From: Lunularia cruciata
Lineage: Eukaryota > Streptophyta > Marchantiopsida > Lunulariales > Lunulariaceae
Reading direction: 5' to 3'
DNA length: 64,000 bases
NCBI GenBank assembly: GCA_948567375.1
Contig: OX419758.1
Location: 62,339,965 to 62,403,964 of the forward strand
Position 1 is the first letter of the stretch. The number at the start of each line of letters is the position of its first letter. The notes under the pieces are model-generated. The model had not been told where the DNA came from, did no database searches, and saw nothing but the letters and a program-made list of their open reading frames with translations. Below, piece by piece: positions 1-64,000 of the stretch. Position numbers and translations under genes: made by a program.

Positions 1-1824
1 GTTGGATTTTCCTTGGTGCTATCTTGATGACATTTTGGTCTATAGTACTATTATGGAAGAGCATGAGAGACATTTGTTGGAGGTGTTTGAGAGGGTGAGA
101 TCTCATGGACTCAAATTACATCTTAAGAAGTGTAGATTCTTCCATGAGAAAGTTGAGTATTTGAGTCCCACTATCTACCCTAAAGGACTTGGTGTTCAAG
201 GTGGAGGCTATTACACATATTTCTCAACCTATGGATATGATCAAAGTACCAATATTCTTTGGGTTGGCAAACTTCTATCGCTAATATATTAGAAGATTTA
301 GTGCTATTGCCAAGGTCCTTAACCCTAAAGCTGACCAAGCTTACAAATGAGTGGTGTTGGGAAGATGAGTAAGAGAGAGCTTTTATAGAGCTCAAGAAGA
401 CGTTGGCACACTACTCCTATTCTTAAGAGATTGAGCAGAGGATGATCATTCTAGGTTCATATTAATTGGAGTATGTTGGAGCTTGGAGCAATGCTTACCT
501 AATAGGATGATGAGGGGAAGGAGTTTATGGTGGCCTATGCTAATCACTCCAACAATTCAATGGAGGAGAAGTATAGTTCATATGAGGGAGAGTGTTTAGC
601 AGTAGTATGGGCAATAGTACATTTTTATGTTACCTATTTGGTAACCTCTTCACTCTCATCACTGATCACATCACTAATGAATTCCAATAAGCTTTCAAGG
701 AAGCTTACATGATGGGCTCTGATTTGAAAATAATATGATTTCATAATTATTTATAGACTTGGAGTGGTGAATTGTGATGTACATGGGTTTCTACGGAGGT
801 CGAGTAGAAACCCATGTCCCCAACCAATAGGATTATACCAAAGCACATTGGCATGGTGAGACCAATGAAGAAATGGTACCAAGTTGGTATGCATCTACCT
901 TTCTATGTATAATTTTTGAGGCCTTGGTGGTATCTCTCTTAACATATACATGAAGAGTTGTTGAGGTTACAAATCTAAAGGGTGGAGATATTGGTACAAG
1001 CCAACAAGGAATTCATGATCATGTCTTCATGATATATTATCTTTGCACTAGTGTTGTGGGTGGCATAGTTGGTGCTAAGGAGAGAGAATGTGTTCTTCAA
1101 CAAGCCAAGCAATTTAGATTGGAGGGAAATTACTTTCTTTGTGTATAGGAGGATGGTAGAGTGCAAGTAGTACTACTTTAATCTTAGAGTTTATAGTTGG
1201 TACATCATGCTCATGAGGAGCTAGGAAATTTTGGAATAAAACATACATATATCTTATTCCAAAGTCATTATTGGTGGCACGGTATGCATACCAATGTATA
1301 GCAATTTTTTGCCAAGTGTGTGGTTTGTGACCAAGTTAGAGCATTATTTAGTGTTCCTAGAGAATTATTTAATGTTCCTGTGCTAAAATTACACCCATTA
1401 TTTATCATAAGATTGGGTTACCTTTGGACTTTGTTGGACATTTACCATTGATTGTAAAATATCATCAATATATTTTGGTTATAGTAGAGCACTTTTGCAA
1501 GTAGATTGATTTGGTGGTGCTTCTTGACAAGTCCAATGAAAGGATGGCTTACTCATTCTTGGATTAGGTTCTTAGTCATTTTGGTGCACCAATTTCATCC
1601 AAGTGATTGTATATGTATAGCACACTACATTGACTATACTTGATGTTACTATAGGCTACACTATCTTGAGAATGCACAAGGTTTTGCCTTCCAAATTCCT
1701 CATGTTAGAAGTACATGATGGTGCTTTTTTGAAGGACCATGTGTGCAATTGTACACCATGCCACCTGCCAAACATTGATGGCATTATGGATCCAATCTTG
1801 GCACTTGTATGTGTAGGCTTGCGG

Positions 1825-1958
1825 TGTATGTTATGTGGCTCTTCTGGTTGAGCTGCTACTATGGTGGTGTTTGATAGCTATTTTATAGTATGGAATATAG
1901 CATGTTTGACCCTCTCCTCATATTGATTCCTCAAGGACTATAGTTATGTCCTAGATGT
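1825..1958 (+). pseudogene. Decayed PHD finger of gypsy copy 1
   Basis: The first Cys pair (CMLC) is intact and followed by GSSG, then a stop and ATMVVFDSY. The second Cys pair and the His-Cys pair are largely lost, and a one-base deletion relative to copy 2 shifts the frame. At nucleotide level the final pair (TGT CCT AGA TGT, i.e. CPRC) is still readable at 1947-1958. The alignment with 50648-50782 shows that the finger is part of the family and not a private acquisition of one insertion. Confidence 0.75.
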
Positions 1959-2131
1959 ACTTGACCTATAGCTAGTTCAACTTCTATGTGGAATAGATTG
2001 TAAATATACAATTAACAATGGTGCTTGATAGCACCTAACCTCCTAATCTACCCCACTATAGGGCATACCACATACTTGGAGTAGATGGCTATTTGGAGTT
2101 AGAGAGACCTAACTGCTAACTATGGGATAAT

Positions 2132-2775
2132 TGTTGCACTTTAGAGTTCATGTATGACTTATGTGTGAATTGTGCTTCTGTAGTGTATGATGTTGATAAC
2201 AATGTATGTTATGTGTGTATAAATATATACACACACATACACAATAGTTGTCATGAAATTTGTAGTACCAAAGTTAGTTTGCATAGACGTTGGAGCGGTA
2301 GTATTGGTAGCCATAGTTATTTTGGTAGTTGCTTATGGACTACTTGATAGTGGCCAGATTTCATGTTATGGCTATTGATCACATGGTGGATACCACCATC
2401 ACTTGCACCGTTTGCACCATTGGATGTGTTGTCAATGGTGACGTTAGGGTTGGAGACCTAGGTCAAGCAAAGGGGTATAATTTTGAAGTGTAGCTCTAGG
2501 GAGCTCACTTCTCTAATGTTGAGCCTTTGAGTTCTTGGCTATAGTAGATAGAGACCGGCAAGCATCACTTGGGATCTCTTAGTTAGATTGGATGTGGTTT
2601 GATTGTTGGCAAATTGTTGAGTGATTGAGTACAGATCTGATTTGAGTGGAAGAATGAACTGATTATTGTGGCACTTTAGAGTTCTTATATGCTTTATGTG
2701 TGATTTGTGCTTTTATAATGTATGACATTGACAGCAATGTATGTTGTGTAGCAATGCATATATGCACGACAATAT
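2132..2775 (+). repeat. 3' LTR of PHD-gypsy copy 1
   Basis: It begins TGTTGCACTTTAG just after a purine tract (tatgggataa) and resembles the LTR at 50958-51609. A second version of the first ~105 bases starts at 2667 (TGTGGCACTTTAG), so the LTR begins and ends with the same sequence block. The exact 3' edge is uncertain by a few bases. Confidence 0.7.
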
Positions 2776-3099
2776 GATGAATCCAAGAAATGTGTATGGA
2801 GTGTAGAGAGAGTGTGTAAGGGATGACTTAAAAGAGGTACAAAACCAAAAGGAAGACCAAGGGGGTGAATTGATGGATATGGGGTGTCAAAGGATATATC
2901 AATTGTAAGAGTGAGATATAGTTAATCCAATAAAGAGTGGACATGTGTAGAAACCTTGTAAGGAAGGATGTACAAGACCACCTTAAAGAAGATCAAGAAC
3001 ATGACGGTTGTGAAAGGAGGATATTATCAGAATAGACAAGAAATGAATTAGACCTAAAATTTATTATTTTTATTATTTTGGGAAAAAAGACATACCCTT
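2776..3099. other. Unassigned purine-rich spacer
   Basis: No coding region is recognised. Weak similarity to the upstream part of the LTR family at 19445-19977 appears from about 3040 (atgaattaga...aatttatt), so the LTR at 3100-3449 may start here in degraded form. Confidence 0.3.
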
Positions 3100-3449
3100 C
3101 TCTCCCTTGTTTGTCTCATTGAGATCTTTCCAATGGTACCTTACCCATGCTATTCTAAGCTTCCTACATGAAAATTCCCCAAAGATTCCCTTTGGTCAAA
3201 AAAATTTGACCAACCAAATAGAACAAGGATCAACATGTCACCAATCCATGTAGATAATCTAAGTGTGGAGCTTGCTTACATATCACCAATCCATGTATTT
3301 GATCCAAGGATGTAGCTCCCTTTTAGTGGATACTCTTTGCTATATAATAAAGACAAGGTGCTCCTTTGGAGCATCAAAGTATAGAGCAATGAGATCTTTT
3401 GTTTCTCTTGTGTTTCTCTTGGGTTTTCTCTTGTCCTTGGAACATTACA
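3100..3449 (+). repeat. LTR of dispersed family A, copy 1 (probably a 5' LTR)
   Basis: This stretch is clearly related to 19445-19977 and 26717-27284. Shared blocks include AACATGTCACCAATCCATG, a TATA-like TATATAATAAAGACAAGG and the end CTTGGAA(C/G)ATTACA. It ends in CA at 3449. The next bases (gaggtataagaactc, about 3453-3468) resemble a decayed TGGTATCAGAGC primer-binding site, which suggests a 5' LTR leading into the purine-rich DNA that follows. The LTR start is not resolved. Confidence 0.65.
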
Positions 3450-5750
3450 GAGAGAGGTATAAGAACTCAACCAAAAAGGTGTGGGAACTTGGCGGTTGTG
3501 AAAAAACGGTACATGGAGAGTATTTTATAGGTAGCAAAACAAAGGCACAGAGTGATAGAAGGATAAAGAAATGTACAAAGGGAAAAAGCAACATGTTGGG
3601 CCAAGGGGGAAGAACACAATGGAGGATGGAGCTCCTAAAATTGACAAAGGGAAAATGAAACATGTAGAGCCAAGGAGGAGGATCTCAAGAGATGATGGTG
3701 CTCCTATAGGGAGAGAGGAACACAATAAAAGAAAGATAGTGCAAAATCTTAAGCAATAATTGCAAGATAGCAAAATGTCAAGGCTAGGAGAAGGCAAAAC
3801 CAGTTAAGCACCACAAGAGTAAAAGTTGAACAAAGGACAAAGGATGTACAAGAGAGCATAAGCTAAATAAAGACTTGGAGGAGGGTTTGGAACAAAGAAA
3901 GTGTAACAATAATGGCAAAGCACACACATTTAGATAAGATCAAATGCAATGTGGGAGCCAAAGGAAAACAACAACAATCCAAAATGAAAGAAAGACAAGA
4001 AAAAGACATGCAAAAGTGGACAAAAGATCACTTGTAGGGAAACAATTAGACAGCATCAAAGGGAAAAATCAGCTAACAAAAGTAGAAGACCTAAGAAAAA
4101 GAAGCATTACCAAACAGATGCCAAGATAAACTATGATGCCACTATGGTATATAAAAATACTAGTGAGCACAAAGAAACTAAGAGGCCAAATATGAATCAT
4201 AAACCATCAACAAAGCCAAGTATTATGCCTAACCACTATGGTTGCAAGGACTCAATGCATTGTCAAGAAGTGAGAAATTCAACTTCTGAATAATACCCAA
4301 AGTCGGCAGAACATGGACCCATGCCATTGCACTCCCAAAGTGCACACTGATTGGATATAAAGAAATGAGGACAGATGTTCACGGAACGGGGGATTCAAAA
4401 CTCATTAAATGCAAATGAGATGCAAGATATGTAAAATAAGAAATATGGCAAACTTCTCATCAAACAACAGCAGAACTAAACCTAACCTGGAAACATGTAA
4501 GAGTAAAACCTCTATACCAATAACTTGCATTTGCACAATGGAAACAAAATAAATCATGCAAGTAGAGAAATAAAATTGACTTGATGAACCAAAAGAGAAA
4601 GATTCATATGGACACCAGTAGAAAACCATGTAGAAGCTAATAAGATGCAAGTTGATGAAGAACCTAGAGTCAGCCCAAATTGAAAATATGAGATTGCACA
4701 TAGGACTAGGGGAGGAAATTTGAGGAAGATCAGTGAGTCAACTTGAAAGAATGATATTACTCAGAGATCAAGGAAGTAGAGCAAAGCATTAGAGGATTGG
4801 ATATCAATTATATCACAACATATGCTATGAACACATGAGTCCTAAAACACCAAAATCACATAGGGAAAGCAAAAAGGTGATCATAGTACACCTCCATAAA
4901 AACACAAATCACTTCATCAATATCTAACGCAATGCTGAAGTAGCTGGTCCAATGCCAATACTCTTTGTATCGAGTTTATGTTCAAAATTTTATGAGTGCA
5001 AAAGCAAACTTGGTTGCTCCCTTAAGTGCTGCTCAAAAGGAAAACAAATGTTGTGGAAAGAAAACTAGCTCAAGCTCATGTTGTGAAATGTGAATTGGGG
5101 ATGGCAAGTGGAATCTGTCAAAAATAATTAGCAAGTGGAAAAAAGGAGCAAATCTTTTGCAAGAGGAACAAAAAAATCAAGAAAATCAAAAAATAAATAG
5201 GCAACTGACCAAGGATGTGCAAAGAAACTATTAGCAATGAGCAATCAAAGAAAGAGGACTAATTAAAATGGAGATGGTGAAACACAGAAAAAAAAAAACA
5301 AAAAATAGAAGAGAAGCGAGCATAACAAGGCACAATTCTCCAAAGCAGCAGTTGAAAAGAAGAAGCTCAATCAAGATACTAGGGGTGAAATCCAAACAAC
5401 ACGGATGTAGGGAAAGGAGACCATCAAACTCCAAATGGGAGAAGAGCAAGAAAGAAAGAAAAATAGTTGACTAACTAAAAATGTAAGAGAAGTTTGAGAA
5501 TGTAAGTCTTGGAAGAAGGGAGGGAGCCTACAGGGTGGGACCAAGTGTCAATACACCCGACAGTTTGGAATTGCATGTGCAAGTATATTAATGGTGTAAC
5601 CAGAGACACAAGGTGTGGAAGAGAGTATTAGAACCGAATGAAGAAGGCACACAACCGAATGAAGAAGGCACACAGACAGTTACGATCAATGGTTAAGAAT
5701 TGCAACAAAAAAAAAAGAGCATTCAAGCATAACAGGTGTTTTCTGTTGGC
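3450..5750 (+). mobile_element. Purine-rich internal region, probable non-coding LTR element (LARD-like)
   Basis: About 2.3 kb strongly enriched in A and G on the plus strand follows an LTR and a possible primer-binding site. Reading frames give only Lys/Arg/Glu/Gln-rich peptides with no gag zinc knuckle, protease, integrase or reverse transcriptase motif. Such a region between LTRs would match a large retrotransposon derivative. No 3' LTR of this family was found downstream, so the assignment is inference. Confidence 0.35.
5633..5674 (+). repeat. Tandem duplication, 21-bp unit
   Basis: Two perfect head-to-tail copies of a unit beginning ACCGAATGAAGAAGGCACAC lie at 5633-5653 and 5654-5674. 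Confidence 0.9.
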
Positions 5751-8700
5751 ATGAGAGTCTAAAACTCTACAAGTATATGTGAGTAGTCTAAAACAAGTCT
5801 AAAACACTTATGTTGGATATTCCACCTCTCTTTATATAGTAGTGTGAGTTGACACAAATGCTTAGCTAAACTGCATATATAGTCATGAGCACTTTTGCTC
5901 TACATCTCCTTTTGAATGTCAGAGTTTGTGGCTTATTGTGTGAGCTACTTTGAGCAAGAGTTTCTTTCTATAAGAGTATATGAAGGCACCTAAAATATGG
6001 GTATATTTGATGGAGATGAAAACTCTAGAATAGCAAGGTTATATACCTAGATCTTATTTAGCTTTGCATGATACACAAATACTTCTTAAAAGAAATTGAT
6101 GATAGTTGCCTTGCTCCATAGTAACCCAAAATTATCTCCATGGTACTATCCATCCTCTTCTCTCAATGGTGTAATTCAGCTCGTGGTTTACTCTTGCTCA
6201 AAATCTGAAGGCTGATTTCTATTCTTCATCTTGGGAGATCCTACTAGCTCCTCTAGAGAGTATAGACAATCAGCCAGTAACTTTGCCACAGAGAAGTGGA
6301 TATTTGATTGTCTTACTTAGTATATTGCAGAACTTTGAGAGTTTAGCAAAATCTTCTCAAGTCTCCACGTTGAGGAGACTACTCTCGAGGAGGACTTACA
6401 TGACTTATAGTCTCATCTACATGCATTTCTCTTTTGATATCTAGATGAGTACTTTGAGTACTCCACTTTTATAAAAACTATCTCCATACTTTTTATATAT
6501 ATATGTATTCCTGGCGCTTTCATGATTGAATGTGCTAAGTTTTATGAGTTGGGTTCTATCAAATATATTATGTAGCAAAAAAAATTTGAATGCCATGCAA
6601 ATCATCATATTTTAAAGTACAACCTCCATATTGCACAAAACATCTATTAAATACAAGTTCACAAGAGTGCATATACCACCGCACCTTGGAGCGTATACCA
6701 ATGATCCCCAATGTATGTTAGCACACATTGGGATACATAATAGCGTATACTAGCAAACACTAGTACACACAAGCAAACTTAAGCATACTTGAGTGTACAA
6801 GAGTCCATGCTTACGTATATAAGCAAAGTCCAGCTAGACAACCCGATCACCAAGGAGAATACACAAGCGCACACAAATGAATAGATACAAGAGGAAAAAA
6901 ACCTAATGCAAATTGGACAATAAAAACAATTTATTTATATATTGAGTTGTTAATTTCATATCTAAAATGACACCATTTTACCAGCTACTATTTACACTTG
7001 ACATACATGAGGGTATAATGTGGAGAAAGAAATTTTGGATCATTGCTGTACACTAAGAGATCAAGCATCTATCTCGAAAAGAATGCGTGTGCTGCTTTTA
7101 ATCTCCTTGAGAGCTTTTCTAGCTTTAGTTAATTTTTAAATTATTTATATGGAATCCCTTAGACGTAGCCTTCTTTTCTTTGAATCTCATTTTCTCCAAC
7201 TTTGTCAGGTTCTCCAAGAGCATTCACCCTCTTGGCTACCACTTTGCCATTTTGCTTTTCCATCTTGGACATTTCTTGCACTTCAATCTTTGCTAATTTT
7301 CATCCACTTTGCCATTTTGCTTTTCCATCTTGGACATTTGTTGAGCTTCAATCTTTGCTAATTTTCATCTCTCCTTAGCTTCCATTGACTCGTTCTTCCA
7401 TTTGGTATGATTCACTTTATCATAGGGCATAGGGCAAAGCTGCCATCGATGAGTGTTAGGTTAGAAAACACGCTAGAATTCATTTTACATGACTCACTGT
7501 ATCATAGGAAGAAGCTACCACAGCGAATTCTAGTTTAGAAAACACCTTAGAATCCCGTTTCTATTTCTTAGGCTCTCTTTCAACTTCTGCATCTTTCGTT
7601 GAGAAAGATTTCGATAAAATAAGAAAGTCTCTAGACTAAAAAGTTGGGCCTCATTAGTCCAAGCTAATGCGTCAGAATCTGTGTTTGCTCTTGTATCGAG
7701 TGTTAAGTTTTGGTCTGATAAACATGGGGATCCAAATTCTTAAATTTAGATAATAATTACAGGAAAGGAGAGATCACCCATATTCATTAGAGAGATACTT
7801 TTTATAACTGATTTCTTGTCAAAATAAACCATCTTGTAAATCATATGATAGAATATCTCGTGAGAATCCTTCATTACTGAAATAGCTCGCATTTTCATCG
7901 CAATTCGCTATGTATAGCTAGAAAGTGATATTTAACAAAAGGGTATCAACGACATTTGGGGGGATCCATGGAGAATGAGGAAACCCTTCCCTCTTTCGTA
8001 CCCTGAATCGACACCGTCTGTCCCTTTCTGTTCTACGTTATCTCATCGTCTATTTTCCTGGAGAACACCTTTACAAGAGACCATTGTCCACCCCTACAAC
8101 CAAAACTCAATGGTGTAACATCGTGAAGCCAATAAACTCCTATCGTGTACTAATGTACTGTAACTCAGAGTCCAAACATGCAACTCCAATTGTATGCAGC
8201 CAAGAGCAATAAGTCCAAACATTTGCTCTTGGCAGTGGACCACAGGTACTGTTGATCATATTAAGACCATTGTACAAATCGAAGAAAGAAATATCCGAGG
8301 AACTGTTCTCGTACTTCTCCGTCGCTTTGAATCCACACGAAGAAAATGGAGTGTGCCATCAATCCGAACATTCTCCACCCGCATTCAGCTTATATGAGAG
8401 AAAAAGCAATTTGATTCACTGTGCTTAGCGTGCCAGGGTGCGTTTGTGTTCACGCTGCTGAATTACATAATTACACAAAGAGATTTAGTTGATTCTAACA
8501 GCCGCAAACAAAACTACGTGCATAATCAAGTAACGGGGAACTGTATGAAGATTTATAAGACCGTCTCTCAATACATGGCTATTCGCAAGAGATTCTTAAG
8601 TTGCACATCCCTTCACGGTAGAATCCTTTTTCTCAAAGTGAAAGAAGCCAGCTGATTCATTTGTAGTGTTAGCTCCACTTGAATTTCCTGCTGTTTCTCC

Positions 8701-9408
8701 TTTCTTCAGTAACTTCTCTGCATTATCACCAACAGACGGACCCCTGACCTTTTGAATCGAGAATTTGCGATTCGACTTGCAACGACTGCCGAGTCTCATA
8801 GATCCTGCAGTTCCTGCATCCATAGATCACAACAAGCAGTCTCCAACATTAGCATCGGAGATATCATGTTCCTAGCATCAACATCGGTACGAGATTCTTG
8901 TATCAAAATCGTAATCCCGGGGCCCCTATAGCAGAAATTGCTTCTGCAGAATACTGCAATTCCATTTATAAAGAGTGTCCTTGTGACGATTCCCATGTGG
9001 TGAAGTGAGTGACGTTGATGAACAAGCGAGACCACCTGATATGAATGCCAACAAGAATCATGGTTTGTCCTCATGAAAGTGCAATTCAAGGTCTGATTGG
9101 GAAATTTTCAGCACCTTGAAAATCATAAACTCCGTTACTCGATTGCAAGTGATATCTATATATGTACTGAGCTACAAAGAACTACATCTTAAAGAAAAAA
9201 CAGTACCCAGATGACCATCACGCCAAACAAATTAATCCGAATAAAGATCGTAGATTATGTACCTACTATACATAGCTTACTCTTGAGCAACATCAAGATG
9301 GCTGGAATGCTTACCCACAGGTTCTATGTTTTATATGGCTGAACAATCTGACGCCGGAAGATCTGACCGTTAAGCGTCAGACTGTGCAACAGCACTAAAA
9401 TCTATTAT
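5751..9408. other. Intergenic DNA downstream of the kinase gene
   Basis: I recognise no gene here. Composition shifts from AT-rich repeat-like DNA to more balanced, CG-containing DNA from about 7.9 kb, marking the edge of the gene island. The part next to 9409 should include the 3' UTR of the minus-strand kinase gene. Open frames around 8596-9089 on the minus strand show no conserved motif, and the kinase C-terminus is already complete at 9409. Confidence 0.5.
7239..7368 (+). repeat. Tandem duplication, 65-bp unit
   Basis: Two nearly identical adjacent copies (7239-7303 and 7304-7368) start with CCACTTTGCCATTTTGC. A looser ~95-bp duplication containing TTAGAAAACAC(G/C) follows at about 7400-7555. 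Confidence 0.85.
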
Positions 9409-12400
9409 TCACAGACGAAGAATAGTTCGTAAAGTATCAGACAAATTGTGTATCGTTTGCTGCTCCTGTGCCACCTGCCATCCCTGCAGTGGTACTTCCT
9501 CATAACATCTGCCATCAGTGCAAAGTATTAGTCATGTGAGGTTCAATGCAAGGTAATCTCAATTAGAGTGACTGCAGCATCGAGACCTTAACCCGTCGAC
9601 CTAAGCGGCCCTTTATGTCTTGGATCGATACACTTCCTCTTTCATAGACCAGTTTTGAGAGCCATGAAACTGACATCTCGAAAGATGCAGAACCAAAAGG
9701 GAACTCGAGGATGCTTACAGCTTGTGGTATGCCAGTGCTCGAGCCAAATTCGGTAATGTCGTGCTTGTGGCCAGCCGTTGGTACACACTTGGAGGAAGCG
9801 GCATCTGGTCGTATCAAAAAAGTAAATTCATCAGTAGATGGTGTGGCGAGCTGAAATTGGGTGTACATAGAATTCGCGTGGAAAGCTTTGACAACCTCGC
9901 ACCAATATAAGCAAGACAAGAGCAGTTAAAGGAGCTACAAGAAGGCAACTATTGGAGATGCAAATGTGCCATACCTCATTTCCAAGCGGCTTTCGAACTC
10001 TTCGTTGCTGGCCATCTCCTAATCCGCCACCATTATAAAGCTCTTGGATAGCTTCTAGCGCTACCACCCCGCTGTGATCAGGTTGCCCGCTACTAGATAT
10101 GTTGTCCGAAATCAATGCGATAGGCGAGATATCGGTAGCTTTTAGGAAAGGTATAGGGACGGTGTTACCAGCTGCATAGACTGATAACAGCTGAACACAG
10201 CAAAAGAGTTCGTGAGATACATGATGGAGAAAAGAATTTTCTGTGTTCCAGCGTACCTAGACGCTAACCTGATAGCGGAACCATATTTCTTCCATGTTAT
10301 CAGAAATCAAGTGTTCAACAGACTAAGAAGAAATGACTAAGACTGTATAAGAATCAGCAGCATAGCACTAAGGATCTGGTGCTAACATGCAAGGAAGAGC
10401 GGAGGGTGATCAACCCAAACTACAGACAGCTAACTTTAAAAACCAGACAGCCTAAAGTTTGTTTGTTTTTCCGTGAGCTTGTATTTGTGAGCTTGAGAGG
10501 ACAACTATAACTAGATTGTATGACAATAATAGCCGCAGTGTCGAGAAGATCAAACTCACACCTTGTCCTGCAACGCTAAGCCCTGTCTATTTGGGGTGCC
10601 TTTTGGTGTTCCTGATGCATTTGTTGAATCAGCTGCAGACTTTTTCAATGTAGATCCCAGACCCCCTTCCAGGACTGGCTTCTTTGGAGACAATACAGGA
10701 GAAGAAGATTGTGAACGGGACGGTGGAACAATTGGTGGCACATTCAAACTCCGCCCTCTTGCTGTAGACCCGATCTCAGAACTGAAAGTGAAACAGCAAT
10801 TAGTGCTCTTTAGCTTGTAATGAAAGCAAAGCTAACAAGAGGGGATTCCCTTACAGCAATAACTTCACTGAGAGAGAAAACGAAAATTTCTTGTAAAAGC
10901 TCGCAGATACACGGCTTTCCATCGCGTACCCAATATCGGTAGTCTGAACTGGTGAGAGAACCGGGCTGCCACTCTCACTGCCTGGATCTTGCGTTTCATC
11001 TGGTATACTTCCAGCAGCAGAATCGTGCTTATTGCTAGTCCCGTGCACGACAATAGTCCCGAAGTCGCCATCTGGATGAATGAAGGAGCAACCGGGTCTC
11101 AAGTAATGGCAAAAGCAACCAAAATACTTCTTAAAGCACCCTGGCCTAGAGGGCCAGATAATACCATGTCAAGAGAGCTAGTACAAGTCCTAAATGAAAA
11201 CCCCGATGCCACAAATTCTTTAGCCTGCAATGAGAAACTATCGCTAAGCACGTTGCTTGACCAATTGCCCTAACATACAAGAGGAAATAGGGGATCATAC
11301 CTTCTTGTTCGGAGTCCATTGAGGCACCTTTAGGAAGGGTGTCAGCGTCATGCCTAATCAGCATCGTTCCTCCAAAAGATTCGTTCATTTTCACTGTCTG
11401 CCCCTTCTCCCAAGACCATTGCTGAATAGCAAACAATACTCAGTATAATAAGACCTTTAGTTACTAAGCAGAAACAACCTTCATGTAAACAAGAATTACA
11501 CGGCTTGGTTAACGACTTTCGAACAAAGTTGTTGTTAAGCGCAGTATACGGAGTGAGCAGAAGCTTACTTCTCCCTTACGTAACGGACCTCACTGGGAAG
11601 TTCCTATGTTATATCCGGAATTATGGGCCATCAGTCTTCGGATTCGCGTCGGACTTATGGCACCATTGTTCCTACGCGACTAGTATCATAATGCAAGTTA
11701 ACTTCCCAATCCAAGTCCGCGACATGCACGATAACACGCATAACATGATGGTGCATGAACTTACTCCGCCTCCTGACGATGCTGTGCCTTGATCTTGATT
11801 ATAGGCCAATTGTTGTGCCACCATCTCCACTCTGATGGCTCTTGCTCTTTCTATTCTCGGTAACATCGACATTGCGGTCCCCTTGCACCTTTCTATGAAC
11901 TTGTGCTGCAAATTTCAAGCCTTCCCAACATCAACAATCAAGCCAGTACAGACGTTGAGATTTTTCCTGAGTGTTTGTTAGGAGCATCATCTGGCATTCT
12001 CATCCCAGAATCTTTTTTTTAACACAGAAAAAGGGAACAAAATTCCATCGGTAGAATTAGAATCAGGGACTGTTCATGGCTCAAAAGTGGAGCATATTTC
12101 GCATGAAAGATCGACCACTTCCCCGACGGATCAACATTTCTAGCTCACTGAGTAGTGACTAGCATGCTACAGTATAGATAATGACATACTTGAAGCATAG
12201 CTGTTGCTGTGGGCCGCAGTCTTGGCTCTTTAGTAAGACATTTGGCCACAAAGTCATGGAAAACAAGAGACCTGTAAGTGAAACATAAATCTCAGTAATA
12301 ACCACTCGTGGTACTAATGATCCGAGACTAGGGGCATATATAATAAAATAAGCTCTCAGAAGAACCCAATTACATCTTCTTGTGCAGCTTTGGGATGCCA

Positions 12401-15400
12401 ATTTTCGAGACAAAATCAGAAAATAGTATACTTGACGCATAATGTCCTACATCAATATGTAATTCAAGACCTGATAACAATACCTACTGCTGCAAAGTAG
12501 TGACTTGAAGATGAAAATACTTGGCTGATAGTAAATAAGCTCAACAAAAAGACCGAAATAATACTAACCACTTCTCCTTGTCTTCCAACATAGGTGCAGG
12601 TTCGCGAGAGATCATAAAGAGAACCTACAAGAAGTTGCAAATTAATCAAAGGTACCCGCAAATCTCAAAACATTGGCTGAGAAAATTTGCATATACCCGG
12701 CGTGCTAGCTACATACCTTTATCAAAGGTATGTATATGGCACGCCGGGTAGGAGAACAAATCTGTAATGCTCGGTAAATTTTTCAGTCAAATAGCTTACT
12801 CTCATAGGATGAACATTTGACCGAGGAGGAAGTCCCTGCAACGATTATACACCGAGGATGGAGGGTTACGTTAACACTCACTTAAGACCTTGCCAGACAT
12901 TGATAAGGGGGACGAGACAGACCACTGACAGCAGGTAAATATCAGTGAAGTTTTCCTTACTACCAAGAAGCAAAGACAATTATAAACCACAATGGTAGCT
13001 TTCCATCGCAACTGAGGTTAAGGCATCTTGCTCACTTGTATATCTACACTCACACTACATACCGTCAGCCAGGGTCGTTCTGGGCGGCAATCTAAAGAAC
13101 GAGTGCACTTCTTTTCCAACTAGTGGACCCAAAAAAGATAAACATCAATATGGACCCATAGAACTGCATTTATTGATGAAAATATCTGCAGCACAAGTTG
13201 CACCTAAACTGCCTACACGTACATGTAGGCAGCCTCGGTATCAACATGTTGTATTTTCATACTGGCATGCGCTTATGACATGATTAAAGAGCAAGTAACG
13301 GGAGGCTCTCACCTCAGCCATTTCTATTGCCGACACTCCAAGTGCCCAGACATCGACCTGGCAATAAGCCAAACAAACCAAACATCATGAGAGGAGAAAG
13401 TTACACTAATCGCCTTGCACGTTTTGTGCCCACCGGTTAACCATGAAAGAAGTGCTGCGGTGTTGAAATCAGCTTAGGCCGGACTGGCAACTACAATGAG
13501 GGTCTGTTTATCTTGTATATCTTACTCATGTGGAGGAGCTAATAACAAATATTTTTAGTTCGTGTAGGCATACATTTTACAAGACTAACACCAGGTGAAG
13601 TTCATAATTTGCAGGTACGGTCACTTGCACTTATACTTCGTTGAAAGAGTCAAGTCCAAAGTAAAACTTCTAGAACTCACGACGAAGCTCCATGACAACC
13701 TACCTTGCCGTCGTAACGGCTTTCTTGAATGACCTCAGGTGCCATCCAATGAGGAGTTCCAATGAACTGCACAAGATGTACGAGGTTCAATACTTTGTCT
13801 TCCACAAGCCTTGTCTTCTCAAAATGAGCATCAAAAGTCCTTCCTCTGACAGTTAGCCCTACAACAGCGCGTGCCATGTTAAGCTATGAGAGAAGAGATG
13901 AGAACCAAGAGCCTATAATATTATAGGTTATGCCTATAATATTTCAGATATGGGAGCAGAAGCCGTTCACCGGACGGGTATCCACTTAGGACCGACCCGA
14001 AACGAACCGACAACATGGATATGGTATAATTCTGCCTACGGTAGAATAGATTGTTCAGAACTTACAGTATTACGCTTGGACATGGTTCGAGTCAGCTGCG
14101 CAGCTACACCAAAATCACCTGCAATCACCAGACCCAATCATTATATGCCTTCTATTCAGTTCCGGAGGATCACTCTGCAAATTGCGGAATCACGAAAGAC
14201 AACGCACTTCTCTTCTGTGATGGCAAAAAGACGCACCAAGTTTGACTTCTCCTTGCTCTGTGAGCAGGATGTTGCCACCCTTGATGTCCCTGTGGACTTT
14301 GAAAATTGAGTGGAGGTAGGCCAAACCCTGCGCCATAGACAATCTCCCTGTAAGCAGTCGTACGGTAACTCCTAGAATTTTTGCCACTTAGGTTCCAAGT
14401 TTCCTGCTCTTAATAATGAGATCGAAAGGAGATGATATAAGAAAATCTAACATCCAGTGAGCAATACGCAGGAAGAAAACACCCTGTCTTTTGCAATTTG
14501 CATAACAATCCTGTTTATGACAAATATTCTCAGTTCTTTCAGTTTCTCCCAACTTTTGATTCACAATTTGATTTGGTTTTGTTGTATTTGAGATAGTTAG
14601 AGTTGAAGAGTAGCAACCTTCAAAGACTCCTTGCATATGTACGCAATCTGATGCTCCTCAAGAGCTTCATCAGTTATGCTCATCAAATCCGCTACACTGC
14701 CACCCCCACAGTACTCCATCACTATCTGCAACCAAAGACAAGAGAGAATTGGTACATGTGCAGAATAGAACCTTATGGTAGAAGAGAAACAAGTTCAGAC
14801 CTGCACTATACAAGGCAATGCGGTGCAGAAGTATAGAATTTGACAATTCACAAGAGTAATTGGTATGGTCTACAGCGGACTCATAGTAGGATAACAGAAA
14901 CTAATTATTTGTGCAAGCAAGCTGCCAAAGTCATCAACGAACACACCCAGAGATAGTCTTCTCCTTGGTAGCTGCCAAGATAACGCACAACATTGGGATG
15001 ATTGCATTGCTGCAACATCTCAATCTCCCCACGAATCTCCTCGTAGCCTTCTTCCTGAATTTGGTGATCCAGAGCCAGGGATAACCTTAACCAAATCAGA
15101 CAGATGCATTGTGCTTGTATGAATAGAAAGCAGACAACACCGGACTCAAGTTGAAATGACCAGATGCTCTGTACACCTGTTTTGGGTAGTTGTAAATATC
15201 AAGTGAGATCGAATTCCATCCATCTGCTCTCTATTTTGGAATTCCAACATAAGAATGGAAAGGAAAAAAACGATACAACACGAGAAAACAGGACGCAAGG
15301 CTCCTGCGTATATACCCCTTCACATAGGGATATGACTTTGATAGCAACCAGCTCGGACGTTCTTAGATCTCTTGCTTTATAAACGGCCCCATAGGAACCC

Positions 15401-15902
15401 TTACCTGCGAGAGAATTGCTTAGTGTTAAAATTCATAAATGATACACAGGGGAGGAATCTATCCTATCCAGGGGGGGAAACTAAAAAATTTCGGAAAAAA
15501 TTCCCTGATTGAAACCATGCGTCCAGCCTAGAACCCTAGGTGTATTGAGGGCCTACCAAGTTCATTTAGAAGATCATACTTCAGTGAGGGATCTTCTTGC
15601 ATCACTTTCTCATGCACCGGACTCCTCATGCTCCGCGTCCGTGTTCGTTCCCTTGGCTCATACTTGGGTGCACCCATCGTTATCTGTGGTTTGATAGGAG
15701 TGTGCTTCTTCACCGTCCCACTACCTCCTGTTTCTCCCCCAAAATTTTCGCTGCCACCGCCAACCCTATGCACCATCGTATCGTACTTATCACCAGTCTT
15801 GAGCACCACAGTGCCATAAGGAGTGTCTTCTTCGGATTTGAACACCACGGTGGAGAAGATATCTGACGCAGGAGATCCGGGGCTCTTCATAGCATCTGCC
15901 AT
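9409..15902 (-). CDS. SIK1: STE20/Hippo-type serine/threonine protein kinase, SIK1-like (18 exons, 700 aa)
   Basis: Coding exons in order: 15902-15557, 15404-15316, 15054-14947, 14725-14618, 14327-14237, 14118-14066, 13766-13704, 13357-13313, 12835-12800, 12624-12569, 12271-12190, 11905-11765, 11421-11301, 11071-10930, 10781-10562, 10190-9975, 9804-9719, 9508-9409. All junctions are GT-AG, phases agree, and the total is 2103 nt. The kinase domain (about 110-370) has the loop GKGSYGAVY, catalytic Lys (VAIK, 138), VHRDIKGGN (Asp231), GDFG (249-251), GTPHWMAPE (269-276). The tail keeps plant SIK1 blocks: [36 protein letters not shown] and terminal [11 protein letters not shown]. In Arabidopsis SIK1 is the MST/Hippo homologue that works with MOB1 in growth control and also acts in immune signalling; the same role here is inference. 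The start Met at 15902 opens exon 1; a second Met lies four codons on. No disabling change was seen. The region 406-490 diverges most from Arabidopsis. Confidence 0.93.
12694..12750. repeat. Intronic 57-nt near-perfect hairpin
   Basis: The arms TACCCGGCGTGC (12694-12705) and GCACGCCGGGTA (12739-12750) are exact reverse complements, and the inner arms pair through TACATACCTTT around a 3-nt loop; about 24 of 27 positions pair. It lies in the kinase intron between exons at 12569-12624 and 12800-12835 and could form in RNA from either strand. Confidence 0.9.
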
Positions 15903-18010
15903 GATCAGTCAATAGATCACAAACAGCTGCCAAGCCTCAAATGAGCTTCCCAATCAACTCCTAAACGCTTCCGGGCGACAAGCTTCTGCGCAAAATTCGC
16001 AGCTGCTTCTCATAACCTTAACTTTCATTCCGGGAGCTATATTCCTGTGAGGAAATAGACCGATTTTGTGACAGTATCCCGAGAGACTGATCGCTGTTCC
16101 GATTCAAACACACTGATCCAATTTCTGCGCAGTGCGACCTGATAACGCGTATTCTTATCCTTTCCTTTCCAACCGTTGACAATTTCCCATCCTCAAATCC
16201 CAGCAATTAATGCTCACTTTTACAAAGCAATCCTCCACACTACCTGTCGGGCATCCATTTCCGACAGCTGACTTCCTCCACTGTCTGTCCTTTTCCCTTG
16301 CTGTGGAATGTGTAACAGATTGTCCAACTCTTCAGCGTCTGTTGTCTGTTTGTCCAACTCTTATGTCATCTGAAACAGGAAATGCTCGTGAAATTCAAGC
16401 CCCCAGGGAGATTGCACGAGAAGACCTGACAGTCACCGATATACAGTGGACTAAGGTAGCAGTTGGAACTTTTATTTCTCTATTTATTTATTATATATGC
16501 TTTTATATTTATTACTTTTTGTAATATACCGTACCAGCGGGAAGGTGCGTAATGCACTCGAAGTCCGCACATACACGTTCTCAATGAAAGTAATTTCTCG
16601 TGAAATATTAAGAGTTCATGCATATGAGTAGCCTCGGCTTACGCAACATTTGGGGCTTGGATCTAAGGAGTAATAATATGATTACTGTACATGCAGTCTT
16701 CTTAGGAACCAGGTCTTTCATTGACTTGGGATTATGATGAGGAGGAACACCGTATGAATTCCTCGATAATTATTTAAAGTTTTTTATAATTTTGCTTTTG
16801 ATTTATTGAATTCTTGGTATCACTTATCACATATAAGGATTTGAAATGTGTACATCGTATGCTACAATAATCTAAACCTAACGGTGATAATCGTGTGATC
16901 ATAGTTGGACCTCATCGTCATTTTATTATCTTAGTCGATAACATAACATAATTGGAGATAAGTTTTCTCTTTCTCCCTCCATATTTGTTTATTTCAGTAT
17001 AAGAAACTTGCAAACTTATAAAGGTGGTCATCGTGTGATAATGATGGTCGAATCTACTCGTCCAAAGTTTTCTTTTCTTTTCTATTTCTATTTCAAATTT
17101 CAAATTTTTCTATTTAAAATTTCTTCGTGTTTTCTACAGGGTCGCCTTTTCTTCTATCAAATGTTTCTTTTTCTTCGTTAATGTAACGTACAAGTTCGTT
17201 CAAGACACCCCACCCCCACTAAGACTCTCATTTCCTAAATATAGCATTTGATGTAACCTAACGAAGCTGTTCGTTACGTGGATTCAACCGGCCAAGAATC
17301 CCTTTCCTTCTTGTAGTCGTTACATGCAATGTAGTGTGGTAGTCAATTAAAAAGAATCCAGATGATTAAGGATCTCAAACGTTATATAGTTTCGATATAT
17401 AAATAATAAAGAATAAAAGCTCTCATTTAAAAATCAATTACCAAGAAATGATACATGTACAGGGAAAAATGAAGCTAATGAAGTCGAAAGTATTCAAATG
17501 AATGAAAACAAGTTCGAGAAGACCGGACGGAAAGAGACGTACGGCGGAAGGGTATCATCTTTTTATTTGTTAGTTTCTTTAAATCGTGAATATTCATATT
17601 TTCATAGAAAGCATGAAAAGAGCGATAGTGCATAGTGCAATCTATACAAAATAAGTATTATTTCAGATATTCCACTGATATTAGAGTCATAAAATTCATT
17701 AATGTTAATTTTAAGTCAATCTATCTTGCCTACCTTTGGGTTATCTTAACCCCTTGAGTTCTTCCATTGTAGAGTTTTATTTGATGGGACTTAAGGCCAT
17801 TATATCTCTTGGCTTGAGTTGAAGTAAGTTTCCGTCCTTTCGTTATCCTACGAATGGACGTAGATGCCCCTTGTATAGAAGGGGAAAAGAGCGCAAAATT
17901 CGTTCTTGCTTTAGAAAAAATATAAGGAAATGGTACGAAGGCCTAACTTATTTACCAACAAGGCAATACTCTTGAGAGACGCAAAGAAGTCGAAGGCTAT
18001 TTACTCGTCA
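15903..18010. other. Kinase 5' flank, then AT-rich DNA
   Basis: The first ~300 bases should hold the 5' UTR and promoter of the kinase gene; no clear TATA box is evident. TGTCCAACTCTT occurs twice (16322, 16352). From about 16.5 kb the DNA is AT-rich with no recognisable gene. An open frame at 16210-16524 (plus) shows no conserved motif and is probably chance. Confidence 0.45.
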
Positions 18011-18343
18011 ATTCAAACCTCTTAACAATTAAAGGATTTCAGACCCAATTCAAACCTCTTAACAATTAAAGGATTTCAGACCCAACTCAAACCTCTTAAC
18101 AATTAAAGGATTTCAGACCCAATTCAAACCTCTCAACAATTAAAGGATTTCAGACCCAATTCAAACCTCTTAACAATTAAAGGATTTCAGACCCAATTCA
18201 AACCTCTTAACAATTAAAGGATTTCAGACCCAATTCAAACCTCTTAACAATTAAAGGATTTCAGATCCAATTCAAACCTCTTAACAATTAAAGGATTTCA
18301 GATCCAATTCAAACCTCTTTACAATTAAAGGATTTCAGATTAG
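18011..18343 (+). repeat. Minisatellite, nine copies of a 37-bp unit
   Basis: The unit begins ATTCAAACCTCTTAACAATT and continues AAAGGATTTCAGACCCA. Copies start at 18011, 18048, 18085, 18122, 18159, 18196, 18233, 18270 and 18307 with exact 37-bp spacing. Variants are point changes only: ACTCAAACC in copy 3, CTCAAC in copy 4, GATCCA at the ends of copies 7 and 8, TTTACAATT in copy 9. The high uniformity suggests recent expansion or ongoing homogenisation. Confidence 0.97.
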
Positions 18344-19444
18344 GTTTGAAGAGTTGGAGATGGAATGTAATTATGTCGTTATGCATAATCTGATTTCAGC
18401 TAAATATTTCAAATTAGTATAATAGTTAAACATTGCATATATTCAACATGAAGAATACAGTTTCAACTTACAACTTTCACATAATAAATCTATTTGAATA
18501 TGATTAGAAATCTATTAAGTGGAATTGACCGCGCATTGATAGATAGATCCATCAAGCTATCTAAGAATAAAACAAATGAGCTAACATGGGTTGGTGAGTC
18601 CGCATATCTCTTGGTTAGAATGAATCTTTGATGATTATTAAAGTAATGTACCATGGACTAAGAAGCTAAAAACCAAACTCTGTCACACTCCTCCAAGGCT
18701 AAACTCCAAGACACTTTCTAAGATTGAAGTAATTACTCGTTAGAGAACTCAATGAAAGAGAAATAGTTGCAAATGAAAAGATGATGAGTGCATTCATCCT
18801 TACTTTATATACTTGTAAAATAGTATATGCCAAAATTATGCATTATTAGAATAACTCAAGTTTCTAAGAAAAAAACATATAAAATCTAAAAGAATATCCA
18901 AACTCATTGGAATAATCCATATGGTCTTATCTTGGTCAAACCCAATAATTAAATCAAAGGTTCATTCACATGGGAAATTCTTGGATTATAGAAAAATCCA
19001 AACCCAAAATGCTTGTGTACCTAAGAGTTATGAATACTTTTCTCAAAGCAAAACATCTACAAATAATAAAAGGTTCATACACTAGAAGACAAAATAGTTA
19101 TGCTTACTTTTTCAACTTCTTCTAAACTAGAGGTTGGTTATGATTAACTCTAGCAATTTGTGATTGATATAGAAGCTTGGTTAAACTCCATATAAATAAT
19201 ATTTTCAAATACTTACAATACAAAACTAAATATCCAAATAGAATATACATATACCAATAGATAATAGGTGTTACAATGCTAAGCTCTAATATTATTGTAT
19301 GAGAAATCTATCTTATTTTACTTAAGATATCTACAATATGCAAATCATATGGCCTACATACCATTGGAATATCCAAAGAAACATCACTTAATGTAATTGC
19401 CCTTTATGGATTGCACCAACCAATGCTCTTTTGTAGAGCAATGG
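18344..19444. other. AT-rich intergenic DNA
   Basis: No gene recognised. The last ~120 bases (about 19320-19444) resemble 41150-41270 and form the left half of the target copy into which the LTR at 19445 inserted. Confidence 0.4.
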
Positions 19445-19977
19445 TAGAATACCATTAGCTAGATGGATTATCTAGATCTGTTTATTGGCTTGATAATATA
19501 TTTAGGGATGTTATATATAATGATATAAGTAGATTAGATAGAGTTATCACCAAAAAAGTACTTCCATTAATAGTGTAGAGACCAAAAACACCCTAAAAAC
19601 TTTTGAGCCAACTTTGGAGGCCTAAATGAATGAATTAAACATTGACAAATAATTTATTTTCTCCTCTCAAAAATACCTCACCCATGTAATTCTAAGCTTT
19701 CTATAGGGAGATTCCCAATAGATTCCCTTTGGTAAAACTTGTTTGACCAACCAAATACGACAAGGATCAACATGTCACCAATCCATGTAGCTAATCTAAG
19801 AGTGGAGCTTGTTGACATGTCACCAACCCATGAATTCAATCCAAGGGGATGTAGCTCCTTTTGAGTGGATCCTCCTTGCTATATAATAAAGACAAGGTGC
19901 TCCTTTGAGGCATCAAAGTATTGAGGAATGAAACCTTGTGTTTCTCTTGGGGTTTCTCCTATCCTTGGAAGATTACA
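19445..19977 (+). repeat. Solo LTR of family A, copy 2, with target duplication AATGG
   Basis: It starts TAGAATACCATTAGCTAG (a changed TGTAATACC) and ends GGAAGATTACA. The five bases before it (19440-19444) and after it (19978-19982) are both AATGG. A TATA-like TATATAATAAAGACAAGG lies near the 3' end. No internal domains or partner LTR adjoin it, so it is a solo LTR left by LTR-LTR recombination. Confidence 0.85.
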
Positions 19978-20549
19978 AATGGACACACACAGTCTGAAGT
20001 ATATTATAAAGTAGAAAAGTGAGAGTGGTACTCTTTGATGTTTATTATGATAAGCTCTAATGCACTTCTTGATAAATGTGCCAAATCCAATGTCCATCAC
20101 TCCAAATAACTCCAAGGCTAGAAAAACAAAGAGATGACCTTGTTGTATACCTCTATACTTGGAGACCTTGGATATAGATACTATGCTCATAGCTCATCTT
20201 GGAGGATGAGTAATTACTCCTTTTAAAGTGAATCATGTGTGAGATATGTAACCATAATATCCACTATTGTCACTTGATCATATCATAGCAAATACAAGTC
20301 AACCTTGACTCATGTAATTTGGTGAAGCATACCAATGCTCCTTCCAAGTCAGTTATACACTCTCTTGTGCCATAGCAAACATTATATCCGTAGTAGCAAC
20401 ATGTGTAGCTATCCTTCCTCCTCCAAATGGACAATGTGTCATATTGATCCCTATTGCATCTAATATGGAACCATACTCATATGTGAGTAATGAAGATGAA
20501 AATGTGTGGATCAAATCTAGGCAAAACTCAAGGTTGTAGAGAAAATAAG
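19978..20549. other. Right half of an interrupted repeat, then unassigned DNA
   Basis: The stretch 19990-20130 (AAGTGAGAG...ATGATAAGCTCT) is similar to 41290-41400, which lacks the LTR. On the minus strand 19879-20190 gives an unrecognised peptide frame. No gene is called. Confidence 0.4.
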
Positions 20550-20796
20550 AGAACTCAAGCTCTAAAAAAAATACCATAGGCTAAGGTTAGAATAATAAGT
20601 GCACCTATGGGGTCAAAGGTAATAAATAAGTGTTGCACCTTAAGAAAGTGCTACACCTTGAGAAAGTAGTATACCTTTCAGATTAGTGCACTTTCTCAAG
20701 GCTGCATGTACTACTTATGTATTACCTTTGATCCTATATGTGCCTTTATTATTTTAACCTCAACTTATGGTACATTTTGTTCAAATCTTGAGTTCT
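20550..20796. repeat. Long foldback (inverted repeat), MITE-like
   Basis: The left arm (about 20550-20655) and right arm (about 20692-20796) are imperfect reverse complements over ~105 nt with a ~37-nt loop. Matching blocks include AGAACTCAAG at the outer ends, CCATA, TCAAAGGTAATA and AGAAAGTGC at the inner ends. No open frame spans it. It could be a foldback/MITE element or a source of hairpin RNA. No target duplication is obvious. Confidence 0.85.
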
Positions 20797-21059
20797 AAAC
20801 AAAATCTTAAAATATTTGGTGAAGAGGGATTACCATAAAGTTTTTGGTTTAGATACTTGGAAGGATGAATAAAGTTATTTTCCAACACTCACTCTCAAGT
20901 GATGAATTGAGATTAACTTATTATTCTCCTCCTAATAAGCCTAGCATTGGTAAGTACGAGACTAATTTTGTGCCAAAAAGGCCTTTAGTGAGAAAATTTG
21001 CTATCATGTCTAAAGTAATACAATATTTAAGATATATAGTGTTGTATTGAGCTAAATTT

Positions 21060-21320
21060 TTTGGTAAAGTGGTAATGAACTAATATATAAGTAGTGAGCT
21101 TGTGGTGCTTAGTAGTGTCAACTAGAGTAAGTGCAATTTAATTGTCACAAAGTACAAGTGTAGGATCTAAAGTATCAATCTTGAGGCTCTCCAAGAACTC
21201 TTGTAGCCACACAACTCTAGAAGAAGTAGTAGCCAATGCAATATATTTGGCTCTAGTGGATTACAAGTCAGAGGTTTTCTATTGGATGGAGCTCCAATTG
21301 ATATCTCCTTGCTAAAGAAT
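21060..21320 (-). pseudogene. Ty1/copia RNase H remnant
   Basis: Minus-strand translation gives INWSSI, then TRAKYIALATTSSRVVWLQE, LVLCDN and HHKLTTYILVHYHFTK. These match the copia RNase H order: SWxSKxQ, STTEAEY, WLxE, CDNxxA, HxRTKHIDxxYHF. Stop codons interrupt it. Confidence 0.75.
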
Positions 21321-22163
21321 AAAACAATAGTTAGGTGCATATCATTGTTGGTCAACCATACTTACCTACAAACATCATCGTAGCCAAAAAGATGTCTTGG
21401 GTTATTAGATTTACAATACTCCAAATAGTAGTTGATGGGAACCTTAAGGTTCCCAAAAGTGTGCTTAATAGATTTAAGACAAGGAAGGCTTGGATTGCCA
21501 TAAATTGGGCAAGCATGCTTACATTAAAGGACAAGTCAAGCCATGAACAACTAGATACCTAAAGGAGTGAGCAATTAACATTATTATAAAGAATAATCGA
21601 CACACTTAGCTTTGTCTCTCTTTAGGTGTGGTGGGACAATCCTAAGCTATTATAGGGATCAGGGAGTAGAAACTAGGAAGTAAGACTGAAAACCAAATTC
21701 TACTAGCTTTTGAGACTTGTTGGAAAATGGTGATGGGTAATTGCAATGGCAAATAAGAGTAATAATTTCTTGAGTGAAACAAGAGTATGAATATGAATGT
21801 TGATGTTGAAGAGGTGATTTAGCAATATGAGTGTGGAGTGCTTGACTTTCACAAAAACCTACTTTTAGGGAGTATGGAACCCATGGGTTGATCCAAGATA
21901 GTTCTATGTATTGGCACCAAAGCCTTGCAAGTGAGAGGATTACTCCATTTGACATCTAGGCATTTATTGAGCTCAAATTGTCTATCTATGATCCAAGGGG
22001 ATAATTGGGAAATTGGGAATCAAATGATAACAATATAGGTTCATGGAAGAGTATCAATGCAAATCTACCTTGTGCAAGTTCTATTTTGCTGAAGTTTAGG
22101 GTTGAAAATTGCTTAGCAAAAGAAAACTATTGTGTTTACAAAATTTCAAGTAAAATACTTCTA

Positions 22164-22760
22164 GTTTTTTAGCTTTTGAATGCTACCTAGCAAGGATATG
22201 AGATAAGTGGTGTCAACAATTTCCAAATTCTTTAGTTTTCTCAGTTCTCCAAAAGTAAATATTTATCCTTGCAACCAAGGACAATTACAAAGTGTGAGAA
22301 CTTTCAATCTCTCAAGATGTTTAAATGCAATTGGTAGCCTTTTAGAATAGTAACCATGTAGATTAGCTTGTGGTGGAGTCTTGCAATCCATAACTTGAAG
22401 TCTAACTATAACTATCAAGGTTGTAGAATTGAGGTGATGTTATTTGAAGGCTTACATTGTATTGGTGTTCTCTCTAGCCATGAATAGTAAAGTAAGGCTC
22501 AAGAAACTCAAGCAAGGTGTGAGGGTGATTAAATAGTGGACAATAAGCAAACAAGATAAAATTTGACATGATTTATATGCAAATAAAGCATGGGAGTACT
22601 TTATTAAAGCTAAATGGATTAATAATCTCTCTTAGAATTCTTGACATGTAATCAAGATCTATAGGAACTTTTGAGCTCTTATAGGTTCTTGTGCTTATGG
22701 ATAATGCTCCAAAGTTCAAGTGCTTTAGAAGTTTGAGAGCTTTTTGTCTAAAGCAAAAGT
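22164..22760 (-). pseudogene. Leucine-rich-repeat remnants (possible NB-LRR relic)
   Basis: Minus-strand frames in 22340-22164 give FKHLERLKVLTLCNCPWLQG followed after a stop by FGELRKLKNLEIVDT and then LLGSIQKLKN. That is the plant-type pattern FxxLxxLxxLxLxxC in register. Further right (about 22760-22600) are ALKLLKHLNFGALSI and VPIDLDYMSRILREI, which could be additional units. Stops and frameshifts show that it is not functional. The link to disease-resistance genes rests on repeat style only. Confidence 0.45.
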
Positions 22761-24458
22761 TGTTGGGTTTGAATGTTTTTACAATTGATGGAGTTCTTCA
22801 ATTATACTTGTGCATCCATTTTCCAAGGTACTTGAGGGTCTCAATTTTTTATGCACCAGTAATGATAGGCAATATCTAAGCTGATTACAAGAATCTTAGC
22901 ATTCAATTGGTGCTAGCAGAACTTCTTAATGGGTCTCTATAAGCTTTCAAGAAATTGAGGCCCCACAACGCCATGCTGATATGATTGATCAAAAGATAAG
23001 AGCAACTACTTTGTTTGTGCAAAAATTATAATATAGAGTTACTATGGAGTGGATTTTGGTGCTAAATTTATGACCCACCTTGGCAGAATTTGATTACACT
23101 CTGATTGGAGATGTGATCCATGCACTTAGACTGCCTATGGAGCTGTCTTTGGAGGTAGAATGGACCTTGTTGGGTCAAAGATATGCCATTCTCACATTTC
23201 TTATTATCTTTTTTGTTATCTTCTCCTTTTTTGGCCCTTTTTTCTTCTTTGTTTATTTCTCAATTTTCCATGGGTTTTGCCTTTTGGCACTAGTTCTAAT
23301 AGTTCCATCTTCTAGTTATGAATTATTTTTTATTCTCTCCTTGGTGTTGGAGGTTTCCAAAGTAGACTATATTACAATACTTCCACTTTGTACTTAAGCA
23401 TAGATAGCTAGAGGGACTTCCATAGACAATACTCTTCATCTAGTATGCCATACTCCTTATGTGCAATTAGGAAATAGATCTTGGCATTATCTCTTTCAAC
23501 ACACCACAATGGCTCAAATTCAACTAAATGTTGTCTATTCCATCCCCTTGCCATGTCCTCTATTCCTTCCCTAGGGAAGGAACCCACTCTAGGTGATTCT
23601 CTCATGGAAGGAAACCCCACCTTAGTTAATTCTCACATGGAGAATTTCACATCTACAATCATACCCAAGCTTCACCTTCCTACTAAATCCTCTTCCTCTA
23701 GCTATAAAGAACCACCAACACTATAAGATCAGATCTCTACCCTTGTGCCCATAGCATGCACATACATACTATCCCACCATAGACTATTGATCTTAATTGC
23801 CTATAGGTGGATGTTGGTCTAGCATAACATCAAGAGTGAGCTATATAACCATATATGAGGGCCAAAGATACCACATTACCTCCTCTCCTAGACCCTCTTG
23901 TACTCCTATCTTCTCTCTTCAAGCTCCACTAAATATTACTCTAGTTACACTCTTTAGATCCTATCTAATCATTCTTACTTAGTTTACCTAGACCTTGCAT
24001 TTACATCAAGATCTTGTACAATATCTAGTGGGCTCTATGCTCTCCTTATTATTGCAAGCTACCTTGGCAGATGACCAAGGGAAATATGTATATACATAGA
24101 CCTTATTAGCTCTCTTTCCCTAGTGTGCTCTACTTTAGGAGCACTAGCATACCGTGAGACCGCCTCCAAGATTCATAGGTTATTTTGAGGAGACTGGTGA
24201 ACACTTAGGACAAGTATACCATACAAACCCAAGCAACAACTAGGAGGATTTTAGAGTCTCCATAATGCCATGCTCCACCTCCAAAGCATCATTGCCTTTG
24301 TTGCTCCTTAATTTTAGGCCAATTAGGAGACAAGTAGGGAGTATAGATGCACAATCCTTCTCCTTTGATACTCTATCTATATTACAAACCCTCCATCTAT
24401 TGGCTAAGGAGTAGCTACACTTTTTAATGCATAAATATTAGCCAAATGAGCTTACAAA

Positions 24459-24873
24459 TTACATCTTTGCTTGTGCTTCATTCTCCGCATTTCTCAATAG
24501 GTGTACCATTAGGTTTGGTCTCTGAGCACCTATGTGATTACCTTTCTCTATACACTCTAAATTATGGTTTTCTCTTTCTCTTTGTTTTTTATCAAAGTAT
24601 AACTTTGGGCATAGTACCCCTTGGCATATCTTGTCTATTTGGTGCATCTTGTATCTTTGCTCTATCAAATGATATTTTTAATGTTTACCCCATTGCTATT
24701 GGAGATATATTTCTTTGTTTAGTCTCTTGTACCATCTGCTTGTTGCTATAATGCTTGTTTCTATCTTTTTGTCTCCACATCAATTTTTTGTGGCTACTCC
24801 AAGGAGCTACAAGATGTTTATTGCTAGTATTAGAGCATCTTTTGATCTCCATTCCAATTGAGTGAGTGTCCAA
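24459..24873 (-). pseudogene. Gag-like remnant of the copia element
   Basis: Minus-strand peptides such as LEISTWTLTQLEWRSKDALI and KICQGVLCPKLYF lie just downstream of the primer-binding site, where gag is expected. The similarity is loose; position and the Trp-x-x-Lys-Asp pattern are the main support. Confidence 0.35.
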
Positions 24874-24950
24874 GTGGATATCTCCAATGCCTTCAATACC
24901 ATTTCTTGTCTAGCTTTATTTTGCGCTCTTTGCTTAGTAGGCAATTAGAT

Positions 24951-24966
24951 CCTCTCTTTGATACCA
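24951..24966 (-). other. Primer-binding site, tRNA-iMet type
   Basis: The minus strand reads TGGTATCAAAGAGAGG, close to the common plant retrotransposon site TGGTATCAGAGC. It marks the inner edge of a 5' LTR that would extend rightwards from about 24977. Confidence 0.6.
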
Positions 24967-26711
24967 TTTGTATGTACATTTTATTGGATAAAGACCCCTT
25001 TGTTGTATAATTACGAGACTACCATAAGAGACTTCACATAATAGAGATTTGTCACATAATGATAGGGAGATCCCCTAAGAGGACCTTCTTTTATCAAAGC
25101 TCACTAACAAGAGTTCATAAATGCTTTTCCATCATGTTTCTTTCCATCCCTCTTGGACAATACCCACATCTTATGCCCTTTAAAGGATGTAGTTTGCACC
25201 ATGGAAACTTTCAAATGCAGCTTATAGACCTTATGTTTATGAGTCTAGACCCATATATGCAAGGTATAAAGTCCATGTGAGGTTTTCACTCCCTTTGGTT
25301 TCCCTAGGGTTCTAATTATCGATAAGAGATATGAATGTATTGGGATCTCCACAAGGGATGGAGGATAAATATAGCTCATTCATCTCCAACAAACTAGTTT
25401 GGGCTATTTTTTATGCTTACTCCCTAGGTTGGAAAACACACAAATAGCCTAATCCATTCTAGCTTACTACTATCTTCTTTGAATCTCCTATCTAGCTTGC
25501 CAATATCTTCTTATAGAGGTACTTCTACCACATTTAAGCACTTTTGATAGCACCATATGCTACACCTTTTCCACTTTGTTGGAGCCAAGTACGCTCCTAC
25601 AACTATCAAAGGTGTGGTGTAGATTACAAATAGCCCTACCCATAGCTATAGGAAGATGTGGTTTCATACTATATGAGTGCATTGTACCAATAGCCTTTAT
25701 AGGTGCATGCATCCTAGTGGCACTTCTCCTAGCCAAAAGTTTCTTACACTATGGTTGTCCTTTTCTATTGGCACCTATCATTATAGTGGATTCAAGAACA
25801 TACAACCTCAAGATATATCTATGGTTTGCTTGTGACTTTTTGCTATGCCTTACACGCACAACAATCCCCCCATTTTTTAATTTTGTATCATTTTACTCTC
25901 CAAGAATTATGTACATATTAGTGAGCATATGCACACCCAAACCCTTACCAACATCCTCACTAACATGCCATTATCAAATAGAGTTAAAATTCTTTCTTAT
26001 GGAGAGAAAAGCTATAGAGCTTGGTTCCATGCCTCCTCTTTGATAGAAGGTTTCCATTTCATGTTTTAGGAGTTCTCCACTAAATTTTGCTTGCAGTTAG
26101 GTCTCCCATATTTGGCTCTACTAGGGCTTTTAGACCAATGCACATGTGGTTCCACATATGATACACAAGGCATATATATTTTATGTTGTATTGTAGGTGG
26201 AGAGCACACCAAAGTTCATGATGCCATCTATGACATGGTGTCTTAAATCCTTCAAGCTACACATTCCCCAAGTATAGATTGAGATAATTCTTGGACCTAC
26301 CAAGATGATCTCCTCCTTGTTGAGTGAGAGCAAATATCATCACATTCACAAATGGTCAACATACTGAATTTGATGTGGGGGCTGCAAATCTCCATATGAG
26401 CAAAGACACTAGCACAAGCTAGCACTCAAGCAAGAACAACAACAACCATCATAGCTTGAGGAAAGGAGAATTATTATGCATCATAGTTCTCTTATGATAC
26501 ATTTGTTCTTGTGGTTGTGCAAATTTTTCAGCACATTGATCACCACTTTGATGGATTGCTTAGGAAAGTAGCACAAAGGTTTCTCATAGAAGAGAGGATC
26601 CATGGCTATCTTCCAAGATTTGCTCACTTCCTACTTTTGACAAAGAGTTTCAATCACCTTACAACTCTCTCAAGCCTTGGATCTTCATTGACAAGTAGTA
26701 ATAATTAGTGT
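24967..26711. other. Unassigned AT-rich DNA, probably LTR and repeat remnants
   Basis: Position next to the primer-binding site implies that the first few hundred bases are a 5' LTR of the minus-strand copia element. An open frame of 155 codons (25576-26043, plus) is hydrophobic but has no recognisable domain. I call no gene. Confidence 0.4.
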
Positions 26712-26716
26712 GCCCA

Positions 26717-27284
26717 TGTAATACCATTAGCTAGATAGATTATCTAGAGATTGAAATTGGCTTGGTAATATCTTTAGAGATGTTATATATTATGGTATAA
26801 GTAGATCAAATAGAGGTGTCACCAAAAGAGTACCTCCACTAGTAAAGTAGAGGTCAAAAACACCTTGAAACTTTAGAGCCAATTTTGGAAGCCTAAACGG
26901 ATGAATTAGGCCTTGAAAGTAGAAGACTCCCTACCCTTCATAGGTATGGGGTGTTGCATTCTTCCTACTTATTTTCATTTTTGAGAGCTTTCTTATGGTA
27001 CCTCACCCATGCTATTTTGAGCTTCCTATAGGAAGATTCTCCATGATTCCCTACCAATCAGATAGGACAAGGATCAACATGTCACCAATCCATGCAGCTA
27101 ATCTAAAGGTGAAGTTTGTTGACATGTTACCAATCCATGTATTTGATCCAAGGGTGTAGCTCCTTGTGGGTAGATCCTCTTTGTTATATAATAAAGACAA
27201 GGTGTTCCTTTGGGACATCATAGTATTCAAGAATGAAACCTTATGTTTATTCTCTTGTGTTTCTCCTATCCTTGGAACATTATA
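26717..27284 (+). repeat. Solo LTR of family A, copy 3, with target duplication GCCCA
   Basis: It starts TGTAATACCATTAGCTAG and ends TTGGAACATTATA (a changed TTACA). GCCCA precedes it (26712-26716) and follows it (27285-27289). It shares the paired AACATGT(C/T)ACCAATCCATG blocks and the TATATAATAAAGACAAGG box with the other two copies. No internal region adjoins it. Confidence 0.9.
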
Positions 27285-27289
27285 GCCCA

Positions 27290-28199
27290 TCACATCTAGA
27301 GTTGTCTCACTCATTTACTAAATGTACCATCAGAGGAATTCTACTATTTAGTCTGATGGTAGTTTTTTTGTAGTTTTTATTACATGGTCACATAGCCTTT
27401 CTTGTTATGTTGATTTGGGGGTCTTGGTTTTCTCTTTGGTTTTTAGCATCCTTGTTTTATTGAACTCCTTGCTCTTTATCTCCTCTAGTACTCCTTGGTG
27501 CTTTTTACTCCTATTTTGCTTTCCTTGAGAGTATTTTATATATGTATAACCTATAACACTTTGTTGCACACAAAGACTTTGAGTAATTTTGATCCAACCT
27601 TCTTGCATGGATTTGGTGACTTGTAGGCATAAGCAATGGTGGATTTCACCAAAATCAATCATAGCAAAGCACTCAAATAATTGCATTCAATGTTTTTGAG
27701 CATATGCAAGCTACTACTACAAGAAATTGATGTATCATCAACATAGAGGGCCAATATTGCTATATCATGTCCTTTGTACATATAATACACAATGCTATTG
27801 GGCTTGGATTTGGAAATCCAATGGTGAGTAAAGAATTGTTGATGAAGTACAATAAGCTAATGGATAAACACACAATTTGATTTGAGTAGCACATTGTGGA
27901 TTGATCCAAGAGATGCGGACTTAGTGCAGATTTTCCCATTTCTCTTCCAATATGGCTCTTGGAGGCATAAAAATGCTCAAAAACACTAGTGGGGACAAGG
28001 AGTTTCAATGGTTGGTAGCAAGCTATGGAATAGCTCTCATTGAACAAGTAATCATTGTTTGATCAAGGAATTATCTAGTAATAGTTAATTGTCTTTGAAT
28101 TGAGGGTTGAACTAGAGATGATTTAGAGTGAGGTGTGGTATAGGTTTGGTTGTGGATTATCAATACCTCAATTATGTTAGAACAACAATAAGCATTCTT
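27290..28199. other. Unassigned DNA between solo LTR and the NB-ARC-like remnant
   Basis: Minus-strand frames of 90-95 codons (27405-27686, 27760-28047) have no recognised motif. They could be further exons of the broken gene at 28200-29280, but this cannot be shown from sequence alone. Confidence 0.3.
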
Positions 28200-29280
28200 C
28201 AAATAGATCATTTTTGAATCCTTTCCATCTCAAAGTGTTGTCCTTTGCATTATCATCTCCTTCAATTGTCATTTTGAGATAAGTCAAGGCAAGTGGATAC
28301 ATTGGCATAACTTCTAGAATATTGTCAATCATATCCTACATGCAAACACAATATATTAAAAAAACAAATAAAACAAAAATTATAAACTGAAAAACCTACG
28401 CCCAAGCAAGGGAAGAGGAAAACAGGCAAACACTAACTCTTTGTCATGGAAAATGATATACTTCATTGTGAGTTAAACTCATTTGTATTTTATCATATCT
28501 TGCATAGATTACATATCTATCGTAAGCTAAAAATAATCAAACACAAATAGTGTTCAATTACCAAGCTGAAGCTTAAAAGTAAAATTGCTTGATTGACCTT
28601 GAACTGAAAAAACTAGGTCTACAATAAATTGAATTGCTACATGATCAATTTGGACTGAGCAATAAACTATAGCTTGATACTTATTACATTCAACATGAGG
28701 AATTATGTGGTAGATGATTTACCTTACCCTAATCAAATTAGGATAGGCATTTTGATGTGTAACTATCAATTTACAAGTATACAACGATTATCAAGAAGTT
28801 TTGGAAAGTATTTCACAACTCACCTTGCATTCTTTGAGTACACTTTGAAATCCAGCATGTCAAATCAATCTCTCTTCCTTTAGAGATTTGAAATGTATAC
28901 ATGGGGATAAAAAATTGTCATGCAATGTCTTTAGATGTTTGTAGAGGATAGCTTGAGGCTATGAGGTGCTTCATTCTTACACCACTATTATCAAACAAAA
29001 GTTACGAAAGACATCTGAATGTAAATATTATCCAATATGATCAGAATCCTTGACTTCTGCCTTGCCTATATGCAACTCAATTGGTTATGAATTTTTGGGT
29101 TTGTTTCCACAACTTGCTTCATTCCTTGAAGTTTCAACAACTCTGATATTTTCTCCACAAGAAGTTTAGCATTAGCACGACGACTACCTATTCCATGGGA
29201 GTTGTTCATAGCTCCCTCTCAATCAATAGAACTAGACTTTCCTTTATTGACTGATTGCCTCACCTATGGAACCCGGGCAC
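28200..29280 (-). pseudogene. Possible broken NB-ARC-type gene
   Basis: On the minus strand, 29170-29040 reads LLVEKISELLKLQGMKQVVE and later RILIILDNI, which resembles the kinase-2 (Walker B) box of plant NB-ARC proteins. An exon-like end CTCAAAGAATGCAAG|gtgagt lies at 28824. An acceptor tttgcatgtag near 28345 opens DNILEVMPMYPLALTYLK, reminiscent of the GLPLAL box. No P-loop was found and stops interrupt the frames. The identification is tentative. Confidence 0.28.
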
Positions 29281-31437
29281 GGCCTCCACTCTCCAAACCC
29301 AACATTTAAACATAAAGGTTTGGAAAAACCCAAGGCTCCTTTTATAAACAGTGGATTGATTAGTGTAGGTTTATAATATCACTACTTGTTGATGTATTTT
29401 TGACATTTCCATGTTGATAATAATAGTTGATAGAGGATTTACTATATCCCATTCTCTATTAAAAATGCATAAACATGATAATAGTTGAAGTAAATTACAA
29501 TAATACATCTCAGCCATGTCTACACCCACTCTCGACAAGAGAGATCTATATTGAGACTTGTAACTTTGTGAAAATAAGGATCTCTTTTCTTTAAACTTCT
29601 CCAATACTTTTGGAGAAGTTCGCAAATTCACCAAAGGACTCACTTGACATAAGCACGTGCTTCACATAAGGCCATAGTGCATGCTTTCACTTATTCCCTT
29701 CTTTCTCCGCTTATTATATGTTATTCGGTATATAGTATTAAAAAATATAATATATTAGAATATATGTCAGAAATGAACAATGTTTAAAAAATCTCCTGAC
29801 CTGTTCTTAACCTAAGCTTATTTGATACGAGGTTCATTTCTAATTTTATCTTGAACATTGCGATGGACTACAAATGCATATGAACTTCGATAAAAGAGTC
29901 CACTAATTTTCTTTTCCTTAAATTCTTTTTTAATACTCCTAATGCTTCGATATATGAACGCAAACTTGGACGTTGCTTTAATTTGGGCTATTAGGGTTGC
30001 TCTAAACATAATAGATCAAAACAAGAAAGTGCGTTTTACTAGTTTTCCTTTGTCTAAACTCTACTTTGAACTTATGCATAACTTGGATCACATTAGATCA
30101 CGTTACGATTCGAAATGATATACTTAAAAAACTTCAACTAAAACTAAGAAATAAACAAAAACCGATTGAATCCTTTCTCAATTGAAACAAATATGAAATG
30201 GCCAAAATCCAGCAGTGTTTTGAATAAAATTATTCAGATTTGCTTATTAAAATCATATAAATAGATTCCCTATTTAGTTCATCGAATATCTACATATATT
30301 ATAACCTTCAAAAGTTACATTTATTATATACCAAATAAAAAAATATATCTAATTATAAAATGTATTCTCGTACTCGTATCCCTCCTTCCAAAATATGTCA
30401 TTCTCATATCTAAACCTGTTTTAGGGAATAGCATCTGTCAATAATATAAGAAAAGCATAATGATAAGAATAGAACACTCATTCCAATAGATACAAAAGAC
30501 CCATAATAACACTTGGAAATAACAAAGGCAGGGTTTATTAATTGTGTCATCGCCTTATGCATTTACATCTTGTTGGATGTTTATTGTTCGGCATTAAAAG
30601 TTTCAAATGTTTTTCTCTCCCAACAATGTTTATTTTTTATTGTTCGTTATATTTATACCTATCCAACTCCTTAATCGTGAAGAGCAAACAAGATATGTTA
30701 GAAGAGTATTGAGCTGTAAGAAATATTATTGTTGCGTACTGCCCGATTTACCCAATTACTTGGAGTTAAAGAGTTGTATATGTACCAACTCTCAATTAAA
30801 TCAATGTAAAGACACGAAATTTTTTTGGAATGATTATACACCTCACATAGAGGTCTCTTCTCCTCAAATTTATTGTCGTAAATTTGAGAGGGACATAGTG
30901 GACATAGACCCCACTAGTATATATCGACTATTTTAATCGATAACGGAACATAAGGAAGAAATGTGTGTTTCTTTCAATAATTCACCTAAATATCTAAACC
31001 ATGTATAGGAAACCATTTGATTCAAGATCGAATTGTAAAAAATAATACACCACTAAAATCCATATATGTAGTCGACAAGGTTAACTTGGGGTTTCGCACT
31101 TTCCTATAGTTCCACAATCTTTCTTTTAAAATCAATCGTTTTGAAACAATGAATTAAAATGCAATTCAAGCCTCTTCCTCCTCATCCTTGTACATGGAGA
31201 CTCTTTACACGCTACGAGAAGTGATTAAATGAATGAATAATTAGTAATTCTTCACCTCCTTCTATTCAGAGATTAATATTTAGGATCATAGACACTCATC
31301 ACTGCATTCAAATAAAGCCTAGTGCATATATCACTCCAATAATCAATAGACGAGAATCCACTACACAAATACAAATTGGTACTGTTTTCTATATTTCTTA
31401 TAGAAGGACCCTTGCCATACTTTACCATTTAGTAATA
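29281..31437. other. AT-rich intergenic DNA
   Basis: No gene recognised. A 109-codon open frame (30607-30936, plus) and a 90-codon frame (29371-29643, minus) carry no known motif. A small perfect stem AACTTCTCC...GGAGAAGTT sits at about 29596-29622. Confidence 0.4.
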
Positions 31438-31502
31438 ATGTCCGCTCATTCGGACCACTTTGCAGATCCGTCTAGGAAATTGTGGAACCTGCGGACTGTC
31501 AG

Positions 31503-31600
31503 CCGGAAACCAGCTCAGAGCCGGAAACCGCAAACCGGAACCCGCGTTTCTCCCACGGGGTCCAGGATCCAGCGACCTAAATCGAGGGGAGAAACCCTAA
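31503..31600 (+). promoter_or_regulatory. RPL17 promoter motifs: three CCGGAA sites and a telo-box
   Basis: CCGGAA occurs at 31503-31508, 31521-31526 and 31535-31540. The telo-box AAACCCTAA lies at 31592-31600, about 110 bases upstream of the start codon. Telo-boxes are a known feature of plant ribosomal-protein promoters. A pyrimidine-rich stretch (ctctctttcccctcc) precedes the start codon. The role of the CCGGAA cluster is unknown. Confidence 0.7.
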
Positions 31601-31710
31601 TACGATTGAGGCGGGGACAAGTAGTCACCGCCTAGATCTGAGTACCTCTCTTTCCCCTCCGCTCGCAGGAGCTTTGGAATCCACCCTTCTGTTTCTTCGA
31701 TTTAGCAAAG

Positions 31711-32890
31711 ATGGTACGTCGAACGCGAATTTCATCTTGCGTACATGGTCGATTTGAATTGTTGTCAATTTATGTCGATCGAGAAACACGTAGATTTGTG
31801 ATCCGTCCGCCGTCTGATTCCTTGCTTTTGTGTATGAACAGGTGAAGTACGCTCGTGAGCCCGACAATCCTACCAAGTCTTGCAAGGCTCGGGGGTCTGA
31901 TTTGCGAGTACACTTCAAGGTACGTAACCTACCTTTAGCTCTTCACTCTGGTTTATGTCACTTGGAAATCGGTGAAGAACGAAAATAATGAAACGAGACG
32001 GAAATTGAATAAAAGGAACTTGGTATCTTTTCAGAACACTCGCGAAACAGCACAGGCCATCAAGCATCTACCACTCAACAAGGCGAAGAGCTATCTAGAG
32101 GATGTACTTGCCCACAAGCAGGCCATTCCTTTCCGCAGATTCTGTGGAGGAGTTGGGCGTACCGCGCAGGCGAAGTCCCGACATTCGAACGGACAGGGAA
32201 GGTGGCCCGTGAAGTCGGCTACATTTTTGTTAGATTTGCTCAAGAACGCCGAAAGCAATGCCGAGGTGAAGGGTTTGGACGTGGACACACTCACCATCTC
32301 CCACATTCAGGTTAACAAGGCTCAAAAACAGAGAAGAAGAACTTACCGTGCCCACGGTCGTATTAATCGTGAGTGGCCTGTCTAAGCTCTATCCACGCTA
32401 TGAGGATCGCTGTCGGAGGGTTAATTTTGTCATTTCTGCAAAACCTTTTGATGTCTGCACAAGGCTGGCTTCCGAGCGTAGCTGTTTTCGGGAAGTGATA
32501 CTCTGTTTTTGCAGCGTACATGTCGTCACGATGTCACTTGGGGTTTACATTTGTAGGGTTCATGTCCTGCCGTCTCTATCATATATTTTGAAGGCTTGGT
32601 GTGCTTAGCCCTCTGGCTCTAAATTGTGACCTGTTCCGTAATTGCAGCCTACATGTCTTCACCTTGTCACATCGAGTTGACACTTTCTGAGAAGGAGGTG
32701 CCAGTGAAGAAAGAGGTTTGAGCTCTAACCACTCTCGCTACCTGACTTCCCTGACTTAATCCCTCCTGCTCTCTACTGTTTAATTTAGTCTTGAAGCTGA
32801 GTTTGTCTTGTTGTATGTCAGGCCGAGACTGAGATTGCACCCAAAAGCAAGAAAGCTCAAGCTCGCCTCCGAAGCGGAACGTCATCATAG
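31711..32890 (+). CDS. RPL17: 60S ribosomal protein L17 (uL22), cytosolic, 183 aa
   Basis: Exons are 31711-31713 (ATG alone), 31842-31919, 32035-32368, 32648-32715 and 32822-32890, a total of 552 nt with GT-AG introns and agreeing phases. The protein begins [20 protein letters not shown] and contains [75 protein letters not shown] and [10 protein letters not shown], matching eukaryotic uL22/L17 end to end. L17 lines the peptide exit tunnel of the 60S subunit. The intron right after ATG lets the first intron carry regulatory signals. Length and all conserved blocks are normal, so the gene looks functional. Confidence 0.97.
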
Positions 32891-35169
32891 ACGAATTTAT
32901 AGGGATTGTGTAGTTGGATCAACTCTCTTACGCCAATTTTGAGTGTTGTTTTGGGCTACACTCCGGGAAGAGAACTTCATTGCAATTGTTGCTTAGTCCG
33001 CGCACGTCAAATTAGCCACATTTGTGGTTGAGCTGAATCCACCACCAAGTAAATTCGTACTATGTGTTCCACTCCATCTTTCATACCTTGTATACAGATT
33101 TGTCCCCTGTGATTCGAGATGTTGTAAGATACGATCGTTTACAGGGTTTCGTTCCCGTACAGAGTTTAAGAATCAATGTCCGATAAGTTTCAGGATCGCA
33201 TCGTTTCACGTCAGTACCCTCAATTAGTGCGTTCAGTCCCAAGTTTGGTACCTGAACTCCCCTCATAGGGTTTGCCTCAATCTTCCTACATTGACCTACA
33301 AGTAGATCTGCAGCGGTGCAATGTTGAGTAGGGCGAGCACATTTTAGTGATTTTGTACGACTCTTTGCAGTCTCCCAAGTTTTAATGAGCGTAGATTTTC
33401 CTCATTAAATAGCCAACAACAGGGAATCTGAGCGATAATGGCCGAGTACTTGTACACAAGGTGTGATGAAAGCTTCAGTGGGTCAATCGTATTCCGTGTG
33501 GACAAGTGATTCATGAAGAGTAATCTGATTCCCTGAACTGTTCCCTACTGTGAATTTTCGAAAGGAATTCGACAATTTTGTCATTGGTGAAGAACATCCC
33601 TTGCACTGAACTTAGTTGCACCAGACCTGATTTCTATATTGACTCGGAAATCAAGCCTGAGAATTGCATCCATGCCGGAAGCGAATCTTGGTAAACATTG
33701 CGAGGTTCATACACTGATCCCCTACCGACGACCACGTTTGCCGGAAAGGATAGTTCGACTACCCCAAGCCTTTGTAGCAATACTGGTTGTGGAAGATGGG
33801 ATATACATCTTAAGGAAGATGGGTCCCAAAAAGAAAAAGAGAACTGCCCTGCCACCATCGCTAAACACGAAGAGGACAGGACCGTCGGCAGCGAGAGTAT
33901 GTCGTAAAAATTCGTCTGAAGTCCCGGTGGACTTGACTACAGCCTGCATGAAGACTAAATTACATCAAAGGCAAATGGCATGCTAGGACCGTGACCTCGA
34001 ATCTGAACTTTGAGAATTATCATATCGAATGGAAAGATCATGTGCCATATGACGTGACATGGAGATGAAGTCAAGAATGGAACGGAGAGGGAAACATACC
34101 AAGGCAACGCTGATGTCGGACGAATCGAAATGTGTAAATGAAACCCTTGCAGCCATAAGTTGAGTAGATGATAACGGGACGTACACATCTGTATGAAATT
34201 CGATGCAGTTGTGGGGTCCTCGTCTCCAAAGAGCCTCATTTTAGTACAGTTCTACGATGTGGTCTGTTCTGATCGGATACTTCCATTGCCTGTTGTCTGA
34301 AGGCTGGATATTTCTACTTGCAGTTGCCACGATGCAGCTGTTGTCTCTCCTTTCTTATCATGCCGAGTATAATTGTCGTTAAGCATATAACATATAAGCA
34401 TATAATGTAAGAAATCTGTACTCAAATCTTTGGACTGTAGCTTTCATAAATATCTAGCTACAAATTTGCTTTCGAAAAATCTACAATATGCAATTTGTAT
34501 GATATTATTTTGATTAGGGTGTAAGTGCCAATCCCCTTTAGAATCACTTTCTTTCCCATCAACCGCGCTTTCTTTCCACCAAGGAGGAGATATAATATTT
34601 TTGAGGCATGGAAGCAATTTTGGAGCCCAACTAGCTCAATTCTTGTCCTCCAAATTCTACCATCTGAGTTCTCATATTGATCATTTTGACTCACCTCTTC
34701 AAACTTTGTTAATCAAAAACTCAATGCCTACATCTTGAAATAACGATAAATAATGGTAAATTACTCAAAATTACTTACAATCACCCAGAAAATAGTCTAG
34801 CTTCGACTTGGTCTATTGTAAAACCACTCTATTATAAAAGTAGAGGGAGTCCAAGGATATAGATTGATCACTTTACGAACATTAAATTTCAAACTTTACG
34901 CCCAAATATGATTGACGATAAAACTTCAACAAGATGAATAAGAAAAATATCATGATTATCATTCTCAATTAGGAACAAAAGTGTCTCAAGCTTTCATGCC
35001 GTATCTCAAAAACAAGCTCTACAGAAGAGAAGAGATAAAAGAAAAACAATACGCAAAAACTCAAGTGTCAGATCTGTTTCCACCAATTCCACTTAAACCA
35101 AAACTTCATAATAAAGCCATCTGCTCCAAGAATAATAGTAAGTCCTATCACAAAAGTAATGTTATTCAA
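32891..35169. other. RPL17 3' flank and unassigned low-repeat DNA
   Basis: The first part should hold the RPL17 3' UTR. Two overlapping plus-strand frames occur at 33639-33986 and 33698-33907; the first includes KMGPKKKKRTALPP. On the minus strand 34239-34180 reads MRLFGDEDPTTASNFIQMC, which resembles the start of a cyclophilin domain, but no continuing exon was found. No gene is called. Composition becomes AT-rich after 34.4 kb. Confidence 0.4.
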
Positions 35170-36440
35170 TAATATGTGGAAGTTCTGGACTTGCACAAAA
35201 ACCAATCTGTCGTAAATGGACTTTTAGATTACAATTAAATCTTCACGGTTCCATCATGAAACAAGGTTACTACATACAAGGTTAGTAGTACACGTAAGCC
35301 TTATTATAAGGACCTTAATAAGAGTGACTTTATCCATAGCTTTGAATCAAGTGGACATGAAAACTGCATTCCTAAATGGGATATATTCAAGCCTAGACCC
35401 GCTACTAACCAGCGTTACATGTGGAAAGGCAAGCATTGTGCAACTTTAGTGTTTGCGAATGACAATGTGCATTTATTATCTGCATTAAAACTCGTTTAAG
35501 TTCTAAAGTCTTAGATGACAGACATGGGACTCATCCATCATTTATCTAAGTATTGAGATAATTAAAATTGAACAAGGGATGGATAGAATCAGTAGTGCAT
35601 CCTTTCACTCCCCCACCCACAAATTGTTTGAGTCTGGAATGGCCAAATATGGAGCACAAGAGCTTCTCCAATTGCTGGGAGAAAAGTATACAGTAAAACA
35701 TGTTCACACTACTGAAGAGGGGAATGCAACACGAATGCAATACTCACAGTTCAAAGCATTGTTGATTCTCTAAACTAAGCAGCTATGCAACGGACCTGGC
35801 TTGGCATACTACTCCATAAGCGTGTTGTCACAATACGTGACCAATACACGAACCGAAGCATATTAATGCGAGCAAAAGAATATTCAGTTATATTGAACGC
35901 ACTGCCAACTGTCACATTGGAAACTTCACCTGCCGAAGACAATTATACTGGTGCTGTAGCCATGTAATGGACTGTCCTTGTGATGAGAACTTAGGGTACT
36001 GATTTGAACTTAGGGTACCCATGAGCTTGACTTCCATGCGTCACCAATATCTTTTACATGTCTAGCAATAGTAGGTGTTGAATGTGTGGCCCTTAGTACA
36101 CTGTGTTTTGAAGCAGTTTGGTTGAGAAGACTTCTTAAGAATCTTAAAATAAGAATACCTCACTAACTGAAATACCCTGTGATAATCAGAGTGCTATCGT
36201 TGAGTATCATCAAAGTTTCACAGCAGAACGAAGCACACCGATCTATATCATTATCAATATCATTTTATAAAGGAATGTCCTTCAGTAAGGTAGTACTAGG
36301 TGAGTATTGTGCTACAGATTTAGTGATGGTTGACCTGGTGACTATAATTATTCATGGTTCTAGAATAGTTAATTTACTCCCTGTGATAGAATTATATTCA
36401 GAAGTTCAACTAAAAGTAGACATGGAGCTGAAAAACTGCA
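35170..36440 (+). mobile_element. Highly decayed Ty1/copia pol fragment
   Basis: Scattered plus-strand motifs lie in the right order: NQVDMKTAFLNG (about 35345), LVFANDN (about 35440), MTDMGLIHHL (about 35515), LAYYSISVLSQYVTN (about 35800) and CDNQSAIVEYHQ (about 36180). These correspond to copia reverse transcriptase through RNase H. Frames shift between blocks and stops are frequent. It looks older than the other copia remnant at 59048-60394. Confidence 0.75.
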
Positions 36441-37566
36441 TATAACATATATATAATCTCATAATGAATGCACTCAGATTTATTCTACACAGTAAACTAC
36501 CATGTGTTTTGTCTCCTTCTCACGTTTGGTAAATTCGTCAAGTTCATTATCGGTAATGACCTTGCGGACATTACGCGGAATTCTTATTCCCCACAAATTT
36601 TCTTATTCTTACATTGTTGGACTGTCTGCGGCATCTGGTTGCGAATAATCTGCCTGGCGATATCATGTTCTGTTTCCATGGCTGGGAAGAAACCCCTGGA
36701 GGGCCTATTTAGTGTGGTCTACTTCGTCTTGATGCTCTTACCGGAATTTGTGAACAGAATCTAGACTGCAAGCCTTCGGTTGGGAGGAACCGCCTTGACG
36801 TTTGGGGCTTACAAGCAATCAGCTACCATGGTTGGGAGAAAGAAACCTCTGAAAATCCTACTCAGTATACTGGGTCCGCGTTGATAGTCCAGTCATGCTA
36901 GGGGGATATCATGATTGCTGAAGTTCTTGATAGCAATGACTGATAGAACTTCGAACTCCATTACCAGAACGTTTGGTAATGACGACACCAATGTTTACTT
37001 GGTTCTACAAGTGACTCTGAAATTGCTTTGTACAGTCCAGCAATACCAAATAATCGAGTTGGAAAGAGATCAGTATCACAAAGTTAAATCTACATCTCTT
37101 GTTAAGCACTGCGAAACAGAAGCACTTGGTTCAATTTATCGATATGTGCTTATATAGATGGACAAGGGCGACCGCTTATATAGATTACACTTGAACAATG
37201 ATAGCATCAGCCAATAACTGAAGGCTGGCAAGGCGGCCGTTCAAGTCAGGGTGTGGTTTCCGGAATCCCGAATTTAATGAGCTGACATTGAAGGTAACTC
37301 TTTGGCAAGGCACAGGCAGTTTCAAAATGGAAATCTACAAAAGTAATGACTAACAACCAGGGTGGAATTGTCCTCACTCCCGACACTGTCTAGATAAAAT
37401 GCCCGTCACCAGAGATCCCTTTCGCATGTAGTAGCTTGGGTGGTGACCCCATTCACCAATTGTGGCAAATGGTGCACGTCAAATTCTCAAAAGTAAACAG
37501 GAACTGCTCTTTTGGTTCTCATCAAAGAACCAACAGCTGAATTACTCTGCATGTTGATGGTTGAGC
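36441..37566. other. Unassigned DNA and SANT-gene 3' flank
   Basis: A diverged direct duplication is visible: CCATGGCTGGGAAGAAACCC at 36676 and CCATGGTTGGGAGAAAGAAA at 36826, about 60 bases each. The last few hundred bases should hold the 3' UTR of the minus-strand gene. No other coding sequence is recognised. Confidence 0.4.
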
Positions 37567-40256
37567 CTAACAATCAGAAAAATAATCATCATGTTCATCT
37601 TCTTCCAAGTCCTCCTCTTCTTCTTCTTCCGGGTTCCCCACAATGTCTAGAAAGTTCGGTCCTGATGCAGCACCTGATTTGAGAAACACGTTCCGCAGCT
37701 CCTCCTTCGCTCGTTGGATGGCACTCAGCGTATTGTCACCAAAGTCCAAGGCATCTTTGGAATGCAAGTAAACATTGCTCTTCTTGGCACCTCTCTGGTT
37801 CCCTGTAGTTCTAGGTCTTCTGGCATGTCTTTGGTGCAAGTGATCGATATATTTGTCCAGTTGCCCTGGATCTTTCACCTTCTTCAAAACTTCCGGGCTA
37901 CAGAGCTGGGTTTGAGAATCTGGCACCACTCTGACTTTGCCCAAGACTAGACCATTCATACTCCTGTTCTCCTTGTTAGGTGTGCGGATACCAGAAGAGA
38001 GGCCACTGATGACTATGTCGTCGAACCGCTTGGTTGGTGGTTTAGATCCGGGCATAGGAGCAGTGCAGGTCAGAACTTTTGTGGCCTTAAATATCACGGC
38101 TTCATCAGCTTCTTTACGGTCTAGTACACTCTCCACCACATCTGCACGCTCTAATGCAACAAAAGCATCGGCTTCGTACTCTTCGTCGTCCACCTGCTGC
38201 TTTCTCAAAATGTTGCGAATCGTTCTGTGAGCTTCTATAAGCCTTTGCTTGGGCCCTAGAAGTTTCCCCTTTTTGACATTCGGAAGAGCATCAGGTTCTC
38301 CCAAGGTGTTCCCGTATTCACGTTTAGGACGCTGTGCTGCAGGCGGGGTAGGGTGTCCTGAATAGAACTTGTTGAAGCACTCTCCAGCTGTTCGCCCCGG
38401 AACCTGGAACAGACATAAACACTTCTGGTAAGACAAATCCGCCACTGTTGAGTATGACCATGGTTCAGAGAGAAACCGATGACACGGAGCTACCCAATTG
38501 TAAAGGTACATGATAAGAGCTCCTGCCCTTAACAACTATGAAAGCTAATCTGTTAATGCAAAAGTGTAGTCAAAGCGATGAAGCTAGGTTTGATCAAACG
38601 ACGTGCCCAGCAGAAATCCAACATAAGAATAAATATCAAGAACACGAAATCTTCTGGCTTATTTGAATCTCGTATTATTTAGTTTGATGATCATACCTGC
38701 TTGGAAATGTGGTACCAGAAATCTGCTGCGGGTTTTATCGATACATAAGCATCTTGGAGAGCCATTTCCTGCTCTGGTGTCCAATCATTCGCGGGTGCAA
38801 CAGTCACTGTCGAAGGGCTCTCAGAATCATCCTCAGCTTCAGAACTTTGCTGTTCAAGTCCAGAAACTTTCATCTGAATCTTTCTGCTAAACCGGCCTTG
38901 TCTCTCCTGCTCCAGAAGTCCATATCTCTTAACATGATCTTCTATATCGCTCTTCACTCTTCGGACGAGTGCCGATTCCTTTACCTTCGGAAGAGCGTCC
39001 TGATTTGCAACTCTTGGAAGCTTTGTCGCCTTCTTCAGTGACGTCACGTTCTGTTTCGAAGTTCTCGTCAGTTGATTGATCCCTTTCCTCATTTTATCCT
39101 TCAAATCACTCCCATCTCCTTTAGAAGCCAAACCAAACGTATCCAGCTCTTGTATCAGAGTCTCTGCAATCAAACTTGTCCGACTTCTCGTACTCCTGGA
39201 AGACCCATTGCTTTGGTTCTGCTCCCCTTTCAAACCTGTCTCAGCAACAGAAACATCCACGGACTTCCGAGCCTGTTCCTCCCTGAGCCTTGCTTCCACC
39301 ACTGCATTCATAGCACTGCGAACAAACCCTGTTGCCTCCTCAGCTATCCTCAACGCATTGGTTGTGCCCTTACTCGTAGTAACTCGAGCCATATTATCTA
39401 CCACCAGACCTTTCTGTCCTTTCCCATCCGCTGCAGCAACATCAGAATTCTGTTCCACTGCAGGAAGACAATTACTCCGCTGCCTCGGAGCATCAGCACT
39501 TCGTTTAGATGGCTCCCGAAGCTCTTGCAGACCAGTCTCTTGCAGCAACGTCTTTTTAGACCTGGCGACATTCATAATAGCTGTTGAGGGTTTCTTTGCA
39601 GCAGCAGCAGAACCAGCTCCTCTCTTCGATGCGTTCTTAGACTCCTTCACTTTCTTCTGTACGCCTTTCCGCTGTGTGAAAGTGCTTCTCTTTAAAGCGA
39701 TTCCTGCTGCTCGAGGACTTACACGGACGCCTTTTCCACCTCTTGACTTACTAGCCTCGACCACACCTTGTCCTTCCTGCAATGATTTTGAACATTCATC
39801 GTCCAATCCACATGCTTCTTCTGTAATTTTAGCCAGGTGTGGCAGAAATCTGTTCCGAATTCTCGTAGAGATTCTTCTCGGTATAGAACCCCCCACAGCA
39901 GCTCCTGTCTCCCTACTTCGCTTCCTGTTCTCGGTCCCCATGTGCTTCCCCTTGCCAACGCTAGGGGATCCGGTTGATCCTGAATAATTTTGCTTCGAAA
40001 TTGCAAGAGTTTTACTGCGAGTTCTTCTGATAGTACTCGACGGCTCTTTTGATGCCTTTCCATCCGGAACTTTTCCTTTCCGTTTCTTCCCCTGCTGGTT
40101 CTTCGCCATATTGGAACGTTTTACTTTCTGGCCATCTATTCTGCTGACTGCTGCACCTAAAAGTTGACGTCTCACGCGCTTGACTACCAAGGTTTCCTCT
40201 GCAATGCTCGGTGTCAGTTTCCTACCTCGAGACACATTCACAATTACCGCACTCAT
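37567..40256 (-). CDS. SANT/Myb-like domain nuclear protein, 798 aa, two exons
   Basis: Exon 1 is 40256-38697 (520 codons) and exon 2 is 38403-37567 (278 codons plus stop). The 293-nt intron has GT-AG ends and splits the SANT helix region at SKQ|VPGRTAGECF. The SANT domain (about 489-535) has DWTPEQEMALQDAYVS, DFWYHISK and ECFNKFYSGHPTPP. The long N-terminal region is Lys/Arg/Ser-rich with many basic clusters, expected for a nuclear, DNA- or chromatin-associated protein. The C-terminus has YIDHLHQRHARR, a conserved-looking SAIQRAKEELRNVFLKSG and an acidic tail with runs of Glu/Asp ending in DDYFSDC. I do not recognise a named gene; function beyond chromatin or DNA binding is unknown. Confidence 0.88.
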
Positions 40257-42314
40257 TTCCCTCTATAGTGTTCATGCTTCTACGTTTATCGATGTCCTTG
40301 CCAACTTCTCCATCGCCAGAAGAGAAATCTATACAACTGTAACGACGCTATGCAGTAGAAAATTCAATAACTGTAAAGCTAATTTTAATCGACATTGCCC
40401 TAAGAGATTTATTTGGGCCAGAAAATGTTGCACTCTGTCTGGCACTGAAAACCTCCCGTTAATTGCATCCCAAGCCAGAAGTTGAAAAATGCTGCCATAA
40501 ACATCGTCTCTGAAAAACTCTGAATCACAATTTCTAATTCTCTGTGTCTATACACCACTCTAAGAACCGTCAACCACCACAAAGAAATCAGATCACTGGG
40601 AATTTGAGCATGTTTTTTCAGCAAAATTCGCTCAAGGAATGCTTGATTTCAAGTGATGAGCTTCCAATTTTGAATCCTGTGCTCGAACCTCTTCTTCGTG
40701 CGCGCGCATCTTCTCTCCTTGCTTGATCACACTCTCTTTCCTCTTCTCTTTCTCCTGTGCAGAAACCCGGATTCTGTTCGTCTTGTTTGTCTGTACAGAT
40801 CCACGATAACTTGGACAAGCGGGTCGCCTGTCTGCTCCAGCCCGTTCCCGGTCACATGACCGTTGTTTTCACTGGACGCGTACGGATCCACGTGGCAGAA
40901 ATGAAGCTAACCGCACTCCTAGGTTAGCCGCACCCGAAGTTGGCGGAAAGACTTACCGAACCCGTTGTAACTTGAATAGTCAAGTTAGTACTAATTGACA
41001 TTAAAATGCACTAAAGTTATAAGGAGGCGACCGCGTGGGAAAAACGAAGGACGTGAAGACCACTTCAAGCCAAGCCTAACAAGGGAGAGACAAAAAAAGG
41101 TAAAATGAGGCTAAGCCCCCATAGAGTCTATACGAGAAATCTGCCCTCCCGCAACTCAGATATACCGGCTATGCAAGTAGTATAATCTATATGCAATTGA
41201 AGCATCACCTAATGTGATTACTTTCCTATGGATTGCAAGCGTCACTGTCCTTTGTAGAATAATGGATATATGTTATCTAAAATATGCTAAAAAGTATGAA
41301 AGTGAGAATGATACCCCATGCGTCTAACATGATAAGCTCTCGTCCACTCCCTGACAAATGTATTAAACGCCGTGTACATCGCTCCATATAACTAAAATGA
41401 GACTTTGTTTTTAACAACATCAATTGTAATTGTAATTGAGAGCACCAAAATCATCATCATAGGCCAAGTTTGCAGAAAACCATACGGTTGTTCAAAGTCA
41501 TCATTGACCAACCTTCTTGTCGCTTTATTTGTCAAGTTAATCCTAACTGCCATAAAATTCACGGATATTCGGGCTTTATTCTTTTATGCTCTTTGTAATG
41601 TTACATCAAAGGAACAAAATCATCATAGAACATCACAATTTATCGTTGTTTATAGTGGTGAGTGTAATCTTGTGAAGGTGGATCTGAATTTGCAAAATAC
41701 GCTTTGTTCCGCAATTAGTGTGGAACTTTATTAGTGTGTATACATATTTAGCGTGGACCCAAATGGAACTCGAGAAGAAATTAGGGCTCAAATCAGGGTT
41801 TTGATTACTTAGAGAATATGATTTATTTATATTATAAATATGGGATGTCTTTTACTATACATTATTCAAAAGCCAAAATTTTTATGACAATCTAAACATT
41901 ATTTATCATCATGGTCTGTCTGTCCTCTAAGCTTATGCTGTAATTGAAACAATTAGCAATGAGAAATGAGAGTATATTGAGATTGAAGTACCCATGGGAT
42001 GACGAGGGAATTTAAAGTGAGAGAAACTTTATTCCAAAGGTAAAAAGGTAGTGTTCAGTATTACTACCAAGGGTGAAGAAATCAATTGAGTGATTGAATA
42101 AGGGAGTCAGCCTTGAGAACTAAATTGAAATGGTGGTAAAAGGAATTAAACTCACTTTTTTCTCTCCACCAGACTATGCTATCTAAACTCCTTATGTTAC
42201 TAAATAATGTTTTAGTAACTTAAATTTGTACGAAAACAGTAGAGATCCATACTAAACATGCCAACGTTTTGGTAAGTGTAATTTAGTGTGTTTCTTAATT
42301 AACCTATTTTATTA
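40257..42314. other. SANT-gene 5' flank, then AT-rich DNA with an LTR-free repeat copy
   Basis: The promoter and 5' UTR of the SANT gene should lie in 40257-40900. The stretch 41190-41410 is related to the two halves flanking the solo LTR at 19445-19977 and is uninterrupted here. No gene is recognised; the open frame at 41405-41734 has no known motif. Confidence 0.45.
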
Positions 42315-42464
42315 CTGTGGTCCACATAATTGAGGGATGGAAAGTTACTTACTTCAAAAGACACCAATTCCTAGATTCTTACGCTCTTTTATGTCACTGA
42401 CCATGTTATTTGAGTTTGGTGCCTTTTGGAGTCACTTTCCATTCCTCAATTATGTGGACCATAG
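42315..42464. repeat. Foldback element with 31-bp terminal inverted repeats
   Basis: The arms 42315-42345 and 42434-42464 are reverse complements with two mismatches, around the core GGTCCACATAATTGAGG. Pairing continues inwards with gaps (TCAAAAGACACCA against TGGTGCCTTTTGG). Total length is 150 bp. No clear target duplication was found. Confidence 0.88.
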
Positions 42465-42671
42465 TGAGAATCTGGTAAACTGCCGCGTAAGGAAAATTGA
42501 AATTATGCAATCACTAGGATAAAGAAAAAGACAAAAAAGAAAACTAGTGAAATAAAAGATTTTAGGCATGTACTGCTCGAGAGGTGTAGAGAATCTATAA
42601 TTAATCTTCTTTGCACCTTCTTTCTCCGTCATTTATAAAAGTGTATAATCTTCGGATTTTTACTCACCTAT

Positions 42672-43830
42672 TGAGTGCTATGAAAAATTTAATAAAGTAT
42701 TGAGAGAGAAGGGGTTAAAAACAAAAATTCAACATAGAAATGGATTGAACAGAGAAAGTAAATGTAGCAAGCAGCAAGATGATATCCTAAAGGTTTTCTT
42801 TTTTAAATAATTGGAATTATATCAAGTACTCGGAGGAAGAGCTTGAATTATTAGAAAACTGTGAGTAACAAAACAATAGAGAAAATTGAATGTCAATGAA
42901 AATTGATGGCTCATTCTAAACTGCTGGAATGTAATCCCATATTTTTCTCATAATCTTTGGTAACTTCTCTAATTTAATATAGTATTGAGAGAAAAGCAAT
43001 TAAAACAACAATTTGATATAGAAATAGATTAATAGAAATGTAGCAAGCTGCAAGATGATATCCAAGAGTTTTTGAAAATAAGAAAATCAGATAATATTAA
43101 GAGAATAGAAGAATAATAATTTTTAGCATAATATTATATCATACTTTTTAGCATATTGAAATTAAATTTTCTCTATTGTTTTTTTTCTAATAATTCAAGC
43201 TCATATTTTCAAAAACTCTTGGATATCATCTTGCAGCTTGCTACATATTAAGTGCTGTGAAAAATTTAATAAAGTATTATGAGAGAGAAGTGGTTAAAAA
43301 CAAAAATTCAACATAGAAATGGATTGAATAGAGAAAGTAAATGTAGCAAGCAGCAAGATGATATCCTAAAGGTTTTTTTTTTTAAATAATTGGAATAATA
43401 TCAAGTACTTAGAGGAAGAGCTTGAATTACTAGAAAATGGTGAGTAAAAAAACAATAGAGAAAATTAAATGTCAATGAAAATTGATGGCTCATTCTAAAT
43501 TGCTAGAATGTAATCCCATAATTTTCACATAAATTTTGGTACCTCCTCTAATTTAATAAAGCATTGAGAGAGAAGCGTTTGAAACAATGAATTGATATAA
43601 AAATGGATTAAATAGAGAAATTATGTCTAGTAAGGGGCAAGATGATATCCAAGAGTTTTTAAAATAAATAATTGGAATAATATCAAGTACTCAAAGAAAG
43701 AGCTTGAATTACTAGAAAATGGCGAGTAACAAAATAATAAGAAAATTGAATGTCAATGAAAATTGATGGCTCATTCTAAATTGTTAGAATGTAATCCAAT
43801 AATTCTCTCATAATTTTTGGTACCTCGTCT
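42672..43830 (+). repeat. Complex ~577-bp higher-order repeat (four ~300-bp subunits, one partly inverted)
   Basis: Subunits A (about 42672-42970) and C (about 43249-43548) are nearly identical over AAATTTAATAAAGTATT...AAATGTAGCAAGCAGCAAGATG...TTGATGGCTCATTCTAAA. Subunits B (about 42971-43248) and D (about 43549-43830) are diverged relatives. Within B, AATGTAGCAAGCTGCAAGAT (43030 onward) recurs as its exact reverse complement at about 43206-43247, so B carries an internal palindrome. The A-to-C distance is 577 bp. Confidence 0.85.
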
Positions 43831-43837
43831 AAACTTG

Positions 43838-44276
43838 TGTAAAAGACGGAGAAGAGAAATAAGAGAATTAAAGAATGGAAGTTCAAATCATGTTGAAACT
43901 ATCAATTGTGTAGAACTCCAAGTGCCTATCTTGAGCTTGGCTAGGGTATTTATACATAACTTGGGTACAAGACTCCCAAGGAGCTCCAAAGAAGATTCCT
44001 TCTAGGAGTTGTCTTACTTGGAGTGCAAGCTAAGCTAGCCATTTACTTGGTGTACAAGCTAAGTTAGCCATCAGTTTGATGTAGAAGTTACCTTGGAAAG
44101 TTTTAAGAAGCTTCTCACAAAGAAGCTTCTGAGTGCTTTTAGAATATTCTACCCACAAGCTTCATGGATATTTCTAGAACATTCCTAAGCTAGTTCTACT
44201 TCCTTTTGTTATATCTAGTATAGATTACTAACTCATTAGCTTCTACTAACTTGTGTGCTAACTCCATGTTATTACA
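43838..44276 (-). repeat. Solo LTR related to the chromovirus LTR, target duplication ACTTG
   Basis: The plus strand reads TGTAAAAGACGGAGAAGAG to ATGTTATTACA, matching the LTRs at 52436 and 57587 in start (TGTAAAAGA(C/T)), middle (TGCAAGCTAAGCTAG) and end (CCAT(A/G)TT(G/A)TTACA). ACTTG lies at 43833-43837 and again at 44277-44281. Orientation is taken from the chromovirus. No internal domain adjoins it. Confidence 0.9.
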
Positions 44277-44479
44277 ACTTGGGTGTTCTTCGTAGTTCTT
44301 ACCAGTTTCTCCTTTGTTCCTTGAGCAATCTTTAAAAGGTAAAGAGATCAATCTTTAAAAGATTGTTCAAAACCATAACCATGCTATTGCTACATGATTT
44401 ACTTTCTTATAATATTTCTTTATAATTATAATGTTTTTTGTAGTATATGTATAACTAAATATCATTTGGCCTTTACAAT

Positions 44480-46200
44480 ACATTAGTGGCCTTCCAAAGA
44501 ATGATGAATGCAATATTCAAAGATTTTCCTTAGAAGTTGCTAGAGATCTTCATGAAAAATCCTATGTCTATGGAAGGAGAGAAGATCACCTCAATTTTCC
44601 TTGACAAAACTTTGAGAGATGTCAAGCTACTAGATTATCCTTGCTCTTAGAGAAGTGTTTCTTTGTAATAATGGAGTGGATACTACTTGGACATTAAGTG
44701 TCAAAAAGAGGAATTGAGGTGGATGTCAAGAAGATAAAAGTCTTCAAATCTCTTGAATCACCAAAGAACATAAGATAACTTTGGGCCTTTTAGGGCCATG
44801 TCTAATATTACCGCAAGTTTGTGTCAAACTATGTAACATTAGTAGCACCTTTAATAAAGTTACTCAAGAAGTTGAAGACCACGTGTGGGCAAAAGCACAA
44901 GAAGACTCTCTTGTCACATCAAGATGAAGCTAGTCAAGGCATTGGTTATTAAGGCATTTACTGCAGATCTTCCATCAACGAGTGGATTCTTGATATTATG
45001 ACCTTTCACCCTTGCATCAATCTTGGAGGCATTTTCAAAAACCTCCCATGGTGTTGGGTTTGCATCCACCACCCCCATTGATATTGGAGCCTTTGCTTTC
45101 TTCTTTCTCTTTCTTCTTATAGAACTCAAACCACGTCTAAGTTCTTTCCTCAAGGTAGGATTTAAAGCAATCAATTGACCCCTATGATGTTGGCCTTGTG
45201 ACTACCAACATGAGTTATATATATTTATATATATAGAGACATGGATACTTGTTTGATAGCTATTGGGGTTGTCCTAAGTTATAAGGACAACAATAAAAAA
45301 GATTATCCAATATACAAAGCAAGTAGACAATTGTTTGGTCCCAAGAGGAATTACTTCACAACAAAGAGAGAAGCTTTGTGCATGGTATATTCCAATAAAA
45401 TAAATTTTATTTATCTTTTGGGATATGAATTTGTCTTTCATGTTGACCATTATGCCTTGCAACATCTTATGAAGAAGGCATAAAGGTTAGGAAAACTTGC
45501 AAGGCAGATCCTTTGCCTCCGAGAAGTCACATACATGGTTCAAGTAAGGAAATGTGTACTTCTTGAAACAATTGGAAACAAAAGAACAATACAAAGATCT
45601 AAAGGATGATTTCTTTGACAAAGAGCTCTTTCAATTGACAACATCTTGGGGTACACAATATCAAGAAGAATATTGACTTCTTTAGATATTGCAATGTCAT
45701 GACGGATTGGAACCAAAACAACAAGCTGTTTTCTTGTATAAGATGGGTCTATAATGAAATCCTCTTGAAAATAGGAGCAAATGAAGTACTAACATGTTGC
45801 CTAGAATAATACAAAATAGGCAGTGTGATTAAGTCTTTGCACACAAAAGCCTTGGTTGAGCACCATACATTGAAGAATGTTATTAAAAGATCTTGACCAC
45901 ATGCTATTGGTAACCAACTATATATAGAGACTAACATGATTATATAGGGCAATGCAATGTTTGTCAAAAGATTGAGAAACATTTTCCTAGTACACAATGG
46001 ACTTTAAGGCAAATTTTACACTTGGTTTTGTTTGAGAAATGGGAGATAGACTTTGTAAGACCAATCTAGCTTGTGATAAACACTACTTTGAAGAGGTATA
46101 TTTTGGCTTGTATTGACTATGCTATGAAGATAATACAGATAGAGGCTACTAAGAAAGATGATAAAAATACAATGGTAAAGCTTTTCTTCCAAAACATCAT
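44480..46200 (+). mobile_element. Fragments of a second Ty3/gypsy type
   Basis: Plus-strand peptides include AFQRMMNAIFKDF (reverse transcriptase), KKDYPIYKASRQLFGPKRNY, TTKREALCMVY and GYEFVFHVDHYALQHL (RNase H, 45241-45480), and decayed integrase pieces (EMGD..., about 46030-46200) of the form seen in plant non-chromodomain gypsy elements. A protease-like piece (VKGHNIKNPLVDGRSAVNAL) is on the opposite strand at 45174-44914, so the fragment is rearranged. Almost every domain is broken; the RNase H block is open for 80 codons. Confidence 0.75.
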
Positions 46201-46563
46201 TTCTTGACATAATTATTGTTGTGCATATATATGTTGTGTAGATTGTTGTGCAAATATACATTGCTACAAAAAATACATCTTGTAAACATCATACAATATA
46301 GAAGCAAAACTCATATAAAAGTCATACATGAATTCTAAAGTGTCACAATAATTAGTTCAATCATACACTCAACTTAGGTCAGAAACTCATCTATCAACTC
46401 AAGAAACTATCATCAACCGGCTCTGATTACACAATCAAGCTACACCTACTCTAGCTAAGAGACTCTAGGTGATACTTGCCTGCCTCTATCCACCATAGCT
46501 AAAATCTTGAAGGCTCAACATTAGAGAAGTGCGTTCTTTGGAGCGGCACTTCAAAAGAATATA
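46200..46563 (-). repeat. Inverted partial LTR of the PHD-gypsy family
   Basis: The reverse complement contains TTTTGAAGTGCCGCTCC, AATGTTGAGCCTTCAAG, TAGCTAGAGTAGGTGTAGC and then TATTGTGACACTTTAG with its following ~105 bases, i.e. the second half and terminal repeat of the LTR. It abuts the plus-oriented LTR at 46575 head to head. Confidence 0.7.
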
Positions 46564-49500
46564 TCACGCCACTTGTAGTGTCACATCTAGATTGCTCGGA
46601 CACTAGAGTTGCAATGATAGTAGTTAGAGGTATTTCAACAGTTTCCCATAGACTACTTTTTGATGATCAGATTTTGTGTTTGGGGTACTCACTTCATAAT
46701 GGGGCCCACCATCACTTTGCACCGTTTGCACCGTCAATGGGACCGTTAGGGTTTCAAACCTAACTCAAGTCCAAGGGTGTACTTTTGAAGTGCAGCTCCA
46801 AAGAGTCACTTTTTTGATGTTGAGCTTTCAAGTTCTTGGCTATGCTGGACAGAGGCCGGCAAGCGTCACTTGGATTCTCTTAGCTAGAGTGGGTGTGGCT
46901 TGATTGTAATAAGTGCCCAATTGTTGGCAGTTTATAGAGTGACAGATCAAGTATTGATCTGAGTTGAATTGATTTGAGAGTGGTAAACAATCTGATGACA
47001 TCAAAGAAGTGAAGTTAGGGGGAAATTGGGTGCAAGAATTGAGAGTGTTGGTGGTATCTCCAAGACTCACTGATTGTTGGTAGCTCGATTGGAGCTCATG
47101 TTTTCCCTTGTATGCAAAAGCTCATTCAATTGATGCAAATTTGGTAGTGAGATAGATGGTATGCGGAAGAACTGGCCAAATTTCAAACAAAGAGAAGCAA
47201 TTTTTGAGCAATGGTTATGATTTTGAGCTCAAGAGGTGAAAATAAGACCAATTTGTTGCGAGTTGGGCTAAGAAAGTGAAATTGAAGGTAGAGTTGAGAA
47301 CCCATCCTTGTAAATTTGTGATTTGGAGAGATATTTTTTTTTCAATTTGGCTTGAGTGAAGAGTTAGTGGAGAATTTGGCAGTCAGCCAACTTTAGGATT
47401 TATGGCAGATTTTACATCAGGATTTTGCTAGAGTTTACGTCAGATTTTGGCCAGATTTGGAGGAGTTTCACCATGGTGGGAGTTTGGCTACTGGGGAGAG
47501 TGGTCTGTTTGGAGTTCATCTAGGTGAGCGTGGGCTACTTGGATTACACCCTTGGTCCACTTGGGATGCAGCTAGAGGACGTGTGGAGCTTGCAGCGAGA
47601 GTGGAGTGAGTTTTTCACACAGAGATTGAGACCTCTAGTGGTTGGGAGCATGACATTATTGCTCCAAAGGGCCCAATGTAGCAGCCAATCAATATGTCAT
47701 CCACTCCTACTATAGTTATAGAGGATACTTGGGAACTAGATCTTGGAGCCAAGCGTATTGGAGAGGAAAGACGGAGAGTTTGGAGGTTCTTGAGGAGCTA
47801 CACGGGTTGTTTTGCTTTTAGTATGAAGGATTTGGGTGCTCTAAAGGGACCTAATATTTGGATTGAGCTGACTAGCGATACACCGGTTTTCTAATTCCCT
47901 TATCAATATAGTGATATAGAGAGGACATTGATTCAGAGCCGGAGTAGTGACCTTTTTGAGGCTGGTTTGGTGGAGATTTCACATGGAGAGTATGCATCAA
48001 TGACAGTGATGCCAACCAAGAAAGATATGCATGGCAACTACATAGATAGGCAGATGTGTGGAGATTATTGTCCTATCAACCGACAGACTAGGGTTGATTG
48101 GTATGCCATGCCTACACCAAAGGAGATCTTTGATACAATTGGGCATGCAAAGGTCTTTAGTACTTTCAATCTTTGAGCAAAATATCATCAATTGCCAATC
48201 AAAGAGGAGGACAAGTCCAAGACAACATTTTGGGCTATTGATCCTCACGGTAGGGATGTTATATATCAATGGAAGTTCTTACCGTTTGGGTTAAAGAATG
48301 CTCCTGCCAAGTTCTAGAGGGTCATGGATAGGATCTAGCTAGATTGGATTTTGCTCGGTGCTATATTGATGACATTTTGGTCTATAGCACTATTGTGGAG
48401 GAGCATGAGAGACAATTGTTGGAGGTGTTTGAGAGGTTGAGATCTCATGGACTCAAATTACATCCTAGGAAATGTAGGTTCTTCCATGAGCAGGTTGAGT
48501 ATTTGGGTCACACTACCTAGAGGACTTGGTGTTCAGCACACCAAGGTGGAGGCTATTGCACGTATTCCTTGGCCTACAGATGTGAGCAAAGTGTGAGCAT
48601 TCCTTGGATTGGTGAACTTTTATTAACATTATGTTAGAGGATTTAGTGCCATTGCCAAGGCCTTGATGCTATTGACCAAGCTTACACATGAGTGGTGTTG
48701 GGGAGATGAGAAGGAGAGTTTTTTTGTAGAGCTCAAGGAGAGATTGACATCTATTCCTATTTTGAGGAGACCAATCAGAGGACGACCATTTCAGGTTCAT
48801 ATTGATTGGAGTATGTTGGGGCTTGGAGTAGTGCTCACCCAACATGATGATGAGGCAATGGAGTTTATGGTGGCCTATGCTAGTCACTCCAACAATTCAG
48901 CGGAGGTGAAGTATAGTTCATATGAGGGAGAGTGCTTGGTAGCAATTTGGGCAGTAGCACATTTCCAATGTTACATATTTTTTAACCTCTTCACTCTCAT
49001 CACTGATCGTCAACCATTGAAGTGGTTGATGGAGTCCGACAAGCTTTCAATGAAGCTTGCACAATGTGCTCTGATTTTACAGGAGTATGTTTTCATGGTT
49101 GTTCACAGACCTAGAGTGGTGAACCATGATGCAAATAGGTTGAGTAGAAACCCATGTCCCAGCTAGCAGGATCAGATCGAAGCATGTTAGCATGGTGAGA
49201 CAGATGAGGAGATGGTGCCAGGTTGGCATGCATCGGCCTTTTTGTGTATATTTTCTAAGGCTTTGGTGGTATCTCTCTTAGTGCATACAGGAGGAGTTAT
49301 TGAGATCATAGATCCAGAGAGTGAAGATATTGGTACAGTCCAACAAGACATTCATGATGATGTCTTAGTGATGGTTATCTTTGCACTAGTGTTGTGGGTG
49401 GCACAATTGGAGCCAAGGAGAGAGATCGTGTCCTTAAGTGAGCCAGGCGATTCAGATTGGAGGGCATACACCTTTTGCATGTATGGGAGGATGGTAGAGT

Positions 49501-50647
49501 GTGAGTAATACCACTTCTATCTTAGAGACCACAGTTGGTCTATCATGCTCATGAGAGCTAGGACATTTTGGAGTAAAGCATACATATAGCTTACTCTAGA
49601 GTCATTATTGGTGGCACGGTATGCAAACTAAGGTACAATAGTTTGTTGCAAGATGTGTGGTTTGTGACCGAGTTAGAGCATCATTCAATGCTCCTACCCA
49701 ACAATTACACCCATTAACTATCATGGGATTGGGTTATTGTTGGAGTTTGGACTTTGTTGGACCTTTACCGTTGACTGTGAGACATCATTGGTATGTTTTT
49801 GTGATGGTGGAGCAATTCTCCAAGTGGATTAAGTTGGTGGTACTTCTTGAAAAGTCCAATGAAGGGGCGGCTTACTTGTTCCTAGACTGGGTTCTTAGTC
49901 ATTATGGTGCACCAACTGAGGTTTTGACTGATCAAGGTACAAAGTTCTTAGTGGAGTTTTAGGTCTTGTGTAACAAGGCTTTGATTGAATCATCATACTA
50001 CCTCGCGAGATCACCCTAAAGCATATGGCTTAGCAGAGAGAGTGGTTCAGACGGTGAAGAGAGGATTGCAAAAGTATTGTTTGCAAACAAGCCACTTAGG
50101 AGATTAGGATCTCCAGTTACCTTGGTTAGCCATGGGCTATCGGTTCAGCCGACAAGCCTTTTTAGCATCCTTCTCTCCTTACTTTCTACTATATGGATGA
50201 GATCCAGATTAACTTGCAGCCATTTGTCGAGATGCTACTATAGTTTTGGACTTGAATGATCCAAATGTATGGATGAGTGCATGTTCTTAGTGAGCAGAGA
50301 TCTTTTGGAGAATGATGCCGATGGCCTTTGAGAACTTAGCAATTGCTCAACATAGAGATACCTTACGCTATCTTACCATTCAAGGAGGAGGTTATTGACC
50401 TTCAATCCATCACTTTCATCTAGGAGATTATGTATATCTATAGCAAACAACACTGATGACACTTGATGTTTTGATAGGCCACACTATCTTGAGAGTGTGC
50501 AAGGTTTTGCCATTTGGAGCCCTTGTGTTAGAAGGACGTGATGGTGTTGTTTGTAAGGATCATGTGCGCAATTGTGCACCATGCCACCTCCCAAACATTG
50601 ATGGTACTATGGACCTAAGCTTGACACTTGTACGTGCATGCTTGAGG

Positions 50648-50782
50648 TGTATGTTATGTGGCTCTTTTGGTGGAGTTGCTACTATGTTAGTGTGTGATAG
50701 TTGTTTGAGAGGATGACATATGGCCTGTATAACTCCTCCCCTCACAGAGGTTCCTTAGGGACAGTCGTTATGTCCTAGATGT
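50648..50782 (+). pseudogene. PHD finger of gypsy copy 2 (C4HC3 complete, two Trp-to-stop changes)
   Basis: In one frame the sequence gives Cys-x2-Cys-x11-Cys-x2-Cys-x4-His-x2-Cys-x14-Cys-x2-Cys over 45 codons, with CMLCGSFGG, ATMLVCDSCLRG, HMACITPPLTEVP and CPRC. This is the canonical PHD spacing, including the hydrophobic TPPL segment. Stop codons occupy the position before His (usually Trp or Tyr) and the position after EVP (tag, probably once TGG or GAG). PHD fingers usually read histone H3 tail state, so a targeting role in integration is inferred. Confidence 0.88.
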
Positions 50783-50957
50783 ACTTGACCTATAGCTAGT
50801 TCATTCTTTATATGGTATAGATTGTAAATAGGCGACTAATGATGTGGCTCCATAGCACCCGACCTTTTGATCATTGCCTATCATAGGGTATACCATATAC
50901 TTGGAGTAGATGGCTATCGAGAGTTAGAGGGACCTAACCGCCAGCTAGGGAGGCAAT

Positions 50958-51609
50958 TGTGGCACTTTAGGGTTTATGTATGACTTACGTATGAGTTGTG
51001 CTTTTATAGTGTATGATGTTGACAATGATGTATGTTGTGTAGCAATGTATATATGCATGACAATTATCATACCATTTTTAGTGTTGCATCTAGATTGCTC
51101 GAACACTAGAGTTACAATGATAGTAGTTAGTGGTATTTCAACAATTTTCCATAGACTACTTAATGACAGTCAGATTTTTTGTTTGGGGTATTGACTTTAT
51201 GGTGGGGCCCACTGTCACTTTGCACCATTCACACCATCAGCGAGACTGTTAGGGTTTCAGACCTAGCTCAAGTCCAAGTGTATACTTTTGAAGTGCAGCT
51301 CTAGAGAGCTCACTTCTCTAAAGTTGAGCCTTTGAGTTCTTGGCTATGGTGGATAGAAGCCGGTGAGTGTCACCTAGATTCTCTTAGCTAGAGTGGGTGT
51401 GGCTTGATTGTATAAGTGCCTAGTTTTTGGCAATTTATAGAGTGAAAGATCAAGTAATGATCTGAGTTGAGTTGATTTGAGAGGGGTAAACAATCTGATT
51501 ATTGTGGCACTTTAGAGTATATGTATGACTTATATGTGAGTTGTGCTTCTATAGTGTATGATGTTTACAACAACGAATGTTGTGTAGTGATGTATATACG
51601 TATGACATA
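50958..51609 (+). repeat. 3' LTR of PHD-gypsy copy 2
   Basis: It begins TGTGGCACTTTAGGG after the purine tract CTAGGGAGGCAAT. The first ~105 bases recur from 51503, as in copy 1. Shared blocks with the 5' LTR at 46575-46993 include CATCTAGATTGCTCG, GGTATTTCAACA and GTGGGTGTGGCTTGATTGT. Confidence 0.8.
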
Positions 51610-52107
51610 TACCTCTCTAGCTCAACTTGAAACTCCATACCTAATGGTGCCATTGATGGCCTATTTGATGGTACAAATGATATAACTAATAGTAACCCCA
51701 ATGGTGGGATCAATAGCCCTAATACAAAATTTGGCAGTCACTACGTAGTCTCTAAGCAACTATGAGTATAACTTTGATTGCCAAGACCAACACTCCCACA
51801 TCAAAGCAAATAGCTTTAGTCCAACAATTATCATGCATATATGCATCACTACACAACATACATCATTGTCAACATTATACATTATAGCAACATAACTCTT
51901 ACAAAAGTCATACATGAATTCTAAATTGTCACAATTACCTCCTACTCAATGGTTAGGTCCCTTTAACTCCAAATAGCTAGCTACTCCAAGTATGTGATAT
52001 GCCCAATTGTGTGCAAAGATCAAGATATTATGTGCTATTGAGCCCCATTGTTACTTGCCTATCTATAATCTATATCACATAAATAGTGAACTAGCTATAT
52101 GTCAAGT

Positions 52108-52241
52108 ACATCAAAGACATAGCCACTGCCCTTAAGGAACCACCGTGAGGAGAGGAGTCAAAAATATCATATGCCATACTCTCAAATAGCTATCGCACAA
52201 AACATAGTAGTAGCTCTGCTAAAAGAACCACATGACATACA
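52108..52241 (-). pseudogene. Decayed PHD finger of gypsy copy 3
   Basis: The minus strand opens CMSCGSF at 52241 and shows the remains of ATTMFC, a His-containing segment and the final TGT...TGT pair at 52119-52108. Several Cys codons and the frame are lost. It confirms that all three copies carried the finger. Confidence 0.65.
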
Positions 52242-52435
52242 TTGCAAGCTTGCATGTACAACAACCAAGAATAGGTCCATAATGCCATCAATGTTTGGGA
52301 GATGGTATAGCACTTAATTGCGCACATAATCCTTCCATACAACACCATCAAGTTCCTTCTAACATGAGGACTTTGGAAGACAAAACCTTATGCACTCTCA
52401 AGATAGTAAGGCTTGTAATCACATCAAGTGTTGTT

Positions 52436-52786
52436 TGTAAAAGACCCAGACCGAGGAGAGAAATAGGAGAATGGAAACTCACATTGGGACACTGAATGTG
52501 GGAAACTTTGAATGCCTAGCATGAGCTTTGGCTTTGGTATTTATAGTTAGCATACAAGGCCCTTGAGAAGCTTCTCAAGGAGCTTCCTTCTAGAAGCCGC
52601 TTACTTGGCGTGCAAGCTAAGCTAGTTGGAAGCTTCTAGAAGCTACTTACTTGAGGTGCAAGCTAAGCTAGCCGGGAAGCTTGCCAAGAAGCTTCCTAGA
52701 TACTTCCAAAATATTCTAGGCTAATTTGTCTTATTTGCTACTTCGTAAGCACAACTAACTTTATTGCTAAAATCCATATTGTTACA
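52436..52786 (-). repeat. 3' LTR of the chromovirus (351 bp)
   Basis: On the plus strand it runs TGTAAAAGACCC to CATATTGTTACA. It matches the LTR at 57587-57968 closely but is 31 bp shorter, mainly through indels in the GCAAGCTAAGCTAG-rich middle. Confidence 0.95.
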
Positions 52787-52799
52787 TATTCCCCTGCCG

Positions 52800-52995
52800 C
52801 TAGTTGGTGACGTCCTCATTGCTAGTGATGCTTTGAATTCCTGGATGGCCATCTATGCATTCTGGAGGTGAGAAAGTGGTTCCCATGTGGCATCATGAAG
52901 GGGATACCCTTTCCAAAGAACCTTGTACTCTGTATGTTGGCAACGGTCTCGTTGAATATGGCAACACGCAAGGATACAATCAACTTTGTACTCCT
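52800..52995 (-). pseudogene. Chromodomain at the end of chromovirus integrase
   Basis: Minus-strand reading gives DCILACCHIQ, EYKVLWKGYPLHDATWEP and LSHLQNA, then a stop and MAIQEFKASL, and ends at a TAG at 52802-52800. The VxWKGYxxxxATWEP core is diagnostic of retroelement chromodomains, which guide integration to methylated-histone chromatin. One Trp-to-stop change follows HLQNA. Confidence 0.9.
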
Positions 52996-53200
52996 CATGA
53001 TCATTGCCAGGGACAAGAGGAGGGGGAGGTTGGACTCAAGAGGGAAAGGAAGAGGGGTTAGGAACAAAGGGTTTCAACTTGGAAACATGAAAGACAAGAT
53101 AGATACGCATGTGACAAGGCAAGGCAAGTCGATAAGCAACAAGAGAGACAATTTGGGTGATATCAAAAGGTCCTATCCAATTAGGGGTAAGTTTACAAAC

Positions 53201-54327
53201 TTAGGTATCAAGTGGGAGAGAGTGGTTACTAGAGGATAACATGACTTTATCACCGACTGCAAAGGTGAGATCACAACAATGGTGGTCTGCATATTGTTTT
53301 TGGCAATTTTGAGCAACAAGGAGGTGAGACTTGGCTTGTTGGAGAGATTGAGATATAATGGTCAAGAATGTGGAAGTATGAGGAACTTGAGATGGAGGGG
53401 GAGCAAGAAGAGAATCTGGAACAAGCGGATCTTGGCCAAAATTGGGAAAGAAAGGAGAAAATCTGGTGCTTGCTTGTTTGGAATTGTTGTAGGCAAATTC
53501 TACAGCTGCAAGACATTCATCCCAATTGGTATGGTGGACGTTGACAAAGGCACGCAACATATCCTCCAATGTACAATTTGCACGTTTGGTTTGTCTATCA
53601 GTTTGAGGATTATAGGCCATGGAAAAAGCAAGCTTGGTGCCGAGTATCTGGAAGAGTGCTTGCCAAACTTCTTGGTAAATCAAGGATCACGGTCAGAGAT
53701 GAGTACACATGGCATCCCATGATGCTTGAAGACATTGTTGAAGTAGTTTTGCACTAAGGTTGGAGCATCCACGATATAACAGGTTGGTGCCAAGTGGATT
53801 TGCTTACTAAGCTTATCCACAAACACCACGATTGCGGTGTGTCCTTGTTTTGTCTTTGGTAAGGATGTGATGAGATCCAAGCTCACATGCTCCCAGCGAG
53901 CGGATGGAACAACAAGTGGTTGAAGGAGTCCACTTGGCTTCTGGTTACTGGCCATGTTACGTTGGCAGCTCTCTCACAATTGGACAAATTCTCAAACATC
54001 TTGTGTCATGTTGGGCCACCACCATTGATGCTGGAGGGTACCCAAGGTCTTATCCACACCCATGTGACCAGCAATGGGTAAATCATGGGCTTCTTGAAGA
54101 TGCACAAGTCGGAGATCACCTTCAGTTGGAACATAGATCCGGTCCTCATGGAATAAGAGGTCCTCCTTGATGGAGAAGGTGTTATACTCCTTATCACATA
54201 CCGTAAGGTGACCATGTACCATTTGGAAGAAGAGATCTTGGTGTAGAGCTGATTGAAACTCATTTTGGACCTTGGAGTCAATTGACACCGGTGAAATTGC
54301 CATTGTGATGAAAGGAAGAGACTTCAA
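53201..54327 (-). pseudogene. Chromovirus integrase
   Basis: The N-terminal HHCC zinc region (HDLPIAGHMGVDKTL...SCQRNM) is at about 54140-53970, with one Cys position replaced by a stop. The core has LDLITSLP and VLISDRDP. At the third catalytic position, DRQTKRANCTLED has Lys where the DDE motif has Glu. FAVGDKVMLSS follows near 53250. Three frames are needed to read it. Confidence 0.88.
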
Positions 54328-54560
54328 ATCAGGTCGTCGTGATAAAGCATCGGGGATGACATGGAACCAACCTGGTTTGTACTCAAGTTTGTGTCATATA
54401 GTTGGAGTTATTCTTACCATCGATGATGTTGACTCTTCATGTGTTCCAAGTGTAAGGTCTGCAACAATGGTTTGTGATCAGTTTGCATGATCACTTGTTT
54501 CCCCAAGAGGTAATGCCTCCATACCTTGGTGGCGTATACCATTGCAAGTTGTTCTCGATC

Positions 54561-55328
54561 TCAAGCAGAATAGTTTTGTTTAGCCATATTGAGTCGAAGA
54601 GACACGAAGGCAATGGGATGGAGTCCATATGGGAATTCTTGTTGCACCACGGCTCCAATTGCAAAGTTAGAAGCATCAAAATCAACGACACAAGGTAGTT
54701 GAGGATCATATGGTTGAATAATGGGTCTTGAAGACACCATATGCTTTAACTTATGGAATGCTTCTTCATGCTTGGTGGTCCACATGAAGCTCAAGTTCTT
54801 TCCCAAGAGGTCAGTCAATGGTGCAGTCACATGAGCATAATAATGGATGAACCGTCGGTAAAAATTGGCCAAGCCATTGAATGCCCGTACTTCTGTAGCA
54901 TCCTTTGGGGTAGGCCAATTAGTAATGGCCTTGATCTTCTCTTCTTCCATCTTGATCTCCTCTGATGAGATCTTATGACCCAAGAAGGTAACCTCCTTCT
55001 GCCAAAAGGCACACTTTGACTTCTTATAGTAAAATTTCCATTGTCGTAGTCGCGTAAGGACTTCTTGCACATGATTCATATGTTCTACCTCTATCTTGCT
55101 ATAGATTAAGATATCATCCAAGAACACCACCACGGACTGAGACAATAATCTCTCCAACACTTGATGCATTTGATCCATGAAGATTGTTGGAGCATTAGTG
55201 AGTCCAAAAGGTAGAACTCTCCACTCAAAATGCCCATACCTTGTGCAAAAGGTAGTCTTTTTCATGTCCTCTCCTTCAATAGGGATTTGCCAATAGCCGC
55301 TGCAAAGATCCAGCTTGGAAAGTAGCAT
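54561..55328 (-). CDS. Chromovirus reverse transcriptase and start of RNase H (open 255 codons)
   Basis: Conserved blocks in order are [64 protein letters not shown] and the RNase H start [15 protein letters not shown]. The catalytic DD pair is intact. It is the longest open stretch of the element, but a stop after NMAKQNYSA cuts it off from the rest of RNase H. Confidence 0.93.
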
Positions 55329-55486
55329 GCTCCACTTAGTTGATCAAGCATGTCATTGATCCGAGGCAAGGGATATGCATTCTTCAAGCTTTGCTTATTC
55401 AGCCCATGGTAATCAATACAGAAACGAAGTCCTCCATCCTTCTTTGGAGCAAATAGTACCGGTGCTCCCGAAGGAGAGGTACTATG

Positions 55487-56320
55487 TCATATGAAATCCT
55501 TCTCCAACAACTCTGTAAGTGTTATTGGCAACTCCTCCAACTCCTTTGGTGAGAGTCGATAGATTGGTCTACACACTAGAGTACTCCCTGGCAATAACTC
55601 GATCTTGAAGGGTATGCCTTGATCGGAGGGTAATCCCTTTGGCAGATCATACAGAAACATATCCCCAAACTCTTGAACTATCCAATCAACCATTGCTTGA
55701 TGAGGCTCTTGTCCCTCTACAGATTGTTCTTGTGCAATCGGCTTGATCCACATTGCAAATACAGACTTATCTTCCTCCAAAGCTTGCTCTATGGCTTCTT
55801 TATTAACAAACTTCCCTTCCAAGGACTCATCTCTCTTCCAAGCTTGCTCCATGGTTACCTTCCTGGTAAACTTCCCATCTTGGGACTCATCTCCCTTCCA
55901 GATTTGCTCTATGGCGACCTTCTTGACAAACTTCCCATCTTGGGACTGACTATTCTTAGGTGTCTTCCTCAGAAGTACCAGACAACCTAATCGGAACTTC
56001 CCCTCTTGGTGTTGTATTTGAATTTGTCGTCGGGTCCAATTGAATTGAACCTTATGATGTTCAAGCCAAGGTAGACCCGAAATGATATCATAGTGTAGAG
56101 GTGCCACTACAAACCTCATACATTCCAAATACTCCTTCACAATCTTGAAGGTAACATGATGTGAGGTGCGGAATGCAGAACCCTTTCTACCATCCGCTAT
56201 CATCAAACTACTTCCAAACACTGGCTTGATAGGAATACCCAATTCCTTTGCTACATGCATAGACATGCAATTCTCTAAACTTCAAGAATCAACCAAAATC
56301 CTACAACCCCAATTAGTTAT
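55487..56320 (-). pseudogene. Chromovirus protease and linker
   Basis: The aspartic protease begins RILVDS followed by a stop where Gly is expected, then SLENC and HVAKELGIPIKP; IISGLPWLEHHKVQFNW closes it. A Lys/Glu-rich linker carries three diverged copies of a ~23-residue repeat (SQDGKFVKKVAIEQIWKGDE type). The stretch ends with FKIELLPGSTLVCRPIYRL, the usual approach to reverse transcriptase. Confidence 0.85.
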
Positions 56321-56399
56321 TGTACCTTGCAAGTGAAGCAAAATTGCATAGGTTGAGCTTTCTATCCCATTGGAACTAATCCAGCTCCTAGTAGGCGGC

Positions 56400-57315
56400 T
56401 CAAAATCTCCTAATGGGATTTTTCGTTTCCCTAATCATTCTATTCCACAAACTCTATTTGGGCAACTTGTCAAGGTCGCCTATTCCTAAGTGGACATTCA
56501 GCAATGCAATGTCCAACTTGGCAACAATAAAAGCAACCTCTATTTTGTCGCAATATTTCTCTATCCGTTGTACTAAGTGGTCTCCGTTGAATAACATCAA
56601 TCTCCATTGGTACCGATTCTTCCACTCGTGCGTAGTGTGCTGGTAGGCTTTGTGTAGGTCAAGGTCAAGACCAAGTTGTCGCAACCAAGGAATCAAAATG
56701 CTCAGCCAATTGCATGGCTTCTTCTATGTTTTGTGGCTCTTGCATGGTCACCTCCAATTTGGTTTGTGACTTCAATCCTTGCAAAAATTGATCCATAACT
56801 TCACCTTCTTGGATATCTAGAATTTGCATGATGATGTTCTAAAATTGTGTGATGTAGCTCCTTATTGAGCCAATTTGCTTCAACTCTACCAATTTATCTT
56901 GTGCGGCTTGGGTGACATTTATGGTTTGAAATCAACCAAGTATTGCACTCTTGAATTCTACCCATGTCAAAATCGGTGCAACAATCTGTCGTTCAGCTTG
57001 TTCTACTTGGAATTGCTACCAAAGTTTTACCACACCATCCAATTGGCTAGAAGCCAAGAGAATTTGTTTCCTCTCGTCTTGAAGATTGGTGGCTTCAAAG
57101 TAACATTTGCAATCAAACACAAAATTCTCCACCGTGCTCGGAAGATTCTTGCCTTCAAACACCTTGGGTTTTGGAAATTGAATGTGATCTTCTCCATCTT
57201 GAACTGGCGCTCTCTCTATCTGTTCTTGTTGTTGTTGGTCTCGTTCATCCAAAAATTGAGTAAGATGCTCGATTTGTTGTTGCATTGCAAGGATAACATC
57301 CAATATTGCCACCAT
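56400..57315 (-). pseudogene. Chromovirus gag with CCHC zinc knuckle
   Basis: It starts with MVAILDVILAMQQQIEHLTQ at 57315 and includes FEGKNLPSTVENFVFD. The zinc knuckle CFYCCQVGHCIAEC (Cys-x2-Cys-x4-His-x4-Cys) lies near 56540. Several stops break the frame. Confidence 0.88.
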
Positions 57316-57570
57316 TGCTACTACTCTATTCCACTACCTTCAATTTATCTAATTGATTAACACATAGATACAACACATCCACCGTTCTCCATAAGTTACA
57401 ATTGGAAGTATCAAGGGTTCCTCAAACACTATGATCATATGTAGAAAATCTTGCCCAAAGCGCAAGGTGATGAATTGTGTAAAATGATGCTTTGGTAATA
57501 TCTGGACATGAAAATCCCAATGGTTTGGCGGAAGTGGATTTGGTGGTCCATAAATTCCATCCATCCCATT

Positions 57571-57585
57571 CCTACTCTGATACCA
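57571..57585 (-). other. Chromovirus primer-binding site
   Basis: The minus strand reads TGGTATCAGAGTAGG one base inside the 5' LTR, matching the 3' end of initiator-Met tRNA as used by most plant LTR retrotransposons. Confidence 0.9.
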
Positions 57586-57586
57586 A

Positions 57587-57968
57587 TGTAAAAGATCCAG
57601 ACCAAGGAGAGAAATAGGAGAATGGAAACTCACATTGGGACATTGAATGTGGGAAACTCCGAATGCCTAGCATGAGCTTTGGCTTTGGTATTTACAAGTA
57701 GCATACAAGGCCATTGAGAAGCTTCTCAAGAAGCTTCCTCAAGCCGCTTTCTTAGAGTGCAAGCCATGTTAACTAGAAGCCGCCTACTTGGCGTGCAAGC
57801 TAAGCTAGTTGGAAGCTCATAGAAGCTACTTACTTGAGGTGCAAGCTATGCTAGCCGGGAAGCTTGCCAATAGCTTCTTAGATACTTCCAGAATATTCTA
57901 GGCTAATTTGTCTTATTTGCTACTTTGTAAGCCCGACTAACTTTGTTGCTAAACTCCATATTGTTACA
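57587..57968 (-). repeat. 5' LTR of the chromovirus (382 bp)
   Basis: On the plus strand it runs TGTAAAAGATCC to CATATTGTTACA and is followed by the TTGTT duplication. It differs from the other LTR by substitutions and by extra GCAAGC-rich sequence. Confidence 0.95.
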
Positions 57969-59047
57969 TTGTTGGTGTAATCTGCTATAGATAAACATAG
58001 TCAAATATAAATGAAATTGAAGGATTGAATGTCTATAACCTCCTCCTCAAATAGTGGCATATCGTAATATATTCCTATGCTAAGCAATTGCTAAGTTCTC
58101 AAAGGCCATTGATATCACTTTCCAAAAGATCTCTACCCATTGAAAAAATATGCTCATCCATACATCTAGGTCATCCAAGTCCAACACTATAGTAATATTG
58201 CAAAAAATAGCTATACATAAATTTGAACCTATCCATAGAGTAGAAAGTAAGGAGAGAAGGATGCTAAAGAGGCTTGCCGGATAAGTTGATAGCCCATGGC
58301 CAACCAAGATAATTGGAGATCCCAATCTCCCATGTGATCTCTTTGCAAACCATACTTATGCAATCTTCTTTTCATGATCTAAATGATTATTTTTAATAAG
58401 CCATTTGCCTCAAGATGATCTCAAGAGGTAGTACAATGATCAATCAAGACCTTGTGATACAAGGCCTAAAACTCTCCCAAGAGCTCTATATTGATCAATC
58501 AAGACCTTAGTTGGTGCATCAAAATGACTAATGACCAAAGTGGTACTTCTTGGATTGGTGAACCCAATCCAAGAAAAAGTAAGCTGTCCCTTCATTGGAC
58601 TTATCAAGAAGTACCACTAACTCAATCCACTTGGAGAAGTGGTCCACCATAGCCAAAATCTATCAATGATATCTCACATCAATGTCAATGGTAAAGGTCC
58701 AACAAAGTCTAAACTTTGGTAGTAATCCAACCTCATGATTGATAATAGGTGTAATTATGTCATAAGAGCATCAAATGATGCTCTAAATTGGTCACAAACC
58801 ACACATTTGGCAACAAACTAATGTACATTGGTTTGGATATAACACCACTAAAAATACTTCTAGAGTAAGCTATATGTTTGCTTTACTCTAAAATGTCCTA
58901 GCTTGTCATGATCATATTGTACCAACTATGGTCTATATGATGAAAGGGGTACTAATCTCACCCTACTATCTTCCCATACCCAAAGAAGATGTTTGCACTC
59001 CAATCTAAACTGCTTGGCTTGTTGAAGGGCATAATTTCTCTCCTTGC

Positions 59048-60394
59048 ACAAGAAAAAAGCATGGATTACAATGAGGTCTACTCTCTAGTTGTTAAGTATG
59101 CCACTATTTGCTTATTATGCGTACTTGTGACTTTCTTTGGCCTTATCTTAGATCAAACAGATGTTGTCACTACTTTCCTCTATAAAAATTTAGATGTGGT
59201 GATCTTCATGAGATAGCCTATGGGCTTTGTGAAGAAGAGCCAAGAGGATATGGTTTGTAGGTCGCTAAAATCCTTGTATGGATTGAAGCAAGCCCCTAGA
59301 CAATGGAACAAGCTGTTCAATGATTTCATGAGGTCACAAGGATTTAAACAAAGTGTGTTTGATCCTTGTGTATATATGAAAAAGGTGAGTAATGAAGTCT
59401 TTGGCTTCACTATTTTAGTATTGTATGTGAATGACATGCTTATTGAAGCTAGGAATAGATCTGATGTTGATAAGCTCAAAGCTCTCTTGAGGTTTGAGTT
59501 TAAAATGAAAGATCTTGGTACAACGAGGATTTTGGAGATGGAGATCCAAAAAAACTTGGAGGATGCAAAGCTATGGTTAAATCTAGGGAATTATGCTAGA
59601 AAGGTACTTGTAAGATTTAACATGGAGAATTGCAAGGCTATGAGTACTTCTTTAGCTCCTCACTTCAAGCTTTCATTAGCTCTTTGTCCAACAAATGCCG
59701 TGGAGAAAGGTTTGATGTCCAAGGTCCCTATGCCATGGTAGTGAGAAGTCTCATGTTTTTGATGATTCGCACTAGGCTTGACATTGCTCTAAATATAGGC
59801 AAGACTAGCAGATACATGTCAAACCTAGGGAGGATACATTGAGAAGCTATGAAGTGGATCCTTAGATATCTCAAGGGTGAGTTGGATTTTGGCCTTGTGT
59901 TTGATGCTAAATCATACAATGCCAAATCACTTATTGGCTATGTAGATGTTGACTATGGACAAGATCTGGATGGGAGGAAATCTACAACTGGTTATGTGTT
60001 CATACTTGGAGGTGGATGCATAAGTTGGAGATCTACATTGCAGAAATATGGTGCTCAGTCTACTGCAAAATTTGGGAATGTAGTGGCAGCGGAAGCAACG
60101 AAGGAAGAAATTTGGTTGGACAAGCTTGTCTTAGAGATGGGATTGACACATGACATTTTGAATCTTCATTGTGATAGCCAAAATGATTTACATCTAGTTA
60201 TAAATCAGATGATGGACAATAGAATGAAGCACACCAACATCAAATATCATTTTCTCAAACAAAATGACAAAATGATTGAGCTAGTCAAAATTGACACTAA
60301 ACTCAATCCTACTAATGCTTTTACCAAAGTGTTTTATTTGAGAAATCATGCAAACTTGCAGGTGTTTGATATAGGCACAAGCAGAGTACACTAG
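59048..60394 (+). mobile_element. Ty1/copia pol fragment, 5'-truncated
   Basis: Plus-strand reverse transcriptase shows MDYNEVYSLVVKYATI, SLKSLYGLKQAPRQW and VLYVNDMLIEA; the YVDD box has become YVND. RNase H follows in another frame: KWILRYLKGELDFGLV, GRKSTTGYVF, ISWRSTLQKYGAQST, CDSQNDLHL, KHTNIKYHFL and NAFTKV. A stop at 59214-59216 and a frameshift near 59630-59740 disable it. Gag, protease and integrase are missing; the left edge meets gypsy copy 3 sequence at about 59048. Confidence 0.92.
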
Positions 60395-60569
60395 CAATTA
60401 TGTTATTTCTATATATGGTTTTACCCTATCTTGTCTAGGGTATGTCTTAGTTCTAGTTAATTCTAGTTTATAGAAGGAGCTATGTTAGGTTTCCTTCTAG
60501 GACTTCCCACAAAGTAATTATATAGGTTATAGAGGTTAAGGACCTCAAGACATGAGTCAATGGGGAGAT

Positions 60570-60960
60570 TGTTAGGAGTTAACTCAGGTCTTGAGTAACT
60601 CTAGTTAGTTTGATTATTGTTAGTTAGACTAGGGCTGGACTACTATATATGAGAGCTGCTAGAAGCTCTCTAGGACACATTGGTCTCATTATCAATAAAG
60701 CTATTGGTGTGTTCCCATAGACGTAAGCTCTCTGAGACACATTAGTGTCATTATCAATAAGGTTACTGGAGTATTCTTGTGGATGTAACCTCAATGAGGT
60801 GAACCACATATTTTCTTGTGCTGACCATGGTGCATGCATTTCCTGTGTATTATTGGATTGACCTACACATGGGAGCGTGTAAGTTGACACTCCCAACTTC
60901 TAAGTTGATTCTGATTTGTATTTGATTTGATATTACTACCATTTTGATTTGGGTGTCACA
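60570..60960 (+). repeat. Probable 3' LTR of the copia element
   Basis: It starts TGTTAGGAGTTAAC after the purine tract AATGGGGAGAT and probably ends GGTGTCACA. TATATATGAGAG lies inside. A ~62-bp direct duplication (60665-60726 and 60729-60790; CTCTCT..GACACATT...ATTATCAATAA) occupies the region after the TATA-like box. The 3' edge is inferred. Confidence 0.7.
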
Positions 60961-62520
60961 CACTTCTTAATACATAGGTAGGGGAGAAGTAACTAAATCA
61001 TCTGCAGCCTACAATGATCAACCAACCAGAATCCATTGTGAGTGTCAATCTAGCAAATGGAGTATCAATCTAGATGCTCCTATTTATGTTTGTACTAGCA
61101 TCTATCCAAAATGATGATTTTTCCCATTTCTCTAATTAAATAATGCTAGAATCAATGTAGTTTGCAATGCTTATTGTAATGTTATAACCATAAGTTCCAA
61201 GTGCTTTGAGTATATCAAGAGATATATATTTTACCCTAAAGCCAAATGAAAGAAACCAAACCTTACAGCATATAACTATACCTTGGGGAGTTTACCGGTG
61301 ATAGGTTGATCCTGTAAATTTTCTGCTGGGTCCCGTAAAAAGAATCACATGAATTCGTGAACATGTCTTCAAAGTTTTATGGTTTGGATTAATTTTCCGT
61401 TTGGAATATATTTTGGTCTGGTTTTTTACCTCATGGTCTACCAGACATCCCCTAAAAAGCTACTCGATAACCTTTATAGGGTTACGAGAGTATCTCCCGT
61501 AAAAAGTGTGTACCCCCTCACACTCCGCGTAATAATCTATGGATATCCCATAAATCTCCCATTATTTTTCTTTTATGGGAATCAAATTTTAAAAACACCA
61601 ATTTTAAACCACTTTTATATAACTGTATATACAAGCCGGACTTGAGAAGTACAATGAAAGAGTACTTCTTCTAATCATAGTTTTCTTTTGTGTCAAAAGA
61701 TGGGACATTGGAGTAATATATCCTTTTAAACATTTCTAATTTACTTAATAAAGCAGATTGATCGAAACATTATACCATCAACCTTGATTTTGTGAGATCA
61801 GATATTAAAATCAAATGTTGATAATGCAACAAATCTAATCGTAGGAAATAGATTTTATGGACTAACTTAAATATCTCTTTTTGATTTATTACTGCAAAAA
61901 ATAAAGAGGAAGGAAAAAATCATAACGAAAATGATTTTTTAAATACAACCTAATTGTCTTGAAATAAAATCAACTGAAATTTGATGGAATTTAGATGTCA
62001 ATACCAATCTCATGATCATCATCGTCCATAGGTTCTATCTCGGACTCTAATTGCGGGTCTAATTTGCACCAGGTTTTAAAGATTAGCTGTTATATGCTTA
62101 CCTTTCCCTAGATAATCCAAATTACTATGACAACCCCATTTTTTCGATCAGGCAAACAACAATTTTGCTGAATTATTGCCTTATCTATAAAGGGAGATTC
62201 CCTTTGTGTTGTATTTGCATGAGAAAACATGAAAAATGACTTGAACACGAGAAGAAATGATTGAGAGAATCCAAGTCCAATGTTATGACTAACGTGGATG
62301 AGATCCTACCAACAATTTTACTAACATGTACCCAATGAATGAATAGAGGGACGGTAATTGAAAGTAAGTAGGAACTGCACCTTAAGATATTAAGAATCCG
62401 TTGAATAAACCCCTTCGGCACACAATCCTTCAAACAGACTAAATGTTGAAAATTATTGGAAGCTTCGAAATGAGAGGTTTAGACGAGCATCTACCTGGAG
62501 TCAAGGCACACATTAATTTT
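60961..62520. other. AT-rich intergenic DNA
   Basis: No gene or element boundary is recognised. Open frames here are short and lack motifs. Confidence 0.4.
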
Positions 62521-63668
62521 GGGAGTTGATATTTCCACACTTCCCTTTTGATATTTCCACTCCCTCAAATATATCCGGCGAAACAATCACATCAAGATCA
62601 GCGAGATATTCCCGGGAATTGCTGGGCAGAGTCGTGATTCTAAATTCAAACCTTCGAATAGTACACTTTACACTCTACAACACCCAGCATCAAAATCATA
62701 ACAAATGTTCCTTGGACAACGATTTCATTCTCACTCTCACACCTAATTTTGAAGGAGCTGGGAACTGCTATTTCCGAGTGTTGTCGTTGGCCTTCAAGAA
62801 CAACGAAGATTGGTGGCTTCATGTTCGACTGCAAATGGAAGCTGCCTTCTTTTGCCATCAAGTGGAGTTGTGGAAATATCAAAAAGAGAGAGTGGAAATA
62901 TTAATTCGCATTTTATTGATTATACAAGTTAACATATATAATATGAGAACAGATCCTACGTAAATTGGATGCTAATGTCTAGGTTTTTAAATGATATTTC
63001 CTATATAAGATAGGTTTGATCCTTGGTTTGAGTCAGAGAATCAAATTGAGGATGAAACCTATCATATAGAGAGAATTTATATATGTATTTTTAGAGAAAT
63101 GATATTTCTTTTAAAAATATTTTCACTCTTTCCAAGTTGTGGAGTTTTCGATTAGCAAGAGTTGAACGATGGTGTCTTACATTTCCACACCTTCCAAATG
63201 TAGCGGGTTTTTGGCAATGTGACGAGATACAACCTAAGGTGGTGTAGTTAATTGCCGCGATTGATCATGATTGAGTCTACAAGGATTAGAAGGATGTAAT
63301 GAACGAATGTTTAGATTTCAACTTCTTGCAATTGGCTACGACTTCAAGCATTTATATTTATGAATATGAAGTCAAGTTAAACCTTAAAATTTTGCTTTGC
63401 TACAAAATTGGAGTTGAAATTTACCATAGAACATAACTCTGAAACAAGCTCGAGCACCTGCTTCCACCTAAATGCTTGATAATACACAGCCAAATTTGGA
63501 AGGATGGGAAATATCAAAAAAGTAGTTGAGCGTCTACTAATTTAAGATATCCTAACTTGGTGAGAAGTGTAATCTAAGAATCTCCAACTTGGCAGGGATA
63601 TGGAAATATAAAATCTCCAACTTGGCAGGGATATGGAAATATAAAAAAGAGTGGAAATATCAATTCCC
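62521..63668. mobile_element. Candidate TIR DNA element with subterminal repeats
   Basis: GGGAGTTGATATTTCCAC (62521-62538) and GTGGAAATATCAATTCCC (63651-63668) are reverse complements with one mismatch and bound 1148 bp. GATATTTCCAC recurs near the left end (62548) and GTGGAAATAT(C/T) near 62871 and 62890. Such clustered subterminal copies resemble transposase-binding sites. A second inverted pair (about 62524-62566 and 62865-62907) could instead delimit a 385-bp element. A 145-codon open frame (62526-62963, plus) has no known domain, and no target duplication is clear. Confidence 0.55.
63581..63646 (+). repeat. Tandem duplication, 33-bp unit
   Basis: TCTCCAACTTGGCAGGGATA and the following 13 bases occur twice in a row (63581-63613 and 63614-63646), identically apart from the last base or two. 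Confidence 0.9.
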
Positions 63669-64000
63669 TATTCTATAGATATCAATTACATTTAAACAAA
63701 ATTCACACATTTTATTATAACCCAAGTATATATTAATGCAGATGTATATTAAATTGGACTTTGTTGAAGGTCCATTGAATCGATGAGGATGATCGACCCA
63801 CTGCCTAAACCAATTCCAAAAATTTTGAAATTGAAACCTTTTAATTTTTAAGACTTGCTCTTTACTCCTCAGATCTGCTTAGTTTGCTTCCACAAACCAC
63901 TTAGGCTCTCATTGCTTATAAATATTGCATGCTCACATGGACTGGCGCCAAATTTGCATTGTTTTGCGAAATTAAAAAAAAAGAGAGTACAAATTCAGTG
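63669..64000. other. Unassigned AT-rich DNA at window end
   Basis: No coding or repeat structure recognised in this short stretch. Confidence 0.4.

Follow-up and report, generated by a model that had tools for sequence, protein, structure and literature searches.

Among described retrotransposons, KnitGypsy-Dnmt3 of Klebsormidium nitens is the closest known kind to the element analysed here, a likeness drawn from its published description. KnitGypsy-Dnmt3 combines a gypsy pol, a Dnmt3 and DIRS-like repeats, and Dnmt3 was proposed to have been acquired by the lineage of K. nitens (de Mendoza et al. 2018, PMC5890265). It shares with the element of Lunularia cruciata a gypsy pol accompanied by a DNMT3-type methyltransferase and, according to a figure legend, the DIRS repeat order together with gypsy domains; its Dnmt3 lies in the pol ORF, whereas that of the Lunularia element lies upstream of a UAG codon, and no PHD finger is named in the main text of the paper (PMC5890265). 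The DIRS-order element SymbioDIRS-Dnmt3 similarly has the repeat order A-coding-B-A-B and a Dnmt3, but is described as carrying a tyrosine recombinase where the Lunularia element has a DDE integrase and 4-bp target-site duplications (TSDs) (PMC5890265).

Chromoviruses resemble the Lunularia element in carrying a domain of chromatin-reader type at the integrase C terminus; this domain is a chromodomain, in contrast to the PHD finger, split repeats and DNMT reported here (PMC6317226). A preliminary description of this locus had named no well-described plant lineage with a PHD layout; the term "PHD" does not occur in the text of the reference classification for plants (PMC6317226), and a search of the literature outside subscription sources found no paper on a PHD-bearing gypsy lineage. 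REM1 of Chlamydomonas is likewise an unusual green-algal Ty3/gypsy element, although its published description rules it out as the same element (PMC2774666). Finally, foamy-virus integrase is described as opening the palindromic joint of 2-LTR circles in vitro; the palindromic joint, the 2-nt 5' overhang and the loss of 2 nt at integration recur in the route proposed below, whereas the foamy-virus palindrome is the joint of two LTR ends and the Lunularia palindrome lies inside the repeat unit (PMC1180852).

Structure of the element in the window

The window, the whole 64,000-nt stretch of DNA that was analysed, contains copies 1, 2 and 3 of the element; an Rfam scan of the window gave no matches. 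The presence of copy 2 was confirmed, with its limits corrected from 46575–51609 to 46562–51607. Alignment to an open copy from the same 566-Mb genome revealed that copy 2 is decayed and lacks approximately 4.8 kb from the 5' half of its coding region, comprising the gag, protease-like and methyltransferase regions, between positions 47469 and 47487. It is flanked by AATA on the 5' side and TATA on the 3' side, identical at three of four positions. The features of the three copies are as follows.

46562–46996, plus strand: copy 2, 5' repeat, B alone with no A on either side; repeats 51065–51499 and maps to the 5' B of open copies
46997–47469, plus: leader (untranslated 5' part of the body); 80% match to the open-copy 5' region, up to 47469
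47470–47486, plus: deletion joint (about 4.8 kb lost: gag, protease-like motif, DNMT3-type methyltransferase), seen as a jump in the open-copy alignment
47487–47677, plus: tail end of ORF1, by alignment to an open copy
47678–47680, plus: UAG stop at the ORF1/pol boundary, followed by CAG CCA
47933–48535, plus: reverse transcriptase, decayed; approximate limits transferred from open pol
48627–49166, plus: RNase H, open stretch of 179 aa (PF17917, 1.4e-25; PF17919, 3.5e-25)
49520–50020, plus: integrase zinc-binding region and catalytic core, decayed; approximate, from an open copy
50258–50630, plus: decayed C-terminal part of the integrase plus linker; limits approximate, from an open copy and strands in a relative's model
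50648–50782, plus: PHD finger (C4HC3), interrupted by two in-frame stops; an open copy matches PF00628
50947–50955, plus: purine-rich tract directly 5' of A, AGGGAGGCA
50956–51062, plus: first A segment of the 3' repeat, by repeat comparison and open-copy alignment
51063–51064, plus: A|B joint spacer of 2 nt, AT in copy 2 and GC in most copies
51065–51500, plus: second B segment, by repeat comparison
51501–51607, plus: terminal A segment, by repeat comparison
1825–1958, plus: copy 1, decayed PHD; element matched over 3–2772, with segments A, B and A likewise present at its 3' end
52108–52241, minus: copy 3, decayed PHD; element pieces at 51824–52434 and 57981–59046 (minus), separated by a nested element

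Coding capacity of open copies

ORF1 of the open copies encodes gag, zinc knuckles, a protease-like DSGA motif and a DNMT3-type cytosine methyltransferase, and is separated from pol by a single UAG codon. The boundary, TAG CAG CCA, is identical in all ten copies compared (L009–L018), which were picked for long pol frames. Pol encodes, in order, reverse transcriptase (RT), RNase H, an H2C2/DDE integrase, the integrase tail and a PHD finger. Pfam analysis of open pol recovered the gypsy-type RT–RNase H–integrase domain order and assigned the integrase core to PF00665, with no tyrosine recombinase match. DIRS elements are not known to produce a target duplication. Membership of that order is excluded by the PF00665 integrase core in place of a tyrosine recombinase and by the 4-bp TSDs. 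A Chromo domain was not found in the one open pol scanned and was not among the 12 matching families listed for 42 relatives, each of which has a PHD; this upholds the earlier reading of a pol whose C-terminal region bears a PHD finger in place of a chromodomain, and speaks against membership of the chromoviruses. A scan of viral contigs with pol gave no match. The methyltransferase, the UAG codon and the split repeats had not appeared in the preliminary description.

The PHD finger is a family feature

The C4HC3 motif reported at 50648–50782 retains all eight zinc ligands, and the translation of 50648–50785 reads CMLCGSFGGVATMLVCDSCLRG*HMACITPPLTEVP*GQSLCPRCT; the two in-frame stops imply that copy 2 is dead at the finger. 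Its PHD DNA is 92% identical to that of an open copy, and DNA at the matching place in copies 1 and 3 is 84% and 82% identical, each with a 1-base gap. Open copies score above the profile cut-off, with PF00628 giving 44.3 bits (cut-off 24) over residues 992–1036 of the 1037-aa pol frame of one such copy. The finger is a real feature of the family, as had been proposed: a chance match is ruled out by this score and the conserved ligands, and a neighbouring gene or a location outside the element by TSD-bounded copies. The preliminary description had also raised the prospect of a finger outside the LTR-bounded element in younger copies; it lies inside in all 17 TSD-bounded younger copies with both ends read. 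Genome-wide, 5913 first-look candidates were obtained with the PHD model, a count that takes in whatever ordinary PHD genes the host has; the 150 of them that were scored matched without exception. The C4HC3 pattern is kept in 119 of the 120 best public relatives, among them proteins of Marchantia, Klebsormidium, Volvox and Haematococcus.

A tree of the C-terminal region, built from 57 of 121 proteins (the required anchors were present in 113) and confined to relatives within the lineage, separates a Volvox/Haematococcus/Chromochloris group from a Klebsormidium/Marchantia/Lunularia cruciata group (100/99). Since both green-plant groups carry the finger, it is probably ancestral to the lineage, with horizontal transfer a possible alternative, and the swap of chromatin readers suggested earlier is unsupported as a recent event. 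The PHD-bearing K. nitens pol P0058, at most a candidate for the published KnitGypsy-Dnmt3, clusters with the streptophyte sequences. A DNMT search from the relative P0015 for the published Klebsormidium element, in which the 7991 candidates with the most shared words were scored, recovered three environmental proteins besides P0015 itself and nothing else. Proteins of Marchantia and Sphagnum combine a related DNMT with gypsy-type pol, algal-group polyproteins combine one with PHD, and Closterium has a related gag-DNMT protein without pol.

Split repeats and target-site duplications

What had been described as a 3' LTR is part of a split repeat: the 3' end is A-B-A and the 5' end B alone, so the repeats are not ordinary LTRs. 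Identical direct LTRs at both ends are absent, and the insertion form is B-body-A-GC-B-A, its 3' end being present in 23 of 26 sampled copies. Among the 20 of these 26 that could be counted for TSDs (six had no 5' B in the piece analysed), 17 have a 4-bp TSD, and one of the three misses gained one once an upstream piece was added. All 17 sampled copies in which both ends of this form are readable have exact 4-bp TSDs, positioned precisely at the B start and the A end.

The internal A-GC-B joint forms the palindrome GACAGCTGTC, and the insertion ends correspond to this palindrome minus its central GC. At the 100 places listed, the A|B spacer is GC (72), AC (13), GT (8), AT (4), TC (2) or GA (1). 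A purine tract, AGGGGGGCG in most open copies, lies immediately 5' of A. Genome-wide, exact motifs identified seven A-NN-B-body joints, all tandem body-A-GC-B-body, with no ordinary 5' end (flank-A-GC-B-body) among the seven; the other circle isomer, B-A-GC-B-body-A, was not found genome-wide with exact motifs. One copy has the form B-body-A with a TSD, and c36.6 lacks the last B-A and a TSD.

Proposed integration route and possible role of the finger

We think it fairly probable that the element represents a Ty3/gypsy-type green-plant lineage with its own chromatin tools that integrates by the following route. Readthrough of the UAG would yield pol, and the cDNA would be circularized, bringing A and B together as GACA-GC-TGTC. 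The integrase would then cleave each strand of this palindrome after CA to give 5' overhangs of 2 nt, and the cut ends would be joined to DNA with a 4-bp stagger; loss of the GC would result from the staggered cut and the joining of the ends. Among the least certain steps, the PHD of the integrase tail may bind a histone H3 tail state and tether the complex to part of chromatin, and the methyltransferase may methylate the new copy or its surroundings. Given the repeat arrangement, a DNA circle is the probable substrate for insertion of the element, with the DDE integrase as the predicted activity opening circular cDNA at the palindrome. More tentatively, and just short of what we would call probable, this is an ancient green-plant lineage pairing a PHD reader on integrase with a DNMT3 writer, in which circular-cDNA integration via DDE cleavage of the in-repeat palindrome gives split-repeat, TSD-flanked insertions. 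The nearness to foamy-virus integrase may mirror only which structures are solved.

It is very improbable that A-B-A is simply an ordinary LTR element whose 5' LTR has lost A, or a later rearrangement, with no special integration route. Other forms do exist (the B-body-A copy, c36.6 and the seven tandem joints), but the 23 alike 3' ends, the 17 of 17 TSDs at the B start and A end, and the absence of flank-A-GC-B-body from the seven exact joints rule out ordinary LTRs. A DIRS-like route, in which RNA would run from B to A, the internal A-GC-B would serve as a splint closing the circle, and the B.A joint would be merely copied, with a DDE integrase instead of a tyrosine recombinase as the differing final enzyme, is possible but somewhat doubtful. 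The repeat order matches that of DIRS elements and KnitGypsy-Dnmt3 in published figure legends (PMC5890265), the B.A joint is almost constant (exceptions L003, L011 and L018), a single isomer was found, and some variants are confined to one B: C/T or G/A variants at columns 181 and, outside c49.9, 233 to the 3' B, and a column 5 variant to 5' B copies. Against this route, 14 columns hold copy-specific variants common to both B segments (16 of 18 copies compared, with A analysed in 12 of those 16), and the purine tract abuts A as in LTR-type cDNA synthesis. A closed circle of the DIRS-like kind likewise predicts both isomers, as would random opening of a symmetric two-repeat circle; because only one isomer was found, the choice of joint needs an extra rule. 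A 9-nt insertion, present in the 5' B only of L009 and in both B of L013, together with the variants limited to one B end, fits poorly with a clean copying of both B from a single template, a point against the proposed route.

It is plausible that the PHD would choose integration sites. Alternatively, and with a probability clearly below one half, the finger could serve the integrase tail in structure or processing without reading histones, site choice residing elsewhere. None of 119 relatives has Trp two residues before the His, the position of an H3K4me3-cage Trp in fingers such as ING2, so H3K4me3 reading is not predicted. Constraint within the genome is weak, with pN/pS of 0.84 for the PHD on 20 summed differences vs 0.21–0.23 for RT and the integrase core, a comparison that does not demonstrate recent selection on the finger, and 72 of the 119 relatives have more than 100 further residues C-terminal of it. 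These observations favour a tail module, but the nearest solved fingers are from chromatin proteins (CHD4, KMT2D, PHF12, KDM5 and DPF3), and the ligands and adjacent residues are conserved in both green-plant groups. The matches listed by a structure search are integrases, the finger part being hardly covered.

If the proposed reading is true, an element equipped both to read and to write chromatin marks would lend itself to the study of transposon site choice and coexistence with host silencing, in a lineage present in the tractable land-plant model Marchantia. Split repeats combined with DDE-type TSDs make a disputed old idea, that circular cDNA is an integration substrate, directly testable. 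Should the published element belong to this lineage, its spread across two groups would alter the picture of a Klebsormidium-specific DNMT acquisition given in the published account (PMC5890265).

Structure of the family in the window

The preliminary description of this region, in which a Ty3/gypsy element present in three copies carries a PHD finger at the end of its integrase tail, is borne out by zinc ligands, Pfam matches and copy identities. In copy 2 (46562–51607), the finger at 50648–50785 retains each of the eight zinc ligands despite two in-frame stops. DNA identity with an open copy's PHD is 92% for copy 2, and 84% and 82% at the corresponding place for copies 1 and 3, respectively. 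An open 1037-aa pol frame matches RVT_1, RT_RNaseH, Integrase_H2C2, rve and PHD, the last at residues 992–1036 (44.3 bits; Pfam cut-off 24), and has no Pfam match to a chromodomain. Across the genome (566 Mb, 74 contigs), the PHD model returned 5913 first-look candidates, a count that may include ordinary host PHD genes; all 150 of those scored matched, many within long open frames. The neighbouring features, including a fragment of the family's repeat segments B and A, are listed below.

Features neighbouring the family copies in the window
37567–40262, minus strand: likely host gene with at least two open stretches; no Pfam match, a SANT-like segment being suggested by eye only
46243–46556, minus strand: reversed B and A repeat fragment of the same family, just upstream of copy 2
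52434–57981, minus strand: second Ty3/gypsy element, nested in and splitting copy 3; RT and RNase H at 54561–55343
59217–60394, plus strand: Ty1/copia pol remains; RVT_2 at 59217–59741

ORF1, methyltransferase and proposed readthrough

Relative to an open copy, copy 2 is shortened by approximately 4.8 kb between 47469 and 47487. The missing region holds a 1428-aa frame in two open copies (1330 aa from the first Met) and a shorter one, of 1025 aa, in a third. This frame, ORF1, has a gag match below threshold (PF03732, 14.6 bits; cut-off 24.1), and its translation shows a pair of zinc knuckles and a protease-like motif, DSGA. It also encodes a cytosine methyltransferase domain (PF00145, 1.4e-6, 28.5 bits; cut-off 22), the best solved relatives of which are DNMT3A and DNMT3B (1.5e-9); the alignment takes in motifs I, IV (PC), VI (ENV) and VIII. 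The motif IV region was found in seven of ten copies, with PCQG intact in six and a stop replacing Q in copy L018; in L010, outside those seven, PCQG is visible in the frame tail. A genome-wide search with the methylase model yielded 2161 first-look candidates, host enzymes included, and all 123 that were scored matched.

A single TAG parts ORF1 from pol, in the same frame, in copies with both open, for example L009 and L013. Its context, TAG CAG CCA, is present in all ten copies looked at and in copy 2, and fits the leaky stop context of tobacco mosaic virus, UAG-CAR-YYA. From the sequence, we infer that pol would be made by readthrough of this UAG.

Split repeats and insertion ends

What had been described as a 3' LTR is instead a split repeat: at the 3' end, A (107 nt) is followed by a 2-nt spacer, then by B (approximately 450 nt) and a second A, and the 5' end carries only B. 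The A-B-A order was seen in 23 of 26 sampled copies with PHD hits, most picked for long frames, including L018 with its shortened B. Among the 20 copies with both 5' B and A end located, 17 have an exact 4-bp flanking duplication and none has A ahead of the 5' B. Of the other three, c15.9, read together with its upstream piece, is B-body-A with the duplication GGTT. In c36.6 the last B-A is absent and the flanks differ, and for L010 neither the terminal B end nor the terminal A was located.

Insertions start with TGTC and end with GACA. At the internal joint, GACA-NN-TGTC, NN is GC in 22, AC in 3, AT in 2 and GT in 2 of 29 distinct joints; at 100 places listed from the genome-wide search it is GC (72), AC (13), GT (8), AT (4), TC (2) or GA (1). 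With the GC spacer the joint is a perfect 10-bp palindrome, and the extended joint has 671 exact copies in the genome (reversed control, 0). The insertion ends are thus the palindrome halves without GC, and they point to a putative circle-based DDE integration.

Further irregularities were observed among the repeats. In L018, the second B is reduced to approximately 115 nt and fused precisely to the A start, a structure resembling a joining of DNA ends. Seven tandem body-A-GC-B-body joints (L068–L074) suggest unequal recombination, or a circle recombining into a resident copy. When the B repeats of 16 copies are compared, a small number of C/T or G/A variants are restricted to the 3' B or to the 5' B (columns 181, 233 and 5), a pattern unexplained by simple LTR-type copying.

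The PHD finger among relatives

From 297 relatives, the best 120 were compared, and 119 of these keep the C4HC3 pattern; all 42 relatives scanned have a PHD match. The species named are Marchantia polymorpha (82% identical), Klebsormidium nitens, Haematococcus lacustris and Volvox reticuliferus, together with Chromochloris as the presumed source of a protein labelled Chrzof1. Marchantia supplies the nearest named relative, which fits a liverwort host. The nearest solved fingers are those of CHD4, KMT2D, PHF12, KDM5 and DPF3. In fingers such as that of ING2, a Trp of the H3K4me3 cage lies two residues before the His; none of 119 relatives has Trp at this position, so H3K4me3 reading is not predicted. 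Among six open copies, pN/pS is 0.84 for the PHD (15 pairs, totalling just 20 differences) and 0.21 for RT, which counts against function of the finger. Separately, 72 of 119 relative proteins run more than 100 residues beyond the PHD (P0068, P0089 and others); in P0068 this stretch has a weak, sub-threshold match (E 0.0027) to a D12 adenine methyltransferase.

Known systems, age and spread

KnitGypsy-Dnmt3 of Klebsormidium has a gypsy pol together with Dnmt3, and its repeats follow the DIRS order (PMC5890265); the present family is probably a variant of this kind with a conserved PHD finger. The main text of that paper, from which "PHD" is absent, treats the K. nitens acquisition as independent. 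A 2025 DNMT survey again places some DNMT3 members in retrotransposons (PMC12344493). The term "PHD" is also absent from the text of a plant LTR-element classification, in which non-chromoviruses are not reported from algae (PMC6317226).

A midpoint-rooted tree of the integrase tail and PHD (57 of 121 proteins) separates Volvox, Haematococcus and Chromochloris from Klebsormidium, Marchantia and L. cruciata (100/99). The proposal of a swapped chromatin reader is partly supported: pol ends in a PHD and, in the open copy scanned, has no chromodomain match, but a recent swap is not supported, the finger being common to both green-plant groups. Marchantia proteins, and one from Sphagnum fallax that stops short of the PHD position, combine the methyltransferase with a gypsy-type pol. 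A Closterium protein consists of gag and methyltransferase only, and in the algal group the methyltransferase is placed after RNase H and before integrase, as in the environmental protein P0119. Horizontal transfer, instead of early presence, may explain the spread of PHD and DNMT. The family is found in more green-plant groups than the main text of PMC5890265 describes for KnitGypsy-Dnmt3, and the simplest reading of the sequences is that PHD and DNMT would both have been present early in green plants.
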